Positions 1 through 64,000 of a stretch of DNA of 64,000 nt are shown here, one piece after another. Position 1 is the first letter of the stretch; each line of letters starts with the position of its first letter. Origin of the DNA: Pseudomonadota bacterium (GTDB lineage Bacteria; Desulfobacterota; Desulfobulbia; Desulfobulbales; Desulfocapsaceae); contig JAHJKP010000013.1 in the NCBI GenBank assembly GCA_018821985.1, positions 186,001 through 250,000 of the forward strand. The letters are read 5' to 3'. The notes beneath the pieces are model-generated. The model ran no database searches. It was given only the letters and a program-made list of their open reading frames with translations, and had not been told where the DNA came from. Both the position numbers and the translations under genes were made by a program.

Positions 1-869
1 TGATCAAAGCGGTACAGTTCGTTACAGAAATGACAACTTACCTGCACTGGGAAGGGTCCATTGTCACGCATCTCTTCGAGGTCAGCCAAGGGTAGGTGCA
101 GTAGGAGGAGACGTATGCGCAGAGCATCGCAGCGACAGTAAAAATGAACAGGGTGTTCTTCCAGAATATCAAGATGGAAAGGAGCAAACTGTTCGTGTAA
201 CCATGGACTGATCTTCTGACCTTTCGCAAGCGCCTTGCCGAGGGATGGCAAGGTTTTCGTTTTCTGTTCCAGGATCGTAAATATTTCGTCGCTGGCCCCT
301 GGCATGCTCTGTAATAATAGCCCACCGGCACCGGCAAGCTTGCCTTGGAGATCAAAAAAAATAGTGAGATGAATCGCTGTGGGGAGTTGCTCGGAGATTT
401 GATAATAGTGGGCCACCTCGGAGGAAATATTGCCGGATTGCAAAGCGACGTTACCGCTGAAGGGTTGTCTGCCTCCTTCGAGATAGTGGCTGATGGTAAC
501 AAAACCCTCTCCCCAGCAGGTGTTGAGGTTGTTTATGGAATCGAAGGATTCAAGGGGGCAGACGAGAGGAATTGGATTCCGCTTGAGATAGCCGCGAACC
601 TCTCCTCTGGCAGTGGCCTCGGTGACAAGGCCTTTGACCGGCCCTGAACAGTCTATTTTCAAGCCTATCTCGTCGTGACCCTTCAGCGATGAAGCCATGA
701 GTGCCGTCACTTGCAAGGCCTGGCCAAGGATCAGTGTTTCCAGCGTCCCAAGTTCATGGCGTCCTTGCATCTCCTGCACCAAAAGGGTACCATCAAGGAT
801 CACTCCCCGTATCGACTTGTCAGCCAGGAGGAAGGTCAGCATGTGGCTGCTTTCAGAGCTTAGGCCCAT
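1..869 (-). CDS. hslO: 33 kDa redox-regulated chaperonin Hsp33, partial (3' end beyond window)
   Basis: Cytosolic holdase chaperone activated by oxidation, as known for Hsp33. The frame starts at ATG 869, with an in-frame TGA three codons upstream, and stays open for about 289 codons to the left edge, so only the extreme C-terminus is missing. The zinc-binding redox switch is visible: a CxC pair in FYCRC, then a CxxC in CHFCNELYRF at the edge. Length and motif order fit the family (about 290-300 residues). The universal stress protein gene lies 91 bases upstream on the same strand, so the two could be co-expressed stress genes. The gene has no stop inside the window, so stop-to-stop ORF searches miss it. 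Confidence 0.9.
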   Translation of the reverse strand, partial: MGLSSESSHMLTFLLADKSIRGVILDGTLLVQEMQGRHELGTLETLILGQALQVTALMASSLKGHDEIGLKIDCSGPVKGLVTEATARGEVRGYLKRNPIPLVCPLESFDSINNLNTCWGEGFVTISHYLEGGRQPFSGNVALQSGNISSEVAHYYQISEQLPTAIHLTIFFDLQGKLAGAGGLLLQSMPGASDEIFTILEQKTKTLPSLGKALAKGQKISPWLHEQFAPFHLDILEEHPVHFYCRCDALRIRLLLLHLPLADLEEMRDNGPFPVQVSCHFCNELYRFD

Positions 870-960
870 GGGCAGTCAGCCATAAATCCCGCTGCTTTTG
901 CCGCGCTATGCTGCGCGTTACTTTGTCCTGATCCCGGCATTGTTTACCACTGCCTCTTTA

Positions 961-1449
961 TTATTCTTGGGCCTGGCAACAGGTGTAGGGATTAACCGTC
1001 ATTATTGGACAGGGAGCGGCCTTGACTACTTTGTCGGCGATGCTGCCGAACATGATTTTTTCCAGACCTTTATACCCATGGGTTCCCATGACGATCAGAT
1101 TTCCCTGCTTGTTAATGGCATAGTCTATGATCTGTTCGGCCACATCACCCATCAGGACTTTGGAGCTTAGGGCCGTTACTCCCAGGGCCTTAAAAGATTC
1201 TTCGTTGTCCTGACAAAATTTATCCATCCTTTCCTGGGCGCTGGTAAATAATTCCTGAACCAGGTCTGGCGCATTCATTTGAGGGACAAAAAATCCGGAG
1301 TAATCGGTGAAATCCTGGACCACAAAGATCAGATTCAGCTCGGCCTTGAAGGTTCCGGCCACATAGGCTGCTGATTCGGCTATCAATGGGGCATTCTCAG
1401 AGAAATCAATGGGTGTAATCACTCGTTTAATATCAGTAATTCTTTTCAT
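961..1449 (-). CDS. Universal stress protein, UspA family
   Basis: Single-domain cytosolic Usp of 162 residues, the usual size. The N-terminal strand carries the conserved Asp (PIDFSE, residue 15). The C-terminal half has the ATP-binding signature G-x2-G-x9-G-S (G122, G125, G135-S136) followed by PCPIMTV, so this is an ATP-binding type. The protein ends with a CC pair (residues 157-158), which is unusual but not interpretable alone. The start follows a clear Shine-Dalgarno (AAAGGAGAG just upstream of the ATG). The substrate or condition cannot be told from sequence. Confidence 0.92.
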   Translation of the reverse strand: MKRITDIKRVITPIDFSENAPLIAESAAYVAGTFKAELNLIFVVQDFTDYSGFFVPQMNAPDLVQELFTSAQERMDKFCQDNEESFKALGVTALSSKVLMGDVAEQIIDYAINKQGNLIVMGTHGYKGLEKIMFGSIADKVVKAAPCPIMTVNPYTCCQAQE

Positions 1450-1637
1450 GGCTCTCCTTTCAATGGTAAGTGATTAGTTCGTAGAATATATCCATCCCTG
1501 TTAAAATCTTCTCACAGCTTGTCGCTTGAGGCAAGGACTAAATAGAGTTCTATGGTATCGGCACTGCTCAAGAAGGAAAGTTGTGAGTTGTGAAAAACCT
1601 TAGCTGCCAGAGAACGACTTGATTGGTCTCTAACGGC

Positions 1638-3830
1638 TCAGTCTCCTTTTGTCTCTTTTTTCGTCTGCTCAGGAGAAGTGGCTGAGTCGTTCTTTTCTTG
1701 AAGCGACGATTTCTGGTCGATCTGTTCCGGTAATTCCTGCAGCGGCTGTTTCCCTGCCTCCGTTCTCAAAACGGTGATCACATCCGCTTCCTGGCTCAAA
1801 TCGCTAATCGGGCCGAATATTTTATAAGGAATTATTCTGCCGCTAAATCCGGTTAATTCGATATCTTCATCCAGATATGAGGGGAGGAGAGAGATATCGA
1901 GTTTGAGATCGATCTGCCGGCGTGCAAGATCGATCTCGCCTGCACCCGTCATTTGCATGATCTCTGATGCTGCCATGAAATCCTCATTGTAGAGGATCCC
2001 ATCTTTAAAAATACCGGTGCCGGTCAGACGGACAAATCGTGTTGCCCCATCGTCTGTCGCTGGCGGAGTTTCCTGTTTCTGCTGTGTGGCCAATGTTGCT
2101 TTGATTACCTGCAGGATCGTTATCGGCTTTATCTCGCCTTTCAGGAACTCAAATTGCAGGGTCCCATTGATATGGCTCAGAAGATCTTCACGGCTCAGCC
2201 CGCTGCTGTTGATGTCGGCTTCGATAAAAGCTGTGCCTGTTGCTGCCGCTTTGCCGGTCATGTCCAGGAAGAGTGGTGCCAGCTGAACCTTGTCGATGTT
2301 TGGCTTGATCTGGATCTGGGGGATATCTCCCGTGACATCCATTGCGGCCTCAATTTTGATGCTGCCCTCGTACAAATGGGCAGTCAACGGGGCCAGTTGA
2401 ATTTTGCCATCTTTTCCGGCAATCTTGATCTGCACCTGTGATAACTCAGCCCCGCCCACCGTCAAAGAATCGAGCTGCAGATCGAGTTGTAGAAGAAGGG
2501 CTTTGAGAAAATGTACTGGAATGATGGGGGCCGCAGCTATGAGTTGTTCGCCTTCGGCAACAAAATCTGTCTGCTCTTCTTCGCTGACCGGTGGTGCCTC
2601 CTTTTTGGAAGGAGCATAGCGGCCGAGGTCCAGATGATTGATATGAATGATTGCCTCATAGGCAGGATTTCTGACATCTTTTATTTGTATTGATCCCGTG
2701 ATTGCTGTTTCGTCAACCATGACCATCAGATCAGTAATCTCGGTCAGATCCATATCGCCTTTGACCAGCATCTTCGCGCTTAAAAGAGTAAAGGGGGCCG
2801 TGTCGCGCAAGATCGGCAGGGCTGCTTTCAGCTGTTTTAAAATAGATTTGGGCGAACTCTCAGAGATTTTGAGTGATAAGTTGAAACGAGGTGACGAAAT
2901 ATCTTCCACGGTACCGCTGCCTTGCAGGCGAATATCTTCGTGGGTAAGAGAAAAATCTTTCATGGTAACTTTTTGTTGGAGCAGTTGAATATCGCTGTTG
3001 CCTGCTAAAAAGAATTTCAGGCCCCGTTTGGGCAGTGCCTGACCCTTGACTGTTGCTTCCATTCGTAAATCTTCGAGGAGCAGGTGGGGATCCTGTAAGA
3101 AAAATGTCGCATTTCCTTGCATTACGATGTCGCCTGAACGAATGATGGCTGGCTTATCCTGACCCTTATTCTCAAGGGTCAGGTTGAAAGCAGTCTCAAA
3201 GGGGAATTGTTCTTTTTCCATCAGCCGACCGGTTCTGATCTTCAATTCCTTGAAAACAATTATCTTATCTGTCTGTCGATTATCATAGCGAACATTGACA
3301 TGAGTCAGGTTCAGCTTGCCAAAATCAAGGCCTGTCACATGCGGAAGGAACCCTGTCGGTGACGGTCGCTTTTGACCACTTTCCGCCGCTGTTGTTTTTT
3401 CGTCTGCTGTTGCAGGAGGGTTGGCCATTTTCTGCCAATTACTTATTCCGTCTTTGTTGCGAACAAGATTCAGCGTGGCACCATCCACTGTGATGCTTGT
3501 CATGTGCAGGCGTCTCTGGAGCAGATAGGACCAGAGTGACAGTTCTATCTTTGCCTGCTCGCTTTCGAAGAAGGTGCTGTTCGCAAAGGGTGTATTGTTG
3601 CCAAGACGCATTTTTCCGAGTGCGCAAGTCACATTCAGGCCAGGAGAGATCGTAAGCTGGAGATCACCCGCAATACTCAGTTCCCGCCCTGTTTGTTCTC
3701 GAATAAGATCAATTATGAAAGCCTTATGATCATTGGGGGTAAACAGAAAGGGCAGGGCCAGTATCAGAACGAAAATGGAAAGGGCCAGAATAAACAACAC
3801 GGCGATAATCCATCGCAAACACATTTTCAT
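1638..3830 (-). CDS. AsmA family membrane-anchored protein
   Basis: A 730-residue protein with one N-terminal transmembrane helix (about residues 8-30) followed by the AsmA N-terminal region (IIDLIREQTGRELSIAGD), typical of AsmA/TamB-like proteins that tether at the inner membrane and project a long beta-rich groove into the periplasm. The family is implicated in lipid transport to the outer membrane and envelope assembly. The C-terminal AsmA_2-like region lies around residues 480-680. The tail (about 690-730) is charged and low complexity. Gene stands alone, between usp and ligA, with about 120 bases on its upstream side. The family call is firm; the specific role is not known. Confidence 0.88.
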   Translation of the reverse strand: MKMCLRWIIAVLFILALSIFVLILALPFLFTPNDHKAFIIDLIREQTGRELSIAGDLQLTISPGLNVTCALGKMRLGNNTPFANSTFFESEQAKIELSLWSYLLQRRLHMTSITVDGATLNLVRNKDGISNWQKMANPPATADEKTTAAESGQKRPSPTGFLPHVTGLDFGKLNLTHVNVRYDNRQTDKIIVFKELKIRTGRLMEKEQFPFETAFNLTLENKGQDKPAIIRSGDIVMQGNATFFLQDPHLLLEDLRMEATVKGQALPKRGLKFFLAGNSDIQLLQQKVTMKDFSLTHEDIRLQGSGTVEDISSPRFNLSLKISESSPKSILKQLKAALPILRDTAPFTLLSAKMLVKGDMDLTEITDLMVMVDETAITGSIQIKDVRNPAYEAIIHINHLDLGRYAPSKKEAPPVSEEEQTDFVAEGEQLIAAAPIIPVHFLKALLLQLDLQLDSLTVGGAELSQVQIKIAGKDGKIQLAPLTAHLYEGSIKIEAAMDVTGDIPQIQIKPNIDKVQLAPLFLDMTGKAAATGTAFIEADINSSGLSREDLLSHINGTLQFEFLKGEIKPITILQVIKATLATQQKQETPPATDDGATRFVRLTGTGIFKDGILYNEDFMAASEIMQMTGAGEIDLARRQIDLKLDISLLPSYLDEDIELTGFSGRIIPYKIFGPISDLSQEADVITVLRTEAGKQPLQELPEQIDQKSSLQEKNDSATSPEQTKKETKGD

Positions 3831-3950
3831 CTTTTTCCTTGGTTAGATTTAGGAGCCGTTATGAAATAACTGGGTCCTTTATAATTGTTTTGTTACGATA
3901 TGTTATGCCGCTTTGGTCAGGTAAGTGGTCATGTTATTTTTTAGAACGGC

Positions 3951-5981
<2,031 letters not shown>

Positions 5982-6170
5982 TTATTTTGGTGCCTGGAGC
6001 AGGGTTCCACCTTTGGCAATATTTTCATGCTCCACTTCATCGATAAAGATGAGGATGGACTCGGCTGGTTTGGCTGCCTCTCTGGCAATGACCTCGGTGA
6101 CTCCCTTACAGATATTTTCTTTTTGTTTCCTGTTTAATTTGCCGGCTACCCGGATGTTGACATAGGGCAT
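5982..6170 (-). CDS. 4-oxalocrotonate tautomerase family enzyme
   Basis: A 62-residue tautomerase-superfamily protein. After Met removal the catalytic Pro1 is exposed (MPYVNIRVAG), the hallmark of the family. Members form hexamers and interconvert keto and enol forms of 2-oxoacids; the physiological substrate is not predictable here. It lies immediately upstream of ligA (6-base gap) with no catabolic genes nearby, so a role in aromatic degradation is not supported by context. The Shine-Dalgarno (GAAAGGAAAAG) supports this ATG. Confidence 0.85.
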   Translation of the reverse strand: MPYVNIRVAGKLNRKQKENICKGVTEVIAREAAKPAESILIFIDEVEHENIAKGGTLLQAPK

Positions 6171-6380
6171 TTTCTTTTCCTTTCATGGTGGGTTCTTGTT
6201 GAATGTTTGTTACAGTCACAGCCGTCATTTTATTATCGTATCATTTCTGCAGATATACTACGTTTTTTTTTCAGGAAGCAAGAATTTGTCTATCAATTCA
6301 CTAGCTTTATTTATTATTCCTTGTGAGGGCCTGAGGAAGGCTCTGTTGGATGTATCCTGCATGTCTATTGATGCCAGTTA

Positions 6381-6911
6381 TCAATTGCAGAAAAGAGAGA
6401 GATCTGCAGGGAGCTGCTCCTTGGTGATTCCCAGTTCCTGGGCAAAGAGAGTTAGGTCATGTGAGCTGCAGTTGAAAACGAAGGCCAGGGACGGAAAAGT
6501 GTTGATGGCCCCCGGGGAAATGGGGGCTGTACTGTTTGTGCGCCGAGCCTTTTTCAGTAACAGGAGGAAGGCTTCTTTGGTGGTACTGCGTAAGTCATGA
6601 CAGGCGATATCCTGTCGTTCACAAAAGGCAACAGAGCGGCGCCAGTTAAAAATAGCCCGCTGCACCCCCCGATAGATAGTGAGCTCCCGGTTTTCAAAGC
6701 AAAGATCTCGCAGGATGATCTCCTGGTAGCGTGCAGTGGCAGCCTCCTGCAGATATTGTATTTCTTCTCTGTCTAATTGCAGTTGTGGGCCATCCGGATC
6801 TTCCGTGAGATAGTAATATGTTGAGTGAAAGGCTATCTCCGGAATCTCTCCAGAATTACGGACAATAAGCCATTCATCTTCCAGAACTTCCTGGCGTGGG
6901 CGGAATATCAA
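6381..6911 (-). CDS. Conserved-looking hypothetical protein following hemA
   Basis: No family recognised. The 176-residue soluble protein starts with TTG overlapping the hemA stop (TTGA), which points to translational coupling with hemA. Residues 1-130 are rich in charged residues and predicted helices (for example DREEIQYLQEAATARYQEIILRDL); about 130-165 may be a small beta segment. There is no signal peptide and no clear metal motif, with scattered Cys only (C67, C96, C103 and two near the end). The tight coupling suggests a role linked to tetrapyrrole synthesis or regulation, but this is inference. The 210 bases between this gene and the tautomerase gene hold nothing recognised. Confidence 0.7.
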   Translation of the reverse strand: MIFRPRQEVLEDEWLIVRNSGEIPEIAFHSTYYYLTEDPDGPQLQLDREEIQYLQEAATARYQEIILRDLCFENRELTIYRGVQRAIFNWRRSVAFCERQDIACHDLRSTTKEAFLLLLKKARRTNSTAPISPGAINTFPSLAFVFNCSSHDLTLFAQELGITKEQLPADLSLFCN

Positions 6912-8179
6912 TTTTTGTCCATCAGGTTAAAGGCAGCGCGGATCATCTCCACCTTAATATCATGCTGTTCCTTGCAGCTGTCATTTTTCAAGAAAGAAAC
7001 AGGGTCATGCAGAAGTCTTGAGCTTATGGCCAAGGCCATTTTTTCAATGGCTTTTTGTTCCTCGGGACTAAGCTGTAGACGGCACAGGGTTCGTTCCAGC
7101 TCGACCTGACAGATAGTATCCGCTTTTTTTCTGAGTGCGGCAATGGTGGGGACAACGGATAAGTTATCCAGCCAGCTCAGGAATTTCAATGCCTCTTCAT
7201 CAACAATCCGACGGGCCTTGATTGCTTCCTTGTCTCGTTCTGATTTGTTGATCTCTACCACATTATGGAGATCGTCAATATCGTAGAGATAGACATTGTC
7301 CAGATCGTTCAGTTCCGGATCCAGATCACGGGGAACGGCAATATCGATAAAAAAGATTGGCTCGTTCCGACGGGCCCGCATAATTGGTTTTACATCCTGC
7401 TTATGAAGAATGATGTTCGGTGCCCCAGTAGAGCTGATGACGATATCTGCCTGTTCAAGTTGAGAAAAGAGTTCGTCCAGAGAGACGGCGGATCCATTGA
7501 ATCGTTTGGCCAGATCCATGGCTCGGGACAGGGTTCGATTGGCCACCACTACCTTGCGCACACCCTGACCGACAAGATGTTCAGCGGCCAGTTCTGCCAT
7601 CTCGCCCGCCCCAATCAGGAGAACGTTTTTGTCCTGAAGGTTGCCGAAGATCTTTTTGGCAAGTTCAACCGCGGCATAGCTGATGGAGACGGCCGAGGCG
7701 CCGATCAGGGTTTCGCTCCGTACCCTCTTGGCCACGGAAAACGATTTGTGCAGTAGTTTGTTGAGGACCGGTCCGGTGCATTTAAGCTCGGCTGCATGTC
7801 GATAGGCCTCTTTCAGCTGGCCTAAGATCTGGGCCTCCCCTACAATCATCGAATCGAGACTGGTGGAGACCATAAACAGGTGATGTATGGCTGCATCGTT
7901 GCGGTAGATATAGAGATAGTCCTGATGTTTTTCCGGCGCCACCGAGTCACCAAAAAGCAGCCTGGCGATATGGGCCTCTACCTGTGCGTCTTCCTGAGCC
8001 ACAACAAGAATTTCCACGCGGTTGCAGGTGGAAAGGAGATAGCATTCCTTGCAGCCGGCAATGCCCCGTAAGGCATGAAGCGGCTGCTCATATCCATTGC
8101 CCAGAGCCAATTGTTCGCGTACTGCCAGAGGGGTTGTTTTATGATTCACCCCCAGCAGCAGAATCATATCACTGGGCAT
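6908..8179 (-). CDS. hemA: Glutamyl-tRNA reductase
   Basis: First committed enzyme of C5-pathway tetrapyrrole synthesis: reduces Glu-tRNA to glutamate-1-semialdehyde with NADPH. The 423 residues carry the N-terminal motif GVNHKT, the catalytic Cys in STCNRVE (C52), the NADPH-binding region (NVLLIGAGEM) and a C-terminal helical dimerisation domain. The ATG at 8179 overlaps the end of ccsA by 11 bases and has GGAGGG about 10 bases upstream; an alternative ATG lies four codons inside (MILLLG). Coupled both to ccsA upstream and to a hypothetical gene downstream. Confidence 0.96.
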   Translation of the reverse strand: MPSDMILLLGVNHKTTPLAVREQLALGNGYEQPLHALRGIAGCKECYLLSTCNRVEILVVAQEDAQVEAHIARLLFGDSVAPEKHQDYLYIYRNDAAIHHLFMVSTSLDSMIVGEAQILGQLKEAYRHAAELKCTGPVLNKLLHKSFSVAKRVRSETLIGASAVSISYAAVELAKKIFGNLQDKNVLLIGAGEMAELAAEHLVGQGVRKVVVANRTLSRAMDLAKRFNGSAVSLDELFSQLEQADIVISSTGAPNIILHKQDVKPIMRARRNEPIFFIDIAVPRDLDPELNDLDNVYLYDIDDLHNVVEINKSERDKEAIKARRIVDEEALKFLSWLDNLSVVPTIAALRKKADTICQVELERTLCRLQLSPEEQKAIEKMALAISSRLLHDPVSFLKNDSCKEQHDIKVEMIRAAFNLMDKN

Positions 8180-8999
8180 AACTGTGGATCCCTCCGAGCA
8201 GATACGTTACGCCCCAGAGGGTAAAGAGGACAGAAGCAAATCCGATAACGGCCATAATGGCGGCTCGCTTGCCTCGCCAACCGGCGGAAAAACGTTGATG
8301 AATCTGGGCGGCGTAGAGAAACCAGGTGATCAGTGACCAGGTCTCTTTTGGGTCCCAGTGCCAGTAAGTTCCCCAAGCCTGACGGGCCCAGATCGAACCG
8401 GTAATGATGCCCAGGGTCAAGAAGACAAAGCCGATGGCCAGGCAGTGGCTGTTCAATTGGTCCAGCGACTCAAGGGAGGGCAGGCGGGTAAAGAAATAGC
8501 CGAATCGCTTGCTTTTCAGCTCATACTCTTGCAGGAGATACATGATGCCGCCACAAAATGCCAGGGCCAGGAAACCGTATGATATGACGGCAATTCCAGC
8601 ATGTATCGGTAGCCACCAGCTTTGCAGGGCCGGGGCCAGAGGATTTATGGAACGCGATGCAATTGCGGCAATCAGGAGCAGGATAAAAACCAGTAGAGAG
8701 ATGAAGGTTCCGAAATTTTTGACGGTATAGCGCCAGCGGAAAGACAGATAGGCCCAAGTCACCGACCAGGCAAAAAAAACAATCGTCTCATGTTGTGAGG
8801 TAATGGGTGTATATCCGGACTGCAGATAGCGGAACAGGATATATAGTGTCTGCAGAACGCCCGCCGCAATCAGTATCAGTCTGGCAATCGTCCGGATCTT
8901 TTCCTTTTGCTTGACAAAAAAGACACCATAAAAGACGAGGGCCATGCAGCTTGCAGCCAGAACCGCCTGGAAAAGTAAATAACTTATTTCACCCATCAT
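8169..8999 (-). CDS. ccsA: CcsA/ResC-type cytochrome c assembly (HemX-like) membrane protein
   Basis: Polytopic inner-membrane protein of 276 residues with about eight hydrophobic helices. The tryptophan-rich heme-handling motif lies at residues 209-222 (WGTYWHWDPKETW), and conserved His residues flank it (H133 and H233), matching the CcsA/CcsB heme delivery system for c-type cytochromes. Such genes often sit next to hemA, where they are annotated HemX, a proposed effector of HemA level. A CcsB/ResB partner is not in the window. Overlap with hemA indicates one transcript. Confidence 0.9.
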   Translation of the reverse strand: MMGEISYLLFQAVLAASCMALVFYGVFFVKQKEKIRTIARLILIAAGVLQTLYILFRYLQSGYTPITSQHETIVFFAWSVTWAYLSFRWRYTVKNFGTFISLLVFILLLIAAIASRSINPLAPALQSWWLPIHAGIAVISYGFLALAFCGGIMYLLQEYELKSKRFGYFFTRLPSLESLDQLNSHCLAIGFVFLTLGIITGSIWARQAWGTYWHWDPKETWSLITWFLYAAQIHQRFSAGWRGKRAAIMAVIGFASVLFTLWGVTYLLGGIHSYAQ

Positions 9000-9000
9000 T

Positions 9001-9197
9001 GTTATTCAAGTTAAGGGATAGACTTCAGGAGAATAATCCATAAAGCAGAGATGCAAGCCGTCGTATGGTGACTATTCTCGTATCTTCTACGTTAAGGGAT
9101 CTTCTATAATTGTCTTTTCGTCCACATGCACGGCTTGAATGGAAATCCTAAGACGTTGTCATAAAATAATTGTAACATTGCAGTACCGTAACGGCCC
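9001..9197 (-). promoter_or_regulatory. Intergenic region likely holding the ccsA-hemA promoter
   Basis: About 200 bases separate the siroheme gene from ccsA although both lie on the same strand. The 17-base stretch at 9168-9184 recurs, with one mismatch, at 25448-25464 upstream of rdgC; both precede minus-strand genes. No clear -35/-10 pair could be fixed, so this is only a candidate. Confidence 0.3.
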
Positions 9198-9866
9198 CTA
9201 ATGTTTCAAGGCTTCCACCAGATAATTTACATTAATTTCCCGTGGAAGAATTTCCAGCAGTTTTTCATGGAGCAGTTGCCACTCTTTCATTTTCAGAAGG
9301 GCAAGAATATTTGTCTTGAGAATTTTTTCAAGCAGCAATTTCTGTTTTTCCTGGGAAGTACTCTGGCCTACTGTAAGTTGCCGGATCATGGAAAGTAGTT
9401 TTATGAGATCGCCATATTCAGGACCATATTGCGCTTCCAGCTCTTTGCGGATAGTGGCGGCCAGTGCCGGACTACCGCCGCCGGTTGAGACTGAGATCAG
9501 TAAATCGCCCTGGCGGATGGTGGCTGCGGTCTGAAAGGTGCAGGCCTCGGGATTGTCGCCAATATTTATGGGGATTCCAAGTTCTTTGGCCTCAGTCGCT
9601 ATCTGACGCTGAACCTCCGGACGGTCGGTTAAGGCAAAGGCAAGAGTCGCTCCTTGGAGGTCTCCGGGCATGTAGGCTCGGGGGAACCACTCCAGTTTGT
9701 TCTGGTCGATGAATGGTTTGAGTCCGGAAGAGAGTTTCGGGCTGAAAACCCGTACCCTGGCATCACATGCCAACAGGGAGGTGATCTTCCGTGTAGCAAC
9801 AGCCCCTCCACCGATGATCACACAGAGTTGACCGCTAATGTTCAGATTGATTGGGTAAAAGGCCAT
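9198..9866 (-). CDS. Precorrin-2 dehydrogenase / sirohydrochlorin ferrochelatase (Met8/CysG N-terminal type)
   Basis: Makes siroheme precursors: NAD-dependent oxidation of precorrin-2 to sirohydrochlorin, possibly with iron insertion. The 222 residues show the NAD-binding glycine motif VIIGGGAVATRK (residues 17-27), then VRVFSPKL, and the STGGGSPALA segment typical of the CysG N-terminal domain. A methyltransferase domain is absent, so uroporphyrinogen methylation is done by another gene. In sulfur-metabolising Desulfobacterota, siroheme serves sulfite reductases and can also feed alternative heme synthesis. It is 13 bases downstream of the methyltransferase gene and probably co-transcribed with it. 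Confidence 0.92.
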   Translation of the reverse strand: MAFYPINLNISGQLCVIIGGGAVATRKITSLLACDARVRVFSPKLSSGLKPFIDQNKLEWFPRAYMPGDLQGATLAFALTDRPEVQRQIATEAKELGIPINIGDNPEACTFQTAATIRQGDLLISVSTGGGSPALAATIRKELEAQYGPEYGDLIKLLSMIRQLTVGQSTSQEKQKLLLEKILKTNILALLKMKEWQLLHEKLLEILPREINVNYLVEALKH

Positions 9867-9879
9867 CTCTTTTCGTGGT

Positions 9880-10575
9880 TCAGCCCTTTTTGCGTTTTAG
9901 TCGATTGATAATAATGGTGATTTCCCGGCCCTCTTTCTTGATGACTTGTTTGTTGAGGGTAATCTCAAAGTCTTTTTTGGCCTGTTCAAGAAAAAGGGGG
10001 AGGCTTCTGCGGCTGGCGTCATGGGCCAGATAGATGAAACCATCCGGTTTGAGATATTTCTTGAATATATTCAGCAGAGGCTCAAAAAATTCTTCCCGAA
10101 AAAGGATTTCCGCTCCTGCCAGGATATCGAAAGGGGCAAGCTCGGGTGGATTCAGCCAGTCGAGATGGGTGAAGGTTATATTGTGCAGCCCGGATGCCGC
10201 CGCGCTCACCTTTTGAAAATCCATGATAATATCTTCATAGTCGGAAATGGTCACATCAAAACCGGCTGCCGCTGCGGCAAGACCTGGCGCGCCCAGGCCC
10301 GCCCCCAGTTCGAGCACAGTCTTCCCTTGTGGATCCGGCAACTTGCTCATGACATAGGAAAGAACCATGGCCGCTTCCCAGAGCTTGACCCAGAAAGGAA
10401 ATTCAGAGACATTGGCAAAGGGATCTTTGCCATCCAGCAGTTCTTCAATGTCGGCTATTTTCAGAAGGCGCAGAGTCTTGTCGCCAATTTTCAGCCGGTC
10501 AAAGGTGAGTTTGTATCTGGCCTTGATTTTATTATATATATCCCTTTCCTGTGCAGGTAACGTTCGAATATCCAT
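9880..10575 (-). CDS. Class I SAM-dependent methyltransferase (Methyltransf_16-like)
   Basis: A 231-residue cytosolic methyltransferase. The SAM-binding motif I is TVLELGAGLGAPGLA (residues 86-100), with an acidic motif II (ISDYED) about 18 residues on. The preceding FWVKLWEAA segment resembles the FxxxLWxxA motif of the lysine-methyltransferase-like group (METTL20/21, NNMT relatives), which suggests a protein or small-molecule N-methyltransferase. Substrate unknown. First gene before the siroheme gene, 13 bases apart. Confidence 0.82.
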   Translation of the reverse strand: MDIRTLPAQERDIYNKIKARYKLTFDRLKIGDKTLRLLKIADIEELLDGKDPFANVSEFPFWVKLWEAAMVLSYVMSKLPDPQGKTVLELGAGLGAPGLAAAAAGFDVTISDYEDIIMDFQKVSAAASGLHNITFTHLDWLNPPELAPFDILAGAEILFREEFFEPLLNIFKKYLKPDGFIYLAHDASRRSLPLFLEQAKKDFEITLNKQVIKKEGREITIIINRLKRKKG

Positions 10576-10640
10576 GATTATTCAGGTCTCTCAGGGGTAA
10601 GCCGGAGGCAAGCAGAGTTATTGTTAAAGACTTTTTTTTC

Positions 10641-10680
10641 GAAAAAAAAGGGGCTGATTGATATAGATCAATCAGCCCCT
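10641..10680 (-). terminator. Strong intrinsic terminator of the small secreted protein gene
   Basis: A perfect 14-base-pair stem (10649-10662 with 10667-10680, loop ATAG) is followed on the minus strand by eight T residues (10641-10648). The T tract is itself part of a TTTTTTTTCGAAAAAAAA palindrome. It lies just after the stop of the 79-residue secreted protein gene and before the methyltransferase gene, so it isolates the secreted protein gene as a single transcription unit. Confidence 0.92.
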
Positions 10681-10711
10681 GCAAACTACTTAAAAACAAA
10701 CTTTATGTCAA

Positions 10712-10951
10712 TTAACAACCTTCGATGGCAGCTGCCTTCTTCTTGGCAGGAGCAATTTTACCATCTTTTACAGTTACTTTGTCACCAACTGCTGCTGCAC
10801 CCTCGGCAATTGCCTCGGTGCCATCATCGCAGGTTACGGTTACGTTTGCGCCATCAACGGATTTAACCACACCGGTGCAGGCAAAAGAAGCTGCTGCGGT
10901 GCAGACCAAGAATGAGAGAGCAACAAGTGCAGATACGATTCCTTTTTTCAT
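10712..10951 (-). CDS. Small secreted protein with two-cysteine beta domain
   Basis: No family recognised. Starting at ATG 10951 (GGAG five bases upstream; a TTG four codons earlier is less likely), the product is 79 residues: a signal peptide (about residues 1-24, MKKGIVSALVALS... ending ASFA) and a mature part of about 55 residues with repeated short beta strands (VVKSVDGANVTVTCDDG). There are three Cys, one directly after the predicted cleavage site and one as the final residue. The first Cys is preceded by ASFA rather than a canonical lipobox. The strong downstream terminator implies high expression. Periplasmic location is inferred. Confidence 0.72.
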   Translation of the reverse strand: MKKGIVSALVALSFLVCTAAASFACTGVVKSVDGANVTVTCDDGTEAIAEGAAAVGDKVTVKDGKIAPAKKKAAAIEGC

Positions 10952-11064
10952 TTTTTTCTCCAATGGTATTTAGGTTACTCTTTTCTGGATTTCTCCAGGG
11001 TTTATAAACTAACATTGTAGCAAAGTCTACTAATCAACAAAGCATATGTCAAATAAAAAGCTGA

Positions 11065-11088
11065 ATTAATGAATGCTAATTCATTAAT
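11065..11088 (-). terminator. Possible terminator overlapping the 3' end of the TlpA-like gene
   Basis: A perfect 10-bp inverted repeat, ATTAATGAAT - GCTA - ATTCATTAAT, overlaps the last codons and stop of the thioredoxin-like gene, followed on the minus strand by CAGCTTTTTATTTG. The stem is AT-rich, so termination strength is doubtful. Confidence 0.45.
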
Positions 11089-11579
11089 GTCTTGATGTCC
11101 TTTTCAAGAATGGCGTGAGGGACATAGCCGGGATATTTTTTAACCACATTCCCTTCTTTGTTGATGAGGAAGGAGGTCGGGATGCCGGCGATTCCCCCAA
11201 AATTGCGGGCAGTAGTCTCATCTGCCATCAACACAGGATAGTTGATGGAGCGACTCGCAACCAGCTTTGCCACAATGGATGGTCCTCCTTGATCTACAGA
11301 AAGTCCTACCACTGAAAAATTGGCCTTGGAGAATTGTTGGTGTAGCTCCATCAGCGTCGGAACCTCTTGCATGCAGGGTGGACACCAGGTTGCAAAAAAG
11401 GTGATGAGTAAGGTCTTTCCATTATAGTCTGCACTGTTTACAGTCGTGCCATTGACGGCATCCGCGAGGCTGAAGGAGGGCATCTTTGTTGCCGCATGTA
11501 CGGAGCTGATGGCAAGAAACAGGCATAAAACCATGACTTGTGCTGTTTTAGTGAAAAAGGTGCTAGCGATTTTTTTCAT
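11076..11579 (-). CDS. TlpA/ResA-family periplasmic thiol-disulfide oxidoreductase
   Basis: A 167-residue exported thioredoxin-fold protein: signal peptide about residues 1-29 (cleavage near VHAA), then an AlkC/TSA-Redoxin-like TlpA domain with the redox motif WCPPC (C66 and C69) and the cis-Pro region GIPTSFLI. Family members reduce apocytochrome c or other periplasmic thiols; with a CcsA-type gene about 2 kb away, a role in cytochrome c maturation is plausible but inferred. Shine-Dalgarno GGAG lies nine bases before the ATG. Transcription appears to start from a sigma-70-like promoter overlapped by a palindrome. Confidence 0.9.
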   Translation of the reverse strand: MKKIASTFFTKTAQVMVLCLFLAISSVHAATKMPSFSLADAVNGTTVNSADYNGKTLLITFFATWCPPCMQEVPTLMELHQQFSKANFSVVGLSVDQGGPSIVAKLVASRSINYPVLMADETTARNFGGIAGIPTSFLINKEGNVVKKYPGYVPHAILEKDIKTLMN

Positions 11580-11613
11580 TCACTTGACTCCAGATTGGTA
11601 TTAAAAAAGTTTA

Positions 11614-11667
11614 ATTTTAGCATCTATCGTATAAATGCTAAAATATGTTGTTTGTGCAGAAAGTCAA
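11614..11667 (-). promoter_or_regulatory. Promoter with overlapping palindromic operator upstream of the TlpA-like gene
   Basis: On the minus strand TTGACT (11662-11667) and TATTTT (11640-11645) are separated by 16 bases, a good -35/-10 pair. A perfect 10-bp inverted repeat, ATTTTAGCAT and ATGCTAAAAT with 11 bases between (11614-11644), covers the -10 box and the expected start site. This geometry suits a dimeric repressor, although the same repeat could also fold as a 5' RNA hairpin. Confidence 0.6.
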
Positions 11668-12017
11668 CCGGTAAAGCAGTCACATTGGTGACAGTATCAA
11701 AATTTTCCATTATATGGATAAGAATGATAAGATGATGTGGCAAAATAAATTTTATGGTACATTCAGGAGTCGTTAAAAAAAAACTATTGCATGTCTGAGT
11801 CTTTCATGACTTTTTTACGCCGTTTTTGACATTATGATGATTTACAGCGGCTTATTTGCTGGGAAAAATGTCAGGACTGTCAGCAAGGGCTTTTCCGCGT
11901 GTTTCTTTATCCGCCACCTTCTGACGTTGCCATTGTAGGATGAACGTTGTTTGGAGTGATGGGTGAAGGGCTGTTGGGTCCAATTTATTTTCTCTTTCTC
12001 GGATTGAAGGTGTTCCC
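11668..12017. other. Divergent intergenic region between the TlpA-like gene and surA
   Basis: About 440 bases separate the two divergent genes. The left part holds the TlpA-like promoter and operator. The rest is AT-rich, includes an A9 run near 11777 and TTGACA at 11826-11831 without a convincing -10 partner, and carries the surA 5' leader. No RNA gene or intact ORF was recognised; the minus-strand frame at 11852-12211 overlaps surA and looks like chance. Confidence 0.5.
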
Positions 12018-13040
12018 ATGAATAGTATGTCAGTTGCCAATGTGCGCTTTTTTTCTTTCTCAGGATCGGCCATTTTGCTTCTCCTTGTCCTTGCCCTTCC
12101 AGGGAACTGCCGTGCTGAACTGGTTGACCGGATTGTCGCAGTTGTAAACGATGATGTTATCACCATGTCTGAAGTGAATGAAGAGGGGAAGGCTTTTTTC
12201 CAGAAGATCACAGAGCAGGCACCAGCCGGAGAACTGTCTGCTGCCCTCAGGCGCGCCAGAGAAGAGGTCTTGAGTGGGCTTATAGATAAAAAGCTTATTG
12301 CTCAGGAGGCGGTAAAACAGAAGGTGACGGTCAATGATGCCGAACTTGAGGCCGCTCTTAAACAGATGATCGTCAGTAATAACATGAGTCCCGATCAGTT
12401 TCGTGAGCAATTGAGAACAATGGGCATGAGCGAGAGTGTGTATCGTGATAATTTAAGAAATCAGATTCTCCAAAGCAAGCTTCTCAACTATGAGGTACGA
12501 TCCAAGATTATCATTACTGATGATATGATTCTTGATTATTATGATACCCATTATACTAAGCAGGTGGATCAGGGCGGTTATTATCTTCTGCAGATGGGAT
12601 TTGTCTGGAAAAAAGACTCGGGCCATTCTGACAAGATAGAGGAAACCGCCAGGCTTGATGCCAAAAAAAGGGCAGAGCGGGTACGCAGCCTGGTTGAGAG
12701 TGGCCAGGATTTTTCGACCCTTGCCAAGAAGTTTTCTGAGCTTCCTTCGGCTGCAGATGGCGGCAATATCGGAACATTCCAGAGAGAGGAAATGGCCGAT
12801 TATATGAGGCCTGTTGTGACTGTCTTGACCCCTGGGCAGGTGAGTGATGTCGTGGAGACACCTGACGGGTATCAGTTTTTTAAACTCCTCTCCAGCCAGG
12901 ATGGTGGAATTGTGGTTCAGGCCCCATACGAATCTGTGAAAGAAGAGATCAGGAAGACGCTTTATGATCAAAAGCTGAAAGAGGAATTTGGCGCTTGGGT
13001 CAATAAGATTAAAGAAGCCGCTTATATTAAAAAGTTGTAG
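12018..13040 (+). CDS. surA: SurA-like periplasmic peptidyl-prolyl isomerase/chaperone
   Basis: Periplasmic folding factor for outer-membrane proteins. The 340 residues contain an N-terminal signal or anchor (about residues 14-33), a SurA N-terminal domain (ELVDRIVAVVNDDVITMSEV) and a single parvulin (PPIC) domain at about residues 175-300, with the characteristic ADGGNIG and ETPDGYQFFKL segments. E. coli SurA has two PPIase domains; one is common outside gammaproteobacteria. RecO follows 76 bases downstream on the same strand. AAGGTG before the ATG supports this start; a second ATG is three codons in. Confidence 0.88.
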   Translation: MNSMSVANVRFFSFSGSAILLLLVLALPGNCRAELVDRIVAVVNDDVITMSEVNEEGKAFFQKITEQAPAGELSAALRRAREEVLSGLIDKKLIAQEAVKQKVTVNDAELEAALKQMIVSNNMSPDQFREQLRTMGMSESVYRDNLRNQILQSKLLNYEVRSKIIITDDMILDYYDTHYTKQVDQGGYYLLQMGFVWKKDSGHSDKIEETARLDAKKRAERVRSLVESGQDFSTLAKKFSELPSAADGGNIGTFQREEMADYMRPVVTVLTPGQVSDVVETPDGYQFFKLLSSQDGGIVVQAPYESVKEEIRKTLYDQKLKEEFGAWVNKIKEAAYIKKL

Positions 13041-13116
13041 TTCCGTTTTTCAATCAAGATGGCGGATGTGGGAGCAGGAGCGACCGTAGTCTCACAAGCT
13101 GAGCAGTTACGATTTT

Positions 13117-13890
13117 ATGTCTGAGTCGAGCAAAGAGTCTGCTGCCATTGTCCTTGATTGTCAGGATCATGGCGAATCAGACCAGATAGTCACTTTTTAC
13201 TGCCAGAATATCGGGCGGATGACGGGTATTGCCAAGGGGGCGAAACGAAGTCAAAAACGCTTTGTCAATAAGCTTGAACTCTTCAGTTTCCTTTGTATCC
13301 GTTATACGGAATCACGGAGTGGTAATCTGGTCTTCATCAATGAGGCGGAACTTCTAGAAAGCTTTATCGGTTTGCGACAGAGTATGCCGTTGTATAAGGC
13401 GGCCACTGTTCTTCGAGAACTGACCCTTGTGGCAACCTGTGACCTCGAGGGTGATGATGGATTCTTTTCTCTTCTTCAGTGGGGACTTCAGGCGCTGGAT
13501 TCCCGGCGACCTGCCATGACCGTTCTGGTCTTTTTTCAAATAAAATTTTTTGAGCAGATAGGGTACCGGCCTAATCTCACTTTTTGTCTGCACTGTAACC
13601 AGCCCTTTAATGCGACACAGGATTATGGTTTTGACAGCAGGGCGGGGGGTATCGTCTGCGGGGGCTGCCAGGGAGAGCGGGGACAAATAACAGATCTGCC
13701 ACTTTCCCGGGGGACGATTAAGATCCTTCAATCAGCCCAGAATCAACCCCTGAGTCGTTTGCATCGTCTGCATCTGTCTGGTTCCGGCCTGCGCGAAGCC
13801 CTTTCCCTTTTGTATCATTATGGACGCCATCTGCTGCAGCGGGAAATCTGCTCTTTGAAAGTACTCAGTGAGGCTCATTGGAAAGGTTGA
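13117..13890 (+). CDS. recO: DNA repair protein RecO
   Basis: Recombination mediator that loads RecA with RecR in the RecFOR pathway. The 257 residues have the N-terminal OB-fold (AIVLDCQDHGESDQIVTFYC, GRMTGIAKGAKRS), a helical middle and a four-Cys zinc finger, C157-x2-C160 and C181-x2-C184, seen in many but not all RecO proteins. It lies downstream of surA, with which it probably shares a transcript. Confidence 0.93.
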   Translation: MSESSKESAAIVLDCQDHGESDQIVTFYCQNIGRMTGIAKGAKRSQKRFVNKLELFSFLCIRYTESRSGNLVFINEAELLESFIGLRQSMPLYKAATVLRELTLVATCDLEGDDGFFSLLQWGLQALDSRRPAMTVLVFFQIKFFEQIGYRPNLTFCLHCNQPFNATQDYGFDSRAGGIVCGGCQGERGQITDLPLSRGTIKILQSAQNQPLSRLHRLHLSGSGLREALSLLYHYGRHLLQREICSLKVLSEAHWKG

Positions 13891-14037
13891 TGGTGTCGAG
13901 AAACGAATGATGGTGGAATAGCATAAAACACTATTCAGGTTGACAGCGAGGGGCACTGGCTGGGCACAGGCTTCACGATGAGCCGGCGCTGGCGAAAGTA
14001 CGACCGACAAAGGTGTCGGCTTGAATGCGAATTGGCA

Positions 14038-14973
14038 TCACAAGTATTGTAGCTCTCCGCCATGTTCAATGATCTCATTGCCATCTTTGAGTCGCATCAC
14101 AATGGCTCCATCTGCTCTGATACCGGTTACTGTTGCCTCGTAAAGGGGATTTTGCTGGATGTCATAACCATAGAGGACCCTTTTCCCCAAGGTGTCTGAC
14201 AGATTTTTCCACTGTTCAAGCAGGAGATGACTTTTCTGCTCTTCTGAAAAAAAAGACTGATGCAGTTCCCGTTCTTCTTCATAGCAGAGGAGCCCTATAT
14301 TCCAGGCCATCTTGGCTAAGAATGAAAGGGTGAAGTTATGTAAATTCACCGGGCTGTCAAGGATCTGGCTGAGTGATACCGCCATATTTGTTAAGGCAGC
14401 GGGAAAACGGCTGTTGTTGATGTTGATGCCAAAGCCAAGAAGATGAAATCCCTCGCCATAGCGGGGGCTGCGAAAGCTTTCCACCAGGAAGCCGGCGAGC
14501 TTCCGGCCGTCCACCAGAACATCATTGACCCAGCGCACAGATGCATCGTTGACGCCCAAGTCACGAACGGCCTCACAGCAGGAGACCCCAAGGGTCAATG
14601 GCAAGAGGGTTCTTGCTTTGCTCAGGAAGGTGTCGGCCAAAATCAAACAGCCCCAGAGTCCACCCACCGGGGCATGCCAGGCTCGAGCAAAACGGCCTTT
14701 GGGTCGAATAAGCGTGTCGGCAAGAATGACGGTCCCGCTGGCCACCGACCCCCCGGATTTTTCAAGATCGGAGATATATTGGCGGGCCTGATCCATGGTT
14801 CGATCCATTGAGGAGTGGCATTGGATCACTGAGCCGACAATGGCTCCATAACGGAGAATGCAGAGGATTTCCTCAGAATTGGGCAGTAGAGGATACTGGC
14901 TGCGGCTGGTTTTTTCGTACGTCCAGAGATATTCCTGGAGTGAGGCAGGGGTCGGGCGATTTATTGCCGCCAT
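14038..14973 (-). CDS. birA: Biotin-[acetyl-CoA carboxylase] ligase (BPL/LplA family)
   Basis: Attaches biotin to the carrier protein encoded directly upstream. The catalytic core is recognisable although the motifs are atypical: KGRFARAWHAPVGGLW replaces the usual GRGRxGRxW, and RWVNDVLVDGRKLAGFLVE replaces KWPND..KLAGIL. A C-terminal domain ends with the HGG-type motif (IEHGGELQYL). There is no N-terminal DNA-binding domain; about 60 residues of a different N-terminal extension take its place. ATG 14973 is chosen; a TTG one codon earlier would overlap the BCCP stop region. Coupling to the BCCP gene supports the call. Confidence 0.85.
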   Translation of the reverse strand: MAAINRPTPASLQEYLWTYEKTSRSQYPLLPNSEEILCILRYGAIVGSVIQCHSSMDRTMDQARQYISDLEKSGGSVASGTVILADTLIRPKGRFARAWHAPVGGLWGCLILADTFLSKARTLLPLTLGVSCCEAVRDLGVNDASVRWVNDVLVDGRKLAGFLVESFRSPRYGEGFHLLGFGININNSRFPAALTNMAVSLSQILDSPVNLHNFTLSFLAKMAWNIGLLCYEEERELHQSFFSEEQKSHLLLEQWKNLSDTLGKRVLYGYDIQQNPLYEATVTGIRADGAIVMRLKDGNEIIEHGGELQYL

Positions 14974-14978
14974 CAATG

Positions 14979-15656
14979 TTATTCTTCCAGGGTGGTAGGT
15001 TCAATCAGCTTGTCCCAGTCCGCCTTGACCCTGGTGATAACTTTCTGGATCAGAGGTAATTTGTCCGAGGCACAGATGCCGATGAGTGGTTGGCCCTGAT
15101 CTACAGAGAGTCCGGGGGTGAAGTAAATTGAATGGATCACACCGGCCTCACCGGTATAGTAGATAGGGGTATCGCGCTTCATCAGGGACATGGTAATGAT
15201 TTCATCGCCGGGTTTGATGGTGATCGCTCGTGCCCCTCTTTTTTCTATCCGTGACTGAATGTCGAGGGAGAAAAAATATTTTGCCCGTTCCGGAGCAGGA
15301 AAAAGATCAAGGACTTCCTTGAGGATGTTTTCGATAACCTCTTTCTTTTTCAGGGGATGGCGGATAGTCAGCAGTTTTTCACCTGCCTCCACAAACTGTC
15401 CTTCCAACTCTGTGCGCACGGAAGCAATGGTGCCATTGGTCTTTGCTGTTACAATTTTTGGGTTTCGTTCCCTGGTAATTTCAAAAAGCGGAGTGCCGGG
15501 TATATGCAACCATTCACCACTTGGTGAATTGACATTGCTTCCTTCAGTGATTTTGAAACTGACCCGACCTGTTTGTGTGGCACGGATATCCACATAATCA
15601 TAGGGATCAGAGTGATACTTTTTTAAAATTGCATCAAAATCTATCTCTTCAGCCAT
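14979..15656 (-). CDS. Biotin carboxyl carrier-type protein with two biotinyl-like domains
   Basis: A 225-residue protein with two barrel-sandwich segments. The C-terminal one (about residues 140-195) has the biotin acceptor signature: IKPGDEI, SLMK with the candidate biotinyl lysine K160, and EAGVIHSIYFTPGLSVDQGQPL. The N-terminal one (about 22-100: TGRVSFKI...NGTIASVRTELEGQFVEAGEKLL) lacks an acceptor Lys. A linker (100-140) is predicted helical. The biotin ligase gene follows at once, so the pair forms a self-contained biotinylation unit. It is the best candidate for the carrier of the acetyl-CoA carboxylase encoded at 60.9-64 kb. Confidence 0.78.
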   Translation of the reverse strand: MAEEIDFDAILKKYHSDPYDYVDIRATQTGRVSFKITEGSNVNSPSGEWLHIPGTPLFEITRERNPKIVTAKTNGTIASVRTELEGQFVEAGEKLLTIRHPLKKKEVIENILKEVLDLFPAPERAKYFFSLDIQSRIEKRGARAITIKPGDEIITMSLMKRDTPIYYTGEAGVIHSIYFTPGLSVDQGQPLIGICASDKLPLIQKVITRVKADWDKLIEPTTLEE

Positions 15657-15749
15657 CCATCAACCCTGTTTGTAAGTAGTATTGGTACAGTATTACTGTC
15701 AGTGAATCATTTCAGTTAATTCATTCATGCCAACTTCGCTGATTATTGT

Positions 15750-16274
15750 TCAATGATGGCCGCCATGCATGACATCTTCTGTTGGCTGGTGGCCACCACC
15801 ATGACCTTCTGTGCTCCCTCGGTGAATGGCAATAAGCGGCGATTTTGCTATCTCCATATCCACAATTCGGCATTGAGAGGAAGTGGCCTTGCCGCTCACA
15901 TACATTTCTGCGGTGTAAGAGAAAACCCCGTTTGCATGGGCCTTGATGGTGTCATAAATGACCCACTTATCTCTACCCTGCTCAGCTCCAGCATCATCCA
16001 TGACGGTGCAGATAATTTTAATATTTTTTATGTCGTGATTGCTGCTGTTGTCAATGGCAAAAGCGGCACGGGTCAGATGTCCTTTTTCCTGTACTGCTAT
16101 CTCGGAGCTGGTAAGAAGGACGGTGTCCCGGAATTCCTGGGCGGTTGCAGAGGTTTGGAGTGGTGGTAGGAGTATCTTGGTTATAGGGGTGGTGCTGAAT
16201 GTGTTGAAAGCAAATATGGCAAGACCGAGAATAACGGCGCTGATTGCGATCTTGCCCCAAAATTTACCATCCAT
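15750..16274 (-). CDS. Membrane-anchored protein with His/Gly-rich C-terminus
   Basis: No family recognised. The 174 residues comprise one N-terminal transmembrane helix (about 8-27), a soluble beta-rich domain (about 40-145, for example TRAAFAIDNSSNHDIKNIKIICTVMDD) resembling periplasmic FxLYD-like or other Ig-like domains, and a tail rich in His and Gly (seven His in the last 26 residues) that could bind metal. A strong Shine-Dalgarno (AAGGAGG) precedes the ATG. It is divergent from the selenocysteine gene, with which it shares an intergenic region. Confidence 0.75.
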   Translation of the reverse strand: MDGKFWGKIAISAVILGLAIFAFNTFSTTPITKILLPPLQTSATAQEFRDTVLLTSSEIAVQEKGHLTRAAFAIDNSSNHDIKNIKIICTVMDDAGAEQGRDKWVIYDTIKAHANGVFSYTAEMYVSGKATSSQCRIVDMEIAKSPLIAIHRGSTEGHGGGHQPTEDVMHGGHH

Positions 16275-16575
16275 GAAAAACCTCCTTATCTCAATGTATT
16301 AAGTGTGGTGAATTGAAACAAATGGATTGATGTCTGTAAAATGGTTTAATCGGTTAGTCTGAATAACTATTACGATTTTAATATCCAAAATAAGATAAGA
16401 TGAATCTCTTGTCTAAATTGACCATATTTTATACTTATATAACTTGCACATGGCAAGATTATTCTTTCTTCACTCCGGGGTATTGATTATTTCTTGTGTT
16501 TTGCTATTACTCTTGCGGTGGGATCGGTATTTTTTGGAGTTGCAATTCTTGAATTGAATAGATGAGGTGGTCAGG
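16275..16575. other. Divergent intergenic region upstream of the selenocysteine gene
   Basis: AT-rich 300-base gap between divergent genes. It contains a short inverted repeat CTTGC-ACATG-GCAAG at 16443-16457, a possible operator, preceded by TTGACC (16418-16423) without a good -10. No ORF or RNA gene recognised. GAGGTGG at 16564-16570 serves as Shine-Dalgarno for the ATG at 16576. Confidence 0.4.
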
Positions 16576-16908
16576 ATGAAGATTGATTGGGCATATTTTC
16601 GGAAAGGATGAGTTTCATGCAGCAAGGCCCGGGAGGCTCTTGGTCAGGTTGATATTGCAGTTGAGATTGATGCGAAAAAAGAGGCGTTGCAGGGTGATGC
16701 AGTCTGGGAAAGATTAAGGCGAGCTAAAAAGGTCTTTGTCGGTAAAGGGAAGAAGGTGCAGATGTATCTCCCTGATCCGGCAGTCAAAGATGTGCTCATG
16801 CGCGATGTTCTTGGTCGTAGTGGAAACCTGCGTGCGCCAACCTTACAGGTGGGTGGCACCTATTATGTGGGCTTTAATGAAGCAATGTATGAGGAGCTGA
16901 TGGCATGA
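16576..16908 (+). CDS. Selenocysteine-containing ArsC/glutaredoxin-like thioredoxin-fold protein (in-frame UGA)
   Basis: Read from ATG 16576 (Shine-Dalgarno GAGGTGG six bases upstream), the frame gives MKIDWAYFRKG, then TGA at 16609-16611, then VSCSKAREALG and continues to TGA 16906-16908: 110 residues if the UGA is selenocysteine. The UGA sits where thioredoxin-fold proteins have the first active-site Cys, giving U-x-x-C, and the chain continues as a plausible thioredoxin fold with a cis-Pro segment (RAPTLQVGG, then YYVGF). A SECIS-like hairpin starts 11 bases after the UGA: stem 16623-16629 with 16635-16642, a bulged U at 16638 and loop CGGGA. Without recoding only a 73-codon TTG-start fragment without a redox motif remains. 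The stop overlaps the next gene's start by four bases. SelA/B/C/D are not in the window, so function is inferred. Confidence 0.85.
16612..16645 (+). promoter_or_regulatory. Candidate bacterial SECIS element
   Basis: Directly 3' of the in-frame UGA. C623 to C629 (last three digits of position, 16623-16629) pairs with 16635-16642 through seven base pairs, interrupted by one bulged U (16638); the apical loop is CGGGA with consecutive G residues. Distance from the UGA (11 bases to the stem) and a G-bearing loop agree with known SelB-binding hairpins such as that of E. coli fdhF, where the bulged U is on the 5' side. Confidence 0.65.
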
Positions 16909-17786
16909 ACTGGAAAAGTTTGTTTACCCCTGGGGCCAATATGAGTCCGGAAGAGGCCAGGAAATTTATAGATATCCATCCCAGGGATACCTACCAGATC
17001 CTTGATGTGCGGCAACCTAAGGAGTATGAACAGGGCCATCTTGCCGGCGCTCTGCTCATGCCGGTGAAAGAGGTTGCGACCAGGCTTGCTGAACTGGACC
17101 GGGACGAACCTCTCCTGGTTTACTGTCATTCCGGGGTGCGCAGTAAAGCTGCCTGTCAACTTTTGCTGGCTGAAGGTTTCCGTGAGGTCTACAATATGAG
17201 CGGCGGGATTGTGGCCTGGAAAGGGGAAAAAATCACTGGCGGGGAACTACAGGGCGTAGAGTTTTTCATGGATCGGGAGTTCCCGGATGTCTTTCAAATG
17301 GCCTATGCCATGGAAGAGGGGCTGCGTCAGCTCTACATTGGTCTTATGGATAAGGTTGCGAATGAGGAAAATAAAAAGTTCCTTGAGCGTTTAGCCGCCT
17401 TTGAAGAGGGGCATAAGGCAATGCTGGTGGCCATGTTTGCTCCGGAAGATTTCAGCGGCATTGATGACGACCAGGGATGGTCTAATGCCGAGGGAACCAA
17501 GGACGGTGGGAGCTGTGACGACGTGGGTAATCCTGATGTCGGGATTGTGGAGGGTGGTCTGGATCGGCAGCAGATCATGGATCATTTTGATTCACAACTT
17601 GATACCATGCAAGATATTCTGCAACTGGGGATCATGCTTGAGGCTCAGGCTCTGGATCTTTATAGTCGTCTGGCCAGACAAAGTGAGGTGGGAAAGAGCA
17701 GAGAGTTATTTCACTTTCTGGCAAAAGAAGAGGCCAGGCATCTAGGGTATCTGACTGAGGCATTGGATAAGTTGCTTGCCGAGTAG
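16905..17786 (+). CDS. Rhodanese domain fused to a ferritin-like (rubrerythrin-type) domain
   Basis: A 293-residue cytosolic fusion. Residues 1-110 are a rhodanese with the sulfurtransferase Cys C74 in YCHSGVRS, preceded by ILDVRQPKEYEQGHLAGA. Residues about 115-293 form a helical ferritin-like domain with carboxylate/His metal-ligand pairs (EEGLRQLY..., AFEEGHKAML, EAQALDLYSRL, EEARHLGYL). A low-complexity acidic/Gly linker (about 180-215) interrupts the helices. The ATG overlaps the stop of the selenoprotein gene (ATGA), so they are translated together, which suggests a shared role in sulfane-sulfur or peroxide/redox handling. No physiological substrate can be assigned. Confidence 0.88.
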   Translation: MNWKSLFTPGANMSPEEARKFIDIHPRDTYQILDVRQPKEYEQGHLAGALLMPVKEVATRLAELDRDEPLLVYCHSGVRSKAACQLLLAEGFREVYNMSGGIVAWKGEKITGGELQGVEFFMDREFPDVFQMAYAMEEGLRQLYIGLMDKVANEENKKFLERLAAFEEGHKAMLVAMFAPEDFSGIDDDQGWSNAEGTKDGGSCDDVGNPDVGIVEGGLDRQQIMDHFDSQLDTMQDILQLGIMLEAQALDLYSRLARQSEVGKSRELFHFLAKEEARHLGYLTEALDKLLAE

Positions 17787-17790
17787 AAAC

Positions 17791-17828
17791 ATTGCGAAGA
17801 TAGAGTTTTTTTACTCTATCTTCGCAAT
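17791..17828. terminator. Long hairpin between convergent genes
   Basis: Perfect 16-bp stem (17791-17806 with 17813-17828) and a T6 loop, placed between the convergent rhodanese fusion and DUF-type membrane protein genes. It lacks a T tract after the stem, so it may act as a bidirectional barrier or mRNA 3'-end stabiliser rather than a classical terminator. Confidence 0.6.
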
Positions 17829-17861
17829 GGCGAAAAAGAATGAATGAAACTTGGGGTATTT

Positions 17862-18467
17862 TTATTCCGCTGGCGGGGGAGGGGGCGGTGTAACAGGAGT
17901 GGTAAGGGAAATCTTTTTTTGCAGTCGTTTCTCATAGACTGAAAGGACAAGGAGGGTGGCCAGTGGCTGGGTGAAGAAGACCGCCACGATCACACTGCCT
18001 CCCAGTGAGACGATGATCAGGTAGAGGAGGGTGAGGATAATCTGGTCGGTCCATGGGTCACTGGTGGCCATTGCCCATGATTCTTTAAGCGCATCCATAA
18101 CGCCCAGCTTTTTGTCGGTCATCAGGGGAACCATGTATATGGTGCCAAAGACAAGACATCCGGTCATGAGAATACCGGGGAGTACCAGCATAGTAAAGCC
18201 GATAATCAAGACCACCATCACCACCAAACCAAAGAGGGCCAAGGGCAGGAACAAGCGCATCTCGGAAAAAAGGTCTTTCACTTCCGGTTCCCTGCCTTCC
18301 CGCAGTACCCGAAGGAGTGACTGCATATATCCGGCCATGGTGACCGGGGCCATGATACCGAAACTGAAGACACTCACTACAATCTGGACGACGGTCAGGA
18401 TGAGAACCGGTCCGATAAATTTTAGGGTATTCTGCCATGCTGTTTCGATGTGTTCTTTAAAATCCAT
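17862..18467 (-). CDS. Polytopic membrane protein of unknown function
   Basis: A 201-residue inner-membrane protein with four or five hydrophobic helices (about residues 15-40, 70-95, 95-118, 140-165, 165-185). It resembles the loose group of DUF975/BPSS1780-like integral membrane proteins (MAGYMQSLLRVLREG, LPGILMTGCLVFGTIYMVPL), but the match is only by pattern. The tail is PPPPPPAE. The start has a good Shine-Dalgarno (GGAGCAGACC-ATG). It lies downstream of radA on the same strand, 56 bases away. No function assigned. Confidence 0.78.
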   Translation of the reverse strand: MDFKEHIETAWQNTLKFIGPVLILTVVQIVVSVFSFGIMAPVTMAGYMQSLLRVLREGREPEVKDLFSEMRLFLPLALFGLVVMVVLIIGFTMLVLPGILMTGCLVFGTIYMVPLMTDKKLGVMDALKESWAMATSDPWTDQIILTLLYLIIVSLGGSVIVAVFFTQPLATLLVLSVYEKRLQKKISLTTPVTPPPPPPAE

Positions 18468-18523
18468 GGTCTGCTCCTTACTTTTTTTTTTGAGACTGTT
18501 ACGACGAAATGTGACGGTCCTTT

Positions 18524-19891
18524 TTAATCAAAAATCACCGCCAGCACTTCCTGAATGGTTGACACTCCTTGAAGATTCATACTGCTCTTCCAAGTCAGTC
18601 GTTCCAGATTGCCGCGGGGCAGGATAAAACGGGTGAATCCCAGCCGTTCCGCCTCTCGTACCCGCATCTCTATATGGCTCGTGGCCCGGATTTCCCCTGC
18701 CAGACCAACCTCGCCGCAGACCACTGTGGTTGATGGGATAGATTTGTTCAAGAGGCTTGAGGCCAGGGCGCAGATCACGCCCAGGTCCAGGGCCGGTTCT
18801 TCGATCCGGATCCCTCCGGCAATATTGAGAAAGATATCATGGCCGTAAAGATTGAGGCCGGCCTTTTTCTCAAGAACCGCGCACAGCAGGGCTAGGCGCT
18901 GGGGGTCGGCCCCGATGGCGGTTCGTCTGGCGGTCCCGAGATTGGTGGGGCTGACCAGGGCCTGCACCTCAACCAGGATTGGCCGGGTGCCTTCGATGCT
19001 CGGCAACACCACGGAACCCGGGACGTCCAGGGGGCGTTCCGCCAGAAAGATTTCGGAAGGGTTGCTCACCTGCACCAATCCCTCTTCCTTCATCTCAAAG
19101 ACCCCGATTTCATTGGTAGAGCCAAAACGATTTTTCACGGTACGCAGGATGCGAAAGGCATGGTTGCGGTCACCCTCAAAATAGAGCACCGTGTCCACCA
19201 TGTGTTCTAGGACCTTGGGTCCGGCCAGGGCCCCGTCCTTGGTCACATGGCCCACCAGGATGGTCGGGATGTTTTCCTGCTTGGCCATGGCCAGGATGCG
19301 GGCGGCAGACTCCCGGACCTGGGTCACTGAACCGGCCGCTGAGGGGAAATCATCACAAACCAGGGTCTGGATGGAATCCACGGCCAGCAAGGCGGGGCGC
19401 ATCTCACAGGCCATGGCGATGATGGCCTCGGCTCTGTTTTCGCAGGCCAGATACTCTTCCGGATGCATGGCGTCAAGACGCCGGGCGCGGAGCTTGATCT
19501 GGTGGGCGGATTCCTCGCCCGAGACGTAGAGAACGCGTCTCTCCTGCCTGGCGATGGCGGCCAGCAGATGCAGCAGGAGGGTGGACTTGCCGATCCCGGG
19601 ATCGCCGCCGATGAGCACCACCGATCCCGGCACAATGCCTCCGCCCAGCACCCGGTCGAGTTCGTCGATCCCCGTGGGAATCCGCTCTTCGTCGCTGTCC
19701 GGGGCCAGATGCAGGGGGACCGGCTTGGTGCTGAGCCTTACCTGCGCACCTGTTTTGGGCGGAGTAATTAGCTCTTCGACCAGAGATTCCCAGGCACCAC
19801 ATTGGGAGCAGCGCCCCAGCCATTTCAGACTCTGATAGCCGCATTTCTGACAGATAAAGACTGTTTTTTCTTTCTTCTTTGGTGTATTCAT
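18524..19891 (-). CDS. radA: DNA repair protein RadA (Sms)
   Basis: Branch-migration helicase of homologous recombination. It has the N-terminal C4 zinc finger (FICQKCGYQS...GRCSQCGAW), a RecA-like core with Walker A GGDPGIGKST, the RadA-specific KNRFGSTNEIGVFEM motif, and a C-terminal Lon-protease-like domain (GLNLYGHDIFLNIAGG..). The start is taken at ATG 19891; the longer reading begins at TTG 19909 and adds six residues. About 455 residues, as usual for RadA. Confidence 0.95.
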   Translation of the reverse strand: MNTPKKKEKTVFICQKCGYQSLKWLGRCSQCGAWESLVEELITPPKTGAQVRLSTKPVPLHLAPDSDEERIPTGIDELDRVLGGGIVPGSVVLIGGDPGIGKSTLLLHLLAAIARQERRVLYVSGEESAHQIKLRARRLDAMHPEEYLACENRAEAIIAMACEMRPALLAVDSIQTLVCDDFPSAAGSVTQVRESAARILAMAKQENIPTILVGHVTKDGALAGPKVLEHMVDTVLYFEGDRNHAFRILRTVKNRFGSTNEIGVFEMKEEGLVQVSNPSEIFLAERPLDVPGSVVLPSIEGTRPILVEVQALVSPTNLGTARRTAIGADPQRLALLCAVLEKKAGLNLYGHDIFLNIAGGIRIEEPALDLGVICALASSLLNKSIPSTTVVCGEVGLAGEIRATSHIEMRVREAERLGFTRFILPRGNLERLTWKSSMNLQGVSTIQEVLAVIFD

Positions 19892-19950
19892 AGCATCATC
19901 AGCAAACAATAAATCAGCCTTTCCCTTTCATCGTAATAGAGTTGATTCTC

Positions 19951-20751
19951 ATGGATATATCCTCAAGTAGTATGCCCCCCCATCAGGCCCCTGTCAAATG
20001 GATTCCTCTCGGGTCATCCATTGCTTTTCTCCTCCGCAGCCCAAAACTTCTTGGCTGGAGTCTTTTGCTGGTCCTCCTGACATTCGCGCTCACCTGGGGC
20101 GCTTATCTGCTGACCATAGCTTATGTTGATGGCCAGACAGCCGCTTTTTTTCAACAGGTACCGGAGGCGGTGGGGATCTGGGGGTGGATGAAACACTTCG
20201 GTTGGCTGGTGATGAAATGGACTTTTTTTATCATTTCCAGGATCGTGGCCTTTTATCTTGCCTTTATCCTGGCCTATACCCTCAGCGCGCCAGGCTATGT
20301 TTTTTTGAGTAGTGCTGCTGAAAAAAAGCATGCCGGGCAGGCATTTGAAGAAGATGCGGCCTTTACCCTCAAAGGGATAGTGGTTGATCTTGTGGAAGGA
20401 TTGAAGATTGGTATTCTCGGACTGGTAGTCACTGTAGTGGCCTTGACCCTAAACTTTATCCCGCTCCTTGGTCAAGTCCTTGTCCTTCTGCTCTATGCTT
20501 ATTATTCGGCCCTTATGTTCCTGGATTATCCGACCTCGCGACGACGCTGGAGCCTGGGCCGCAAGATCGGCTGGCTGCGCAGACATGGAAGCAAAGCTTT
20601 TCGTCTGGGTATTCTGCCCGCAGTGATAAGCTTGATCCCCGTCGTCAATATTTTTCTCATGGCCTTGATTTTTCCCTTTCTCACAGTGCATATAACCTTG
20701 AACTTCAGTGTCTTGGAACAGGCAGAGAAAAAGGATGTTGAGCTCGCATAA
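19951..20751 (+). CDS. EI24/CysZ-like integral membrane protein
   Basis: Multi-pass membrane protein of about 266 residues with helices near residues 35-60, 80-115, 150-190 and 220-250 and the EI24-family pattern (FLLRSPKLLGWSLL, YVFLSSAAEKKHAG, LNFIPLLGQV...MFLDYPTSRRRWS). CysZ members of this family transport sulfate; others are uncharacterised. A transporter role is therefore only possible. ATG 19951 is preferred to a TTG three codons upstream. It is divergent from radA and converges with hemW. Confidence 0.75.
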   Translation: MDISSSSMPPHQAPVKWIPLGSSIAFLLRSPKLLGWSLLLVLLTFALTWGAYLLTIAYVDGQTAAFFQQVPEAVGIWGWMKHFGWLVMKWTFFIISRIVAFYLAFILAYTLSAPGYVFLSSAAEKKHAGQAFEEDAAFTLKGIVVDLVEGLKIGILGLVVTVVALTLNFIPLLGQVLVLLLYAYYSALMFLDYPTSRRRWSLGRKIGWLRRHGSKAFRLGILPAVISLIPVVNIFLMALIFPFLTVHITLNFSVLEQAEKKDVELA

Positions 20752-20792
20752 AGAGGTGTCTTCAGGCCTGTGTTTTTTGGTTATTGTCTCCC

Positions 20793-21920
20793 TTACACCA
20801 GCTCGGCCATTACCTGATTGGCAAATATCCGGCCTCTGGCTGTCAGTCGTAGATGGCTTGTAGTCATCTCCACCAGCCCCTGGTCAATCAGATGGGTCAG
20901 GGTGTCGCCGTAATAGTCATCCGGAGCCATCTCATATCGCTTTTGTAGTTGTGTCATTGACACCCCGCAGCTCATACGCAGCCCCATGATCACGGTCTCC
21001 CGAAAGGATGCTGTCCGCTCCAGGCACTCCTCCTCCTGTACCACTGATTGCCCCGATTCGATCTGTTCACAGTAGCGCCGGGGATCGCCGGTCTTCTGCT
21101 GGCGTCTGCCATCCACACAGCCAACGGCACCGGCACCCAATGCCAAGTAGGGGCCGTTCTGCCAGTAGTTGATGTTGTGCCGGCATTCATAGCCGGGCCT
21201 GGCATAATTGGAGATTTCATACTGGGCCAGTCCGCCCTGCTGACAGAGCGTTGCTGTGAGTTGATCCATGATGACCATGTCTTCTTCATCCGGTAAGTTG
21301 AGCAGCCCCTGATTCCGTTGGAGATGATACGGGGTGCCTTGTTCCACGGTCAATTCATAGAGTGAGAGATGGTCTGGTCTAAGGGAGATTGCCTGCTCCA
21401 AGGTCTGTTGCCAGGATTTGTGGTCCTGGCCGGGAAGTCCATACATCAGATCGAGGCTGATATTGTCAAGGCCGGCTGCCCGTGCCATCCGTACGGCCTC
21501 AGCTGCGTCTTCTGCTGAATGTGGACGACCAAGGAGCTGCAGCTCTTTGTCATTGAAGGATTGTACGCCAATAGACAGCCGGTTTATGCCGCTGTGACGC
21601 AGCAGGGACAGTTTCTCCAGGTCAATGGTCTTGGGGTTGGCCTCAATGGAGATCTCTGCCTGATCGCAAAAAGCAAACAGTTCTTGGCAGCAGGACACAA
21701 GTTCTGCCAGTTCTCTGCCCGCAAGGATAGTTGGGGTCCCTCCTCCCAGAAAGAGGGTGGAGAGGAGAGGAACAGAAGTGTGTTGCTGTAGCCATTGGGC
21801 CTCACGGAGCAGGGCGGCTACATAGCGCCGATAAAGTTTGTCCATGCCTGGATAGGAGACAAAGGAGCAATAAGGGCACTTGGAGAGGCAAAAGGGGATA
21901 TGGATATAGAGGGAGGACAT
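20793..21920 (-). CDS. hemW: Radical SAM protein HemW (coproporphyrinogen oxidase-like)
   Basis: The [4Fe-4S]/SAM motif CLSKCPYCSF occurs right after the N-terminal YIHIPFC segment; GGGTPT and the HemN C-terminal domain follow. Proteins of this length (about 375 residues) with CxxxCxYC but without the true HemN N-terminal extension are usually HemW, a heme chaperone/insertase, rather than coproporphyrinogen dehydrogenase. ATG 21920 (MSSLYIHIPFC) is chosen because the longer frame runs into radC. It is 20 bases downstream of radC in a probable rdgC-gatB-radC-hemW run. Confidence 0.88.
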   Translation of the reverse strand: MSSLYIHIPFCLSKCPYCSFVSYPGMDKLYRRYVAALLREAQWLQQHTSVPLLSTLFLGGGTPTILAGRELAELVSCCQELFAFCDQAEISIEANPKTIDLEKLSLLRHSGINRLSIGVQSFNDKELQLLGRPHSAEDAAEAVRMARAAGLDNISLDLMYGLPGQDHKSWQQTLEQAISLRPDHLSLYELTVEQGTPYHLQRNQGLLNLPDEEDMVIMDQLTATLCQQGGLAQYEISNYARPGYECRHNINYWQNGPYLALGAGAVGCVDGRRQQKTGDPRRYCEQIESGQSVVQEEECLERTASFRETVIMGLRMSCGVSMTQLQKRYEMAPDDYYGDTLTHLIDQGLVEMTTSHLRLTARGRIFANQVMAELV

Positions 21921-21940
21921 CAGTGGCCGGCATTCATTTT

Positions 21941-22672
21941 TTAGCGTAGCTTCTCTACCAGTTCCCGGCATTCCTGCTGCAGTTCGCTCATCAACCCATG
22001 ATCGGCAAAGGAATAGCTGCCGTCGCCAATGATCAGGTGGTCAAGGAGCTGGATCTGCATCAATGAGCAGAGCAGGCACAGGGTACGGGTCAGATGACGA
22101 TCCTGGGGAGAGGGATCAAGTGCGCCTGAGGGATGGTTATGGGCGACGATCAGGGCTGCGGCATTGTGACTCAGGGCCTTGTTCATCAGTTCCCGGGGGT
22201 AGACGGTGTTGACGTTGATGGTACCCTCGGCCACTACCTCGGAATCGATGATGGCATGTGATGAGTCGAGAAAAATAACAGTGAAGACCTCTTTCTTCAG
22301 GCCGCGCATGGAGTGGAGCAGATAGTCCCTGACCTCGGCGGAGGAATGAAGGTAGCGCTTGCCGGCCAACCGTTCTTTCAGATAGCGGCTGGCTGCCTCC
22401 TGCACAAAGTGGATGGCAAAGCTGTTCTTGGGGCCGATACCAGGAATCTTTTGCAGGGCGGGGATGGAGGCCTCAAAGACTGCCGTAAAGGAACCGAATT
22501 CGGTTACAAGCTGGCGGGCGGCCTCTTTACAGTCCGTACGTGGAGTGCCGAAGGTGAGCAGCAGTTCCAGGACCTCCGTGTCGCTGAAGCTGTCCAGGCC
22601 GCGTTCCAGAAAACGATCCCGCAGCCGCTGGCGGTGTCCATCTCCCTTTTTCTGCCACTCTTCCTTATCCAC
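21941..22672 (-). CDS. radC: RadC-family JAB/MPN-domain protein
   Basis: 243 residues: an N-terminal helix-hairpin-helix-like region (ELLLTFGTPRTDCKEAARQL, ALQKIPGIGPK) and a C-terminal RadC JAMM domain with the zinc-ligand motif HNHPSGALDPSPQD. Historically annotated as DNA repair, but the biochemical role of RadC is unsettled. It starts 8 bases after the gatB stop, so the two are coupled. Confidence 0.93.
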   Translation of the reverse strand: MDKEEWQKKGDGHRQRLRDRFLERGLDSFSDTEVLELLLTFGTPRTDCKEAARQLVTEFGSFTAVFEASIPALQKIPGIGPKNSFAIHFVQEAASRYLKERLAGKRYLHSSAEVRDYLLHSMRGLKKEVFTVIFLDSSHAIIDSEVVAEGTINVNTVYPRELMNKALSHNAAALIVAHNHPSGALDPSPQDRHLTRTLCLLCSLMQIQLLDHLIIGDGSYSFADHGLMSELQQECRELVEKLR

Positions 22673-22680
22673 CCGGCTCT

Positions 22681-24105
22681 TTATCCTGCCAGTTCCTGGC
22701 TGAACAGCTTGTTGCCCAGGGCGGGATTGGCCTGCCCCTTGGTCTTCTGCATCAGCTGGCCGACAAAATAACTCATGAGCTTGGTCTTGCCTCCCTTGAA
22801 GTCTGCAACCTGACCGGGATTATCGGCAATGATCTGGCGAACAATGATAAGGAGCTCGCCCTCATTGGAGACTTGGCCAAGGTTCTGTTCCTCAACCACT
22901 ACCTCCGGTCCCTTCCCGCTTGCCATCATCTCCAGAAAAACTGTCTTGGCGATCTTGCCGCTGATAGTCCCTGTCTCCACCATGTTTATCAGAGAACCCA
23001 ATTGTTCCGCACTGACCTTACAGGTGGAGAGCTCTTCGCCCTTCAGCTCGCGCATCAGTTCGGTCATGATCCAGTTTGAGACTTTTTTGGCCTGATTACA
23101 GGTTTTGGCAGCTGTCTCGAAATAGTCGGCCAGCTCTCGAGAACTGGTCAGCAGGGAGGCGTCATGCTCGGGCAGTTCGTATTCCTGTATGAACCTGAGC
23201 TTGCGCGCTTCCGGCAGCTCGGGTAGGGTGGCGCGGATTTCTTCGATCCAGGCGTCATCAATCCTGACCGGGATGAGGTCAGGGCAGGGAAAATAGCGGT
23301 AATCATGGGCATCGTCCTTGCTTCGCATGGATTCGGTGCAGTTGCGGTCGGGATTCCAGAGCAGGGTCTCCTGGACGATGGTGCCGCCTTCCATGAGGAT
23401 GTCACGCTGCCTTCGTACTTCGTATTCCAGGGCACTCTGTACATTCCGAAATGAGTTCATGTTCTTCAGCTCGGTACGGGTGCCCAGCTTTTCCTGACCT
23501 ACAGGGCGCAGAGAGATATTGGCGTCACAGCGGAAACTGCCCTCCTGCATGTTGCCATCACAGATGTCGAGATAGCGGAGGATGGCGTGGATTTTGCGCA
23601 GATAAGCAGCGGCCTCTTCGGGTGAACGAAGATCCGGCTCGGAGACGATCTCCAGGAGCGGGGTTCCGGTGCGGTTCAGATCCACATAGGAGACGGGTTC
23701 CCGATCGTCATGGATCAGTTTTCCGGCATCTTCTTCCATGTGCATGCGGGTGATACCGATCATCCGTTTTCGGCCGTCCACCTCGATCTCCACCTGGCCA
23801 TGTTCAACAATGGGCAGATCAAACTGGGAGGTCTGATAGCCTTTTGGCAGATCCGGGTAAAAGTAGTTTTTGCGGGCGAACTGATTGATACGATTGATGT
23901 CTGAGCCAGTGGCCAGACCCATCTTGATGGCGAACTCCACCACCTTTTTATTGAGAACCGGCAGGCTGCCTGGTAGCCCCAGGCACACCGGGCAGGTGTG
24001 GGTGTTGGGTGGCGCCCCGAATTTTGTTGAACAGCCGCAGAATATCTTTGATTCAGTCTTGAGCTGGGCGTGGATCTCCAGCCCGATTACAGTTTCAAAT
24101 TCCAT
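22681..24105 (-). CDS. gatB: Asp/Glu-tRNA(Asn/Gln) amidotransferase subunit B
   Basis: Kinase subunit of the GatCAB transamidosome, which converts misacylated Glu-tRNA(Gln) or Asp-tRNA(Asn). The 474 residues carry the family start [11 protein letters not shown], the zinc-ligand Cys set (FCGCSTKFG...CPVCLGLPG), the cradle-domain signature around [12 protein letters not shown], and a C-terminal YqeY-like tRNA-binding tail ([23 protein letters not shown]). GatA and GatC are not in this window. Confidence 0.97.
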
Positions 24106-24129
24106 GGGGTATCTTTCCTGCTCGTCATT

Positions 24130-24675
24130 TTATGTCATTTGCCCTCGGGTATGGACCCAGGAGCGAATCTTGACCAGTTCATCCTTCCAGCTATTGCCGA
24201 TCCGTACCTCTAGAAACATGCGGAAAAGGGCCTGCACCAGACGAACCAGCTCTTCAAAGAGGAAGATGCGCTCCAGGATCAGGCCCTCGATTTCTTCAGG
24301 GCTGTTTCCGCCTTCCTGCGCCGCTCCGGTCTTCGGCAGTTTGACATTGCGAAATTCCATAACGGCGGCTGCCATGGTGAAATTCCATTCATAGTCATTC
24401 TGGGCCACTTGGATCCGTGCCTGCTCCAACTTCTTACCCATGACCAGTCCGGTGCGCGCCTCTTTCAGCTCGCTTTGCAGGCCGCTGCAGATGCATTTTT
24501 CGCTGGACTCACCTTCGCCATATTCGAGAAGCATATGCTTTTCAAAGACCACGGTAATATCACCTTGGCCAGGGAGCTCAACGCTGCCGCCGCGCTCTTC
24601 ACTTTTCCACCACAGCCAGGTGAGAAACTCCTGGCCGATAAATCGTTTTTCTGCAATAAGGTCAACTAAATCCAT
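24130..24675 (-). CDS. RdgC C-terminal-like protein (second half of a split RdgC)
   Basis: A 181-residue protein. Its start (EKRFIGQEFLTWLWWKSEERGG) resembles the segment ELTLTEWVRSG... that begins the C-terminal part of E. coli RdgC, and the following region (SELKEARTGLVMGKKLEQARI... NFTMAAAVMEFRNVKLP) parallels the remainder. The N-terminal part of RdgC is encoded by the neighbouring upstream gene, with 94 bases between. RdgC forms a DNA-encircling ring that modulates RecA; a two-gene version would assemble from two chains. Similarity is by eye and moderate. Confidence 0.65.
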   Translation of the reverse strand: MDLVDLIAEKRFIGQEFLTWLWWKSEERGGSVELPGQGDITVVFEKHMLLEYGEGESSEKCICSGLQSELKEARTGLVMGKKLEQARIQVAQNDYEWNFTMAAAVMEFRNVKLPKTGAAQEGGNSPEEIEGLILERIFLFEELVRLVQALFRMFLEVRIGNSWKDELVKIRSWVHTRGQMT

Positions 24676-24769
24676 AAGGTCATTACCAGGCCCGGTGAGG
24701 CTGAAGGTTCAAAGGGAATCAGGCCGTTCTGCCTATCTGACAGGGCTGTCAAGATAGCCAGGACGGTTC

Positions 24770-25375
24770 CTAAACAAAGATGTCAGGGGTAATAGCAGCA
24801 AGGCGCTGAGTGTCATCCTCATCCAGAAGACGCTCAGCCATATAATAAGGGATCTGCTGGGCAATGAGTAGCCCGAAGGTCTCTTTGAACAGGTCCTCAA
24901 GCAGAGTGTGCGCCTTCCTGTTGGTGGTGAAAAAGAGCAGGGTCGAGTCCGACAGGTTCCAGCACAGGTCATAAACTGCGGGGACCGGTGCTGCTTTTTT
25001 CATCAGTTCGCTCTGAATCCGTTCTCTGATCTCTATCTTCATGGTGCGCCCGATCTTCGGGATCTGTTTTTCTTTTTTGATCCGCTCCTCCTCCTTCTGG
25101 GCAAATTTTTTCAGGATAGCCGGGGCCACCTTGCGTTCATCGATGCGCAGGGAAAGGGTGACATAGTCGCCGCTGGCATAGGAGGCGAACTTGAAATCGG
25201 AATCAAACATATTTTGAACGGAGACCCAGCCGATGGAAAATTCGTCATAGGTCTCATCAATATCCTTGAAAGAAAATGCCGTGATCCGTTCCGCGGCAAA
25301 ATCCCAGAAATTTTCAGGAAGATCGCCTTCCACGCTGAAGCGGACAAAACTTGCCGAACCGTTGAGAAACCCCAT
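24770..25375 (-). CDS. rdgC: RdgC N-terminal-like recombination-associated protein
   Basis: 201-residue protein starting at ATG 25375 (MGFLNGSASFVRF). A longer frame to 25513 exists, but its 46 extra residues look like leader. The order of features matches RdgC: an N-terminal strand, a central basic/acidic helix rich in K and E (ILKKFAQKEEERIKKEKQIPK), then IREALLPRA-like ERIQSELMKKAAPVPAVYDLCW and a second sub-domain (LLFFTTNRKAHTLLEDLFKETFG). It ends before the C-terminal RdgC region, which is in the next gene. Probable head of the rdgC-gatB-radC-hemW run. Confidence 0.7.
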   Translation of the reverse strand: MGFLNGSASFVRFSVEGDLPENFWDFAAERITAFSFKDIDETYDEFSIGWVSVQNMFDSDFKFASYASGDYVTLSLRIDERKVAPAILKKFAQKEEERIKKEKQIPKIGRTMKIEIRERIQSELMKKAAPVPAVYDLCWNLSDSTLLFFTTNRKAHTLLEDLFKETFGLLIAQQIPYYMAERLLDEDDTQRLAAITPDIFV

Positions 25376-25734
25376 AGTTAAAACGCTGCTCCCAGACCTG
25401 AATAGACAGGACAAATGACAGAAGAATGATACTTGTCTTTGAAATAGAATTGTTACATTGCAGTGTCGAGACTGACAGACAATATGAACCATATGCGACC
25501 CAAGCGACATCAATATACATCATTCATTTCCCATGGTCACAACAAAAATTGCCGAATGGCCTTTATCTCTTTCTGCGGATCAAGAACAATCGGTTTTGCT
25601 ACCGGTTCTATTTTGATTGTGTGGAATTCCCTTGACTTACACCGAACTGAGTGATAGATGGGTGATGATTGTCTTCAGATATGTGTTTTTCTATTGACAG
25701 ATAGAGAACGATTTTGTATAAAGCCTTCCTTTAC
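25376..25734. other. Intergenic region between rdgC and tRNA-Lys
   Basis: About 360 bases. The left part should hold the rdgC promoter; 25448-25464 matches 9168-9184 at 16 of 17 positions. The right end holds the tRNA promoter annotated separately. A chance plus-strand frame (25463-25654) shows no coding character. No RNA gene besides the tRNAs was recognised. Confidence 0.5.
25694..25722 (+). promoter_or_regulatory. Sigma-70 promoter of the tRNA-Lys/tRNA-Glu unit
   Basis: TTGACA (25694-25699), 17-base spacer, TATAAA (25717-25722), 12 bases before the tRNA-Lys 5' end. This is near-consensus and fits strong stable-RNA transcription. Confidence 0.85.
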
Positions 25735-25810
25735 GGGTCGTTAACTCAGTTGGTAGAGTATCTGACTTTTAATCAGAGAGTCGCGCGTTCAAGTCGCGCA
25801 CGACCCACCA
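25735..25810 (+). tRNA. tRNA-Lys, anticodon TTT
   Basis: Acceptor arms GGGTCGT (25735-25741) and ACGACCC (25800-25806), discriminator A and encoded CCA (25808-25810). Anticodon arm TCTGA-CTTTTAA-TCAGA gives TTT; T-arm has GTTCAAG. All cloverleaf arms can be drawn. The gene shares its promoter with tRNA-Glu 12 bases downstream. Confidence 0.97.
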
Positions 25811-25822
25811 TTTTTCATACTG

Positions 25823-25900
25823 GTCCCCATCGTCTAGTCAGGTCCAGGACATCGGCCTTTCACGCCGACAACACCGGTTCAAATCCGGTTGGGGACGCCA
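25823..25900 (+). tRNA. tRNA-Glu, anticodon TTC
   Basis: Acceptor arms GTCCCCA (25823-25829) and TGGGGAC (25890-25896), discriminator G, encoded CCA. The anticodon arm TCGGC-CTTTCAC-GCCGA gives TTC (Glu), and the T-arm has GTTCAAAT. It is the same species that supplies Glu-tRNA to HemA, encoded 17 kb away. A rho-independent terminator follows. Confidence 0.97.
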
Positions 25901-25910
25901 TATAATCTTA

Positions 25911-25949
25911 AAAAGGGGCATTCAGGAGTATCCTGAATGCCCCTTTTTT
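25911..25949 (+). terminator. Intrinsic terminator of the tRNA unit
   Basis: 13-bp perfect GC-containing stem GGGGCATTCAGGA (25915-25927) with TCCTGAATGCCCC (25931-25943), loop GTA, extended by A:T pairs and followed by six T residues. It begins 14 bases after the tRNA-Glu CCA end. Confidence 0.92.
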
Positions 25950-25950
25950 C

Positions 25951-26372
25951 GTCTTCGATTTCTCCTTTTGCTTTTCATCAATTCTCTGCTTCACCGTCCA
26001 TGAATTGCTCAGTCGCATGCATCCTGGTCTTCTCCACAGGAATTTTCTCTCTTCCGCCAGCGGATTGAGTCGATCCTCAAGAACAAAAATGTGCCCATAA
26101 GCGAAGTCTCCCATTGTTTTATAATAATTATACTTGGTAATCTTGGCAGGTGTGCTTAATTAAGCGTTTACGAATGAGTATGATTGATGAAAGTGATAAT
26201 TCTTTTTGATTTGAAAAGCGGGTATGGTTTAAGGTATGTTAAATCTCTTTTGAGATTGTTAAGTTTGTCCGCAGGGCGAACATTTCTTTTGTATCGCATT
26301 GTGCCTCGAGATAAGGAACCTGCCTTCCTGGATTGCGATACGTTCTTTAATAAGAGTATAGAGGAGAATGCA
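25951..26372 (+). other. Leader/intergenic region upstream of acs
   Basis: About 420 bases with no recognised gene. The acs frame is open upstream to 26184, but the codons there read as a hydrophobic/basic string unlike Acs, so it is taken as leader. Several AT-rich patches occur (26115-26135, TTTTATAATAATTATAC) that could be promoters. TTGGCAGGTGTGC near 26141 resembles half of a sigma-54 site but the GG-GC spacing is wrong. Confidence 0.4.
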
Positions 26373-28364
<1,992 letters not shown>

Positions 28365-28402
28365 ATCCTTGCAAGGCTGATTGCTGGTGATCGATGAGGT
28401 TG

Positions 28403-28442
28403 GGCGGAGTTTCCCAAAGAGGAAGCTCCGCCTTGTTTGTTT
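28403..28442 (+). terminator. Intrinsic terminator after acs
   Basis: 12-bp stem GGCGGAGTTTCC / GGAAGCTCCGCC (one T-G pair) with loop CAAAGA, followed by TTGTTTGTTT. Lies 39 bases after the acs stop. Confidence 0.8.
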
Positions 28443-28479
28443 CATGGGACTTGCATAATGATCTCGCGTAGAGTCGCAG

Positions 28480-28536
28480 GCACGCCGAGAAAAACTTTTT
28501 GTCCTTCTCGGCGCCTCAGCGTCTCGGCGCGATATC
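28480..28536. repeat. Short GC-rich intergenic repeat (CTCGGCG units)
   Basis: Contains an inverted pair CGCCGAGAA/TTCTCGGCG (9 bp) and a further direct copy of CTCGGCG. It resembles the small dispersed palindromic repeats common between genes in deltaproteobacterial genomes. Function unknown; it may just form an RNA hairpin ahead of the DUF294 gene. Confidence 0.45.
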
Positions 28537-28584
28537 AGTCTTTCATCTGTGAATAGTTGAACATACCGGCAAGGAGGGTAATAA

Positions 28585-30519
28585 ATGGCAATCTTTAAAG
28601 GAAACGATGTCCATGTGGTCGCTCCTGATGTGGCGATTTCTTTTTTCAAGGGGATCATGCCCTTTAATACTCTGGATGAGAATACGCTGAGAAATATCGC
28701 CCGCCATTGCCGGATTGATTTTTTCCCCAAAGGGACCAGGATGCTCACCGCTGGCTTCACAGAGGTTACCCATCTCTATCTGATCCAGCGGGGCGGGGTC
28801 AAGGCCTTTATCGAAGATGATAACGGCGAGGTGACCCTGAAGGATTTCAGGGGGGAAGGCGCCTATGTCGGGGCCCTGGCCATTATCCGCGGTACTCCTG
28901 CCAATCTCAATATCGAGACGGTGGAGGATACCTTCTGTTTCCTTCTGCCCCGGGAAATATTTCTTGATCTCATCGAAAAACAGGCATCCTTTGCCCATTA
29001 TTATCTGAAGAGTTTTTCTGAAAAGATTGTTACCACCGCCTATAATGAGCTGCGCCATCATAAGGTGGCGCGGCGGAGCAACGAGGACCTCTATCTTTTC
29101 ACCATCAAGGTCGGTGATCTGGTGAAGAGCTTACGTAAGGTCGGGGCAAATGCCACGATTCAGGCGGCGGCTGCCCTTATGTCGGAGTTCCGGGTGGGTT
29201 GTCTGCTGATCCATGATGCGGTCGATGAAGACAAGATTGTCGGCATTATCACCGACCGGGATTTGCGGAGCAAGGTGGTTGCCGCCGGCATGGATTACAG
29301 ACAGCCGGTTACGACCATCATGAACAGTCCGGTGCAGACAGTACTCTCTCAATCGCTCTGTTTTGATGTGCTGTTGAAGATGATGGACACCGGGATTCAT
29401 CATCTGGCGGTGGAGCGCGGCGGCCGGATTGTGGGGGTGATTACCTCCCATGATATCATGCTCCTGCAGGGCCATTCGCCCTATTATTTGTTCAAAGAGA
29501 TTCGCGGCCAGCAGCAGATTGCCGGATTGTATCCCCTGGCCCAGAAGATCCCGGAGGTGATTCGGGGACTGATCGGGGAAGGGGCCAAGGCCGGAAATAT
29601 TACCCAGATGATCGCCATCCTTAACGACCATATCTTGGGAAGGATGTTGACCCTGTTGGAAAAAGAGTTGGGGCCGCCTCCCGTGCCTTATTGCTGGTTG
29701 CTGCTGGGGAGTGAAGGACGTCGGGAGCAGACCTTCAAGACCGATCAGGACAATGCCATTATTTATGCCGATCCTGTGGATGAGGTCGAGCGGCAGGCGG
29801 CAGAGACATATTTTAAGGACTTTGCCGCCAAAGCTATTGATCATCTGGTAAACTGTGGCTATCCGCTCTGCCCCGGTGAAATCATGGCCATTAATCCGCT
29901 CTGGTGTCAGCCTTTCTCCGTGTGGAAACAATATTTTGAACGCTGGATTGCAGCGCCTGATCCCCAGGAGCTGCTTAACTCCACTATCTTTTTTGATTTT
30001 CGAGCGGGATTCGGAGAGACGATGCTGGCTGAAGATCTGCGCGCGCATTTAAACAGGGGGATAGCAGGGAAAGATGTTTTTTTATTCCATATGGCCCGTC
30101 AGTGTATGGACAGTCGTGTTCCACTCTCTTTTTTCAAGAATTTTATTGTCGAAAAAAATGGAGAGCATAAAAATCGCCTGGATATTAAACGTCAAGGGCT
30201 GAGCCCTTTTGTTAATTTTGCCCGGGTGCTGGCCCTTAAATATGGGGTGAAAGAGACCAATACCCTGGCTCGTCTGAAGGCCCTGATGGAAGGCGAATAT
30301 ATTCAAGGGGAATTATGGTCTGCGGCAAGTGAGGCCTATGAGCTGCAGATGCAGCAGCGTCTGATTCATCAATTGAAGCAGATTGAAGAAGGGACCCTTC
30401 CCGATAACCATATCGATCCGGCGGATCTCTCCGACCTGGAACGGAGGATGCTTAAAGATGCCTTTACCGTCATTGAAAGGCTCTATGGTGTTCTGGGTCA
30501 GATGTATCCGGTGTCATGA
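28585..30519 (+). CDS. Cyclic-nucleotide-binding / CBS / DUF294 nucleotidyltransferase-like protein
   Basis: A 644-residue cytosolic signalling protein. Domains in order: cNMP-binding fold (about residues 12-130, GTRMLTAGFTEVTHLYLIQRGGVKAFIEDDNG), paired CBS domains (about 155-290), DUF294 nucleotidyltransferase core with GSEGRREQ near residue 375 and the acidic DQDNAIIY, and a DUF294 C-terminal domain (about 490-640). Related proteins are thought to sense nucleotides and are often found beside Acs/ActP-type acetate genes. Activity is not established; the architecture is clear. The Shine-Dalgarno GGAGGG supports the ATG. Confidence 0.9.
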   Translation: MAIFKGNDVHVVAPDVAISFFKGIMPFNTLDENTLRNIARHCRIDFFPKGTRMLTAGFTEVTHLYLIQRGGVKAFIEDDNGEVTLKDFRGEGAYVGALAIIRGTPANLNIETVEDTFCFLLPREIFLDLIEKQASFAHYYLKSFSEKIVTTAYNELRHHKVARRSNEDLYLFTIKVGDLVKSLRKVGANATIQAAAALMSEFRVGCLLIHDAVDEDKIVGIITDRDLRSKVVAAGMDYRQPVTTIMNSPVQTVLSQSLCFDVLLKMMDTGIHHLAVERGGRIVGVITSHDIMLLQGHSPYYLFKEIRGQQQIAGLYPLAQKIPEVIRGLIGEGAKAGNITQMIAILNDHILGRMLTLLEKELGPPPVPYCWLLLGSEGRREQTFKTDQDNAIIYADPVDEVERQAAETYFKDFAAKAIDHLVNCGYPLCPGEIMAINPLWCQPFSVWKQYFERWIAAPDPQELLNSTIFFDFRAGFGETMLAEDLRAHLNRGIAGKDVFLFHMARQCMDSRVPLSFFKNFIVEKNGEHKNRLDIKRQGLSPFVNFARVLALKYGVKETNTLARLKALMEGEYIQGELWSAASEAYELQMQQRLIHQLKQIEEGTLPDNHIDPADLSDLERRMLKDAFTVIERLYGVLGQMYPVS

Positions 30520-30666
30520 TGGCGTTGCCAAAAGGCCCAAATACTGCGTTGCCCTGCATCCTTCGTCACTGTGGCGTACCTAAAACGCCTCATTCTTCAG
30601 GTCTTGCGCGCCTCGGCTTTCGGCTTTTTGGCTTAGCCATCTTCTTGATAATTTTTTAGCGAGACG
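30520..30666. repeat. Probable dispersed intergenic repeat sequence
   Basis: The gap between the DUF294 gene and the exonuclease gene holds an imperfectly palindromic GC-rich stretch (GGCGTTGCCAAAAGGCC...GGCTTTCGGCTTTTTGGCTTAGCC). Its texture resembles dispersed intergenic repeats known from Geobacter and Desulfobulbales-type genomes. No coding content seen. Confidence 0.35.
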
Positions 30667-31383
30667 ATGATGATGAATTTTCTGAAGCCCAGCTCCTGGT
30701 TTTCCCCGCCTCATCCGATCATTGTGCAGAACAGGGAGGCGTTTGCCAACTTTGATCAATCCAGGCCCCTTGGTGAATACACCTTTGTGGTCTGTGATAC
30801 CGAGCTGACAGGGTTAGACCAGAAGCGGGATGAAATCATCTCCATTGGCGCGGTTTTGATCAGAGATCTGCAGATTGATCTCGGGGCCACTTTCCATCAA
30901 TATGTCAGACCAGAGAATATTGAGCATACCCAGGCCACCCTGATCCACAGAATCACCCCGCAGCAACTGGCCCAGGCGCCTCCCATAGAGGAGGTGCTGC
31001 CTGCCTTTATAGAGTTTGCGGACAGCAGTCTCATGGTGGGTCATTGTGTGGGGCTTGATATGGGGTTCTTGAACAGGGCAGCTCGGAAGGCCCTTGGCGG
31101 AACCCTGTCAAATCCGGGGATTGATACCATGCGCATGGCTCAGGGCTATCGCCGGGTGCTGCTGGGTCATTTTCATCAAGAAGACGATCATGCAGCCAGT
31201 TATGTCCTGGAGGATCTGGCTAAAGAGTACAACCTCCCCATTTTTAAACCGCATGATGCCCTTGAGGATGCGATACAGACGGCTTATCTGTTTCTTTTTT
31301 TCCTCAAGAAATTCAGGAAAGGTGGTCTGCTGACCTTGAAGGATATCTATCAGGCCGGACGGGTGGGAAGCTTTCGCTATTGA
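30667..31383 (+). CDS. DnaQ-like 3'-5' exonuclease domain protein
   Basis: 238 residues with an RNase T/DnaQ exonuclease domain: the ExoI motif DTELTGLD (D44, E46), a middle HRITPQQL...VGHCVGLDMGFLNRA segment (ExoII), and ExoIII YVLEDLAKEY...HDALEDA. No other polymerase domain, so it is a stand-alone proofreading-type or PolC-like exonuclease. It follows the DUF294 protein, a neighbour pair also known in other proteobacteria. Three consecutive ATGs (30667, 30670, 30676 region) make the exact start uncertain. Confidence 0.87.
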   Translation: MMMNFLKPSSWFSPPHPIIVQNREAFANFDQSRPLGEYTFVVCDTELTGLDQKRDEIISIGAVLIRDLQIDLGATFHQYVRPENIEHTQATLIHRITPQQLAQAPPIEEVLPAFIEFADSSLMVGHCVGLDMGFLNRAARKALGGTLSNPGIDTMRMAQGYRRVLLGHFHQEDDHAASYVLEDLAKEYNLPIFKPHDALEDAIQTAYLFLFFLKKFRKGGLLTLKDIYQAGRVGSFRY

Positions 31384-31426
31384 GTGTGAAATTATCTTTT
31401 TTATTGGGAATCATTGATAACTTCAC

Positions 31427-31454
31427 TTGACGCAATGTAAAATAAGACTATGCT
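31427..31454 (+). promoter_or_regulatory. Sigma-70 promoter of ilvC
   Basis: TTGACG (31427-31432), 16-base spacer, TATGCT (31449-31454). The predicted start, about 31460, falls immediately before the overlapping hairpins of the leader and about 95 bases before the ilvC ATG. Confidence 0.72.
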
Positions 31455-31458
31455 ACAG

Positions 31459-31490
31459 GGTGCTTTGCAAAGGCACCTTTTTAAGGTGCC
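31459..31490 (+). promoter_or_regulatory. Mutually exclusive hairpins in the ilvC leader
   Basis: The segment AAGGCACC (31470-31477) can pair with the upstream GGTGC-TT (31459-31465) or with the downstream AAGGTGCC (31483-31490; 8-bp stem with a TTT loop), not both. Such overlap is what attenuation or RNA switches use, but there is no long T tract and no leader peptide with branched-chain codons was found. Confidence 0.45.
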
Positions 31491-31556
31491 CTCTCTTCGT
31501 TCATATGGTCGTTTGTTAAGAAAATAAAACCTTTTAAAAAAGATAAGGAGAATAGA

Positions 31557-33029
31557 ATGGGAAAAAACTATTTCAACAGTCTGCCGTTACGTCTGCAGCT
31601 TCAGGAACTGGGACAGTGTCGGTTCATGGACTCTTCCGAGTTTGATGGGGTTGAGGCTTTGCTCGGTAAAAAGATTGTCATTGTCGGCTGTGGCGCTCAA
31701 GGTTTGCATCAAGGGCTTAACCTCAGGGACAGTGGACTTGATATCTCCTATGCCTTGCGGGAAGCGGCCATCAGCGAGAAGCGGCAGTCCTTCAAAAATG
31801 CCAGCACCAATGGTTTTACCGTGGGCACCTTTGAAAAACTGATTCCCAAGGCTGATCTGGTTATCAATCTGACCCCCGACAAACAGCATACCAAGGTGGT
31901 TACCGCCATCATGCCTCTGATGAAGAAGGGTGCCTGTCTCTCTTATTCGCACGGTTTTAATATCGTCGAAGAGGGGATGCAGATCCGTGAGGATCTCACC
32001 GTGATCATGGTGGCCCCCAAATCTCCCGGCACCGAGGTGCGGGAAGAGTATAAACGTGGTTTCGGGGTACCAACTCTGATCGCTGTCCATCGTGAAAATG
32101 ATCCGCAGGGAAAAGGCTGGGACCTAGCCAAGGCTTATGCCTGCGGCACCGGGGCAGATCGTGCCGGTGTCCTGCAATCCTCTTTTGTGGCTGAAGTGAA
32201 GTCTGATCTCATGGGTGAGCAGACTATCCTCTGCGGTATGCTCCAGGCTGGCTCACTCCTCTGTTTCGACAAGATGATCGAAAAAGGGATCGAGGCTGCG
32301 TATGCCTCCAAGTTAATCCAGAACGGCTGGGAGACCATCACAGAGGCCCTTAAGCATGGCGGGATCACCAATATGATGGATCGTCTGACGAATCCGGCCA
32401 AGATTATGGCCTTCACTCTCTCTGAGGAATTGAAGACTATCATGCGCCCTCTTTTTGAAAAACATATGGATGATATCATGTCCGGACATTTTTCCAAGAC
32501 GATGATGAAGGATTGGGCAAAAGATGATGTCAATCTTTTGAAATGGCGGGCAGCCACAGCCAAGAGCGCCTTTGAAAAGGCGGCGTCTACCACGGCAGTC
32601 ATTCCCGAACAGGAATATTTTGATCACGGGATCCTCATGATCGCCATGGTTAAGGCTGGAGTGGAGTTGGCCTTTGACACCATGGTCGCCGCCGGCATCA
32701 AGGAGGAATCCGCCTATTATGAGTCCCTGCATGAAGTACCGCTTATTGCCAATACCATTGCCCGTAAAAAGCTCTATGAGATGAATGTGGTTATCTCCGA
32801 TACTGCGGAATATGGCTGTTATCTGTTTGCGCATGCGGCAGTGCCTCTGCTCGCTGATTTCATGAAGAAGATTGACAGCGACGTCATCGGCAAAGGTCTT
32901 GCCGTGAAGGATAACGGTGTTGATAACGTCAAGCTTATTGCCGTCAACGAGGCGATCCGTTTCACCGGGGTGGAGATGATCGGTGAGGAGCTGCGCTCGT
33001 ATATGGGGTCGATGAAAGCAATCCTGTAA
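31557..33029 (+). CDS. ilvC: Ketol-acid reductoisomerase (class II, long form)
   Basis: Second step of valine/isoleucine synthesis: NADPH-dependent isomeroreduction of acetolactate/acetohydroxybutyrate. The 490-residue length and duplicated C-terminal knot domain mark the class II, E. coli-type enzyme. Seen: the GCGAQG NADP loop, [17 protein letters not shown], and [10 protein letters not shown] for metal binding. It is not accompanied by ilvBN; it sits alone with its own promoter and leader. Shine-Dalgarno AAGGAG is seven bases before the ATG. Confidence 0.97.
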
Positions 33030-33210
33030 GCCTCTTCAGTGAAATCTTCCGGAGTTGTGAGCATAAGCACTTTTAAGAGGAGCGTTTTGTTTATAGGGGA
33101 AAAGCCGTTGACTCCTGTAATTGGGGTTAGTATAAAGGTTTTCGTTGTATGTGTTGCATCATTGGGATTAATTTTTTTACCAAAGAGAAAAATTAAAAAA
33201 GGAGAGAGGT

Positions 33211-33462
33211 ATGAATAATGCTCAGAAGTACTGGCAGGCAAATATCCGGCTCGTTATCGGATGTCTGATTGTCTGGTTTTTCGTTTCTTTCGGGTGCGGC
33301 ATCCTGTTTGTCAATCAGTTGAACGCTATCCGCCTTGGCGGCTATCAACTCGGCTTCTGGTTTGCCCAGCAAGGTTCCATTTACACCTTTGTGGTCCTGA
33401 TATTTTTCTACGCCTGGCGTATGAATCAGCTTGATCGTAAATTCAACGTCGAAGAAGCGTAA
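33211..33462 (+). CDS. DUF4212 small subunit of sodium:solute symporter
   Basis: 83-residue protein with two transmembrane helices (about residues 13-35 and 48-68) and the family pattern YWQANIRL, then GCGILFV and FWFAQQGSIYTFV. DUF4212 proteins are encoded next to, and presumably associate with, VC_2705-type SSS transporters, as here (12-base gap). GGAGAGAGGT precedes the ATG. Confidence 0.93.
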   Translation: MNNAQKYWQANIRLVIGCLIVWFFVSFGCGILFVNQLNAIRLGGYQLGFWFAQQGSIYTFVVLIFFYAWRMNQLDRKFNVEEA

Positions 33463-33474
33463 GGAGACCTGGAC

Positions 33475-35349
33475 ATGACAAATTTAATGATGACCACTTA
33501 CCTTGTGGTCGGTGCGACCTTTGCCCTTTATCTCTTTATTGCCCTTAAATCCCGGGCCAAGAATACCGGCGAGTTTTACGTGGCCGGCAAGGGTATTCAT
33601 CCCGTTTTGAACGGCATGGCCACAGGCGCCGACTGGATGTCAGCTGCCTCTTTCATCTCCATGGCCGGTATGCTCGCCATGGGTGGGTATGACGCCTCAG
33701 CTTACCTGATGGGCTGGACCGGCGGCTACTGTCTGCTGGCCATGCTTCTGGCCCCTTATCTTCGTAAGTATGGCAAATTCACGGTCCCTGAGTTCATCGG
33801 CGACCGTTTCTATTCCCAGTCCGCCCGTCTGGTTGCCGTCATCTGTCTGATCGTTGCCTCGCTGACCTATGTTATCGGTCAGATGAAGGGCATCGGCGTG
33901 GCCTTCTCCCGTTTCCTGGAGATTCCCTTTCAGACCGGGCTCTTCATTGGCATGGGGATCGTCTTTGTCTATGCCGTCCTCGGCGGGATGAAGGGCGTTA
34001 CCTATACCCAGATCGCCCAGTACGTGGTCCTGATCTTTGCCTACACCGTCCCTGCCATCTTTATCTCCTTTCAGCTCACCGGCAACCCCATTCCCCAGCT
34101 TGGGCTGGGTTCAACCTTAAGCGGGAGTGATGGAGTTTTTCTTCTTGATAAACTGGACCAAGTGGTGACGGAGCTGGGATTTTCCGCCTATACCGCCCAG
34201 AAGGGCAGCACCCTCAATATCTTCCTGCTGACCATGTCCCTGATGATCGGTACCGCCGGTCTGCCGCATGTTATCACCCGTTTCTTTACCGTGCCCAAGG
34301 TCAAGGATGCGCGATCATCAGCCGGCTGGGCCCTGGTCTTTATCGCTATTTTGTATACCACTGCCCCTGGAGTTGGAGCAATGGCCCGGATGAACCTGAT
34401 GCACACCATTCAGACCGGAGAAGTAGGCTCACCTGAAGGCAATCTTGCCATCGAGGAACGTCCGCAGTGGATGCGTAACTGGGAAAAGACAGGCCTCCTT
34501 GGATTTGAAGACAAAAACGGTGACGGCAAGATCCAGTATTACAGCGACAACGGCCTGAGTGCCGCCGAGGCCGACCTGGCCGCGGCCCGGAAGGCAGGTG
34601 GTGATGTGACCGCTGCCCAGGCCAAGCTGGATGCTGCTGCTGCGCAACATGCAGAGAGCAAGTTCGCTGGATTTGGCTGGAAAGGGAACGAGATGACCAA
34701 GGTTGACAATGATATCATGGTACTTGCCAACCCTGAGATTGCCAAGCTTCCCAACTGGGTCATCGCCTTGGTGGCAGCCGGTGGTATCGCCGCAGCCCTC
34801 TCCACTGCCGCTGGTCTGCTCCTTGCGATCTCTTCAGCGATCTCTCATGACCTTGTGAAGGGCATGATCGCTAAGAGTATCGATGACAAGACCGAGCTGA
34901 TGTGGGGGCGTGTTGCCATGGCCGGTGCGATTATTGTTGCCGGTTACCTCGGACTTAATCCGCCAGGATTTGCCGCCCAGGTCGTAGCTCTTGCCTTTGG
35001 CCTTGCTGCCTCATCCATCTTCCCTGCTCTCATGATGGGGATTTTTGTCAAACGGATGAACAATGTAGGCGCTATCTGCGGCATGCTGGCAGGTCTGGGT
35101 TCTACCTTGGGATATATCTTCTGGTTCAAGGGTTTCATGTTTATTGCCTCAACCGCCATGGCCCCTGATAATGCCGCGAACTGGTGGATGGGAATCTCTC
35201 CCGGCTCTTTCGGTGCCGTGGGTGCCCTGATCAACTTTATCGTTGCCTTTGCTTTTTCAAGTATTACCAAGGCGCCTCCAGAGCATATTCAACATCTGGT
35301 CGAGGATATTCGTGTTCCCATGGGTGCGGGAGCTGCCCAAAGTCACTGA
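33475..35349 (+). CDS. VC_2705-family sodium:solute symporter (acetate permease-like)
   Basis: A 624-residue SSS transporter with about 13 membrane helices, probably importing acetate or another short monocarboxylate with sodium. Sodium-site region: GKGIHPVLNGMATGADWMSAASF. Between helices, about residues 320-420, is a long soluble insertion with a calcium-loop-like DKNGDGKI (residues 346-353) and an Ala-rich helix (SAAEADLAAARKAGGD). The DKNGDGK loop is found in other VC_2705 members; the Ala-rich helix may be an extra extension. Operon with DUF4212; acs 5 kb upstream fits acetate use. A terminator follows. Confidence 0.92.
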   Translation: MTNLMMTTYLVVGATFALYLFIALKSRAKNTGEFYVAGKGIHPVLNGMATGADWMSAASFISMAGMLAMGGYDASAYLMGWTGGYCLLAMLLAPYLRKYGKFTVPEFIGDRFYSQSARLVAVICLIVASLTYVIGQMKGIGVAFSRFLEIPFQTGLFIGMGIVFVYAVLGGMKGVTYTQIAQYVVLIFAYTVPAIFISFQLTGNPIPQLGLGSTLSGSDGVFLLDKLDQVVTELGFSAYTAQKGSTLNIFLLTMSLMIGTAGLPHVITRFFTVPKVKDARSSAGWALVFIAILYTTAPGVGAMARMNLMHTIQTGEVGSPEGNLAIEERPQWMRNWEKTGLLGFEDKNGDGKIQYYSDNGLSAAEADLAAARKAGGDVTAAQAKLDAAAAQHAESKFAGFGWKGNEMTKVDNDIMVLANPEIAKLPNWVIALVAAGGIAAALSTAAGLLLAISSAISHDLVKGMIAKSIDDKTELMWGRVAMAGAIIVAGYLGLNPPGFAAQVVALAFGLAASSIFPALMMGIFVKRMNNVGAICGMLAGLGSTLGYIFWFKGFMFIASTAMAPDNAANWWMGISPGSFGAVGALINFIVAFAFSSITKAPPEHIQHLVEDIRVPMGAGAAQSH

Positions 35350-35383
35350 TCCTGTAAGGTAGTCAGTTCCTGCTGCGGGCAGG

Positions 35384-35424
35384 ATAAAGGCATTCGTACT
35401 CTGTACGGGTGCCTTTATTTTTTT
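35384..35424 (+). terminator. Intrinsic terminator after the symporter gene
   Basis: 16-bp stem (35384-35399 with 35403-35418, two G-T pairs), loop TCT, followed by seven T residues. Confidence 0.88.
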
Positions 35425-35558
35425 ACCTTTGAGAAAAGTGCAGAGAGAAAGATAAAAAAGGGTAGCGATAGCATCATAAAGTTTATATTATTCTTCGCTT
35501 ATGTTTCTTTCTGCCTGGCTGAATTTTATACTGTCTTTTTATTGAGGTTGTAGAAAAG

Positions 35559-36125
35559 ATGACCAGCTCTCTGTTGCGGCCTGAAAACTGTTGTCTCCAT
35601 ATTATCGATCCGCAACAAAGCCTGATGGCTCATATCCATGAGGCTGATCGGGTCGTTGCCAATATTAGCCGGATGATTGAATGTGCCAGAATCCTCAAGA
35701 TACCCATTCTGGCTAATACTCAGTATCAAAAAGGATTGGGACCCTATGTACCTCAGTTGGAAGAGATGATGGCCGGGATTCCCCGCCCTGATAAAACTGA
35801 GTTTAATGCTCTGGATAATATGGAGACACGGGCGATTATTGATAAATTGCCGGATGCCGTGACAACCCTGATTCTGGCCGGGGTGGAGACCCATATTTGT
35901 ATCTATCAGACGGCCATGGGCCTGCTTGAACGAGGATTGACTCCATGGGTGGTGGCAGATGCGGTCTCCTCACGCAGCAAGGCCAATTATGATCTGGGCT
36001 TGGCTCGTTTGACTGCGGCAGGAGCTGTTGTCGGCCCCGCCGAGATGATTATCTATGAGCTGCTGGGCCGTGCCGGAACCCCTGAATTCAAGGCCATGTT
36101 GCCTTATGTAGTAAGTGGTGAGTAG
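35559..36125 (+). CDS. Isochorismatase-family cysteine hydrolase
   Basis: 188 residues with the alpha/beta cysteine hydrolase triad: D18 (IIDPQQ), K79 (RPDKTEF) and nucleophile C114 (GVETHICIYQT) with the preceding cis-peptide region. Family members hydrolyse isochorismate, nicotinamide or ureido compounds. Neither siderophore nor NAD-salvage genes flank it, so the substrate is unknown. Its stop codon lies inside the left arm of an intergenic repeat cluster. Confidence 0.88.
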   Translation: MTSSLLRPENCCLHIIDPQQSLMAHIHEADRVVANISRMIECARILKIPILANTQYQKGLGPYVPQLEEMMAGIPRPDKTEFNALDNMETRAIIDKLPDAVTTLILAGVETHICIYQTAMGLLERGLTPWVVADAVSSRSKANYDLGLARLTAAGAVVGPAEMIIYELLGRAGTPEFKAMLPYVVSGE

Positions 36126-36276
36126 TAAGGAGTGAGTTGATAGTAATGGCTTTGATAGTAGAGAGTTGAAAACAGAAAACAGTGGCTTTCATTTCTGACT
36201 GTTTCTCTCACCGCTCACCGCTCATCACTCACCGCTCATCGCTAATCACTTACTACTCACTACTAACCACTCAGCA
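36113..36276. repeat. Degenerate short-repeat cluster with inverted arms (GTGAGTAGT / ACTACTCAC units)
   Basis: The 160-base gap before alaS contains near-tandem units related to CTCACCGCTCATC and ACTACTCACTACT on the right (36210-36272), and their reverse-complement-like units (GTAAGTGGTGAGTAGTAAG) on the left (36114-36137), overlapping the end of the hydrolase gene. The two arms can pair imperfectly into a long hairpin. Such heptamer-like repeats are recurrent between genes in some deltaproteobacteria and cyanobacteria. Spacing is irregular, unlike CRISPR. Confidence 0.6.
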
Positions 36277-36288
36277 TTTTTTTATATT

Positions 36289-38937
36289 ATGAACGGGAAT
36301 ACAATTCGTCAGAAATTTATAGATTATTTTGCCAGGCATGGTCATACCGTGGTTGAAAGCTCTTCGCTGGTGCCCAAGGATGACCCGACTCTGCTCTTTA
36401 CCAATGCCGGTATGGTTCAGTTCAAGACCGTCTTCATGGGTGAAGACCGGCGTGATTTTGTGCGGGCCACCACCAGTCAGCGCTGTGTTCGGGCCGGCGG
36501 CAAGCATAATGATTTGGAAAATGTCGGCTACACGGCGAGGCATCATACGTTTTTTGAGATGCTGGGAAATTTTTCCTTTGGGGATTATTTCAAGGAAGAT
36601 GCCATCCGCTATGCCTGGGAGTTTCTTGTCCATGAGCTTGGTGTACCTGCAGAACAGCTCTGGGTCTCAGTCTATGAAGATGATGACGAGGCCTTCGCCT
36701 TGTGGGAAAAGGTTGAGGGGCTGCTCCCCGGTCGCATTGTCCGTCTGGGGGAGAAAGATAACTTCTGGGCCATGGGCGATACCGGTCCCTGTGGCCCTTG
36801 TTCTGAGATCCATATTGATCAAGGGGCTGGAACGGGCTGCGGCCGATCAGACTGTGCTCTTGGCTGTGATTGTGATCGTTTCCTTGAATTATGGAATCTG
36901 GTTTTCATGCAGTTTAATCGTACGGCAGATGGTGTTATGACTCGCTTGCCCAAACCCAGTATCGATACAGGGATGGGACTGGAGCGGGTGGCTGCGGTAC
37001 TTCAGGGGAAAGTCAACAACTATGATTCAGATCTCTTTACTCCGATTATAAAGAGGCTGGAAGAGCTCTCCGGACGCGTCTATGGGCAGGATCTTGCCGA
37101 TACCACGGCCATGCGGGTCATCGCCGATCATTCCCGCGCTACTACCTTTCTGGTGGCGGATGGGGTACTTCCTTCCAATGAGGGGAGGGGCTATGTCCTG
37201 CGCCGGATTATGCGCAGGGCCGTTCGTTTTGGTCGTAACCTCGGGCTTGATAAACCCTTTCTGGATGAGGTGACCGCTACCGTGATTGTGGCCATGGCCC
37301 ATGCCTATCCACACCTGCTTGATGCCGTTGAATTATTGAAAAAAGTGGTAGTGAACGAAGAAGAACGTTTCCGCGAGACCCTGGAGAATGGACTTGTCCT
37401 CCTTGATGAGGAGATTGAACGGATTTGTCAGGACAGTGATCCTGTCATCGCTGGTGATTTTATCTTCAAGTTGTATGACACCTATGGTTTCCCCATGGAC
37501 ATTGTCCGTGATATCTCACTTGAGAAAAAGATCGGTTTTGATGAGGCAGGGTTTCATGAAGCCATGGCGCAGCAGCGTGCAAAGTCCCGGGCCTCGTGGA
37601 AAGGGGATAACGTCAAGCTTCGGGAACAGGGGGTAAAGGATCTGGCAGAGTCTGGCTTGCAGGCGGAGTTTGTCGGCTATGAACATCTGAGCGTAAATGC
37701 TCGGGTTCAGGCCCTGCTCGATCCGAATGGTTTGGAGGTCCCCGAGATCACCTCCGGCGCTGAAGGTCGGCTGTTTGCCCTGACAACGCCTTTTTACGCG
37801 GAATCCGGAGGACAGGCAGGTGATGTGGGGACTGTGGACTGGGCGGGTGGCCATGCCCAGGTCATTGGCACTGCCACCGAAGCCGATGGGATTATCCTCC
37901 ATTATCTGCGGGTGGAAGAAGGGGTGCTGCGTATCGGGCAGGAGGTGGAGCTTGCAGTGGCCCGTGAGCAACGGGGGGACACCGCTGCCAATCATACGGC
38001 TACCCATCTGCTTCAGGCGGCTATGCGTGAGATCCTGGGTGATCATGTCAAGCAGGCTGGCTCATTGGTTACTCCGGAGAAATTACGTTTCGATTTTACT
38101 CATTTTACGCCGCTCAGCCATGAGGAGATCAAGGAAATTGAGCAGCGGGTGAATGAAAAGATCCGGGCTGATATTGCGATCGAGACACGGATTCTGGCCA
38201 GAGATGAGGCCGTACAGCAGGGGGCCATGGCCCTTTTTGGTGAAAAGTATGGTGATCGTGTACGGGTGGTCTCGGCTGGGGATTTCAGCAGGGAGCTTTG
38301 TGGTGGAACCCATGTGGTGGCGACGGGGACCATCGGCTTGTTTAAGATTCTATCGGAAAGCGGAATAGCCTCAGGAATCCGGCGCATTGAGGCCCTGACC
38401 GGACGGGCTGCCGTCGCCTATGTACAGGGCATGAGTCAGCGTGAACAGGAGCTGTGTCAGGCATTAAATGTCAGGCCAGAGGGGATTTATGATAAATTCC
38501 AGTCCCTGCTTAAGGCCCAAAAGCAGCTGGAAAAGCAGGTGGCGGATCTTGCCACCAAGCTTGCGACCACAGATCTTGAAGAGCTGTTTCGGACGGCGGT
38601 TGAGGTGAATGGGATTAAGGTGCTTGCAGCGAAGATTGCCCTTGATAGTCCACAGACCCTGAGGGAAGTGGGCGATCGGGTGCGGGACCATATGGGTTCA
38701 GGAGTGGCTGTACTTGGGGGTGTCATCAAGGAGAAGGTCGCGCTTCTGGCCATTGTCTCCAAAGATCTTACGGAAAAAATATCCGCAGGGGTATTGATTG
38801 GTGAGATTGCCGTCATAGTTGGCGGTAAGGGTGGCGGAAGGGCCGACATGGCGCAGGCTGGTGGACCAATGATTGATAAATTAAGTTCGGCCATTGCCGC
38901 AGTCCCGGGATGTGTGCAGAAAATCGTGGCCGAATAA
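36289..38937 (+). CDS. alaS: Alanyl-tRNA synthetase
   Basis: 882 residues with the class II catalytic core (RQKFIDYFARHGH, ATTSQRCVRAGGKHNDLENVG), the editing-domain zinc/catalytic motifs NHTATHLLQAA and ELCGGTHVVATG, and a C-terminal C-Ala domain (GKGGGRADMAQAGG) that aids tRNA binding and dimerisation. It charges tRNA-Ala and clears mischarged Ser/Gly. The start is the first codon after the repeat cluster, with no clear Shine-Dalgarno, which is odd for an essential gene. Confidence 0.97.
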   Translation: MNGNTIRQKFIDYFARHGHTVVESSSLVPKDDPTLLFTNAGMVQFKTVFMGEDRRDFVRATTSQRCVRAGGKHNDLENVGYTARHHTFFEMLGNFSFGDYFKEDAIRYAWEFLVHELGVPAEQLWVSVYEDDDEAFALWEKVEGLLPGRIVRLGEKDNFWAMGDTGPCGPCSEIHIDQGAGTGCGRSDCALGCDCDRFLELWNLVFMQFNRTADGVMTRLPKPSIDTGMGLERVAAVLQGKVNNYDSDLFTPIIKRLEELSGRVYGQDLADTTAMRVIADHSRATTFLVADGVLPSNEGRGYVLRRIMRRAVRFGRNLGLDKPFLDEVTATVIVAMAHAYPHLLDAVELLKKVVVNEEERFRETLENGLVLLDEEIERICQDSDPVIAGDFIFKLYDTYGFPMDIVRDISLEKKIGFDEAGFHEAMAQQRAKSRASWKGDNVKLREQGVKDLAESGLQAEFVGYEHLSVNARVQALLDPNGLEVPEITSGAEGRLFALTTPFYAESGGQAGDVGTVDWAGGHAQVIGTATEADGIILHYLRVEEGVLRIGQEVELAVAREQRGDTAANHTATHLLQAAMREILGDHVKQAGSLVTPEKLRFDFTHFTPLSHEEIKEIEQRVNEKIRADIAIETRILARDEAVQQGAMALFGEKYGDRVRVVSAGDFSRELCGGTHVVATGTIGLFKILSESGIASGIRRIEALTGRAAVAYVQGMSQREQELCQALNVRPEGIYDKFQSLLKAQKQLEKQVADLATKLATTDLEELFRTAVEVNGIKVLAAKIALDSPQTLREVGDRVRDHMGSGVAVLGGVIKEKVALLAIVSKDLTEKISAGVLIGEIAVIVGGKGGGRADMAQAGGPMIDKLSSAIAAVPGCVQKIVAE

Positions 38938-39039
38938 GTGAATTAAAAAAAATCATTTTATGAAGAAGAGGAAGGAAAAAGAAACAAATTCCTTGTTATT
39001 GTGCAGAAAATCTGTATTACACATGCAGTGCAAAAAAAG

Positions 39040-39068
39040 TTGACATGCCTTATTTTATGATGTACAAC
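39040..39068 (+). promoter_or_regulatory. Probable sigma-70 promoter of the atp operon
   Basis: TTGACA (39040-39045), 17-base spacer, TACAAC (39063-39068), about 75 bases upstream of the atpF' ATG in an AT-rich 200-base gap after alaS. Confidence 0.65.
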
Positions 39069-39144
39069 CGACCTTCGTATTGTGAATCACCATTCATTTT
39101 AAAAGAAGTTTTCAGGTATCTTAGCTGAATAGGAGCGTATAAAA

Positions 39145-39570
39145 ATGATTACAATGGATATCACCCTCGTGATTCAGATGGTAAACATGTTTGTTTTGAT
39201 GTTTCTGCTGAATGTAGTTATTTATAAACCTGTGCGTAAGATATTGCGTGATCGTGCAACTAAATTTCAGGAAATGCATGATGATGTGGCCAAGCTTCAG
39301 GAAAATGCTCGTCGCAGGCAGGACGAAGTAGATAAAAAAATGGTCATGGCATCAGGAAAGGCGAAGGCCGCGTTGGATTCAGCAAGAGCAGGTGCACAGG
39401 CCTCAGGTGATGAAAAGATCGCGGCAATTAAGGCTGAGGCTGATGCTGAAAAAGATCAGCAGTTGGCAGATGTGAAGGTACAGATTACGAAGGCTGGAAA
39501 AGAGCTTCAAGCTAATCTGGATGGTTTTGCAACCGCCATGGCGAGTAAAATTCTGGGAAGGAGTTTCTGA
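39145..39570 (+). CDS. atpF': ATP synthase F0 subunit b' (AtpF')
   Basis: 141 residues: one N-terminal transmembrane helix (about residues 5-27) followed by a long charged coiled coil (VRKILRDRATKFQEMHDDV to DGFATAMASKILG). This is the shorter of two b-type peripheral stalk subunits; with AtpF it forms a b/b' heterodimer. First gene of the operon. ATG at 39145 overlaps a second ATG three codons later. Confidence 0.92.
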   Translation: MITMDITLVIQMVNMFVLMFLLNVVIYKPVRKILRDRATKFQEMHDDVAKLQENARRRQDEVDKKMVMASGKAKAALDSARAGAQASGDEKIAAIKAEADAEKDQQLADVKVQITKAGKELQANLDGFATAMASKILGRSF

Positions 39571-39571
39571 G

Positions 39572-40333
39572 ATGAAAAAGGTGAAGCAAATAGCCAGAAA
39601 GAGCGCCCTGGTAACAGCAGCGCTTTGGCTCACCTTGGCTGTGGGCAGTGTCTGGGCATCTGATGCCGTTCATGGCGCACCAGGCGTAGAAGGTGCGCCC
39701 GTTACAGATCAAGTTGCTGCTCCGGCTGCAGATCATGCCGCCGCTGTTGTTGAGCATGGCGGAGAGGGAGCTGCCGCCGGGCATGGAGAAGCCGTGGTGG
39801 GTGAACATGGTGCTGCAGCAGGCCATGGTGCAGTTCATAATAGCCTTTCACCTGAAAAGCTGAAAGACCTGGGCCTCAGGGTGATGAACTTTGTGGCCTT
39901 GATGATTATCCTGATAAAATTTGGAGCCAAGCCTATTGGTTCCGCTCTCTCAGGGCGGCGTAAGCAGGTGAAGGATGACCTCGAAGCCGTTGAAGCAAAA
40001 AAAGTAGAAGCAGAACGTTCTTATAAGGAATTTTCCGCCAAACTTGCCTCTGTTGAGAAAGATGTCGGTTTGATCGTTGAGAAAGCGATAGCCCAGGCTG
40101 AGATTGAAAAGGTAAAAATTATTGAGCGCGCTGAAAAGATGGCTGAAGATATCAAACGTCAGGCGCAGATGGCCGTTGCCAATGAGGTAACTGCAGCCAG
40201 ACGTATGTTGAAGAATGAAATTGCGGACCAGGCAGCGGTCATGGCTGAGGCGTTAATCATTAAGAATCTGACCGCTGATGATCAGGTCAAGATTGTGGAA
40301 GATTACTTAGATAAGGTAGGGGCCATCCAGTGA
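39572..40333 (+). CDS. atpF: ATP synthase F0 subunit b with signal peptide and His/Ala-rich N-terminal extension
   Basis: Starting at ATG 39572 (GGAAGGAG upstream; the open frame extends earlier but overlaps atpF'), 253 residues. Residues 1-29 look like a signal sequence (ALVTAALWLTLAVGSVWAS); about 30-90 form a low-complexity segment rich in Ala, Gly, Glu and His; a transmembrane helix follows (about 100-120, VMNFVALMIILIKFG) and then the usual coiled coil. Ordinary b subunits have about 160 residues and no such extension. It would lie on the periplasmic side if exported. Overlaps atpH by four bases (GTGA). Confidence 0.88.
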   Translation: MKKVKQIARKSALVTAALWLTLAVGSVWASDAVHGAPGVEGAPVTDQVAAPAADHAAAVVEHGGEGAAAGHGEAVVGEHGAAAGHGAVHNSLSPEKLKDLGLRVMNFVALMIILIKFGAKPIGSALSGRRKQVKDDLEAVEAKKVEAERSYKEFSAKLASVEKDVGLIVEKAIAQAEIEKVKIIERAEKMAEDIKRQAQMAVANEVTAARRMLKNEIADQAAVMAEALIIKNLTADDQVKIVEDYLDKVGAIQ

Positions 40334-40875
40334 AACAGACAATCTTAGCACGAAGATATGCCAAGGCGCTTTTTGCTGTTGGCAAAGAAGAAGGAAAGTT
40401 TGAAGAGTATAACGAGACGCTTCAGGGAGTCGCAGGGTTATATGTTTCGCTTCCGCAAGTCGTTGATGCGCTCACCAACCCTCTCTATCCCCTGGATACC
40501 CGTCAGAAGGTAATGGCCGGTATGATAGCGTCTATGGGTGTTGAAAAAATCATGGCCAATTTTCTTAACCTGCTGGTGGAGAAAAAGCGAGCTGATATCC
40601 TATCTGAGGTGGCGGAAGAGTATCAGTCCATGGTTGACGATGAAAAGAATGTCAGTCATGGCAGTGTTGTATCTGCCATTGAACTAAGTGATGCATTACA
40701 GGACAAGGTTAGAGCAGCATTAGAAAAGCTTACTGGCAAGAAGGTGGAGCTGACTACCAGTGTCGATCCTTCAATTATAGGTGGTATCATTGCCAAGGTT
40801 GGGGATTTGGAGCTGGATGGTAGTATCAGGACACAACTTGCAAGTTTAAAAGATTCCATAAAGGGGAGAGACTAG
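40330..40875 (+). CDS. atpH: ATP synthase F1 subunit delta
   Basis: 181-residue OSCP-type subunit joining the b/b' stalk to the alpha3beta3 head. N-terminal helical domain begins [17 protein letters not shown]; the C-terminal part has the signature [26 protein letters not shown]. Starts with GTG overlapping the atpF stop, so coupled. Confidence 0.95.
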
Positions 40876-40877
40876 AA

Positions 40878-42401
40878 ATGCAAATCAGAGCAGAAGAAAT
40901 CAGTCAGATTATTAAAGATCAGATTAGCGGGTATGAAACCAGTATTGATTTGAACGAGACCGGAACTGTTATCTCCGTTGGAGACGGTATTGCCCGTGTT
41001 TATGGCGTTCAAAATTGTATGGCCATGGAGCTTCTTGAGTTTCCTGGCGGCATTATGGGTCTTGCCTTGAACCTTGAAGAAGATAACGTAGGTTGTGCTG
41101 TCCTTGGAAGCGTCAGGGGAATTAAGGAAGGTGATCTTGTCAAGCGTACCGGCAAGATTGCTGAGGTTCCTGTTGGGCCAGCCATGGAAGGACGTGTTGT
41201 TGATGGTATTGGCTTTCCCATTGATGGGCAGGGCCCAATAGATACCACTGAGACGTCTAAGATTGAGGTTATAGCCCCAGGCGTTATTGCCCGTAAAGGT
41301 GTACATCAACCCTGCTACACCGGTGCCAAGGCCGTTGATGCCATGACCCCGGTAGGTAAGGGCCAGCGTGAGTTGGTAATTGGAGATCGTCAGATTGGTA
41401 AAACTGCCCTCTGTGTTGATGCGATCATTGCCCAGAAAGAGACTGGAGTTCATTGTATCTATGTTGCTGTTGGTCAAAAAAAATCAACGGTAGCCCTCGT
41501 GGTTGAAGCCCTGAGAAAACATGGTGCCATGTCCTATACCACGGTTGTTGCTGCCTGTGCTTCTGATCCTGCGCCAATGCAGTATGTTGCTCCTTTTGCC
41601 GGTACCTCCATGGGTGAATATTATCGGGATAAAGGTGAGCATGCTCTGATTATCTATGATGATCTCTCAAAACAGGCCGTTGCCTATCGTGAGCTTTCCC
41701 TCTTGCTCAGACGTCCTCCAGGCCGTGAAGCATATCCAGGTGATATTTTCTTTAACCATTCCCGTCTGCTTGAGCGTTCTTCCAAGTTAAGTGATGAGCT
41801 TGGCGCCGGTTCCTTGACCGCCCTCCCCATCATTGAGACCCAGGCCGGTGACGTTTCTGCCTTTATTCCGACCAACGTTATTTCCATTACTGACGGACAG
41901 GTTTATCTGCAGCCGGATCTCTTCTTTGCCGGTGTTCGCCCGGCAATTAATGTTGGACTTTCTGTCTCCCGCGTTGGTGGTTCTGCCCAGGTAAAGGCCA
42001 TGAAACAGGTTGCAGGTACCCTGCGTCTTGATCTTGCCCAGTATCGTGAGCTTGCTGCCTTTGCCGCTTTCGGTTCTGACCTTGATGCCGCCACCCAGGC
42101 CCAGTTGACCCGTGGTGAGCGACTGGTTGAGATCCTGAAACAACCTCAGTATCAGCCGCTGCCCATGCAGAAGCAGGTAACTATTCTTTATGCAGGTGCC
42201 AACGGATACCTTGATTCCCTGCCGGTTAATACCCTTAAGGATTATGAAGCTGAGTTGTTCAACTATATTGAGTCCAATGATCCTTCAATATTTGCTGATC
42301 TGAAGGCGCAGGAAGTCTTTACTGACGAGATCAAAGCCAAGCTTAATAAAGCTCTGACCAGTTTCGGTGAAACCTTCAAAGCAACAAAAGGTATCAACTA
42401 A
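40878..42401 (+). CDS. atpA: ATP synthase F1 subunit alpha
   Basis: 507 residues; regulatory nucleotide-binding subunit. Motifs: [10 protein letters not shown] in the beta-barrel, P-loop [27 protein letters not shown] and the alpha signature [17 protein letters not shown]. The start is two bases after the atpH stop. Confidence 0.98.
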
Positions 42402-42420
42402 GAGAGGATAGAGTCCTGCC

Positions 42421-43296
42421 ATGGCAAGTTTAAAAGAAGTTAAAAACAAGATTGCTGGTGTTAAGAAGACGGCGCAGATTACCAAGGCCATGAATATGGT
42501 TGCGTCTGCAAGGCTTCGTGGCGCTCAGACGAAGATGGAGGCCTTTCGGCCTTACTCTTCCAAGTTTGAAGAGGCGATGTCCAATCTTTCCGGAGGTGCC
42601 AATACTGGTTCCTTCCCCTTGATGGAGGTCAGAAATGTTGCCACTGTAGAAATGGTTATAGTCACTTCTGATCGCGGGCTGTGTGGATCTTTTAATGCAA
42701 ATATTAATAAACTTGCAGAGAAAAAGATGAAGGCCTATGAGGCGGAAGGGAAGAAAGTAAGTATCGTCTGTGTAGGCAAGAAGGGCCATCAGTATTTTAA
42801 GAAGACGGGTAAGATCAGAAAATCATATACTGATATCATGGCTGCCTTTCAGATGTTTCATGCTCGTGAAATTGCCCAGGATATTGCTGATAATTTTGTA
42901 AAGGGTGCAGCCGATAAGGTTGAAGTTCTGTATGGTCATTTCAAGTCAGTGGCGATTCAGAGACCAGCTGTTCAGGATATGTTGCCGGTGCAGCCGGTAG
43001 CAAATGAACAGGAGGGTGCCAAAAAAGCGGTTAGTGGTGATTACATTTATGAGCCTTCTACTGAGGAAATCATGGATGTCATGCAGCCGTTATATCTTAA
43101 TGTTATTTTGTATCACGCTATGCTTGAGGTTGGTGCCAGTGAGCATGCCGCAAGGATGACGGCAATGGATAATGCCACATCCGCCTGTCGTGATATAGTG
43201 AATAACCTGACTCTGATTTATAACAAGGCTCGTCAGGCTGCAGTTACCGGTGAGTTGATGGATATCGTTGGTGGCGCTGAAGCCCTTAAGGGATAA
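42421..43296 (+). CDS. atpG: ATP synthase F1 subunit gamma
   Basis: 291-residue central shaft: N-terminal helix MASLKEVKNKIAGVKKTAQITKAMNMV and C-terminal helix HAARMTAMDNATSACRDIVNNLTLIYNKARQAAVT, both conserved. It lies 19 bases after atpA. No regulatory disulfide insertion visible. Confidence 0.97.
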   Translation: MASLKEVKNKIAGVKKTAQITKAMNMVASARLRGAQTKMEAFRPYSSKFEEAMSNLSGGANTGSFPLMEVRNVATVEMVIVTSDRGLCGSFNANINKLAEKKMKAYEAEGKKVSIVCVGKKGHQYFKKTGKIRKSYTDIMAAFQMFHAREIAQDIADNFVKGAADKVEVLYGHFKSVAIQRPAVQDMLPVQPVANEQEGAKKAVSGDYIYEPSTEEIMDVMQPLYLNVILYHAMLEVGASEHAARMTAMDNATSACRDIVNNLTLIYNKARQAAVTGELMDIVGGAEALKG

Positions 43297-43334
43297 TAGA
43301 CCATTACCAATTTTAAGACTTTGAGGAGGGGTGA

Positions 43335-44759
<1,425 letters not shown>

Positions 44760-44768
44760 TCCTTTCCT

Positions 44769-44831
44769 GATATGGAACAATATTGAACATACCACTTAGT
44801 TTTTTGGCTATTCCTTATTGTTCCTTATATC
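44769..44831 (+). other. Stem-loop in the atpD-atpC intergenic gap
   Basis: GATATGGAACAATA (44769-44782) is complementary to TATTGTTCC-TT-ATATC (44816-44831) except for a short bulge, giving about 14 bp with a 33-base loop. The 130-base gap also has a small palindrome GTTGTTCTCGAACAAC (44855-44870). Either may set mRNA processing or subunit ratio; there is no T tract, so termination is unlikely. Confidence 0.5.
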
Positions 44832-44889
44832 GCGTACGGCAGTAAAACGTTACAGTTGTTCTCGAACAACGGCTTAAGAGGTCAATCTA

Positions 44890-45303
44890 ATGGCTCAACA
44901 AATACGACTTGAAGTAGTTACTCCTAATGGCGCTGTCGTCAGTGAAGATGTCGATATTGTCAATGCACCAGGGTATGGTGGTGATTTTGGTGTTCTTGCC
45001 AACCATGCTCCTTTTCTTTCCACAATCAGGATAGGGTTGTTGACCTATGATCAAGGAAAGAAACGTGAGAATCTTATGATCAGCGGTGGCTTCTGTGAGG
45101 TTTCCAATAACAAAATCACTTTTTTGGTTGAAAGTGCCGAGCATGGAAAACAGATTGACGTTGACAGAGCCATGAGGGCCAAGGAACGCGCCGAACAGCG
45201 TCTTGCCAAGGCTACACAGCACGATGATTTAATTAATAGAACCCGTGCTGAGGCTGCATTACAGCGAGCCCTTGCGCGTATGAAAGTTTCTAAAATGACT
45301 TGA
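44890..45303 (+). CDS. atpC: ATP synthase F1 subunit epsilon
   Basis: 137 residues: beta-sandwich ([37 protein letters not shown]) and a C-terminal helical hairpin ([29 protein letters not shown]) that can inhibit rotation. Last gene of the operon, before a terminator. Subunits a and c (atpB, atpE) are not in this window. Confidence 0.97.
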
Positions 45304-45330
45304 TTCTTCGCAAGAAGAATGATAAAAAAT

Positions 45331-45362
45331 GGCCGTCCTCGATTGAGGCGGCCTTTTTTTTT
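45331..45362 (+). terminator. Intrinsic terminator of the atp operon
   Basis: Stem GGCCG-T-CCTC / GAGG-CGGCC (one bulged T), tetraloop GATT, followed by nine or more T residues, 27 bases after the atpC stop. Confidence 0.92.
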
Positions 45363-45432
45363 ATGTTGCTCTCGAAATCTGTTTTCTTCAACTGATTTTG
45401 TAACCTGAATAGAGACAATACCAAGAGGAAAT

Positions 45433-46851
45433 ATGAAACCACAAGAGCGTATGGCCATTGCCAGACAGATGGCTGTTGAGTTGCCTGTTGCTGATCGTGT
45501 TACCAATTTTAATGAAATTGTGGCTGGATACTCCACTGATACAGCAATCCTGGAAGCCAATCGATGTCTGCAGTGTAAAAAACCAGCTTGCCGTGATGGC
45601 TGTCCTATTCATAATGATATTCCGGGCTTTATTGGTCTTTTGCGGGATGGTGAATTTGAGCAAGCATATTGGAAAATCAGAGAGACCTCCTCCATGCCAG
45701 CGGTATGTTCCCGGGTTTGTCCTCACGAGTTTCAGTGTGAAGGTTCCTGCATCCGCGGCAAAGGAAAAGGACAAGCTGTGGCCATCGGTATGCTGGAGCG
45801 ATTTGTTGTTGACTGGATGGTTGTCAATAATAAGAATATGTTTACTCCTTGTGCCCTGCCAATTGGCAAGAAAGTGGCCATCGTTGGCTCCGGACCTGCG
45901 GGGATGTCAGTTGCCTATTATCTGTCTCATAAGGGCATTTCCTGCACTGTTTTTGAGAGCCTTTCTGAGTTTGGTGGAATGTTGACCGTTGGTATTCCAC
46001 CCTTTCGCTTGCCGCGTGATATTATTCAGGCCGAGTTTGCTGCCTTGAAGAGTTGTGGAGTTACCATTGTTAAAGGGGTGGTAATCGGCAAAGACAAGAG
46101 TTTAGCTGACCTTAAGGATGAAGGTTTTGACGCCGTCTTCCTCGGCGTTGGGGCTCATGCCAGTCGAAAATTAGGACTGGAGAATGAGGAGAATACCGAA
46201 GGGGTTATGCACGGTGTTGATTATCTGCGTCGAATCAATCTTGGGGAAACAATAGATCTTGGTAAAAAGGTGGTGGTTGTCGGTGGAGGTAATGTAGCCA
46301 TTGATGTAGCCCGTACCGCACTTCGACTTGGCTCTTCTGATGTATTTATCCTCTATCGCCGCTCCAAGGATGAGATGCCGGCCTCTCGGGCCGAGGTTCA
46401 TCATCTTGAGGAAGAAGGGGTTCGTATTGAGATGCTGGCCGCGCCGGTTAAGATTCTTTCAGAAAACGGAAAACTTGTTGGGGTTGAGTGTATGCGCATG
46501 GAACTTGGGGAACCCGATTCCTCTGGAAGAAGAAGACCCATGGTTCAAGAGATGTCCAATTTTATTATCAAGGCAGATTCCATTATTCCTGCTATCAGTC
46601 AGAATGTTGATCATACTGCTGATCAGGGAGTTGAGTTCAAAGTGACCAGATGGGGCACCTATGAAACCGATCCCCTTACCCTGCAGACATCAGTTGACTG
46701 GGTATTCGCCGGTGGTGATAATGTTCTTGGACCGCAGACAGCTGCTAAAGCAGTTTTTCAGGGCAAGGTTGCTGCCGAATCCATTGAACATTTTCTCAAC
46801 GGTCAGGATCTAATGACCGATCGCCAGTTTCTCTGTCAGTTGGAGGCATAA
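45433..46851 (+). CDS. GltA-type NADPH-dependent oxidoreductase (glutamate synthase small subunit / NfnB-like)
   Basis: 472-residue flavoprotein. N-terminal iron-sulfur domain with Cys motifs CLQCKKPACRDGCPI and CSRVCPHEFQCEGSC, then an FAD-binding GSGPAG loop (AIVGSGPAGMSVAYYLS), GIPPFRLPRDI, and an NAD(P) GGGNVAIDVARTALR loop; the C-terminal FAD motif is VFAGGDNVLGP. Such proteins serve as GltD-like subunits or, with NfnA, as electron-bifurcating NADH-ferredoxin:NADP oxidoreductase. No NfnA or GOGAT large subunit is adjacent, so the partner is open. Confidence 0.9.
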   Translation: MKPQERMAIARQMAVELPVADRVTNFNEIVAGYSTDTAILEANRCLQCKKPACRDGCPIHNDIPGFIGLLRDGEFEQAYWKIRETSSMPAVCSRVCPHEFQCEGSCIRGKGKGQAVAIGMLERFVVDWMVVNNKNMFTPCALPIGKKVAIVGSGPAGMSVAYYLSHKGISCTVFESLSEFGGMLTVGIPPFRLPRDIIQAEFAALKSCGVTIVKGVVIGKDKSLADLKDEGFDAVFLGVGAHASRKLGLENEENTEGVMHGVDYLRRINLGETIDLGKKVVVVGGGNVAIDVARTALRLGSSDVFILYRRSKDEMPASRAEVHHLEEEGVRIEMLAAPVKILSENGKLVGVECMRMELGEPDSSGRRRPMVQEMSNFIIKADSIIPAISQNVDHTADQGVEFKVTRWGTYETDPLTLQTSVDWVFAGGDNVLGPQTAAKAVFQGKVAAESIEHFLNGQDLMTDRQFLCQLEA

Positions 46852-46946
46852 AAATAACAAGTATCCTTAGTATTTCTGCTGCTCTGAGGGCCTGACTATC
46901 GCCTAAGTTTCTTGATACATTTGTAGAGATTGACACTCTCTTCCAG

Positions 46947-47691
46947 TTAGGTGAGTATCCTTTTTCTGGCAAAGGCGATCATTCCGCTGAATTGAGCTGG
47001 AATAATGAAACTGGCATTGGTGGCTATATAACTCTCTGGGCTGGCCATATGGATTTTGATAGCCTCGATAAGGAGTGCGGCGGTGAATCCGTATTGTTGC
47101 AGGTCTTCGCGGACAAAAGATGTGGTGTAGCGAATGGTTTTCTTTGAGATACGGCGGGTAATGACCCAGCCGTCTATTTCACCGCGATAGCGGAGGCCCA
47201 CGTTGTTGTGATATTCCAGCACCTTCTCGTTACTGAAGGGAGAGAGGTTTTCCGCGTACCAGGGGCTCTGTTTTTGTCGCTCTCTGATGAGATCTCTTTC
47301 CGTCTGGGAGACAGATTCTTCCACAGAAATATCTCACAGAAAGGGGCAAGAAGGGATTTTTTGAGAAAAGGTGCTTTGAGGATTTTCCCCACGACACGGC
47401 TTTTACAAACCAGAGCACTGAATTCAGGAGGGGAATACCTGTTGTCGTGAGCAGACGAATCATGGCATCGCTCTCATCTCCATGGTCCTGGTAAAGTGCT
47501 AGGGATTTTTCGTATCCCCGTTGAAGTGCTTCGTTCTCGGCCCTCTGGAGCAGTGATCTTGCCACACCCTGTCGGCTGTATTGGGGAATGACAAAGAGCG
47601 ATCTTAGTTCGCTAATCTCAGGAAAAATCTGTTCGCTCAAGGCCAGTCACACTGCTTTTCCGTCAATACGGGCACCGATGGAATAGAAGGC
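46947..47691 (-). pseudogene. Broken GNAT acetyltransferase-like gene
   Basis: Pieces in different frames rebuild one protein. They are a GNAT core with the acetyl-CoA loop (ELRSLFVIPQYSRQGVARSLL, about 47540-47610), a middle part in another frame (GKILKAPFLKKSLLAPF, 47340-47392) and a C-terminal second acetyltransferase-like lobe (SPWYAENLSPFSNEKVLEYHN ... IRYTTSFVREDL, 46947-47324). At least two frameshifts (near 47430 and 47330) and a TGA where Gly is expected (47647-47649) break it, and the N-terminus is fused to the exporter ATPase remnant. No intact copy here; not functional. Confidence 0.85.
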
Positions 47692-48424
47692 CTCACGGTT
47701 TGCTTCCTCGTATTTTCCCTTCTGTTCCACCAGTCCCCGATTAATGACAAAAATGATGTCTGCATCTCTAATGGTGCTGAGACGATGGGCGATCACCACC
47801 CTGGTGATGTGCATTTCGTTCATGGATGTGGAAACAACTTTCTGGGTTTGGTTGTCGAGGGCGGAGGTGGCCTCGTCAAAGAACATGATCCGCGGTTTCA
47901 TGGCGAAGGCTCTGGCAATGAGCAGTCGCTGGCGCTGTCGGCCCGAGAGGTTGGTGCCGCCCTATGAGACATAGGTGTGCATCCCCATTGGTATATCCCG
48001 GATGTCCTATTCAAAACCTGCCTACCTGGCAGAGATCCAGGCATTTTCGATACTGAGCTGAGAGGAACCGACAATATTTACATAGATGTCCCCGGCAATC
48101 ACTGTCCCGCCCTGAAGAACCGTTCCGATCTGCTGGCGCACAGCCTGAACATCAATGTTCTGTAAATTCTGACTGCTGTAGAAGATGGCACCGCTATCCG
48201 GTTTTTTCAAAACCTAGAAAAAGGCGCAGTAGAGTAGATTCTCCGGATCCAGAGGGACCGACAACAGCGACAAAGTCACTGGGCCTGACAGTCAGAGAAA
48301 AATTTTGGAGGATAAGGGGGCTGTTTTTACTGTAGCGGAAGGTGATGTTATTGATTTCAATATTACCGCCAAGGATTCCTGGATTGGCCTGATCCTGGCT
48401 GATTTCCGGCGTGTTGATGCTCAA
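47692..48424 (-). pseudogene. Broken NHLM-type peptide (bacteriocin) exporter ATPase domain
   Basis: ATP-binding half of an NHLP/NHLM-family export ABC transporter (family pattern: EINNITFRY, ILQNFSL, RQQIGTVLQGG, IVGSS, NLSG-QRQRLLIARA, FFDEATSALDNQTQ, VIAHRLSTI). Damage: Walker A reads GPSGSGESTLL with Glu for the catalytic Lys (codon 48239-48241), a one-base expansion of an A run shifts frame (48202-48207), and three TAG codons interrupt (48022-48024, 48007-48009, 47962-47964). The membrane half is gone, and the C-terminus joins the GNAT remnant in frame. It marks a lost RiPP export locus. Confidence 0.88.
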
Positions 48425-48613
48425 ACTACTTTACCTGGCATTGAACAATATAGCCAAGAAATGGACCTTGCCAATCAGGTACTGGAAGGCAGCTTTGAAC
48501 CGCTTCTCCATTTTGTTTGGCGACAGAATGCCGGTTTATTGAACATTAAAAAATGTCATTTACACAAAATTATTTAGAGGCCCGGCAACGGGATGCAAGG
48601 TGCTTTCCGGGAA

Positions 48614-48642
48614 TTGACAAGAAAGGATGATTCACTTACTCT
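48614..48642 (+). promoter_or_regulatory. Probable promoter of the MFS transporter gene
   Basis: TTGACA (48614-48619), 17-base spacer, TACTCT (48637-48642), about 75 bases before the start codon. Confidence 0.6.
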
Positions 48643-48722
48643 ACTGACGAAGTTATTGTCCGTTCCTTGGTGTCTCCATGGATATTCCTTGAGAATATGT
48701 CACATTTTGTGGATGGGTGGTT

Positions 48723-50117
48723 ATGCAATCTGAACAGCAGCAGGAAAGATCAGCACTTTTTGTCACAACGCTGACCTCATTCATGGTGCCCTTTATGATT
48801 TCCTCTGTCAATATTGCCCTACCTGCTATTCAGCACGAGTTTACCGTAGATGCGGTGACCTTAGGCTGGATTCCTACCTCCTATCTGCTGGCCATGGCCA
48901 TCCTCCTGGTGCCTGCTGTCAGGTTTGGTGACATTTACGGACGCAAGAAAATCTTTCTTGCTGGTGTTGCCCTCTATACACTGGCCTCAACAGTTGCCGC
49001 CTTTGTCCCCGATGTCGGCTGGCTTCTGACTATGAGGACTGTTCAGGGGATGGGGGCAGCCATGTTTGTGACCACGGCCATTGCCATTCTCACCTCCGTG
49101 GTTGCTCCCAGGCGAAGAGGGCGCGCCCTCGGAATCCTGGTTTCAGCTGTCTATATCGGCCTGGCCACCGGACCTTTTGTCGGTGGCTTTATGACTCACT
49201 ATCTTGGCTGGCGTTTCCTGTTTGGCAGTATGTTTTTCCTCGGGACGGGTGTGTTGTATATTGCCTTGCGTCACCTTGAAGGTGATTGGGCTGAGGCAAG
49301 GGGGGAGCGATTCGATCTGGTCGGGACTTTCTTTTACTGTACCTCCGTGTTCTGTTTGGTCTACGGGGCGATCAGGATGCCGACCCTCCTGGCATCGCTG
49401 CTTCTGATCATGGGAATCGTCCTTATGGTTACCTTCTTTTTTCATCAGTCCAGAGTGGCATTCCCGGTCTTTGATGTGCGAATTTTTCGCAAAAACAGGA
49501 CCTTTCTTTTTTCCAGTATGGCGGCACTTATCAACTATGCCGTAACTTTTGCTGTTACCTTTCAGGTCAGTCTCTATCTGCAATATGTGAAAGGGATGGC
49601 CCCGCATGTTGCAGGCGCTGTGCTCATGGCCCAGCCAATAATCATGGCCCTGTTTTCTCCCTGGGCAGGAAAACTCTCTGACAGCAAAGATCCGAGGATT
49701 CTGGCATCGGCAGGAATGGCCATTACTGCAGTTGGCCTATCCCTTTTGGCAACTCTCACCCGCGCCACTCCTCTCTGGCTTATCGTGGTTGTCCTGCTCG
49801 TCCTCGGTTTTGGTTTCGCCCTTTTTTCTTCCCCCAATATGAGTGCCATTATGGGGTCGGTGGAGAGGAGATACATTGGTCTTGCCTCTGGAACAGTTGC
49901 TATCATGCGTCTTTTGGGACAGATGATTTCCATGTCTGTTGCGACAATATCTCTCGTGATCTTTGTGGGTAAAAAAGAGATAGGACCGAATAATCTGCTA
50001 CTTTTTCTTCAAAGTATGCATTTTTGTCTCCTTCTCTTTGTGCTTTTCTGTGTTGTTGGAATCTATTTCTCTTTTTTTCGTGGGGAAAAGAGAGAGGGGG
50101 GGGGGGCAGATGAGTAA
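48723..50117 (+). CDS. MFS transporter, DHA2 (EmrB/QacA)-like drug efflux family
   Basis: About 464 residues, 14 predicted membrane helices. Family motifs: the first-helix FMVPFMISSVNIALPAIQ, motif A RFGDIYGRKKIFL, and motif C-like LGILVSAVYIGLATGPFVGG on helix 5. A multidrug or metabolite exporter is likely. ATG 48723 is preferred (GGATGGGTGG upstream) to GTG 48717. The 3' end runs through an 11-G tract and overlaps the acylphosphatase start by 8 bases. It stands next to the pseudogene cluster. Confidence 0.88.
   Translation: MQSEQQQERSALFVTTLTSFMVPFMISSVNIALPAIQHEFTVDAVTLGWIPTSYLLAMAILLVPAVRFGDIYGRKKIFLAGVALYTLASTVAAFVPDVGWLLTMRTVQGMGAAMFVTTAIAILTSVVAPRRRGRALGILVSAVYIGLATGPFVGGFMTHYLGWRFLFGSMFFLGTGVLYIALRHLEGDWAEARGERFDLVGTFFYCTSVFCLVYGAIRMPTLLASLLLIMGIVLMVTFFFHQSRVAFPVFDVRIFRKNRTFLFSSMAALINYAVTFAVTFQVSLYLQYVKGMAPHVAGAVLMAQPIIMALFSPWAGKLSDSKDPRILASAGMAITAVGLSLLATLTRATPLWLIVVVLLVLGFGFALFSSPNMSAIMGSVERRYIGLASGTVAIMRLLGQMISMSVATISLVIFVGKKEIGPNNLLLFLQSMHFCLLLFVLFCVVGIYFSFFRGEKREGGGADE
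50096..50106 (+). repeat. Homopolymeric G11 tract at the MFS-acyP junction
   Basis: Eleven consecutive G residues form the last codons of the MFS gene and double as the Shine-Dalgarno region of acyP (ATG 50110). Slippage would alter the last few MFS residues and the ribosome-binding spacing. Confidence 0.7.
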
Positions 50118-50394
50118 GCGGATGAAACGTATTCATGCTGTTGTTTATGGACGGGTACAGGGAGTTTTTTTCCGGCAGACGACCTTGGAGCAGGCAAAGA
50201 AGCTCGGATTAAGCGGTTGGGTTAGAAATTTGGCCGATGGGACAGTGGAGGCCGAATTTCAGGGAGATCAGGAAGCGGTGGGGCGCATGCTTGACTGGCT
50301 TCCCCGGGGATCGATTGAATCCAGTGTGGTGCGAGTGGAAAGTCGGGAAAAGGAGCCGGTATCTGGAGAATCGGAATTTATCATCAAATGGTAG
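50110..50394 (+). CDS. acyP: Acylphosphatase
   Basis: 94-residue enzyme hydrolysing acyl phosphates such as acetyl phosphate. Catalytic residues are visible: R22 in GVFFRQ and N40 in GWVRN, within the family pattern VYGRVQGVFFRQ...LGLSGWVRNLADGTVEAEFQG. Starts at ATG 50110, overlapping the MFS 3' end; a longer frame to 50038 lacks family sequence. Confidence 0.93.
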   Translation: MSKRMKRIHAVVYGRVQGVFFRQTTLEQAKKLGLSGWVRNLADGTVEAEFQGDQEAVGRMLDWLPRGSIESSVVRVESREKEPVSGESEFIIKW

Positions 50395-50419
50395 CGGGAG
50401 ACATCCTTCACTACATCGA

Positions 50420-50543
50420 TTGCATTGGTTTCGGAAGAGAAAAATTGGATACGCAATGGACACCAGATAACTGGAAGGGCTGGGCCGTAACCCAGATTGG
50501 CATACTGGCCGTGGTCGTCTGTGTCACGTGGCTGCTCGGCTAG
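50420..50543 (+). pseudogene. Degraded small membrane-protein gene (copy 1 of WFRKxKIGYxW family)
   Basis: Two frames rebuild one small protein: HWFRKRKIGYA (50423-50455) then, one base shifted, WTPDNWKGWAVTQIGI plus a hydrophobic segment and stop (50457-50543). The product would be about 40 residues with one C-terminal transmembrane helix. A related copy lies at 60144-60245. It has a +1 frameshift and no proper start, so it is probably dead. Family function unknown. Confidence 0.6.
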
Positions 50544-50683
50544 GGTTGTTAGAAATGAATTTGAGTATTTAGACACCGCCACCGTCTAACATGATGAAAT
50601 CAGGAATACCATTACGGGTGGAGATTATTCAGTGCTCAAAGGGCTCCTATTAAACAAAGCTGTAATAAAATAGCATTTGTGGT
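50544..50683. other. Intergenic sequence with no recognised feature
   Basis: About 140 bases between the small pseudogene and the Usp-like gene on the minus strand. No hairpin with a T tract and no ORF of note were seen. Confidence 0.4.
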
Positions 50684-51478
50684 TCAATGAACCATGAGAA
50701 CGGATGCCAACGAGTTTGCCAGTACGTACATTGTCATGCTCTTTCTTGTTGGCAAGGTCGAGGCCACAAGTGCATAGTCTTTAAGATAATCTCCAACCTG
50801 CTCAGGTGTCCCGGATAAAACAGTGACCTTCCCGACCGATTTCCCGTGCTGGGCCAACAGGGATTCGACTTCTCTTAGACAGCTGCCGCCATCCTCATGG
50901 TCAAGAGTAACTAACTGTTCGCTTTCATTAAATTTAAAATGAATAACGTCAAAGCTGAAGGTCGAGTCGCCGAGGATGGCCATGCTTTTTTCAACAAGTA
51001 CCTTCGGATCAACACTGTCTGCACAGAGTAAGGCACATTTTTTATTGATGGAGAGATTTTTTACCACCAGTGCGGGGCAGGATGTATTGGTATAGAGGGG
51101 GGAATTGATGAGTTCATAGAACTGATCAGGATCAGCGGTATTGAGGTATCCTTCGATAAAAAGGTTATACAAACCGTTACGTAATTCATAGGCAATTTCT
51201 TTATCCCTGTCTCCCACAAAGACCGTTGGCCTTCCGGCCAAGGGACAGTCAATATTTTCTGTTCGCAGCATGCGCTCGATGAGCCTCTTACCGCTGGAGA
51301 CAACACTATCCTCCCAAGTATGGCGAACCCAGCCGGTTTCGCCCTGCTCATTCTCAGCCGGTTCCTCCACATGTGAGATGAAGAGAGAAAGAGGTACAAA
51401 TTGATTAAGGTAGGCCGTATAGCGAAGAGCAATGCTTGAGGCCAGATCTTCATTGACATAGAGTAGCGTTTTCAACAT
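50684..51478 (-). CDS. Universal stress protein-like, tandem two-domain
   Basis: 264 residues from ATG 51478 (GAGGTGA six bases upstream; an earlier TTG reading is less likely). The N-terminal half (MLKTLLYVNEDL..., with SCPALVVKNL) and the C-terminal half (KCALLCADSV..., ending with VLANSLASVLMVH) each resemble a Usp fold, but neither has the G-x2-G-x9-G ATP loop, so nucleotide binding is doubtful. Last gene of the probable exporter-signalling operon, 117 bases after the receiver gene. The domain call is moderate. Confidence 0.65.
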   Translation of the reverse strand: MLKTLLYVNEDLASSIALRYTAYLNQFVPLSLFISHVEEPAENEQGETGWVRHTWEDSVVSSGKRLIERMLRTENIDCPLAGRPTVFVGDRDKEIAYELRNGLYNLFIEGYLNTADPDQFYELINSPLYTNTSCPALVVKNLSINKKCALLCADSVDPKVLVEKSMAILGDSTFSFDVIHFKFNESEQLVTLDHEDGGSCLREVESLLAQHGKSVGKVTVLSGTPEQVGDYLKDYALVASTLPTRKSMTMYVLANSLASVLMVH

Positions 51479-51595
51479 GGGCTTCACCTCATAAAACAAG
51501 TAACTTTTATCATGGAACCAGGGAATGAAACTCTCATTTATCTTTTAAACTATTTGGGGTGCACTCAGATGTGCAGATAAGATGTTGTCGGACCG

Positions 51596-51979
51596 TTACT
51601 TATTTTTTATCTTTTCCTCAGCCCTGCTGATAACCTCGGCAATTTCTCCCAACTTGAAGGGTTTTGCTAAAAAGTCAAAGACCCCCTTATTAAACGATTC
51701 TTTTGCTGTCGCCATAGTCGCAAAACCGGTAATGACGATGACCTCCGTATCAGGATATTTTTCCTTAACCTCGGTCAGAAACTGCATGCCATCCACGCCT
51801 TCCATTTTCAAATCCGTAATAACGATATTAAACTGCCGTTCTTTTACGCGTTTCAGAGCATCGCTACTGCAGGTGAAGGTCTCCACCTCGTAACCTTTTT
51901 TTTCAAGAGATGGCTTTAATCGTTTACTGACAATAGGTTCATCATCCAAAATCAGAATAGTGGTCTGTTCAGTTGCCAT
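51596..51979 (-). CDS. Stand-alone response regulator receiver domain
   Basis: 127-residue CheY/Spo0F-like receiver without output domain. Acidic pocket LDDEP (D12-E14), phospho-acceptor D56 (VITDLKMEGVDG), switch Thr/Lys (VIVITGF, FLAKPF with K106). The ATG overlaps the 3' end of the PEP-utilising gene by 11 bases, so the two are translationally coupled. A phosphodonor kinase could be the one at 58.3-59.8 kb, but this is inference. Confidence 0.93.
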   Translation of the reverse strand: MATEQTTILILDDEPIVSKRLKPSLEKKGYEVETFTCSSDALKRVKERQFNIVITDLKMEGVDGMQFLTEVKEKYPDTEVIVITGFATMATAKESFNKGVFDFLAKPFKLGEIAEVISRAEEKIKNK

Positions 51980-54533
51980 GACTCTTCTCCATTATGGTTT
52001 TAATCTGCTCAAAATAAACGGGTATCTTTGCATCGCTGACCATCTTGACATCCAGCTGCCGAGTAAAACCGATCAGTAGTCCCAGCAAAAATAGCCGTTT
52101 GAGCATACTCTCCTTATTCATTCTCTTTAAGCGAGCAACGATAATATCGCCATGCTGTTCACATAGGAAATCGTAATGGGATAAAATTTTATTGAGCAGA
52201 CTGGTTCTGCGTGAACGTCGAGTTGTATCAGTCACACCGCCTGAAAATCTGAAATAGATGTGGTTATCCAGTATATTGTCAGAGAGATAGGCGTCAATGA
52301 CGGTATAGTGATAGCCTAAACGAAAATTAATATTGGTATACTCGGCCGAGATTACCGCCAGGTTGCGACCTACATCTTCCGGGCTTGAGTTACCAGTTGG
52401 TGGGGTCCTGGTCAGACTTGACATAAAACTACCAAAATCAACCTTCATGGGCGACATATCCCAGATACCGGGATGAGACATGCCGTGCAGTAAGGTCTGC
52501 ATGGGAATGGAACTTATCTGTTCCGGCCGTATTCCTTTATCATGTTCTCCCTCTATACCGCCCCCGACATCAATCAAGATCAAATCAAGGGGATAATCCC
52601 ACACCAGCTGTCCGGCCTGGGTATCACGATGATGAGCATGGTAAAAGTTGAGATCAATGATCGTCTCCACTGCCTTTTCATGGACAAATCGAGTCAGGTC
52701 ATGATAGGTTCGACAGCCTTGCGGGGTAAAATTATCGTCATTTGGATCAAAGAGATTAAGAGGTTCTATCTTTTTGAGGATCCGCCGCAGCAACCGGTAC
52801 TCATACATCTCTTCGATAGGTTCCTCGTGAAAACTGTAATAATGCAGTTCGTGAACGATCCCTTCATATACGGTCAGACTCTCCGTGTCCAAGGTGATCT
52901 CCTGTCCATGCTTAAGAAGGCTGATTGCATTTTCCGTATTGAACAGGGCCGGTACCCGAAACTCCCTGGCCACGGTGGCCAAATGGCCGGTAGTTGAGCC
53001 GATATCAGTTATAAAACCGCTGGCCTTGTGGATCACCCTGGCCAGTTGCGGTGACGCATAGCGGGCCACCAGAATAGCACCCATAGGAAAGTCTTGAAGA
53101 TTACTATCATGGTCTAAAACCCACGCAGGTCCAGAAGCAATTCCTTTCATGGCCGCAATGCCTCTGCCCTGCATGAGAACGGGGTATTTACCGCCGAGGT
53201 CGGTCAAATCAGAAGCACGAGGCCTCTGTTCCTGCTGCAGGCTCAGCTGCCGTGACTGCAGGACAATAATCCTGTCTTGCTGGTCAATGGCAAATTCTAC
53301 ATCTTGCGGTTTTTTAAAGTATTTTTCCAGTTGCAGCCCTATTTCGGCAAGCATTTTCAATTGCTGTTTTTTCAGGCTTGGTTGTGTCTGTTGCTCTTCC
53401 CGTACCGACTCCATACCGATACCACCACTTCCATGCAAAACCATGCTCCGTTCCTTGCGGACGACCTGTACTTCTTTGACCTCATGGGGTGGTTGTCGGT
53501 TGAGAACAAAAAGGTCGGTGGAAACCTTTCCTGACATAATGGGTTCTCCCAGTCCCCAAGCTGAGCTGATGATCAGCGTTTCTTCTTCCGGCAGTACCGG
53601 ATCATAGCTGTACATCACGCCACTTGTCTTTGCCGGTATCATCAACTGACAGGCTACGGACATCTTGATCTCATTGGAGCGGAAATCTTTGCGTAACCGG
53701 TATTCCATAGCTTCGGGGCTATACAGGCTGGCAACGACCTCCTTATACGCTTGGGGCAGATTTTTCAGGGGAATATTCAAACAGCTGCGGTACTGCCCGG
53801 CAAAGGAGGAGACACCATCCTCTCCCTGAGCACTGGAGCGGACGGCAAAACAGGGAATTGTATCCTGTTTTCCTTTGGTAAGGCTGCCGGCGGCATCAAG
53901 TATCTCTTTTTCGAGTTTTGCTGGTACTGTTGAGTCAAAGATCAGTTGTTGAATTTTGCAGGCCATCTCTTCAACGGCTATTGTCTTTTCCTGCCATTGC
54001 TCAATAATTGCAGAGACCTTCTCCTCAAGGTTGTTCTCCAACCAAAATGACGAAAATGCCGCTGTTGTTATGGCAAAACCATCCGGTATACTGAAACCAA
54101 GCACGAAACCTATCTCGGCAAGATTGGCATTTTTCCCACCGACCGCATCAATCAGATCCCGGGTGATGGATGAATATGGCAGGATAAAGTCCGTCACCGG
54201 ACAGAGGACATCTCCCTGCAGGATGGCTTGAATCTTTTCTTCAATATGGTGAAAGCTGTTGTACAGATCTGAATACTTCTGCTGTGTCAGATGGTTGATA
54301 AGAACAATGAGTTCCCGCACCAGGTCAGTCAATTGATGGCAGGTGGTATGGATATAGTGCTCATCAAAGATATAGTCTCCGCTCAATTTGTCATTTGCAT
54401 CGGCGATAAGATCCAGAATCTGATTATTGAGATTCAGAATCTTCTTAAAGTCGGTAAAAATGAGTTTGAACGGAACGGTCGTCTGCTTTTTTGTCTGAAA
54501 GAGTTGACCGACCCGGTGCAGAAAGTTTTTCAT
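51969..54533 (-). CDS. PEP/pyruvate-binding and phosphohistidine domain protein of unusual architecture
   Basis: 854 residues. Residues about 1-120 are helical without a known family. About 125-430 is a PPDK/PEP-synthase ATP-grasp nucleotide-binding domain (VGGKNANLAEIG, CFAVRSSAQGEDG, ..QDVEFAIDQQDRI). About 450-550 is the mobile phosphohistidine domain with the His in TTGHLATVARE (about H516). The usual PEP-binding TIM barrel is absent; instead residues 560-854 form an unfamiliar domain (LDLILIDVGGG, RLGYHYTVIDAYLSDN). This resembles Rph/PpsA relatives but is not a canonical PEP synthase. Substrate unknown. Confidence 0.83.
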   Translation of the reverse strand: MKNFLHRVGQLFQTKKQTTVPFKLIFTDFKKILNLNNQILDLIADANDKLSGDYIFDEHYIHTTCHQLTDLVRELIVLINHLTQQKYSDLYNSFHHIEEKIQAILQGDVLCPVTDFILPYSSITRDLIDAVGGKNANLAEIGFVLGFSIPDGFAITTAAFSSFWLENNLEEKVSAIIEQWQEKTIAVEEMACKIQQLIFDSTVPAKLEKEILDAAGSLTKGKQDTIPCFAVRSSAQGEDGVSSFAGQYRSCLNIPLKNLPQAYKEVVASLYSPEAMEYRLRKDFRSNEIKMSVACQLMIPAKTSGVMYSYDPVLPEEETLIISSAWGLGEPIMSGKVSTDLFVLNRQPPHEVKEVQVVRKERSMVLHGSGGIGMESVREEQQTQPSLKKQQLKMLAEIGLQLEKYFKKPQDVEFAIDQQDRIIVLQSRQLSLQQEQRPRASDLTDLGGKYPVLMQGRGIAAMKGIASGPAWVLDHDSNLQDFPMGAILVARYASPQLARVIHKASGFITDIGSTTGHLATVAREFRVPALFNTENAISLLKHGQEITLDTESLTVYEGIVHELHYYSFHEEPIEEMYEYRLLRRILKKIEPLNLFDPNDDNFTPQGCRTYHDLTRFVHEKAVETIIDLNFYHAHHRDTQAGQLVWDYPLDLILIDVGGGIEGEHDKGIRPEQISSIPMQTLLHGMSHPGIWDMSPMKVDFGSFMSSLTRTPPTGNSSPEDVGRNLAVISAEYTNINFRLGYHYTVIDAYLSDNILDNHIYFRFSGGVTDTTRRSRRTSLLNKILSHYDFLCEQHGDIIVARLKRMNKESMLKRLFLLGLLIGFTRQLDVKMVSDAKIPVYFEQIKTIMEKSHGN

Positions 54534-54565
54534 GATTTACCTTATTCTGATCTTAAGCAATACAC

Positions 54566-55339
54566 TTAATGGGACCCTCCGCCACCCCGAAAAAGAACTC
54601 CAACAAGCAATCCGGCACCTACCGCGATAAATACCGCCATAAAGCCAAACAGCAGCGGCCTGCCGTTGGCCATCGATGAGATAGCTGCAGGCAGCCCCGA
54701 TAATTCCAAGGTAAGATCCTCATTAACCCGGTTGGTCACCGCGCCATCTTTCATGGCAAGGGCTGCAACCTTGTAGGCGCCCGCGCTCATCTTTGAAGGA
54801 ATGGCCAGGGTAACGGTAAAGCTCTTCGTCCCATTGTCGGGGGTACCATATTTGACAGTATCCTCATTGATAGCATAGACACCTGATTTTTCCATCAACT
54901 TAACATACTCACCAAAAATAAACGCCTTGTCCGCAGATTCCGGATTGATAGTAATATCCTTGACCAGCGCCTTGTAACCCACTCCCAGGTCAGGACTGAG
55001 AAATTGAGTCGCCGTTGCACCGGTCGGAGTATACACCATGTAGACTGCCGGGGTGTTTTCCAGCGAGACGTCGGTTTTGTTCATCCATAAAAAACCTGCT
55101 ACCTTCCCCTTTTCCTTCAAATGGACATCTTTTTTAGGTCCACTGACCTGTACAACGACATCCTCATCAGCAGGCAAAGTGCCGGTGACTTCGAGGGTCG
55201 TCCCATTGTAAAATGTGGATATTTTAATATTAGTTTTGGCAAGCTTGAGCGACAATGGTCCTTCCGCTGCCAGGGACGAACCGAACCAGGCCAGACTCAC
55301 CAGAACAACTGTCAGCAATCCATACACAACTCGTTTCAT
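54566..55339 (-). CDS. TIGR02186-like exported membrane protein
   Basis: 257 residues from ATG 55339 (GGAG nine bases upstream; earlier in-frame ATGs at 55360 and 55372 lack that). A signal peptide (about 1-24) leads into a beta-rich periplasmic domain (SLKLAKTNIKISTFYNGTTLEVTGTLP...) and a C-terminal transmembrane helix ending RGGGGSH. This matches the TIGR02186 family, which is encoded beside TauE/SafE exporters in alphaproteobacteria and others. Likely an accessory of the exporter directly upstream. Confidence 0.8.
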   Translation of the reverse strand: MKRVVYGLLTVVLVSLAWFGSSLAAEGPLSLKLAKTNIKISTFYNGTTLEVTGTLPADEDVVVQVSGPKKDVHLKEKGKVAGFLWMNKTDVSLENTPAVYMVYTPTGATATQFLSPDLGVGYKALVKDITINPESADKAFIFGEYVKLMEKSGVYAINEDTVKYGTPDNGTKSFTVTLAIPSKMSAGAYKVAALAMKDGAVTNRVNEDLTLELSGLPAAISSMANGRPLLFGFMAVFIAVGAGLLVGVLFRGGGGSH

Positions 55340-55361
55340 TTTATTTTTCTCCGTATACATC

Positions 55362-56297
55362 TTAATGACCACCCTTGAGGGCCACCATAATTGTTGGGGT
55401 CATCAGCAGACCGGCCATCATTTTTGCACAGACCAGCAGAACAAGACTTGCCAGCATGATTTTGAGCTGATCAGCCTTAAGCTTTTTACCAATGCTGGTT
55501 CCAACCTGGGCACCAATGGTCGAGCCCAGTAACAGGAGGACAGCGAGGACAAAATCAACAGTTTTGTTACTGTAAGCCTGCATGACAGTGACGTTGATGC
55601 AGGTAAAAAGGATCTGGAACAGGCTGGTTCCGACAACGACATGCATGGGCATCCGCAGGAGATAGACCATGACCGGTACCATGATAAAACCACCGCCAAC
55701 ACCCATGATAGCTGCCAGGATACCCACCAGAACACCAAAGCCTAAGGGCAGCAGCATGGAAATATTACAACCCGATTTCTCGAACTTGTATTGAAACGGC
55801 AGTTTTTGCAGAAATGACTTTTTTCCAGACTTTTGTTCTTCAACAGTTGTTTTTACTTCTGCAGTCGAATTTTTGCTTTTTTTCAAGCCCTGCAGGCTCT
55901 CCCAGAACATATAGCCACCCACCCCGCCCAGCATAATGACGTAGGTGATGGCGATGAGAAAATCAGCACCCCCCAAGGCACGCAGGAGTTTAATGATCTG
56001 GACGCCTACAGTACCCCCGGCAATACCGCCGATCAACAGCATGACACCCATGGCTATATCCACGTTCCCATGCCGCATATGAGCCAGGGTTCCTGACGTC
56101 GAAGCCCCGACAATCTGATTTGAGTCGGAGGCCGCAGCCACCGTCGGCGGAATGCCGAACATCATGAGCAGCGGGGTCATGAGAAAACCACCACCTACAC
56201 CGAAGATACCTGAAAGCAGCCCGACAAAACCGCCCAAACCCAGTATCAGGAGAATGTTCACACTATTTCCTGCAATAGGTAAATACATATAAAACAT
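55362..56297 (-). CDS. TauE/SafE-family anion exporter
   Basis: 311-residue membrane protein with two repeated blocks of helices; each starts with the family motif GGFVGLLSGIFGVGGGFLMTPLL / GVLVGILAAIMGVGGGFIMVPVM. The loop between (about residues 140-185) is cytosolic and lysine-rich. The family exports sulfite, sulfoacetate or related anions, consistent with sulfur metabolism. First gene of the operon after the sigma-54 promoter at 56709-56725, with a leader of about 400 bases. GGAGG lies 12 bases before the ATG. Confidence 0.92.
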   Translation of the reverse strand: MFYMYLPIAGNSVNILLILGLGGFVGLLSGIFGVGGGFLMTPLLMMFGIPPTVAAASDSNQIVGASTSGTLAHMRHGNVDIAMGVMLLIGGIAGGTVGVQIIKLLRALGGADFLIAITYVIMLGGVGGYMFWESLQGLKKSKNSTAEVKTTVEEQKSGKKSFLQKLPFQYKFEKSGCNISMLLPLGFGVLVGILAAIMGVGGGFIMVPVMVYLLRMPMHVVVGTSLFQILFTCINVTVMQAYSNKTVDFVLAVLLLLGSTIGAQVGTSIGKKLKADQLKIMLASLVLLVCAKMMAGLLMTPTIMVALKGGH

Positions 56298-56960
56298 GAT
56301 ATCTTTAAACCTCCCTGTGATGAATGAAATACTCTATACTTTCCAAAAAAAATTTTCTTCCTCTCAATCCTTTCTTGCCAAAAAATTATGTACTACGATC
56401 TCTTCTTTCTCTTTCCATTTTTCCCCCATTACGCCTTTGGTTTTTTTTTTGAATAATTGGATTTTCGTTCACGATCAAGGCGGGCCACAAATTTTACCAC
56501 CAACATCCAACGGATATGTCGATGCTACTCTTTTGAGCACAACATCAAAACGAGACGTAAAGACAATTTTTCAAGATACCCTTTTGGAACATTAGGAGAC
56601 GACAGGAGTTGCTGGCATCCCCGCTTAACGATGTTCAGGTGACTCTGGGTGTTTCACTGTCTTAGAAAAAAACCTTTGCACACCCGGCTTGAATTGCGTT
56701 TTTAGCTATGCAAGAGAGAGGCCAGAATTTTTATTTTTACGAATGAGAATCTAAGTAAAATAAAAAATATTGAGATTCCAGTGGATTGTATGAATTTCTT
56801 TTCCCGAAAGAATAGAGAATCTTGCCTGTGAGTTGTTTCAGAATGATCTAGTCGTGCCCACGTTTCAAAATGAAATGTAAGCAGGTTTTTAGGGTATAAT
56901 AAGCTTAAATATATGGAATAAATAAAATCTGGCTTCTTCGTGTTGGTTTCAATGTGAAAC
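56298..56960. other. Long regulatory region upstream of the exporter operon
   Basis: 660 bases, AT-rich, between the exporter and the NtrC-type regulator gene. It holds a sigma-54 promoter, the 400-base leader on its exporter side, and upstream of the promoter (56745-56825) several copies of AGAATCT/AGATTC, candidate enhancer sites for the NtrC-like protein. Plus-strand frames at 56296-56595 and 56457-56642 look non-coding. Confidence 0.55.
56709..56725 (-). promoter_or_regulatory. Sigma-54 (-24/-12) promoter for the exporter operon
   Basis: On the minus strand CTGGC-CTCTCTC-TTGCA has the invariant GG and GC exactly ten bases apart and matches CTGGC and TTGCA in full. A sigma-54 activator gene lies just upstream, as expected. 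Transcription would start near 56698 and run into the exporter gene. Confidence 0.78.
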
Positions 56961-58325
56961 CTAAGAGGCGTTGAAATCAGTTGGGCCCGAAAGGCTATAT
57001 TTTTTTATTCTTCGCCACAGAGTCGTTCGGGGCATTTTCAGTATCTTACTTGCTGCCTTAATATTGTTCCCTGTTTTACGCAATACTTTTGAAATATAGT
57101 GTTTTTCCATGTCGTCCAAAGGCAAAAGATCTTCTTCATAATTATCCTGCAGGTGTAACTTTCGCAGGTGAGAAGGAAAATCTTCCGGAATGAGTTTTTT
57201 CCCTTCGGTGAGAGCTGCAGCATGTTGGATGATATTTTCGAGTTCCCGCACGTTTCCCGGGAAATTATAATGCATAAGTATATCCAGAGCACGGGAAGAA
57301 ATCCCCTGGATGTCCTTGGAAAAGGCCGTATTGGACTTAGCGATAAAATGATAAATAAGCAAAGGAATGTCTTCCCTTCGTTCACAAAGCCTGGGCAGAC
57401 GGATTGTCACCACATTAAGCCGATAATAGAGATCCTCTCGGAACACCCCCTTCTGGATCAGCTGCTTGAGATCCTTATTGGTAGCGGCAATAATACGAAT
57501 ATTGAGATCAATGGGTTTGGTCCCACCCACCCTGAGCACTTGACGCTCCTGAAGAACGTGAAGTAGTTTTACCTGCATGGACAGGGGCATCTCTCCGATC
57601 TCGTCGAGAAACACCGTTCCGCCGGCAGCCGATTCCAGCAGACCAATTTTGCATGCGGATGCACCGGTAAAGGCGTCCTTTTCATGACCGAAAAGCTCGT
57701 TACAGATCAGATCTTCGCTAAAGCCGCCACAGTTGAAATAAACAAATGGTGCGTTCTTTCTCGGGCCAAGTTCATGGATGGCTCGGGCAGTCAACTGTTT
57801 TCCAGTACCGGTTTCCGCTTCCAGAAGAACATTGCAGTTCACCTGGGCGACCTTGCCAATGATTTCAAAGATCGGTTGCATAACCTTGCTGTTGCCGATA
57901 AAACCGGGCAGCAGGGTACCATTCCCCACCTGTGACTTCAGGCGTGTATTCTCTTGATGTAATTTGATTTTTTCAGCAGCTCGTTCGGCCATCAGGCAGA
58001 GGTCATGACTGCGACAGGGTTTGGTCAAATAGTGAAAGGCCCCTCTTTTGGTCGCCTCTACCGCATTTTCAATGGAACCATATCCGGTCACAATGATGGT
58101 CTCTGTTTCCTGATGGATGGCTTTGATATGATCCAGAATTTCAAGTCCCCCCATGTCAGGGAGCTGCAGATCAAGAAAAACAATATCAAACGGATCCTGC
58201 TCCATTCTCTGCAGAAATGGAGAACCTGCAGCAAAGGTCTCTACGTTATAACCAGCCTTGCTCAGGATAAGGCCTGCCATTTTTCTCGCAGTTTCTTCAT
58301 CATCGATAATGGCAATGGTCATCAT
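56961..58325 (-). CDS. Sigma-54-dependent response regulator (NtrC family)
   Basis: 454 residues: receiver (phospho-acceptor D52 in IVFLDLQLPDMGG), AAA+ domain with Walker A EAETGTGKQ, the sigma-54 contact loop DAFTGA (usual GAFTGA, here first G is D), and a C-terminal Fis-type HTH (NNIKAASKILKMPRTTLWRRIKKYSL). It activates sigma-54 promoters after phosphorylation by the sensor kinase, whose gene ends 4 bases inside this one. The divergent promoter region at 56.7 kb is the obvious target. Confidence 0.94.
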   Translation of the reverse strand: MMTIAIIDDEETARKMAGLILSKAGYNVETFAAGSPFLQRMEQDPFDIVFLDLQLPDMGGLEILDHIKAIHQETETIIVTGYGSIENAVEATKRGAFHYLTKPCRSHDLCLMAERAAEKIKLHQENTRLKSQVGNGTLLPGFIGNSKVMQPIFEIIGKVAQVNCNVLLEAETGTGKQLTARAIHELGPRKNAPFVYFNCGGFSEDLICNELFGHEKDAFTGASACKIGLLESAAGGTVFLDEIGEMPLSMQVKLLHVLQERQVLRVGGTKPIDLNIRIIAATNKDLKQLIQKGVFREDLYYRLNVVTIRLPRLCERREDIPLLIYHFIAKSNTAFSKDIQGISSRALDILMHYNFPGNVRELENIIQHAAALTEGKKLIPEDFPSHLRKLHLQDNYEEDLLPLDDMEKHYISKVLRKTGNNIKAASKILKMPRTTLWRRIKKYSLSGPTDFNAS

Positions 58326-59788
58326 ATGGCTTGTTGCTCCTTGTTCTCAGTATCATGGTACACCGGGAGATAAACGGAAAAGGTCGTTCCCTCACCCAGT
58401 TTACTAGTAACCTCAATATATCCGCCATGTTCTTTGACAATAGCATAGACAATGGACAAACCTAGTCCAGTTCCCTGGCCAACCCCTTTAGTGGTAAAAA
58501 AAGGATCAAAAATCTGATCGATATTTTCCTGGGCAATGCCTGGGCCGGTATCACAGATGTTGACACGAATATATCCTTTCTCCATTTCGCGGGCCTGGAC
58601 TGTGATTGTTCCGTAACCGCCGATGGCCTGCTCTGCATTGATGATTAGGTTGAGAAATACCTGCTGGAGTTTTTGTAAATCTCCTTTGACCTGCGGCAGA
58701 AGGTTGATAATATCTTTTTCCAGGGTAATATTATGAATGCGTAGTTCATTAGCGATAAGATCTGTTGTCTTATGCAGGACAAAATCGATGTAGACCGGTT
58801 GCATCTCCGAAGACTGGACCCGGGAAAAATCCAGCAAATTTTTGACGATCTTGCTGGCCCGATCTGTCTGGGTCATAATATCTCCCAGAATCTCCTTGAT
58901 TTCCTCATCCTCCATGGAATCGAACTCCTCCAGGATGATATCTGTAGACAGGGAGATGTTATTAAGCGGGTTATTGATTTCATGGGCAATGCCTGAGGAA
59001 AAAGTGCCAATGGAGGCCATTTTTTTTGACTGAATCAATTCCTCCTGTTTTTGTTTCAATGCTACGACCATCTGATTAAAATTGTCAATAAGCCCTGAGA
59101 TTTCATCTGGTGAGGTGTCAGTTGTTGGAATGATTTTAAATTCCCCTGCTGCCAGATTCTTGGTCCCCTGATCTAGGGAGGATAGGCGGCTGAGTATGCT
59201 CCTGATCTGTGAAAAAAACAAGACTACTCCACATACAAATATAATGGCCGGCATAAAGGTCAGCCAAAAAAGAATCCCTTTGAACCCCTCACTTATATGT
59301 TTTCTCTTGAGATGAACCAGCTCAACCGCATTGTCCGTTAGCGTTTGTCCCTCTTGGCGGATCAGGTAACCGACATCCTGTTGGGCAGGATCGGTCACAC
59401 ACTCTTCATTTGCGCACCACTGGTCAAAAATAACCTTATATCTGGTGAAACTTTCCTTGAGATGAAGAAATAGTTTTTCTTCAGATAACTCGCTGAATTT
59501 TGGTGATAAATCATCAACGGAGCTATTGATTTTCTGCAAGGACTGGCCGGCCTTTGTTACATTGTCTTTATCCAGCTGCAGCATGATATTTTTTTCATAA
59601 CGGCGTACTTCCAGGATATTGCTAAAAAGATCGTCAACCCGCTCCATGGTTACCAGCTTACTTTCCAGCGAAATAAGCTGGTAGCTATATATGGAGACGA
59701 GGGCAACAATAAGCACCATGGTAATGGTGTTAAGCTGTATCAGCCGCTGCCGGATCGTACACTGACTAAATAAACATGGGATCTGCAT
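58322..59788 (-). CDS. Membrane sensor histidine kinase
   Basis: 488 residues: transmembrane helices at about 20-40 and 172-192 flank a periplasmic helical sensor domain (about 45-170) with two Cys in WCANEECVTD; HAMP domain, HisKA with the phospho-His in GIAHEINNPLNN (about H269) and HATPase_c (GTGLGLSIVYAIVKEHGG). It partners the NtrC-type regulator coded next. The ligand is unknown; the neighbouring exporter suggests a sulfur oxyanion. The ATG has GGAGAAGG upstream. Confidence 0.95.
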   Translation of the reverse strand: MQIPCLFSQCTIRQRLIQLNTITMVLIVALVSIYSYQLISLESKLVTMERVDDLFSNILEVRRYEKNIMLQLDKDNVTKAGQSLQKINSSVDDLSPKFSELSEEKLFLHLKESFTRYKVIFDQWCANEECVTDPAQQDVGYLIRQEGQTLTDNAVELVHLKRKHISEGFKGILFWLTFMPAIIFVCGVVLFFSQIRSILSRLSSLDQGTKNLAAGEFKIIPTTDTSPDEISGLIDNFNQMVVALKQKQEELIQSKKMASIGTFSSGIAHEINNPLNNISLSTDIILEEFDSMEDEEIKEILGDIMTQTDRASKIVKNLLDFSRVQSSEMQPVYIDFVLHKTTDLIANELRIHNITLEKDIINLLPQVKGDLQKLQQVFLNLIINAEQAIGGYGTITVQAREMEKGYIRVNICDTGPGIAQENIDQIFDPFFTTKGVGQGTGLGLSIVYAIVKEHGGYIEVTSKLGEGTTFSVYLPVYHDTENKEQQAI

Positions 59789-60340
59789 TGTCCTTCTCCG
59801 CGTCAGATATCAGACGCACTCCACCGAGTTCCTCAATCCTGAATGGAAAGGGGCTCCTAGATGAACCGATAAAAATGATAGGGTGAGTGATTGAGATTTG
59901 CATTTTCTTCACTGATATTACGAGATCCAAGAGGAGATCCGGGAGCGGTAAGAGATGCCGGATAGTGATCCTCCCACGGGTCTGGTGAAGAAACAGCCTG
60001 CCATTTTTATCATGCCACATCATCCCATGTCAATTCCGTTGTTTTCATATTTTTCAACTTTCGCCAGAGGGAGATCCTATCAATTATGATATCGTTACCA
60101 AAAAATGGATACCTTTTCAAGGTAGGTTCACACTCAGGAGACAATGAAGAATCTATCCTCTTGGTTTCGGAAGAATAAAATCGGATATGGGTGGATGCCA
60201 ACTAACTGGAATGTTTAGGTTCTAACCCTGCTCGGTTATGGTTAGATGACACTGAAAGCGTATTTTTCTGGGAAAGTGAGTCGATCAACCATTCGATGGT
60301 AAAAAGATGGGATCACATTTAAATGCGACCAAAATAAAAA
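59789..60340. other. Region with only short doubtful ORFs and a decayed small gene
   Basis: About 550 bases. It holds a minus-strand open frame at 59766-60023 (85 codons) without a ribosome-binding site or recognisable domain, and the decayed small membrane-protein gene on the plus strand at 60144-60245. No promoter of the sensor kinase could be assigned. Confidence 0.4.
60144..60245 (+). pseudogene. Truncated small membrane-protein gene (copy 2 of WFRKxKIGYxW family)
   Basis: ATG 60144 (AGGAG just upstream) opens MKNLSSWFRKNKIGYGWMPTNWNV, closed by TAG 60216-60218. The same frame continues as VLTLLGYG to a second TAG at 60243-60245. Relative to copy 1 (50420-50543), the stop replaces the Trp of the NWKGW block and most of the membrane helix is gone. 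A 24-codon peptide could still be made. Confidence 0.6.
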
Positions 60341-60376
60341 AAAAGCACCTGACTCAAAGTGAGTTAGGTGCTTTTT
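60341..60376 (-). terminator. Intrinsic terminator of tRNA-Lys(CTT)
   Basis: 12-bp stem AGCACCTGACTC/GAGTTAGGTGCT (one G-T pair), followed on the minus strand by a run of about ten T residues. It lies nine bases after the tRNA 3' end. Confidence 0.9.
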
Positions 60377-60384
60377 TTTTATAC

Positions 60385-60460
60385 TGGTGGGCCGTCCCGG
60401 GATCGAACCGGGGACCTACTGATTAAGAGTCAGTTGCTCTACCAATTGAGCTAACGGCCC
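60385..60460 (-). tRNA. tRNA-Lys, anticodon CTT
   Basis: On the minus strand, acceptor arms GGGCCGT and ACGGCCC, discriminator A and encoded CCA (60385-60387). The D-arm is AGCTCAATTGGTAGAGC, the anticodon arm ACTGA-CTCTTAA-TCAGT gives CTT, and the T-arm has GTTCGATC. It complements the TTT isoacceptor at 25.7 kb. Confidence 0.97.
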
Positions 60461-60481
60461 ATATTGCAACAAAGTAAAGAC

Positions 60482-60510
60482 TATCTAGCATAAGGGAGTG
60501 GTTCCGTCAA
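60482..60510 (-). promoter_or_regulatory. Promoter of tRNA-Lys(CTT)
   Basis: Minus strand: TTGACG (60505-60510), 17-base spacer, TAGATA (60482-60487), about 22 bases before the mature tRNA 5' end. Confidence 0.78.
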
Positions 60511-60564
60511 GGCTCAGGGGGAGTAAAATGCAAGAATATCTGTTTATCTTGTCTTACGACTCTG

Positions 60565-60780
60565 TTAGAGGCTGGCAAACTTTTCACCACTCATCTGGGC
60601 GAAGTTTTCACATTCCCTTCTGTTGATAAAGGGACAGATATCCGTGACAAACCATTTTTTTTTAGGACACCAGTATCTGTCTTTGAAAGGCTCGTTGCAG
60701 CCTCTGGGAGTTAAAAGCCTGCGATTGCGGGTGCCGTAAGAGACGTCCTTGTCGTTTACCGTAAATTTCCATATTGCCAT
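60565..60780 (-). CDS. Small cysteine-rich protein of unknown function
   Basis: No family recognised. 71 residues from ATG 60780 (GAGGAGG seven bases upstream; a longer frame to 60810 lacks support). Four Cys in a C-x8-C-x10-C-x7-C-like arrangement (GCNEPF, YWCPK, DICPFINRREC) in a basic, aromatic-rich chain suggest a structural metal site or Fe-S binding. It lies downstream of the acetyl-CoA carboxylase genes, separated by about 100 bases, so they may share a transcript. Confidence 0.72.
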   Translation of the reverse strand: MAIWKFTVNDKDVSYGTRNRRLLTPRGCNEPFKDRYWCPKKKWFVTDICPFINRRECENFAQMSGEKFASL

Positions 60781-60877
60781 GACGCACCTCCTCAGTCCAT
60801 TGAGAATCATGTACGCTGTACCCGATCTATTTCACATAATACTAGATCGGCACATTCGGCAAAAAACTTGAATTTTA

Positions 60878-63148
60878 TTATCGATAATAAAGGTGGGGGC
60901 TACCCATGGTCATAAGGGATTTGTACAGATTACGTCTGAATTCCCGGCGGTCCCATATTCCTTGAATGTGTCCGCGTTTGAGGGCATTCCTGGCTGAATG
61001 ATAATCCGGTGCAATGTCAATTCCCGTCGTTTCGCGAATGACCCGGTGACCGGCAAAGCCAATACGGCTTGAGCGAATGGCAAACTGATAGGGTGAGCAG
61101 CCTAAGAAGCTGGCAACGGGGCCTGCGTAGGAATTATTGTCATAGACGACAATATAGAGTCCTCCGGCATCAATATATTCACGGACGGCCATGGTACATT
61201 TGGGCATCTGGGTGACGCCCAGAGTCCCTTCTTGGATCCGAATTCCGCCTGTGGTGTGGACATAGGAGATCAGGGGGCGTTTTTTCCGTTTGGCTATGGC
61301 GCAGGCCTGGATGAATTTTTCTCCTTCTGCGGAGCCCACCGTTCCGTTTCTGAAATCGGAGTAGAGCATACTGACCACAACTTGAATGTCCATGATCTTA
61401 GCATGGAAGGTCATGTTGCCTGCATTCCGTCCTGTCTTCTTTTTTGATAATTGTAACCGCTCGTCATACCCTGTATAGCCAAGAGGATTTCCAGCCGTAA
61501 AATCGGCATTGAAGATCCGGATTGAGTCGGGATCAAAGATATTTGACAGATACCACTTGTACTCTAGTGGGAAGTGGTGGCCGCAGTTCTCGCAGACCCC
61601 TGCAAATTCACCGAACAGGTCCGGTACCCAAAGATCCTTGCAACCGTATTTCTCACTGTTGGGACAGGTGATGGTGCGATCGACATTGGCAAGCGGGCTG
61701 GTGTAGGTGTCTGTCAGCTCCAGAGGATCGGGAGTATTGTTTGGAGCAGGAGTCCCGTCTGAGGAACTGAGCTGGGGCCGAACGAATTTCTTGTCTTTTT
61801 GCTGGGAAAAGAAATCTATAGCAGTGGTAATAGGTGATGTCACCCGTTTGAGGATGACTGTCCCTTCACCGGAGACATCCTTGAAGACTTTCTGCACCTG
61901 TCTCTGGTGATTCTTCAGAATATCATAACGCACGGTATAATATATTTTTTCGGTATTTTCCTGAAGCTGCTGGAGAAATTTTGCTGCAGGAGTGGGCAGT
62001 CCACCGAACCCCTGGGTGGCCATTTTCCGATATTTTCTAGAGCGTCCGGCAAGAAGACGTTTGATCTCATCCTGGTTAAGATCCCACGATACATCAACCT
62101 GGAGTTCCTGGGCTTCTGTCTCTGCCTTTTTACGTTTGATTTCATAGGAACGGAAGGCCCTGAAACTTTTGGTACCCAAGACCACTTTGTCGGTGGCCCG
62201 CATGACTTCGGCGCGAAGCTGGGCAAAAAAGGCGAAGTCATCTCTTCTGGCGCCAAGGGGCGGTTCCTGGATAATATGATCGATGGTGCCGAGGGCCAGA
62301 TTGTCAGTTGCCGTTAATTTGAGCCGTTCGGCGCAGACTTCAATGAGTTCTTTCGGGACCTTGTTGCCCTCTTTCACCTTTCCCTCTATGGCGGCGGCCC
62401 CTTCCGGAGAGATAACTGAATAGTAACCATGTGAGCACATCATCCGAAAGTCGGAAAGTCCGATAGCCTCGGCCCCACCTGAACCACCCTCGGAAATCAT
62501 TGATACCATAGGAACCCGCAGCTTAGTCATGGCGTAGATATTTCGGGCGATCTGCTGCGCAGCGCCGGGGTATTCTTCCACTGGAAAGGAACCAGGGGTG
62601 AAGACGTAGAAATGGATGGGGATGCCTTCGGTCTCCGCAACCTTCATATAGCGAAGGGCCTTTTCGTTGCCCTCGGGTTTGCAGGATCCACCATTACGAA
62701 ATTCTTCGCCATGGCCTGTCTCCTGGCCGATGACCATAACCGAGGCGGTGTAGGGCTTGTTCTTGATACGTCTGACGATGGTGGCCTTAGCGCAGACCAT
62801 GGCTGGATCGATATTGGCATCACCCTCACCGCCAAGTTCGGTATAATCCTCATAGACGTTTTCCAGAATGTCTTTGAGGCTGAAACGCTGGATGCTGCGG
62901 ACGATCCGTACCCGTTCCATGGGCGTAAGCTGTTCTTCTGCCCGCTCTTCGAGAAAACAGATGGCTTCGTGCAGTTTATTGATCTCGCCGGAGAATTGTT
63001 CTTCGCTATGATCGTAAACCGTCTGTTTCAGCTTGTCGCATGTCTCTTTAAATCCGTCCAGGTTCCCCCAGTTGGAGTAGTCCTTGAGCTGAATCAGATA
63101 ATTGATGCGTTCTTCGATTTTATGGAGCTGCTTGAGTAATGCGTTCAT
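60878..63148 (-). CDS. Acetyl-CoA carboxylase carboxyltransferase, fused alpha and beta subunits
   Basis: 756-residue fusion. Residues 1-90 are helical like the AccA N-terminus (KIEERINYLIQ); about 100-330 the AccA-type carboxyltransferase core (MISEGGSGGAEAIGLSDFRMMCSHGYYSVISPEGAAAI); about 480-756 the AccD part with a four-Cys zinc ribbon (CPNSEKYGC...CENCG) and the CT-beta core (VHTTGGIRIQEG, GPVASFLGCSPYQ). Order is alpha then beta, the reverse of the common beta-alpha fusions. It transfers carboxyl from carboxybiotin to acetyl-CoA to make malonyl-CoA. Biotin carboxylase is directly upstream; the carrier protein and its ligase are at 14-15.7 kb. Confidence 0.88.
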   Translation of the reverse strand: MNALLKQLHKIEERINYLIQLKDYSNWGNLDGFKETCDKLKQTVYDHSEEQFSGEINKLHEAICFLEERAEEQLTPMERVRIVRSIQRFSLKDILENVYEDYTELGGEGDANIDPAMVCAKATIVRRIKNKPYTASVMVIGQETGHGEEFRNGGSCKPEGNEKALRYMKVAETEGIPIHFYVFTPGSFPVEEYPGAAQQIARNIYAMTKLRVPMVSMISEGGSGGAEAIGLSDFRMMCSHGYYSVISPEGAAAIEGKVKEGNKVPKELIEVCAERLKLTATDNLALGTIDHIIQEPPLGARRDDFAFFAQLRAEVMRATDKVVLGTKSFRAFRSYEIKRKKAETEAQELQVDVSWDLNQDEIKRLLAGRSRKYRKMATQGFGGLPTPAAKFLQQLQENTEKIYYTVRYDILKNHQRQVQKVFKDVSGEGTVILKRVTSPITTAIDFFSQQKDKKFVRPQLSSSDGTPAPNNTPDPLELTDTYTSPLANVDRTITCPNSEKYGCKDLWVPDLFGEFAGVCENCGHHFPLEYKWYLSNIFDPDSIRIFNADFTAGNPLGYTGYDERLQLSKKKTGRNAGNMTFHAKIMDIQVVVSMLYSDFRNGTVGSAEGEKFIQACAIAKRKKRPLISYVHTTGGIRIQEGTLGVTQMPKCTMAVREYIDAGGLYIVVYDNNSYAGPVASFLGCSPYQFAIRSSRIGFAGHRVIRETTGIDIAPDYHSARNALKRGHIQGIWDRREFRRNLYKSLMTMGSPHLYYR

Positions 63149-63347
63149 AGAGAGTGCTGTTACACAGGTTGCAGGTGATTGATGTATTCAGAGGTGCAGG
63201 ACACCAGGGAAGTTTTCCCCCTTTTCAGGAGGAAAAGGTTTCAGTTCCTCAGGAGCTGCTCGAAATAACCTATTCTATTCGTGACCATTTCGTTATGACT
63301 CCTTATGCCTCTTATGCTATTCAGAGATATTATTTTGTTCTAACGGT
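63149..63347. other. Gap between biotin carboxylase and carboxyltransferase genes
   Basis: About 200 bases on the minus strand, containing a GGAGGAAAAGG/CCCCTTTTC-type imperfect inverted repeat near 63217-63240. No gene recognised. Confidence 0.35.
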
Positions 63348-64000
63348 TTAGAAGGTCAGCAGGCGATCCAGGTTGTCTTTCAGGTATTCCAGGTTGGTGA
63401 CAATGGGGTTGCCTTTTGAGTCTTTGCCACGAATGACAGTTTCGTCCAGAAACTGTCGCGCCTTTTTTTTGGTCTCATCCATAGACTCTCCCCACACCAG
63501 AGCCAGGGCCAGGTTTGGATCAAAATCGCTGGGAATCTGGTATTCCCGGTCAGAAGGGACATGGGAGTAGACGGTTGACCAGTCGTGCTGGGGAAATTGG
63601 AAGTCGGTGATGGTGCCGATCCAGGGTGCAAAGCCGCGGCGGGTGTCTTCGGCCACAATACGCAGTTCAATGGATGCCCCTTTAAATTCTATGGCTTTCT
63701 GCTTGTAGCCAATCTTTTCGCCCAGGCCCAGTCTGATTTGTTCACGGATTAGATTGGGGTGCTGATTGTTATGATAACTGATACGGGCGGAGACGTCATT
63801 TTCCACCTGAATTCTAGTGTTGACCTCCAGCAGATAGGGTTGGCCGGATCTGCTGACAATCCATTCCCAGGTGCCGACGTTGTCGTAGCGGACATGGGCT
63901 GCCAGTTTCAGTGAGTAGTCAACGATCTGCTCCAGGACCTTCTGTTCGTCGAAATCATAGCTAAAACAGGAACTATGGAAGCCAGGTGCTGCCTCTACAC
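63348..64000 (-). CDS. accC: Biotin carboxylase, C-terminal part (5' end beyond window)
   Basis: The frame is open from the right edge: about 217 residues are visible, starting VEAAPGFHSSCFSY, which aligns with the middle of the ATP-grasp domain. Then come LLEVNTRIQVENDVSARI (in the family EMNTRIQVEH; here N-D replaces the E-H pair), and the biotin-carboxylase C-terminal domain (SIELRIVAEDTRRGFAPWIGTI). It carboxylates the biotin of the carrier protein using ATP and bicarbonate. The visible TGG GAA TGG and NTRIQVEN changes from the usual sequence suggest a divergent carboxylase. The N-terminal half is outside the window. Confidence 0.82.
   Translation of the reverse strand, partial: VEAAPGFHSSCFSYDFDEQKVLEQIVDYSLKLAAHVRYDNVGTWEWIVSRSGQPYLLEVNTRIQVENDVSARISYHNNQHPNLIREQIRLGLGEKIGYKQKAIEFKGASIELRIVAEDTRRGFAPWIGTITDFQFPQHDWSTVYSHVPSDREYQIPSDFDPNLALALVWGESMDETKKKARQFLDETVIRGKDSKGNPIVTNLEYLKDNLDRLLTF

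Follow-up and report, generated by a model that had tools for sequence, protein, structure and literature searches.

The window analysed here, a stretch of 64,000 nucleotides, raises the question of whether the TGA at positions 16609-16611 ends a short reading frame or is read as selenocysteine (Sec) within a longer one. An earlier note had proposed the second reading, with a Shine-Dalgarno sequence, a start at 16576 and an uninterrupted frame to 16908, and the sequence bears out this layout. On the forward strand, the frame opens with the ATG at 16576, meets the in-frame TGA at codon 12 and stays open from there up to the terminal stop TGA at 16906-16908, which yields a product of 110 residues with Sec at position 12. 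A Shine-Dalgarno-like GAGGTGG (16564-16570, forward strand), identified by eye and unscored, lies 5 bases 5' of the ATG and makes the proposed start signal plausible. When the UGA is translated as a residue, U12 stands in the context R-K-G-U-V-S-C, so that UVSC represents the UxxC motif of the protein. The second residue of the motif, Cys-15 (codon 16618-16620, forward strand), is found in at least 90% of 35 aligned proteins.

The gene at 16576-16908 is missed by the standard-code list of open reading frames. When the TGA-extended frames of the window were scanned for codon usage, with the 37 open reading frames of at least 200 amino acids treated as genes and used for training, it ranked 19th. 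It was the sole frame among the 25 listed whose part after the TGA shared no more than 1 base with any of these 37 open reading frames; for several of the other listed frames, the part after the TGA was the open reading frame of at least 200 amino acids itself.

The protein had been described as unannotatable, a label that does not hold, as it falls in a curated family. Compared with the NCBIfam profile NF041106 (ArsC_rel_Se_1, "ArsC family (seleno)protein"), the translation, in which the UGA was read as a residue and which was extended by one or two codons onto or past the final stop, scored 105.2 bits against a cut-off of 85 and covered the profile completely (1-107 of 107). The same match scored 97.5 bits in the scan of the whole genome. 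With a full-profile match above the curated cut-off, Sec in a UxxC motif and no material difference found, the window protein is a member of NF041106. Searches of Pfam with the window protein gave nothing above the gathering score and nothing at E 0.01, and the classical ArsC profile (PF03960) did not match it at E values up to 1. Eight of the 35 homologues do match PF03960 at E 0.01 (best 0.0011), in contrast to the window protein, which does not at that level.

ArsC-like selenoproteins have been in print since 2006-2008, as far as the parts of PMC1794560 and PMC2398784 that were available to us show. The former (2006) lists an ArsC-like selenoprotein for Desulfotalea psychrophila, and the latter, the Global Ocean Sampling survey, has a row "Arsenate reductase 2, UxxC". 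In the accessible part of a 2026 review (PMC13188914), NF041106 is listed as "Arsenate reductase-like protein, UxxC" with its reference 61, and the functions of such proteins are called largely uncharacterised. Judged from its place in the reference list, reference 61 appears to be PMC2398784. Both published proteins are ArsC-like and contain Sec, with UxxC given for the second; they were compared by table rows, and helped by the tie that the review makes between NF041106 and its reference 61, we infer that they belong to the NF041106 family. Within the portions of the literature covered, our search for a named ArsC-type selenoprotein led, for NF041106, to PMC13188914 only, and no characterised family member was found in what was seen of the work on ArsC-like selenoproteins. 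The view that no characterised homologue could be named thus stands for characterised proteins, and it gives way for the family as such, which has both a profile and a published record.

Evidence on the reading of the UGA comes from the homologues. In a sample of the phylum, NF041106 matched in 36 of 395 genomes, 28 of them above the cut-off with the window's own included, and each of these 28 homologues, spread over nine families, contains exactly one TGA. In a sample of the class, 168 of 257 genomes matched (165 above the cut-off), and residues were read, among the matches listed, at 30 loci (28 of them new) plus three further regions. Taken together, 67 distinct loci were read, 62 of which have TGA at the site and five Cys, so that U or C occupies it in every case; the pattern used for reading required U for L023-L050 and L053-L061, all of which passed, and allowed any residue for L062-L092, where L092 alone failed and was then read by hand. 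The pattern of the neighbour scan required U or C. In all Sec loci aligned, the TGA is at the same place. L054, with a contig of the same length as that of L050 (56726) and an identical protein, was taken as its duplicate and was kept out of the hairpin-stability set, the alignments and the tree. L056, which has unread bases at its start, was removed from the stability set and the alignments and retained for dN/dS and the tree. L051 and L052, both below the cut-off, were left out of the alignments, and six other phylum matches below the cut-off were not included.

Conservation extends across the UGA. Among the 35 proteins, 15 columns are invariant and lie on both sides of it, including W5, Y7, R9 and G11 upstream and L85 R86 A87 P88 (LRAP) downstream (35 of 35 each). 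Over the 98 codons after the UGA, dN/dS between the window's gene and six relatives chosen from the set (excluding L055 and everything more distant; no significance test was applied) was 0.55 for L053, 0.30 for L047, 0.25 for L056, 0.21 for L059, 0.19 for L050 and 0.16 for L057. The UGA is thus aligned with Cys in homologues and followed by conserved coding sequence, the pattern sought in a selenoprotein gene. If translation truly ended at the UGA, and what follows had a start of its own or were reached by some other recoding, the invariant W5, Y7, R9 and G11 ahead of it and the Cys homologues that read straight across the site would not be expected. Nothing specific was found in favour of this explanation and no change of frame is needed, so that we regard it as extremely improbable; the statement of the earlier note that a frameshift is unnecessary agrees with this.

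The genome of the window, searched as 3.34 Mb in 57 contigs, contains the complete apparatus for Sec. One tRNA-Sec (RF01852) was matched above the cut-off with 58.7 bits, and selA (628.5 bits), selB (391.5 bits) and selD (380 bits) are all present, which answers the check for sel genes that had been proposed. The genome therefore holds the set of selA, selB, selC and selD that a bacterial selenoprotein calls for. With these genes present and U or C at the site in all 67 loci read, neither of the two refuting outcomes named in the earlier note came about. The selD gene (L019:1480-2460) is itself a selenoprotein gene with an in-frame TGA near the N-terminus (AAG-U-AAKLGPGDL). The TGA in AAG-U-AAK is presumably the usual Sec site of SelD.

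These data also bear on the possibility that the locus is a pseudogene, in which a nonsense mutation has hit the active site of a Cys-containing gene. A TGA does interrupt the frame, Cys forms of the protein exist and a change of TGC or TGT to TGA would suffice. However, a decayed gene would hardly share its single TGA with all 28 above-cut-off homologues of nine families, at the same place in the aligned Sec loci, in a genome with Sec machinery. Moreover, dN/dS is low after the TGA, and the four-base ATGA overlap with the next gene is kept in all 17 rows in which that gene, encoding a rhodanese-rubrerythrin protein, is found. A pseudogene is therefore very improbable. We are highly confident that the protein belongs to NF041106 and that its UGA is decoded as Sec, and infer that Sec is inserted in vivo; decoding would be carried out by the genome's own SelA, SelB, SelC and SelD and would probably be aided by a stem-loop just downstream of the UGA. 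The locus is thus very probably a real, conserved selenoprotein gene in a known family. This settles the standing of the gene, while the family itself is already in databases and reviews.

A SECIS-like hairpin had been part of the original claim, and its geometry is as described: a candidate bacterial SECIS of 7 bp (16623-16642, forward strand) with a bulged U at 16638 and the loop CGGGA at 16630-16634 begins exactly 11 bases after the UGA and lies within the minimum-energy fold. The frequency of this fold in the ensemble is 0.05, and the centroid has a different, longer stem; an alternative, longer stem spans 16620-16651 on the forward strand. Taken alone, the window hairpin is no better than chance (z 0.43 against 200 dinucleotide shuffles, 128 of which are equally or more stable; z -0.85 relative to synonymous recodings). 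For the family the result is different. In 35 homologues, the 36 bases after the UGA were more stable than in 300 of 300 synonymous-codon control sets, with means of -10.0 versus -6.9 kcal/mol and a mean z of -1.33 over these 35 related rows, four of which had a positive z. RNAalifold found no consensus structure in the 35 sequences, and Rfam gave no match at the gathering score in positions 10000-24000 of the window. In alignment A2, 60.7% of the cells are paired in helix 22-29/33-40 and 63.6% when the partner columns are slid by -1; since slides of -1 and -2 give covariation scores like those of the helix, no covariation is claimed for it. From the family context, the hairpin is a probable SECIS, while for the window copy by itself it is a weak candidate.

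The ArsC- or glutaredoxin-like character suggested for the product is in line with the NF041106 match and with its predicted ArsC/Spx/YffB-type fold. A profile of the 35 proteins searched against the PDB matched Spx (E 1.8e-5), YffB (E 1.2e-4) and a putative arsenate reductase (E 1.1e-3), and the profile alignment places UxxC on CTSC and LRAP on LRRP. Pro-88 of LRAP (codon 16837-16839, forward strand), aligned to LRRP of Spx, presumably forms the cis-proline loop expected for the fold. The AlphaFold2 model (pLDDT 95.6, pTM 0.88) has Sec-12 just before a helix at 13-22 and a beta hairpin at 52-64. In VIA-align, the best rows for the model were Spx (Z 8.0, with 87 residues aligned at rmsd 2.9) and YffB (Z 7.5, with 91 residues at rmsd 4.3), followed by arsenate reductases (Z up to 7.0), a glutathione transferase (Z 6.9) and small redoxins (Z 6.5-6.7); these values are modest, and a Z near 8 can mean a common arrangement only. 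A Foldseek search of the PDB gave nothing at E <= 0.001. The predicted fold resembles that of ArsC, Spx and YffB. Spx and YffB (PDB 1z3e, 3l78, 1rw1) share the likeness in profile and fold, with CTSC at the position of UxxC and LRRP at that of LRAP, and they differ in having Cys for Sec and in an identity of only about 20-27% in the structural alignment.

Two more specific roles were weighed; both are alternatives within the selenoprotein reading, and their likelihoods are therefore not exclusive of our main confidence. Because Spx is the best match both by profile and by VIA-align and its CTSC aligns with UxxC, the protein might be an Spx-like redox switch, which would sense oxidants by U-x-x-C and bind RNA polymerase rather than act as an enzyme, Spx being a transcription regulator. 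The low identity argues against such a role, as does the beta hairpin at 52-64 of the model, since Spx has helices in the matching region. Spx orthologues are furthermore described, in the part of PMC3831629 that was accessible, as conserved in low-GC Gram-positives, and from these comparisons a switch of this kind seems quite improbable. A true arsenate reductase, in which Sec would replace the catalytic Cys of ArsC, is suggested by the name of the family, by its profile and fold neighbours and by the label "Arsenate reductase-like" in the reviews, as far as these were available. Yet among proteins of known structure Spx and YffB are nearest to it in sequence, and the published selenoprotein plainly named an arsenate reductase has UxxS in the portions of the literature covered, whereas the present kind has UxxC. 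On the downstream side of the homologues, no arsenic gene was among the next genes that could be named by eye. Judged from sequence and fold, an arsenate reductase is unlikely, though less so than the switch.

A Sec/Cys thiol redox protein is the likely role, and an enzymatic Sec/Cys redox cycle is rather favoured as its mode of action. The product would be a thioredoxin-fold protein of the ArsC/Spx/YffB type in which Sec-12 stands where helix 1 begins. Sec-12 would be the nucleophile that attacks an oxidised substrate (a disulfide, persulfide or other chalcogen or metalloid bond), Cys-15 would act as the resolving residue and release the substrate by forming a selenenyl-sulfide, and a reductant of the thioredoxin or glutaredoxin type would reopen this bond. 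One Sec homologue in the alignment of 35 (L045) has UxxS, and L092 has Cys at the first and Ser at the second motif position (CxxS). As Ser replaces the second Cys in both, some members may do without the resolving Cys, and the mechanism may not hold throughout the family.

Among the matches listed, the search for Cys homologues that had been proposed gave five loci, all of one genus (genomes G617-G621): L069, L087, L090 and L091, with TGT or TGC codons, and L092. In G301 (L042), which belongs to the same genus, the TGA is retained. In a 67-row tree that is built on few columns, the five Cys rows and G301 form a group (99/90) nested among the Sec rows. Of the Cys genomes, G618, G620 and G621 had both selA and selB above the cut-off; G617 had no selA match and G619 partial selB matches only. 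For at least three of the five, the Cys form is thus not accounted for by a loss of Sec decoding, and the Sec/Cys difference within one genus, with selA and selB kept in three of five Cys genomes, is a useful by-product of the survey. A second, distant ArsC-like frame was seen by eye at L051:1468-1812 (forward strand), with an ATG at 1468 and a TGA at 1498-1500 followed by TTCRKTKEFL, which gives UxxC; the NF041106 match of L051 is 32.9 bits, below the cut-off.

Directly downstream in the window, a gene for a rhodanese and rubrerythrin-like protein (16905-17786, forward strand; Pfam PF00581 8.2e-21, PF02915 5.7e-12) has its start in overlap with the selenoprotein stop, as ATGA. With the window's own included, this gene was found in 17 of 67 rows of loci, or 16 of 66 without the L050/L054 duplicate, and the loci that carry it come from the window's own family-level group or from contigs titled Desulfocapsa, Desulfocapsaceae or Desulfobulbaceae. 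At the other 50 of the 66 loci the scan did not detect this gene; three of these loci (L023, L026, L058) hold less than 500 bases of downstream sequence. The next downstream gene of the other homologues we take, by eye, to be BioF, an NFACT-type protein, YifB/ComM or something else. Since these neighbours vary between lineages, only the rhodanese-rubrerythrin group is informative on function, and since the gene was undetected at most loci, the link is a feature of some relatives and not of the family. In the close relatives, the overlap suggests a persulfide or oxidative-stress context, and it may point to the function of the family. A literature search for rhodanese, rubrerythrin and selenoproteins in combination led to a single partial match, a paper on a Desulfurella genome. 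A two-protein persulfide relay of the Sec redoxin and the coupled rhodanese-rubrerythrin protein is conceivable in the window's family-level group, albeit unlikely: the rhodanese domain would load sulfane sulfur, the selenol of Sec-12 would strip the sulfur and the rubrerythrin-like domain would remove peroxide. If true, the relay would protect cells living on compounds of sulfur. A perfect 17-bp inverted repeat with a six-T loop was noticed by eye at 17790-17829 (arms 17790-17806 and 17813-17829), in the stretch that separates the rhodanese-rubrerythrin gene from a convergent open reading frame (17862-18467).
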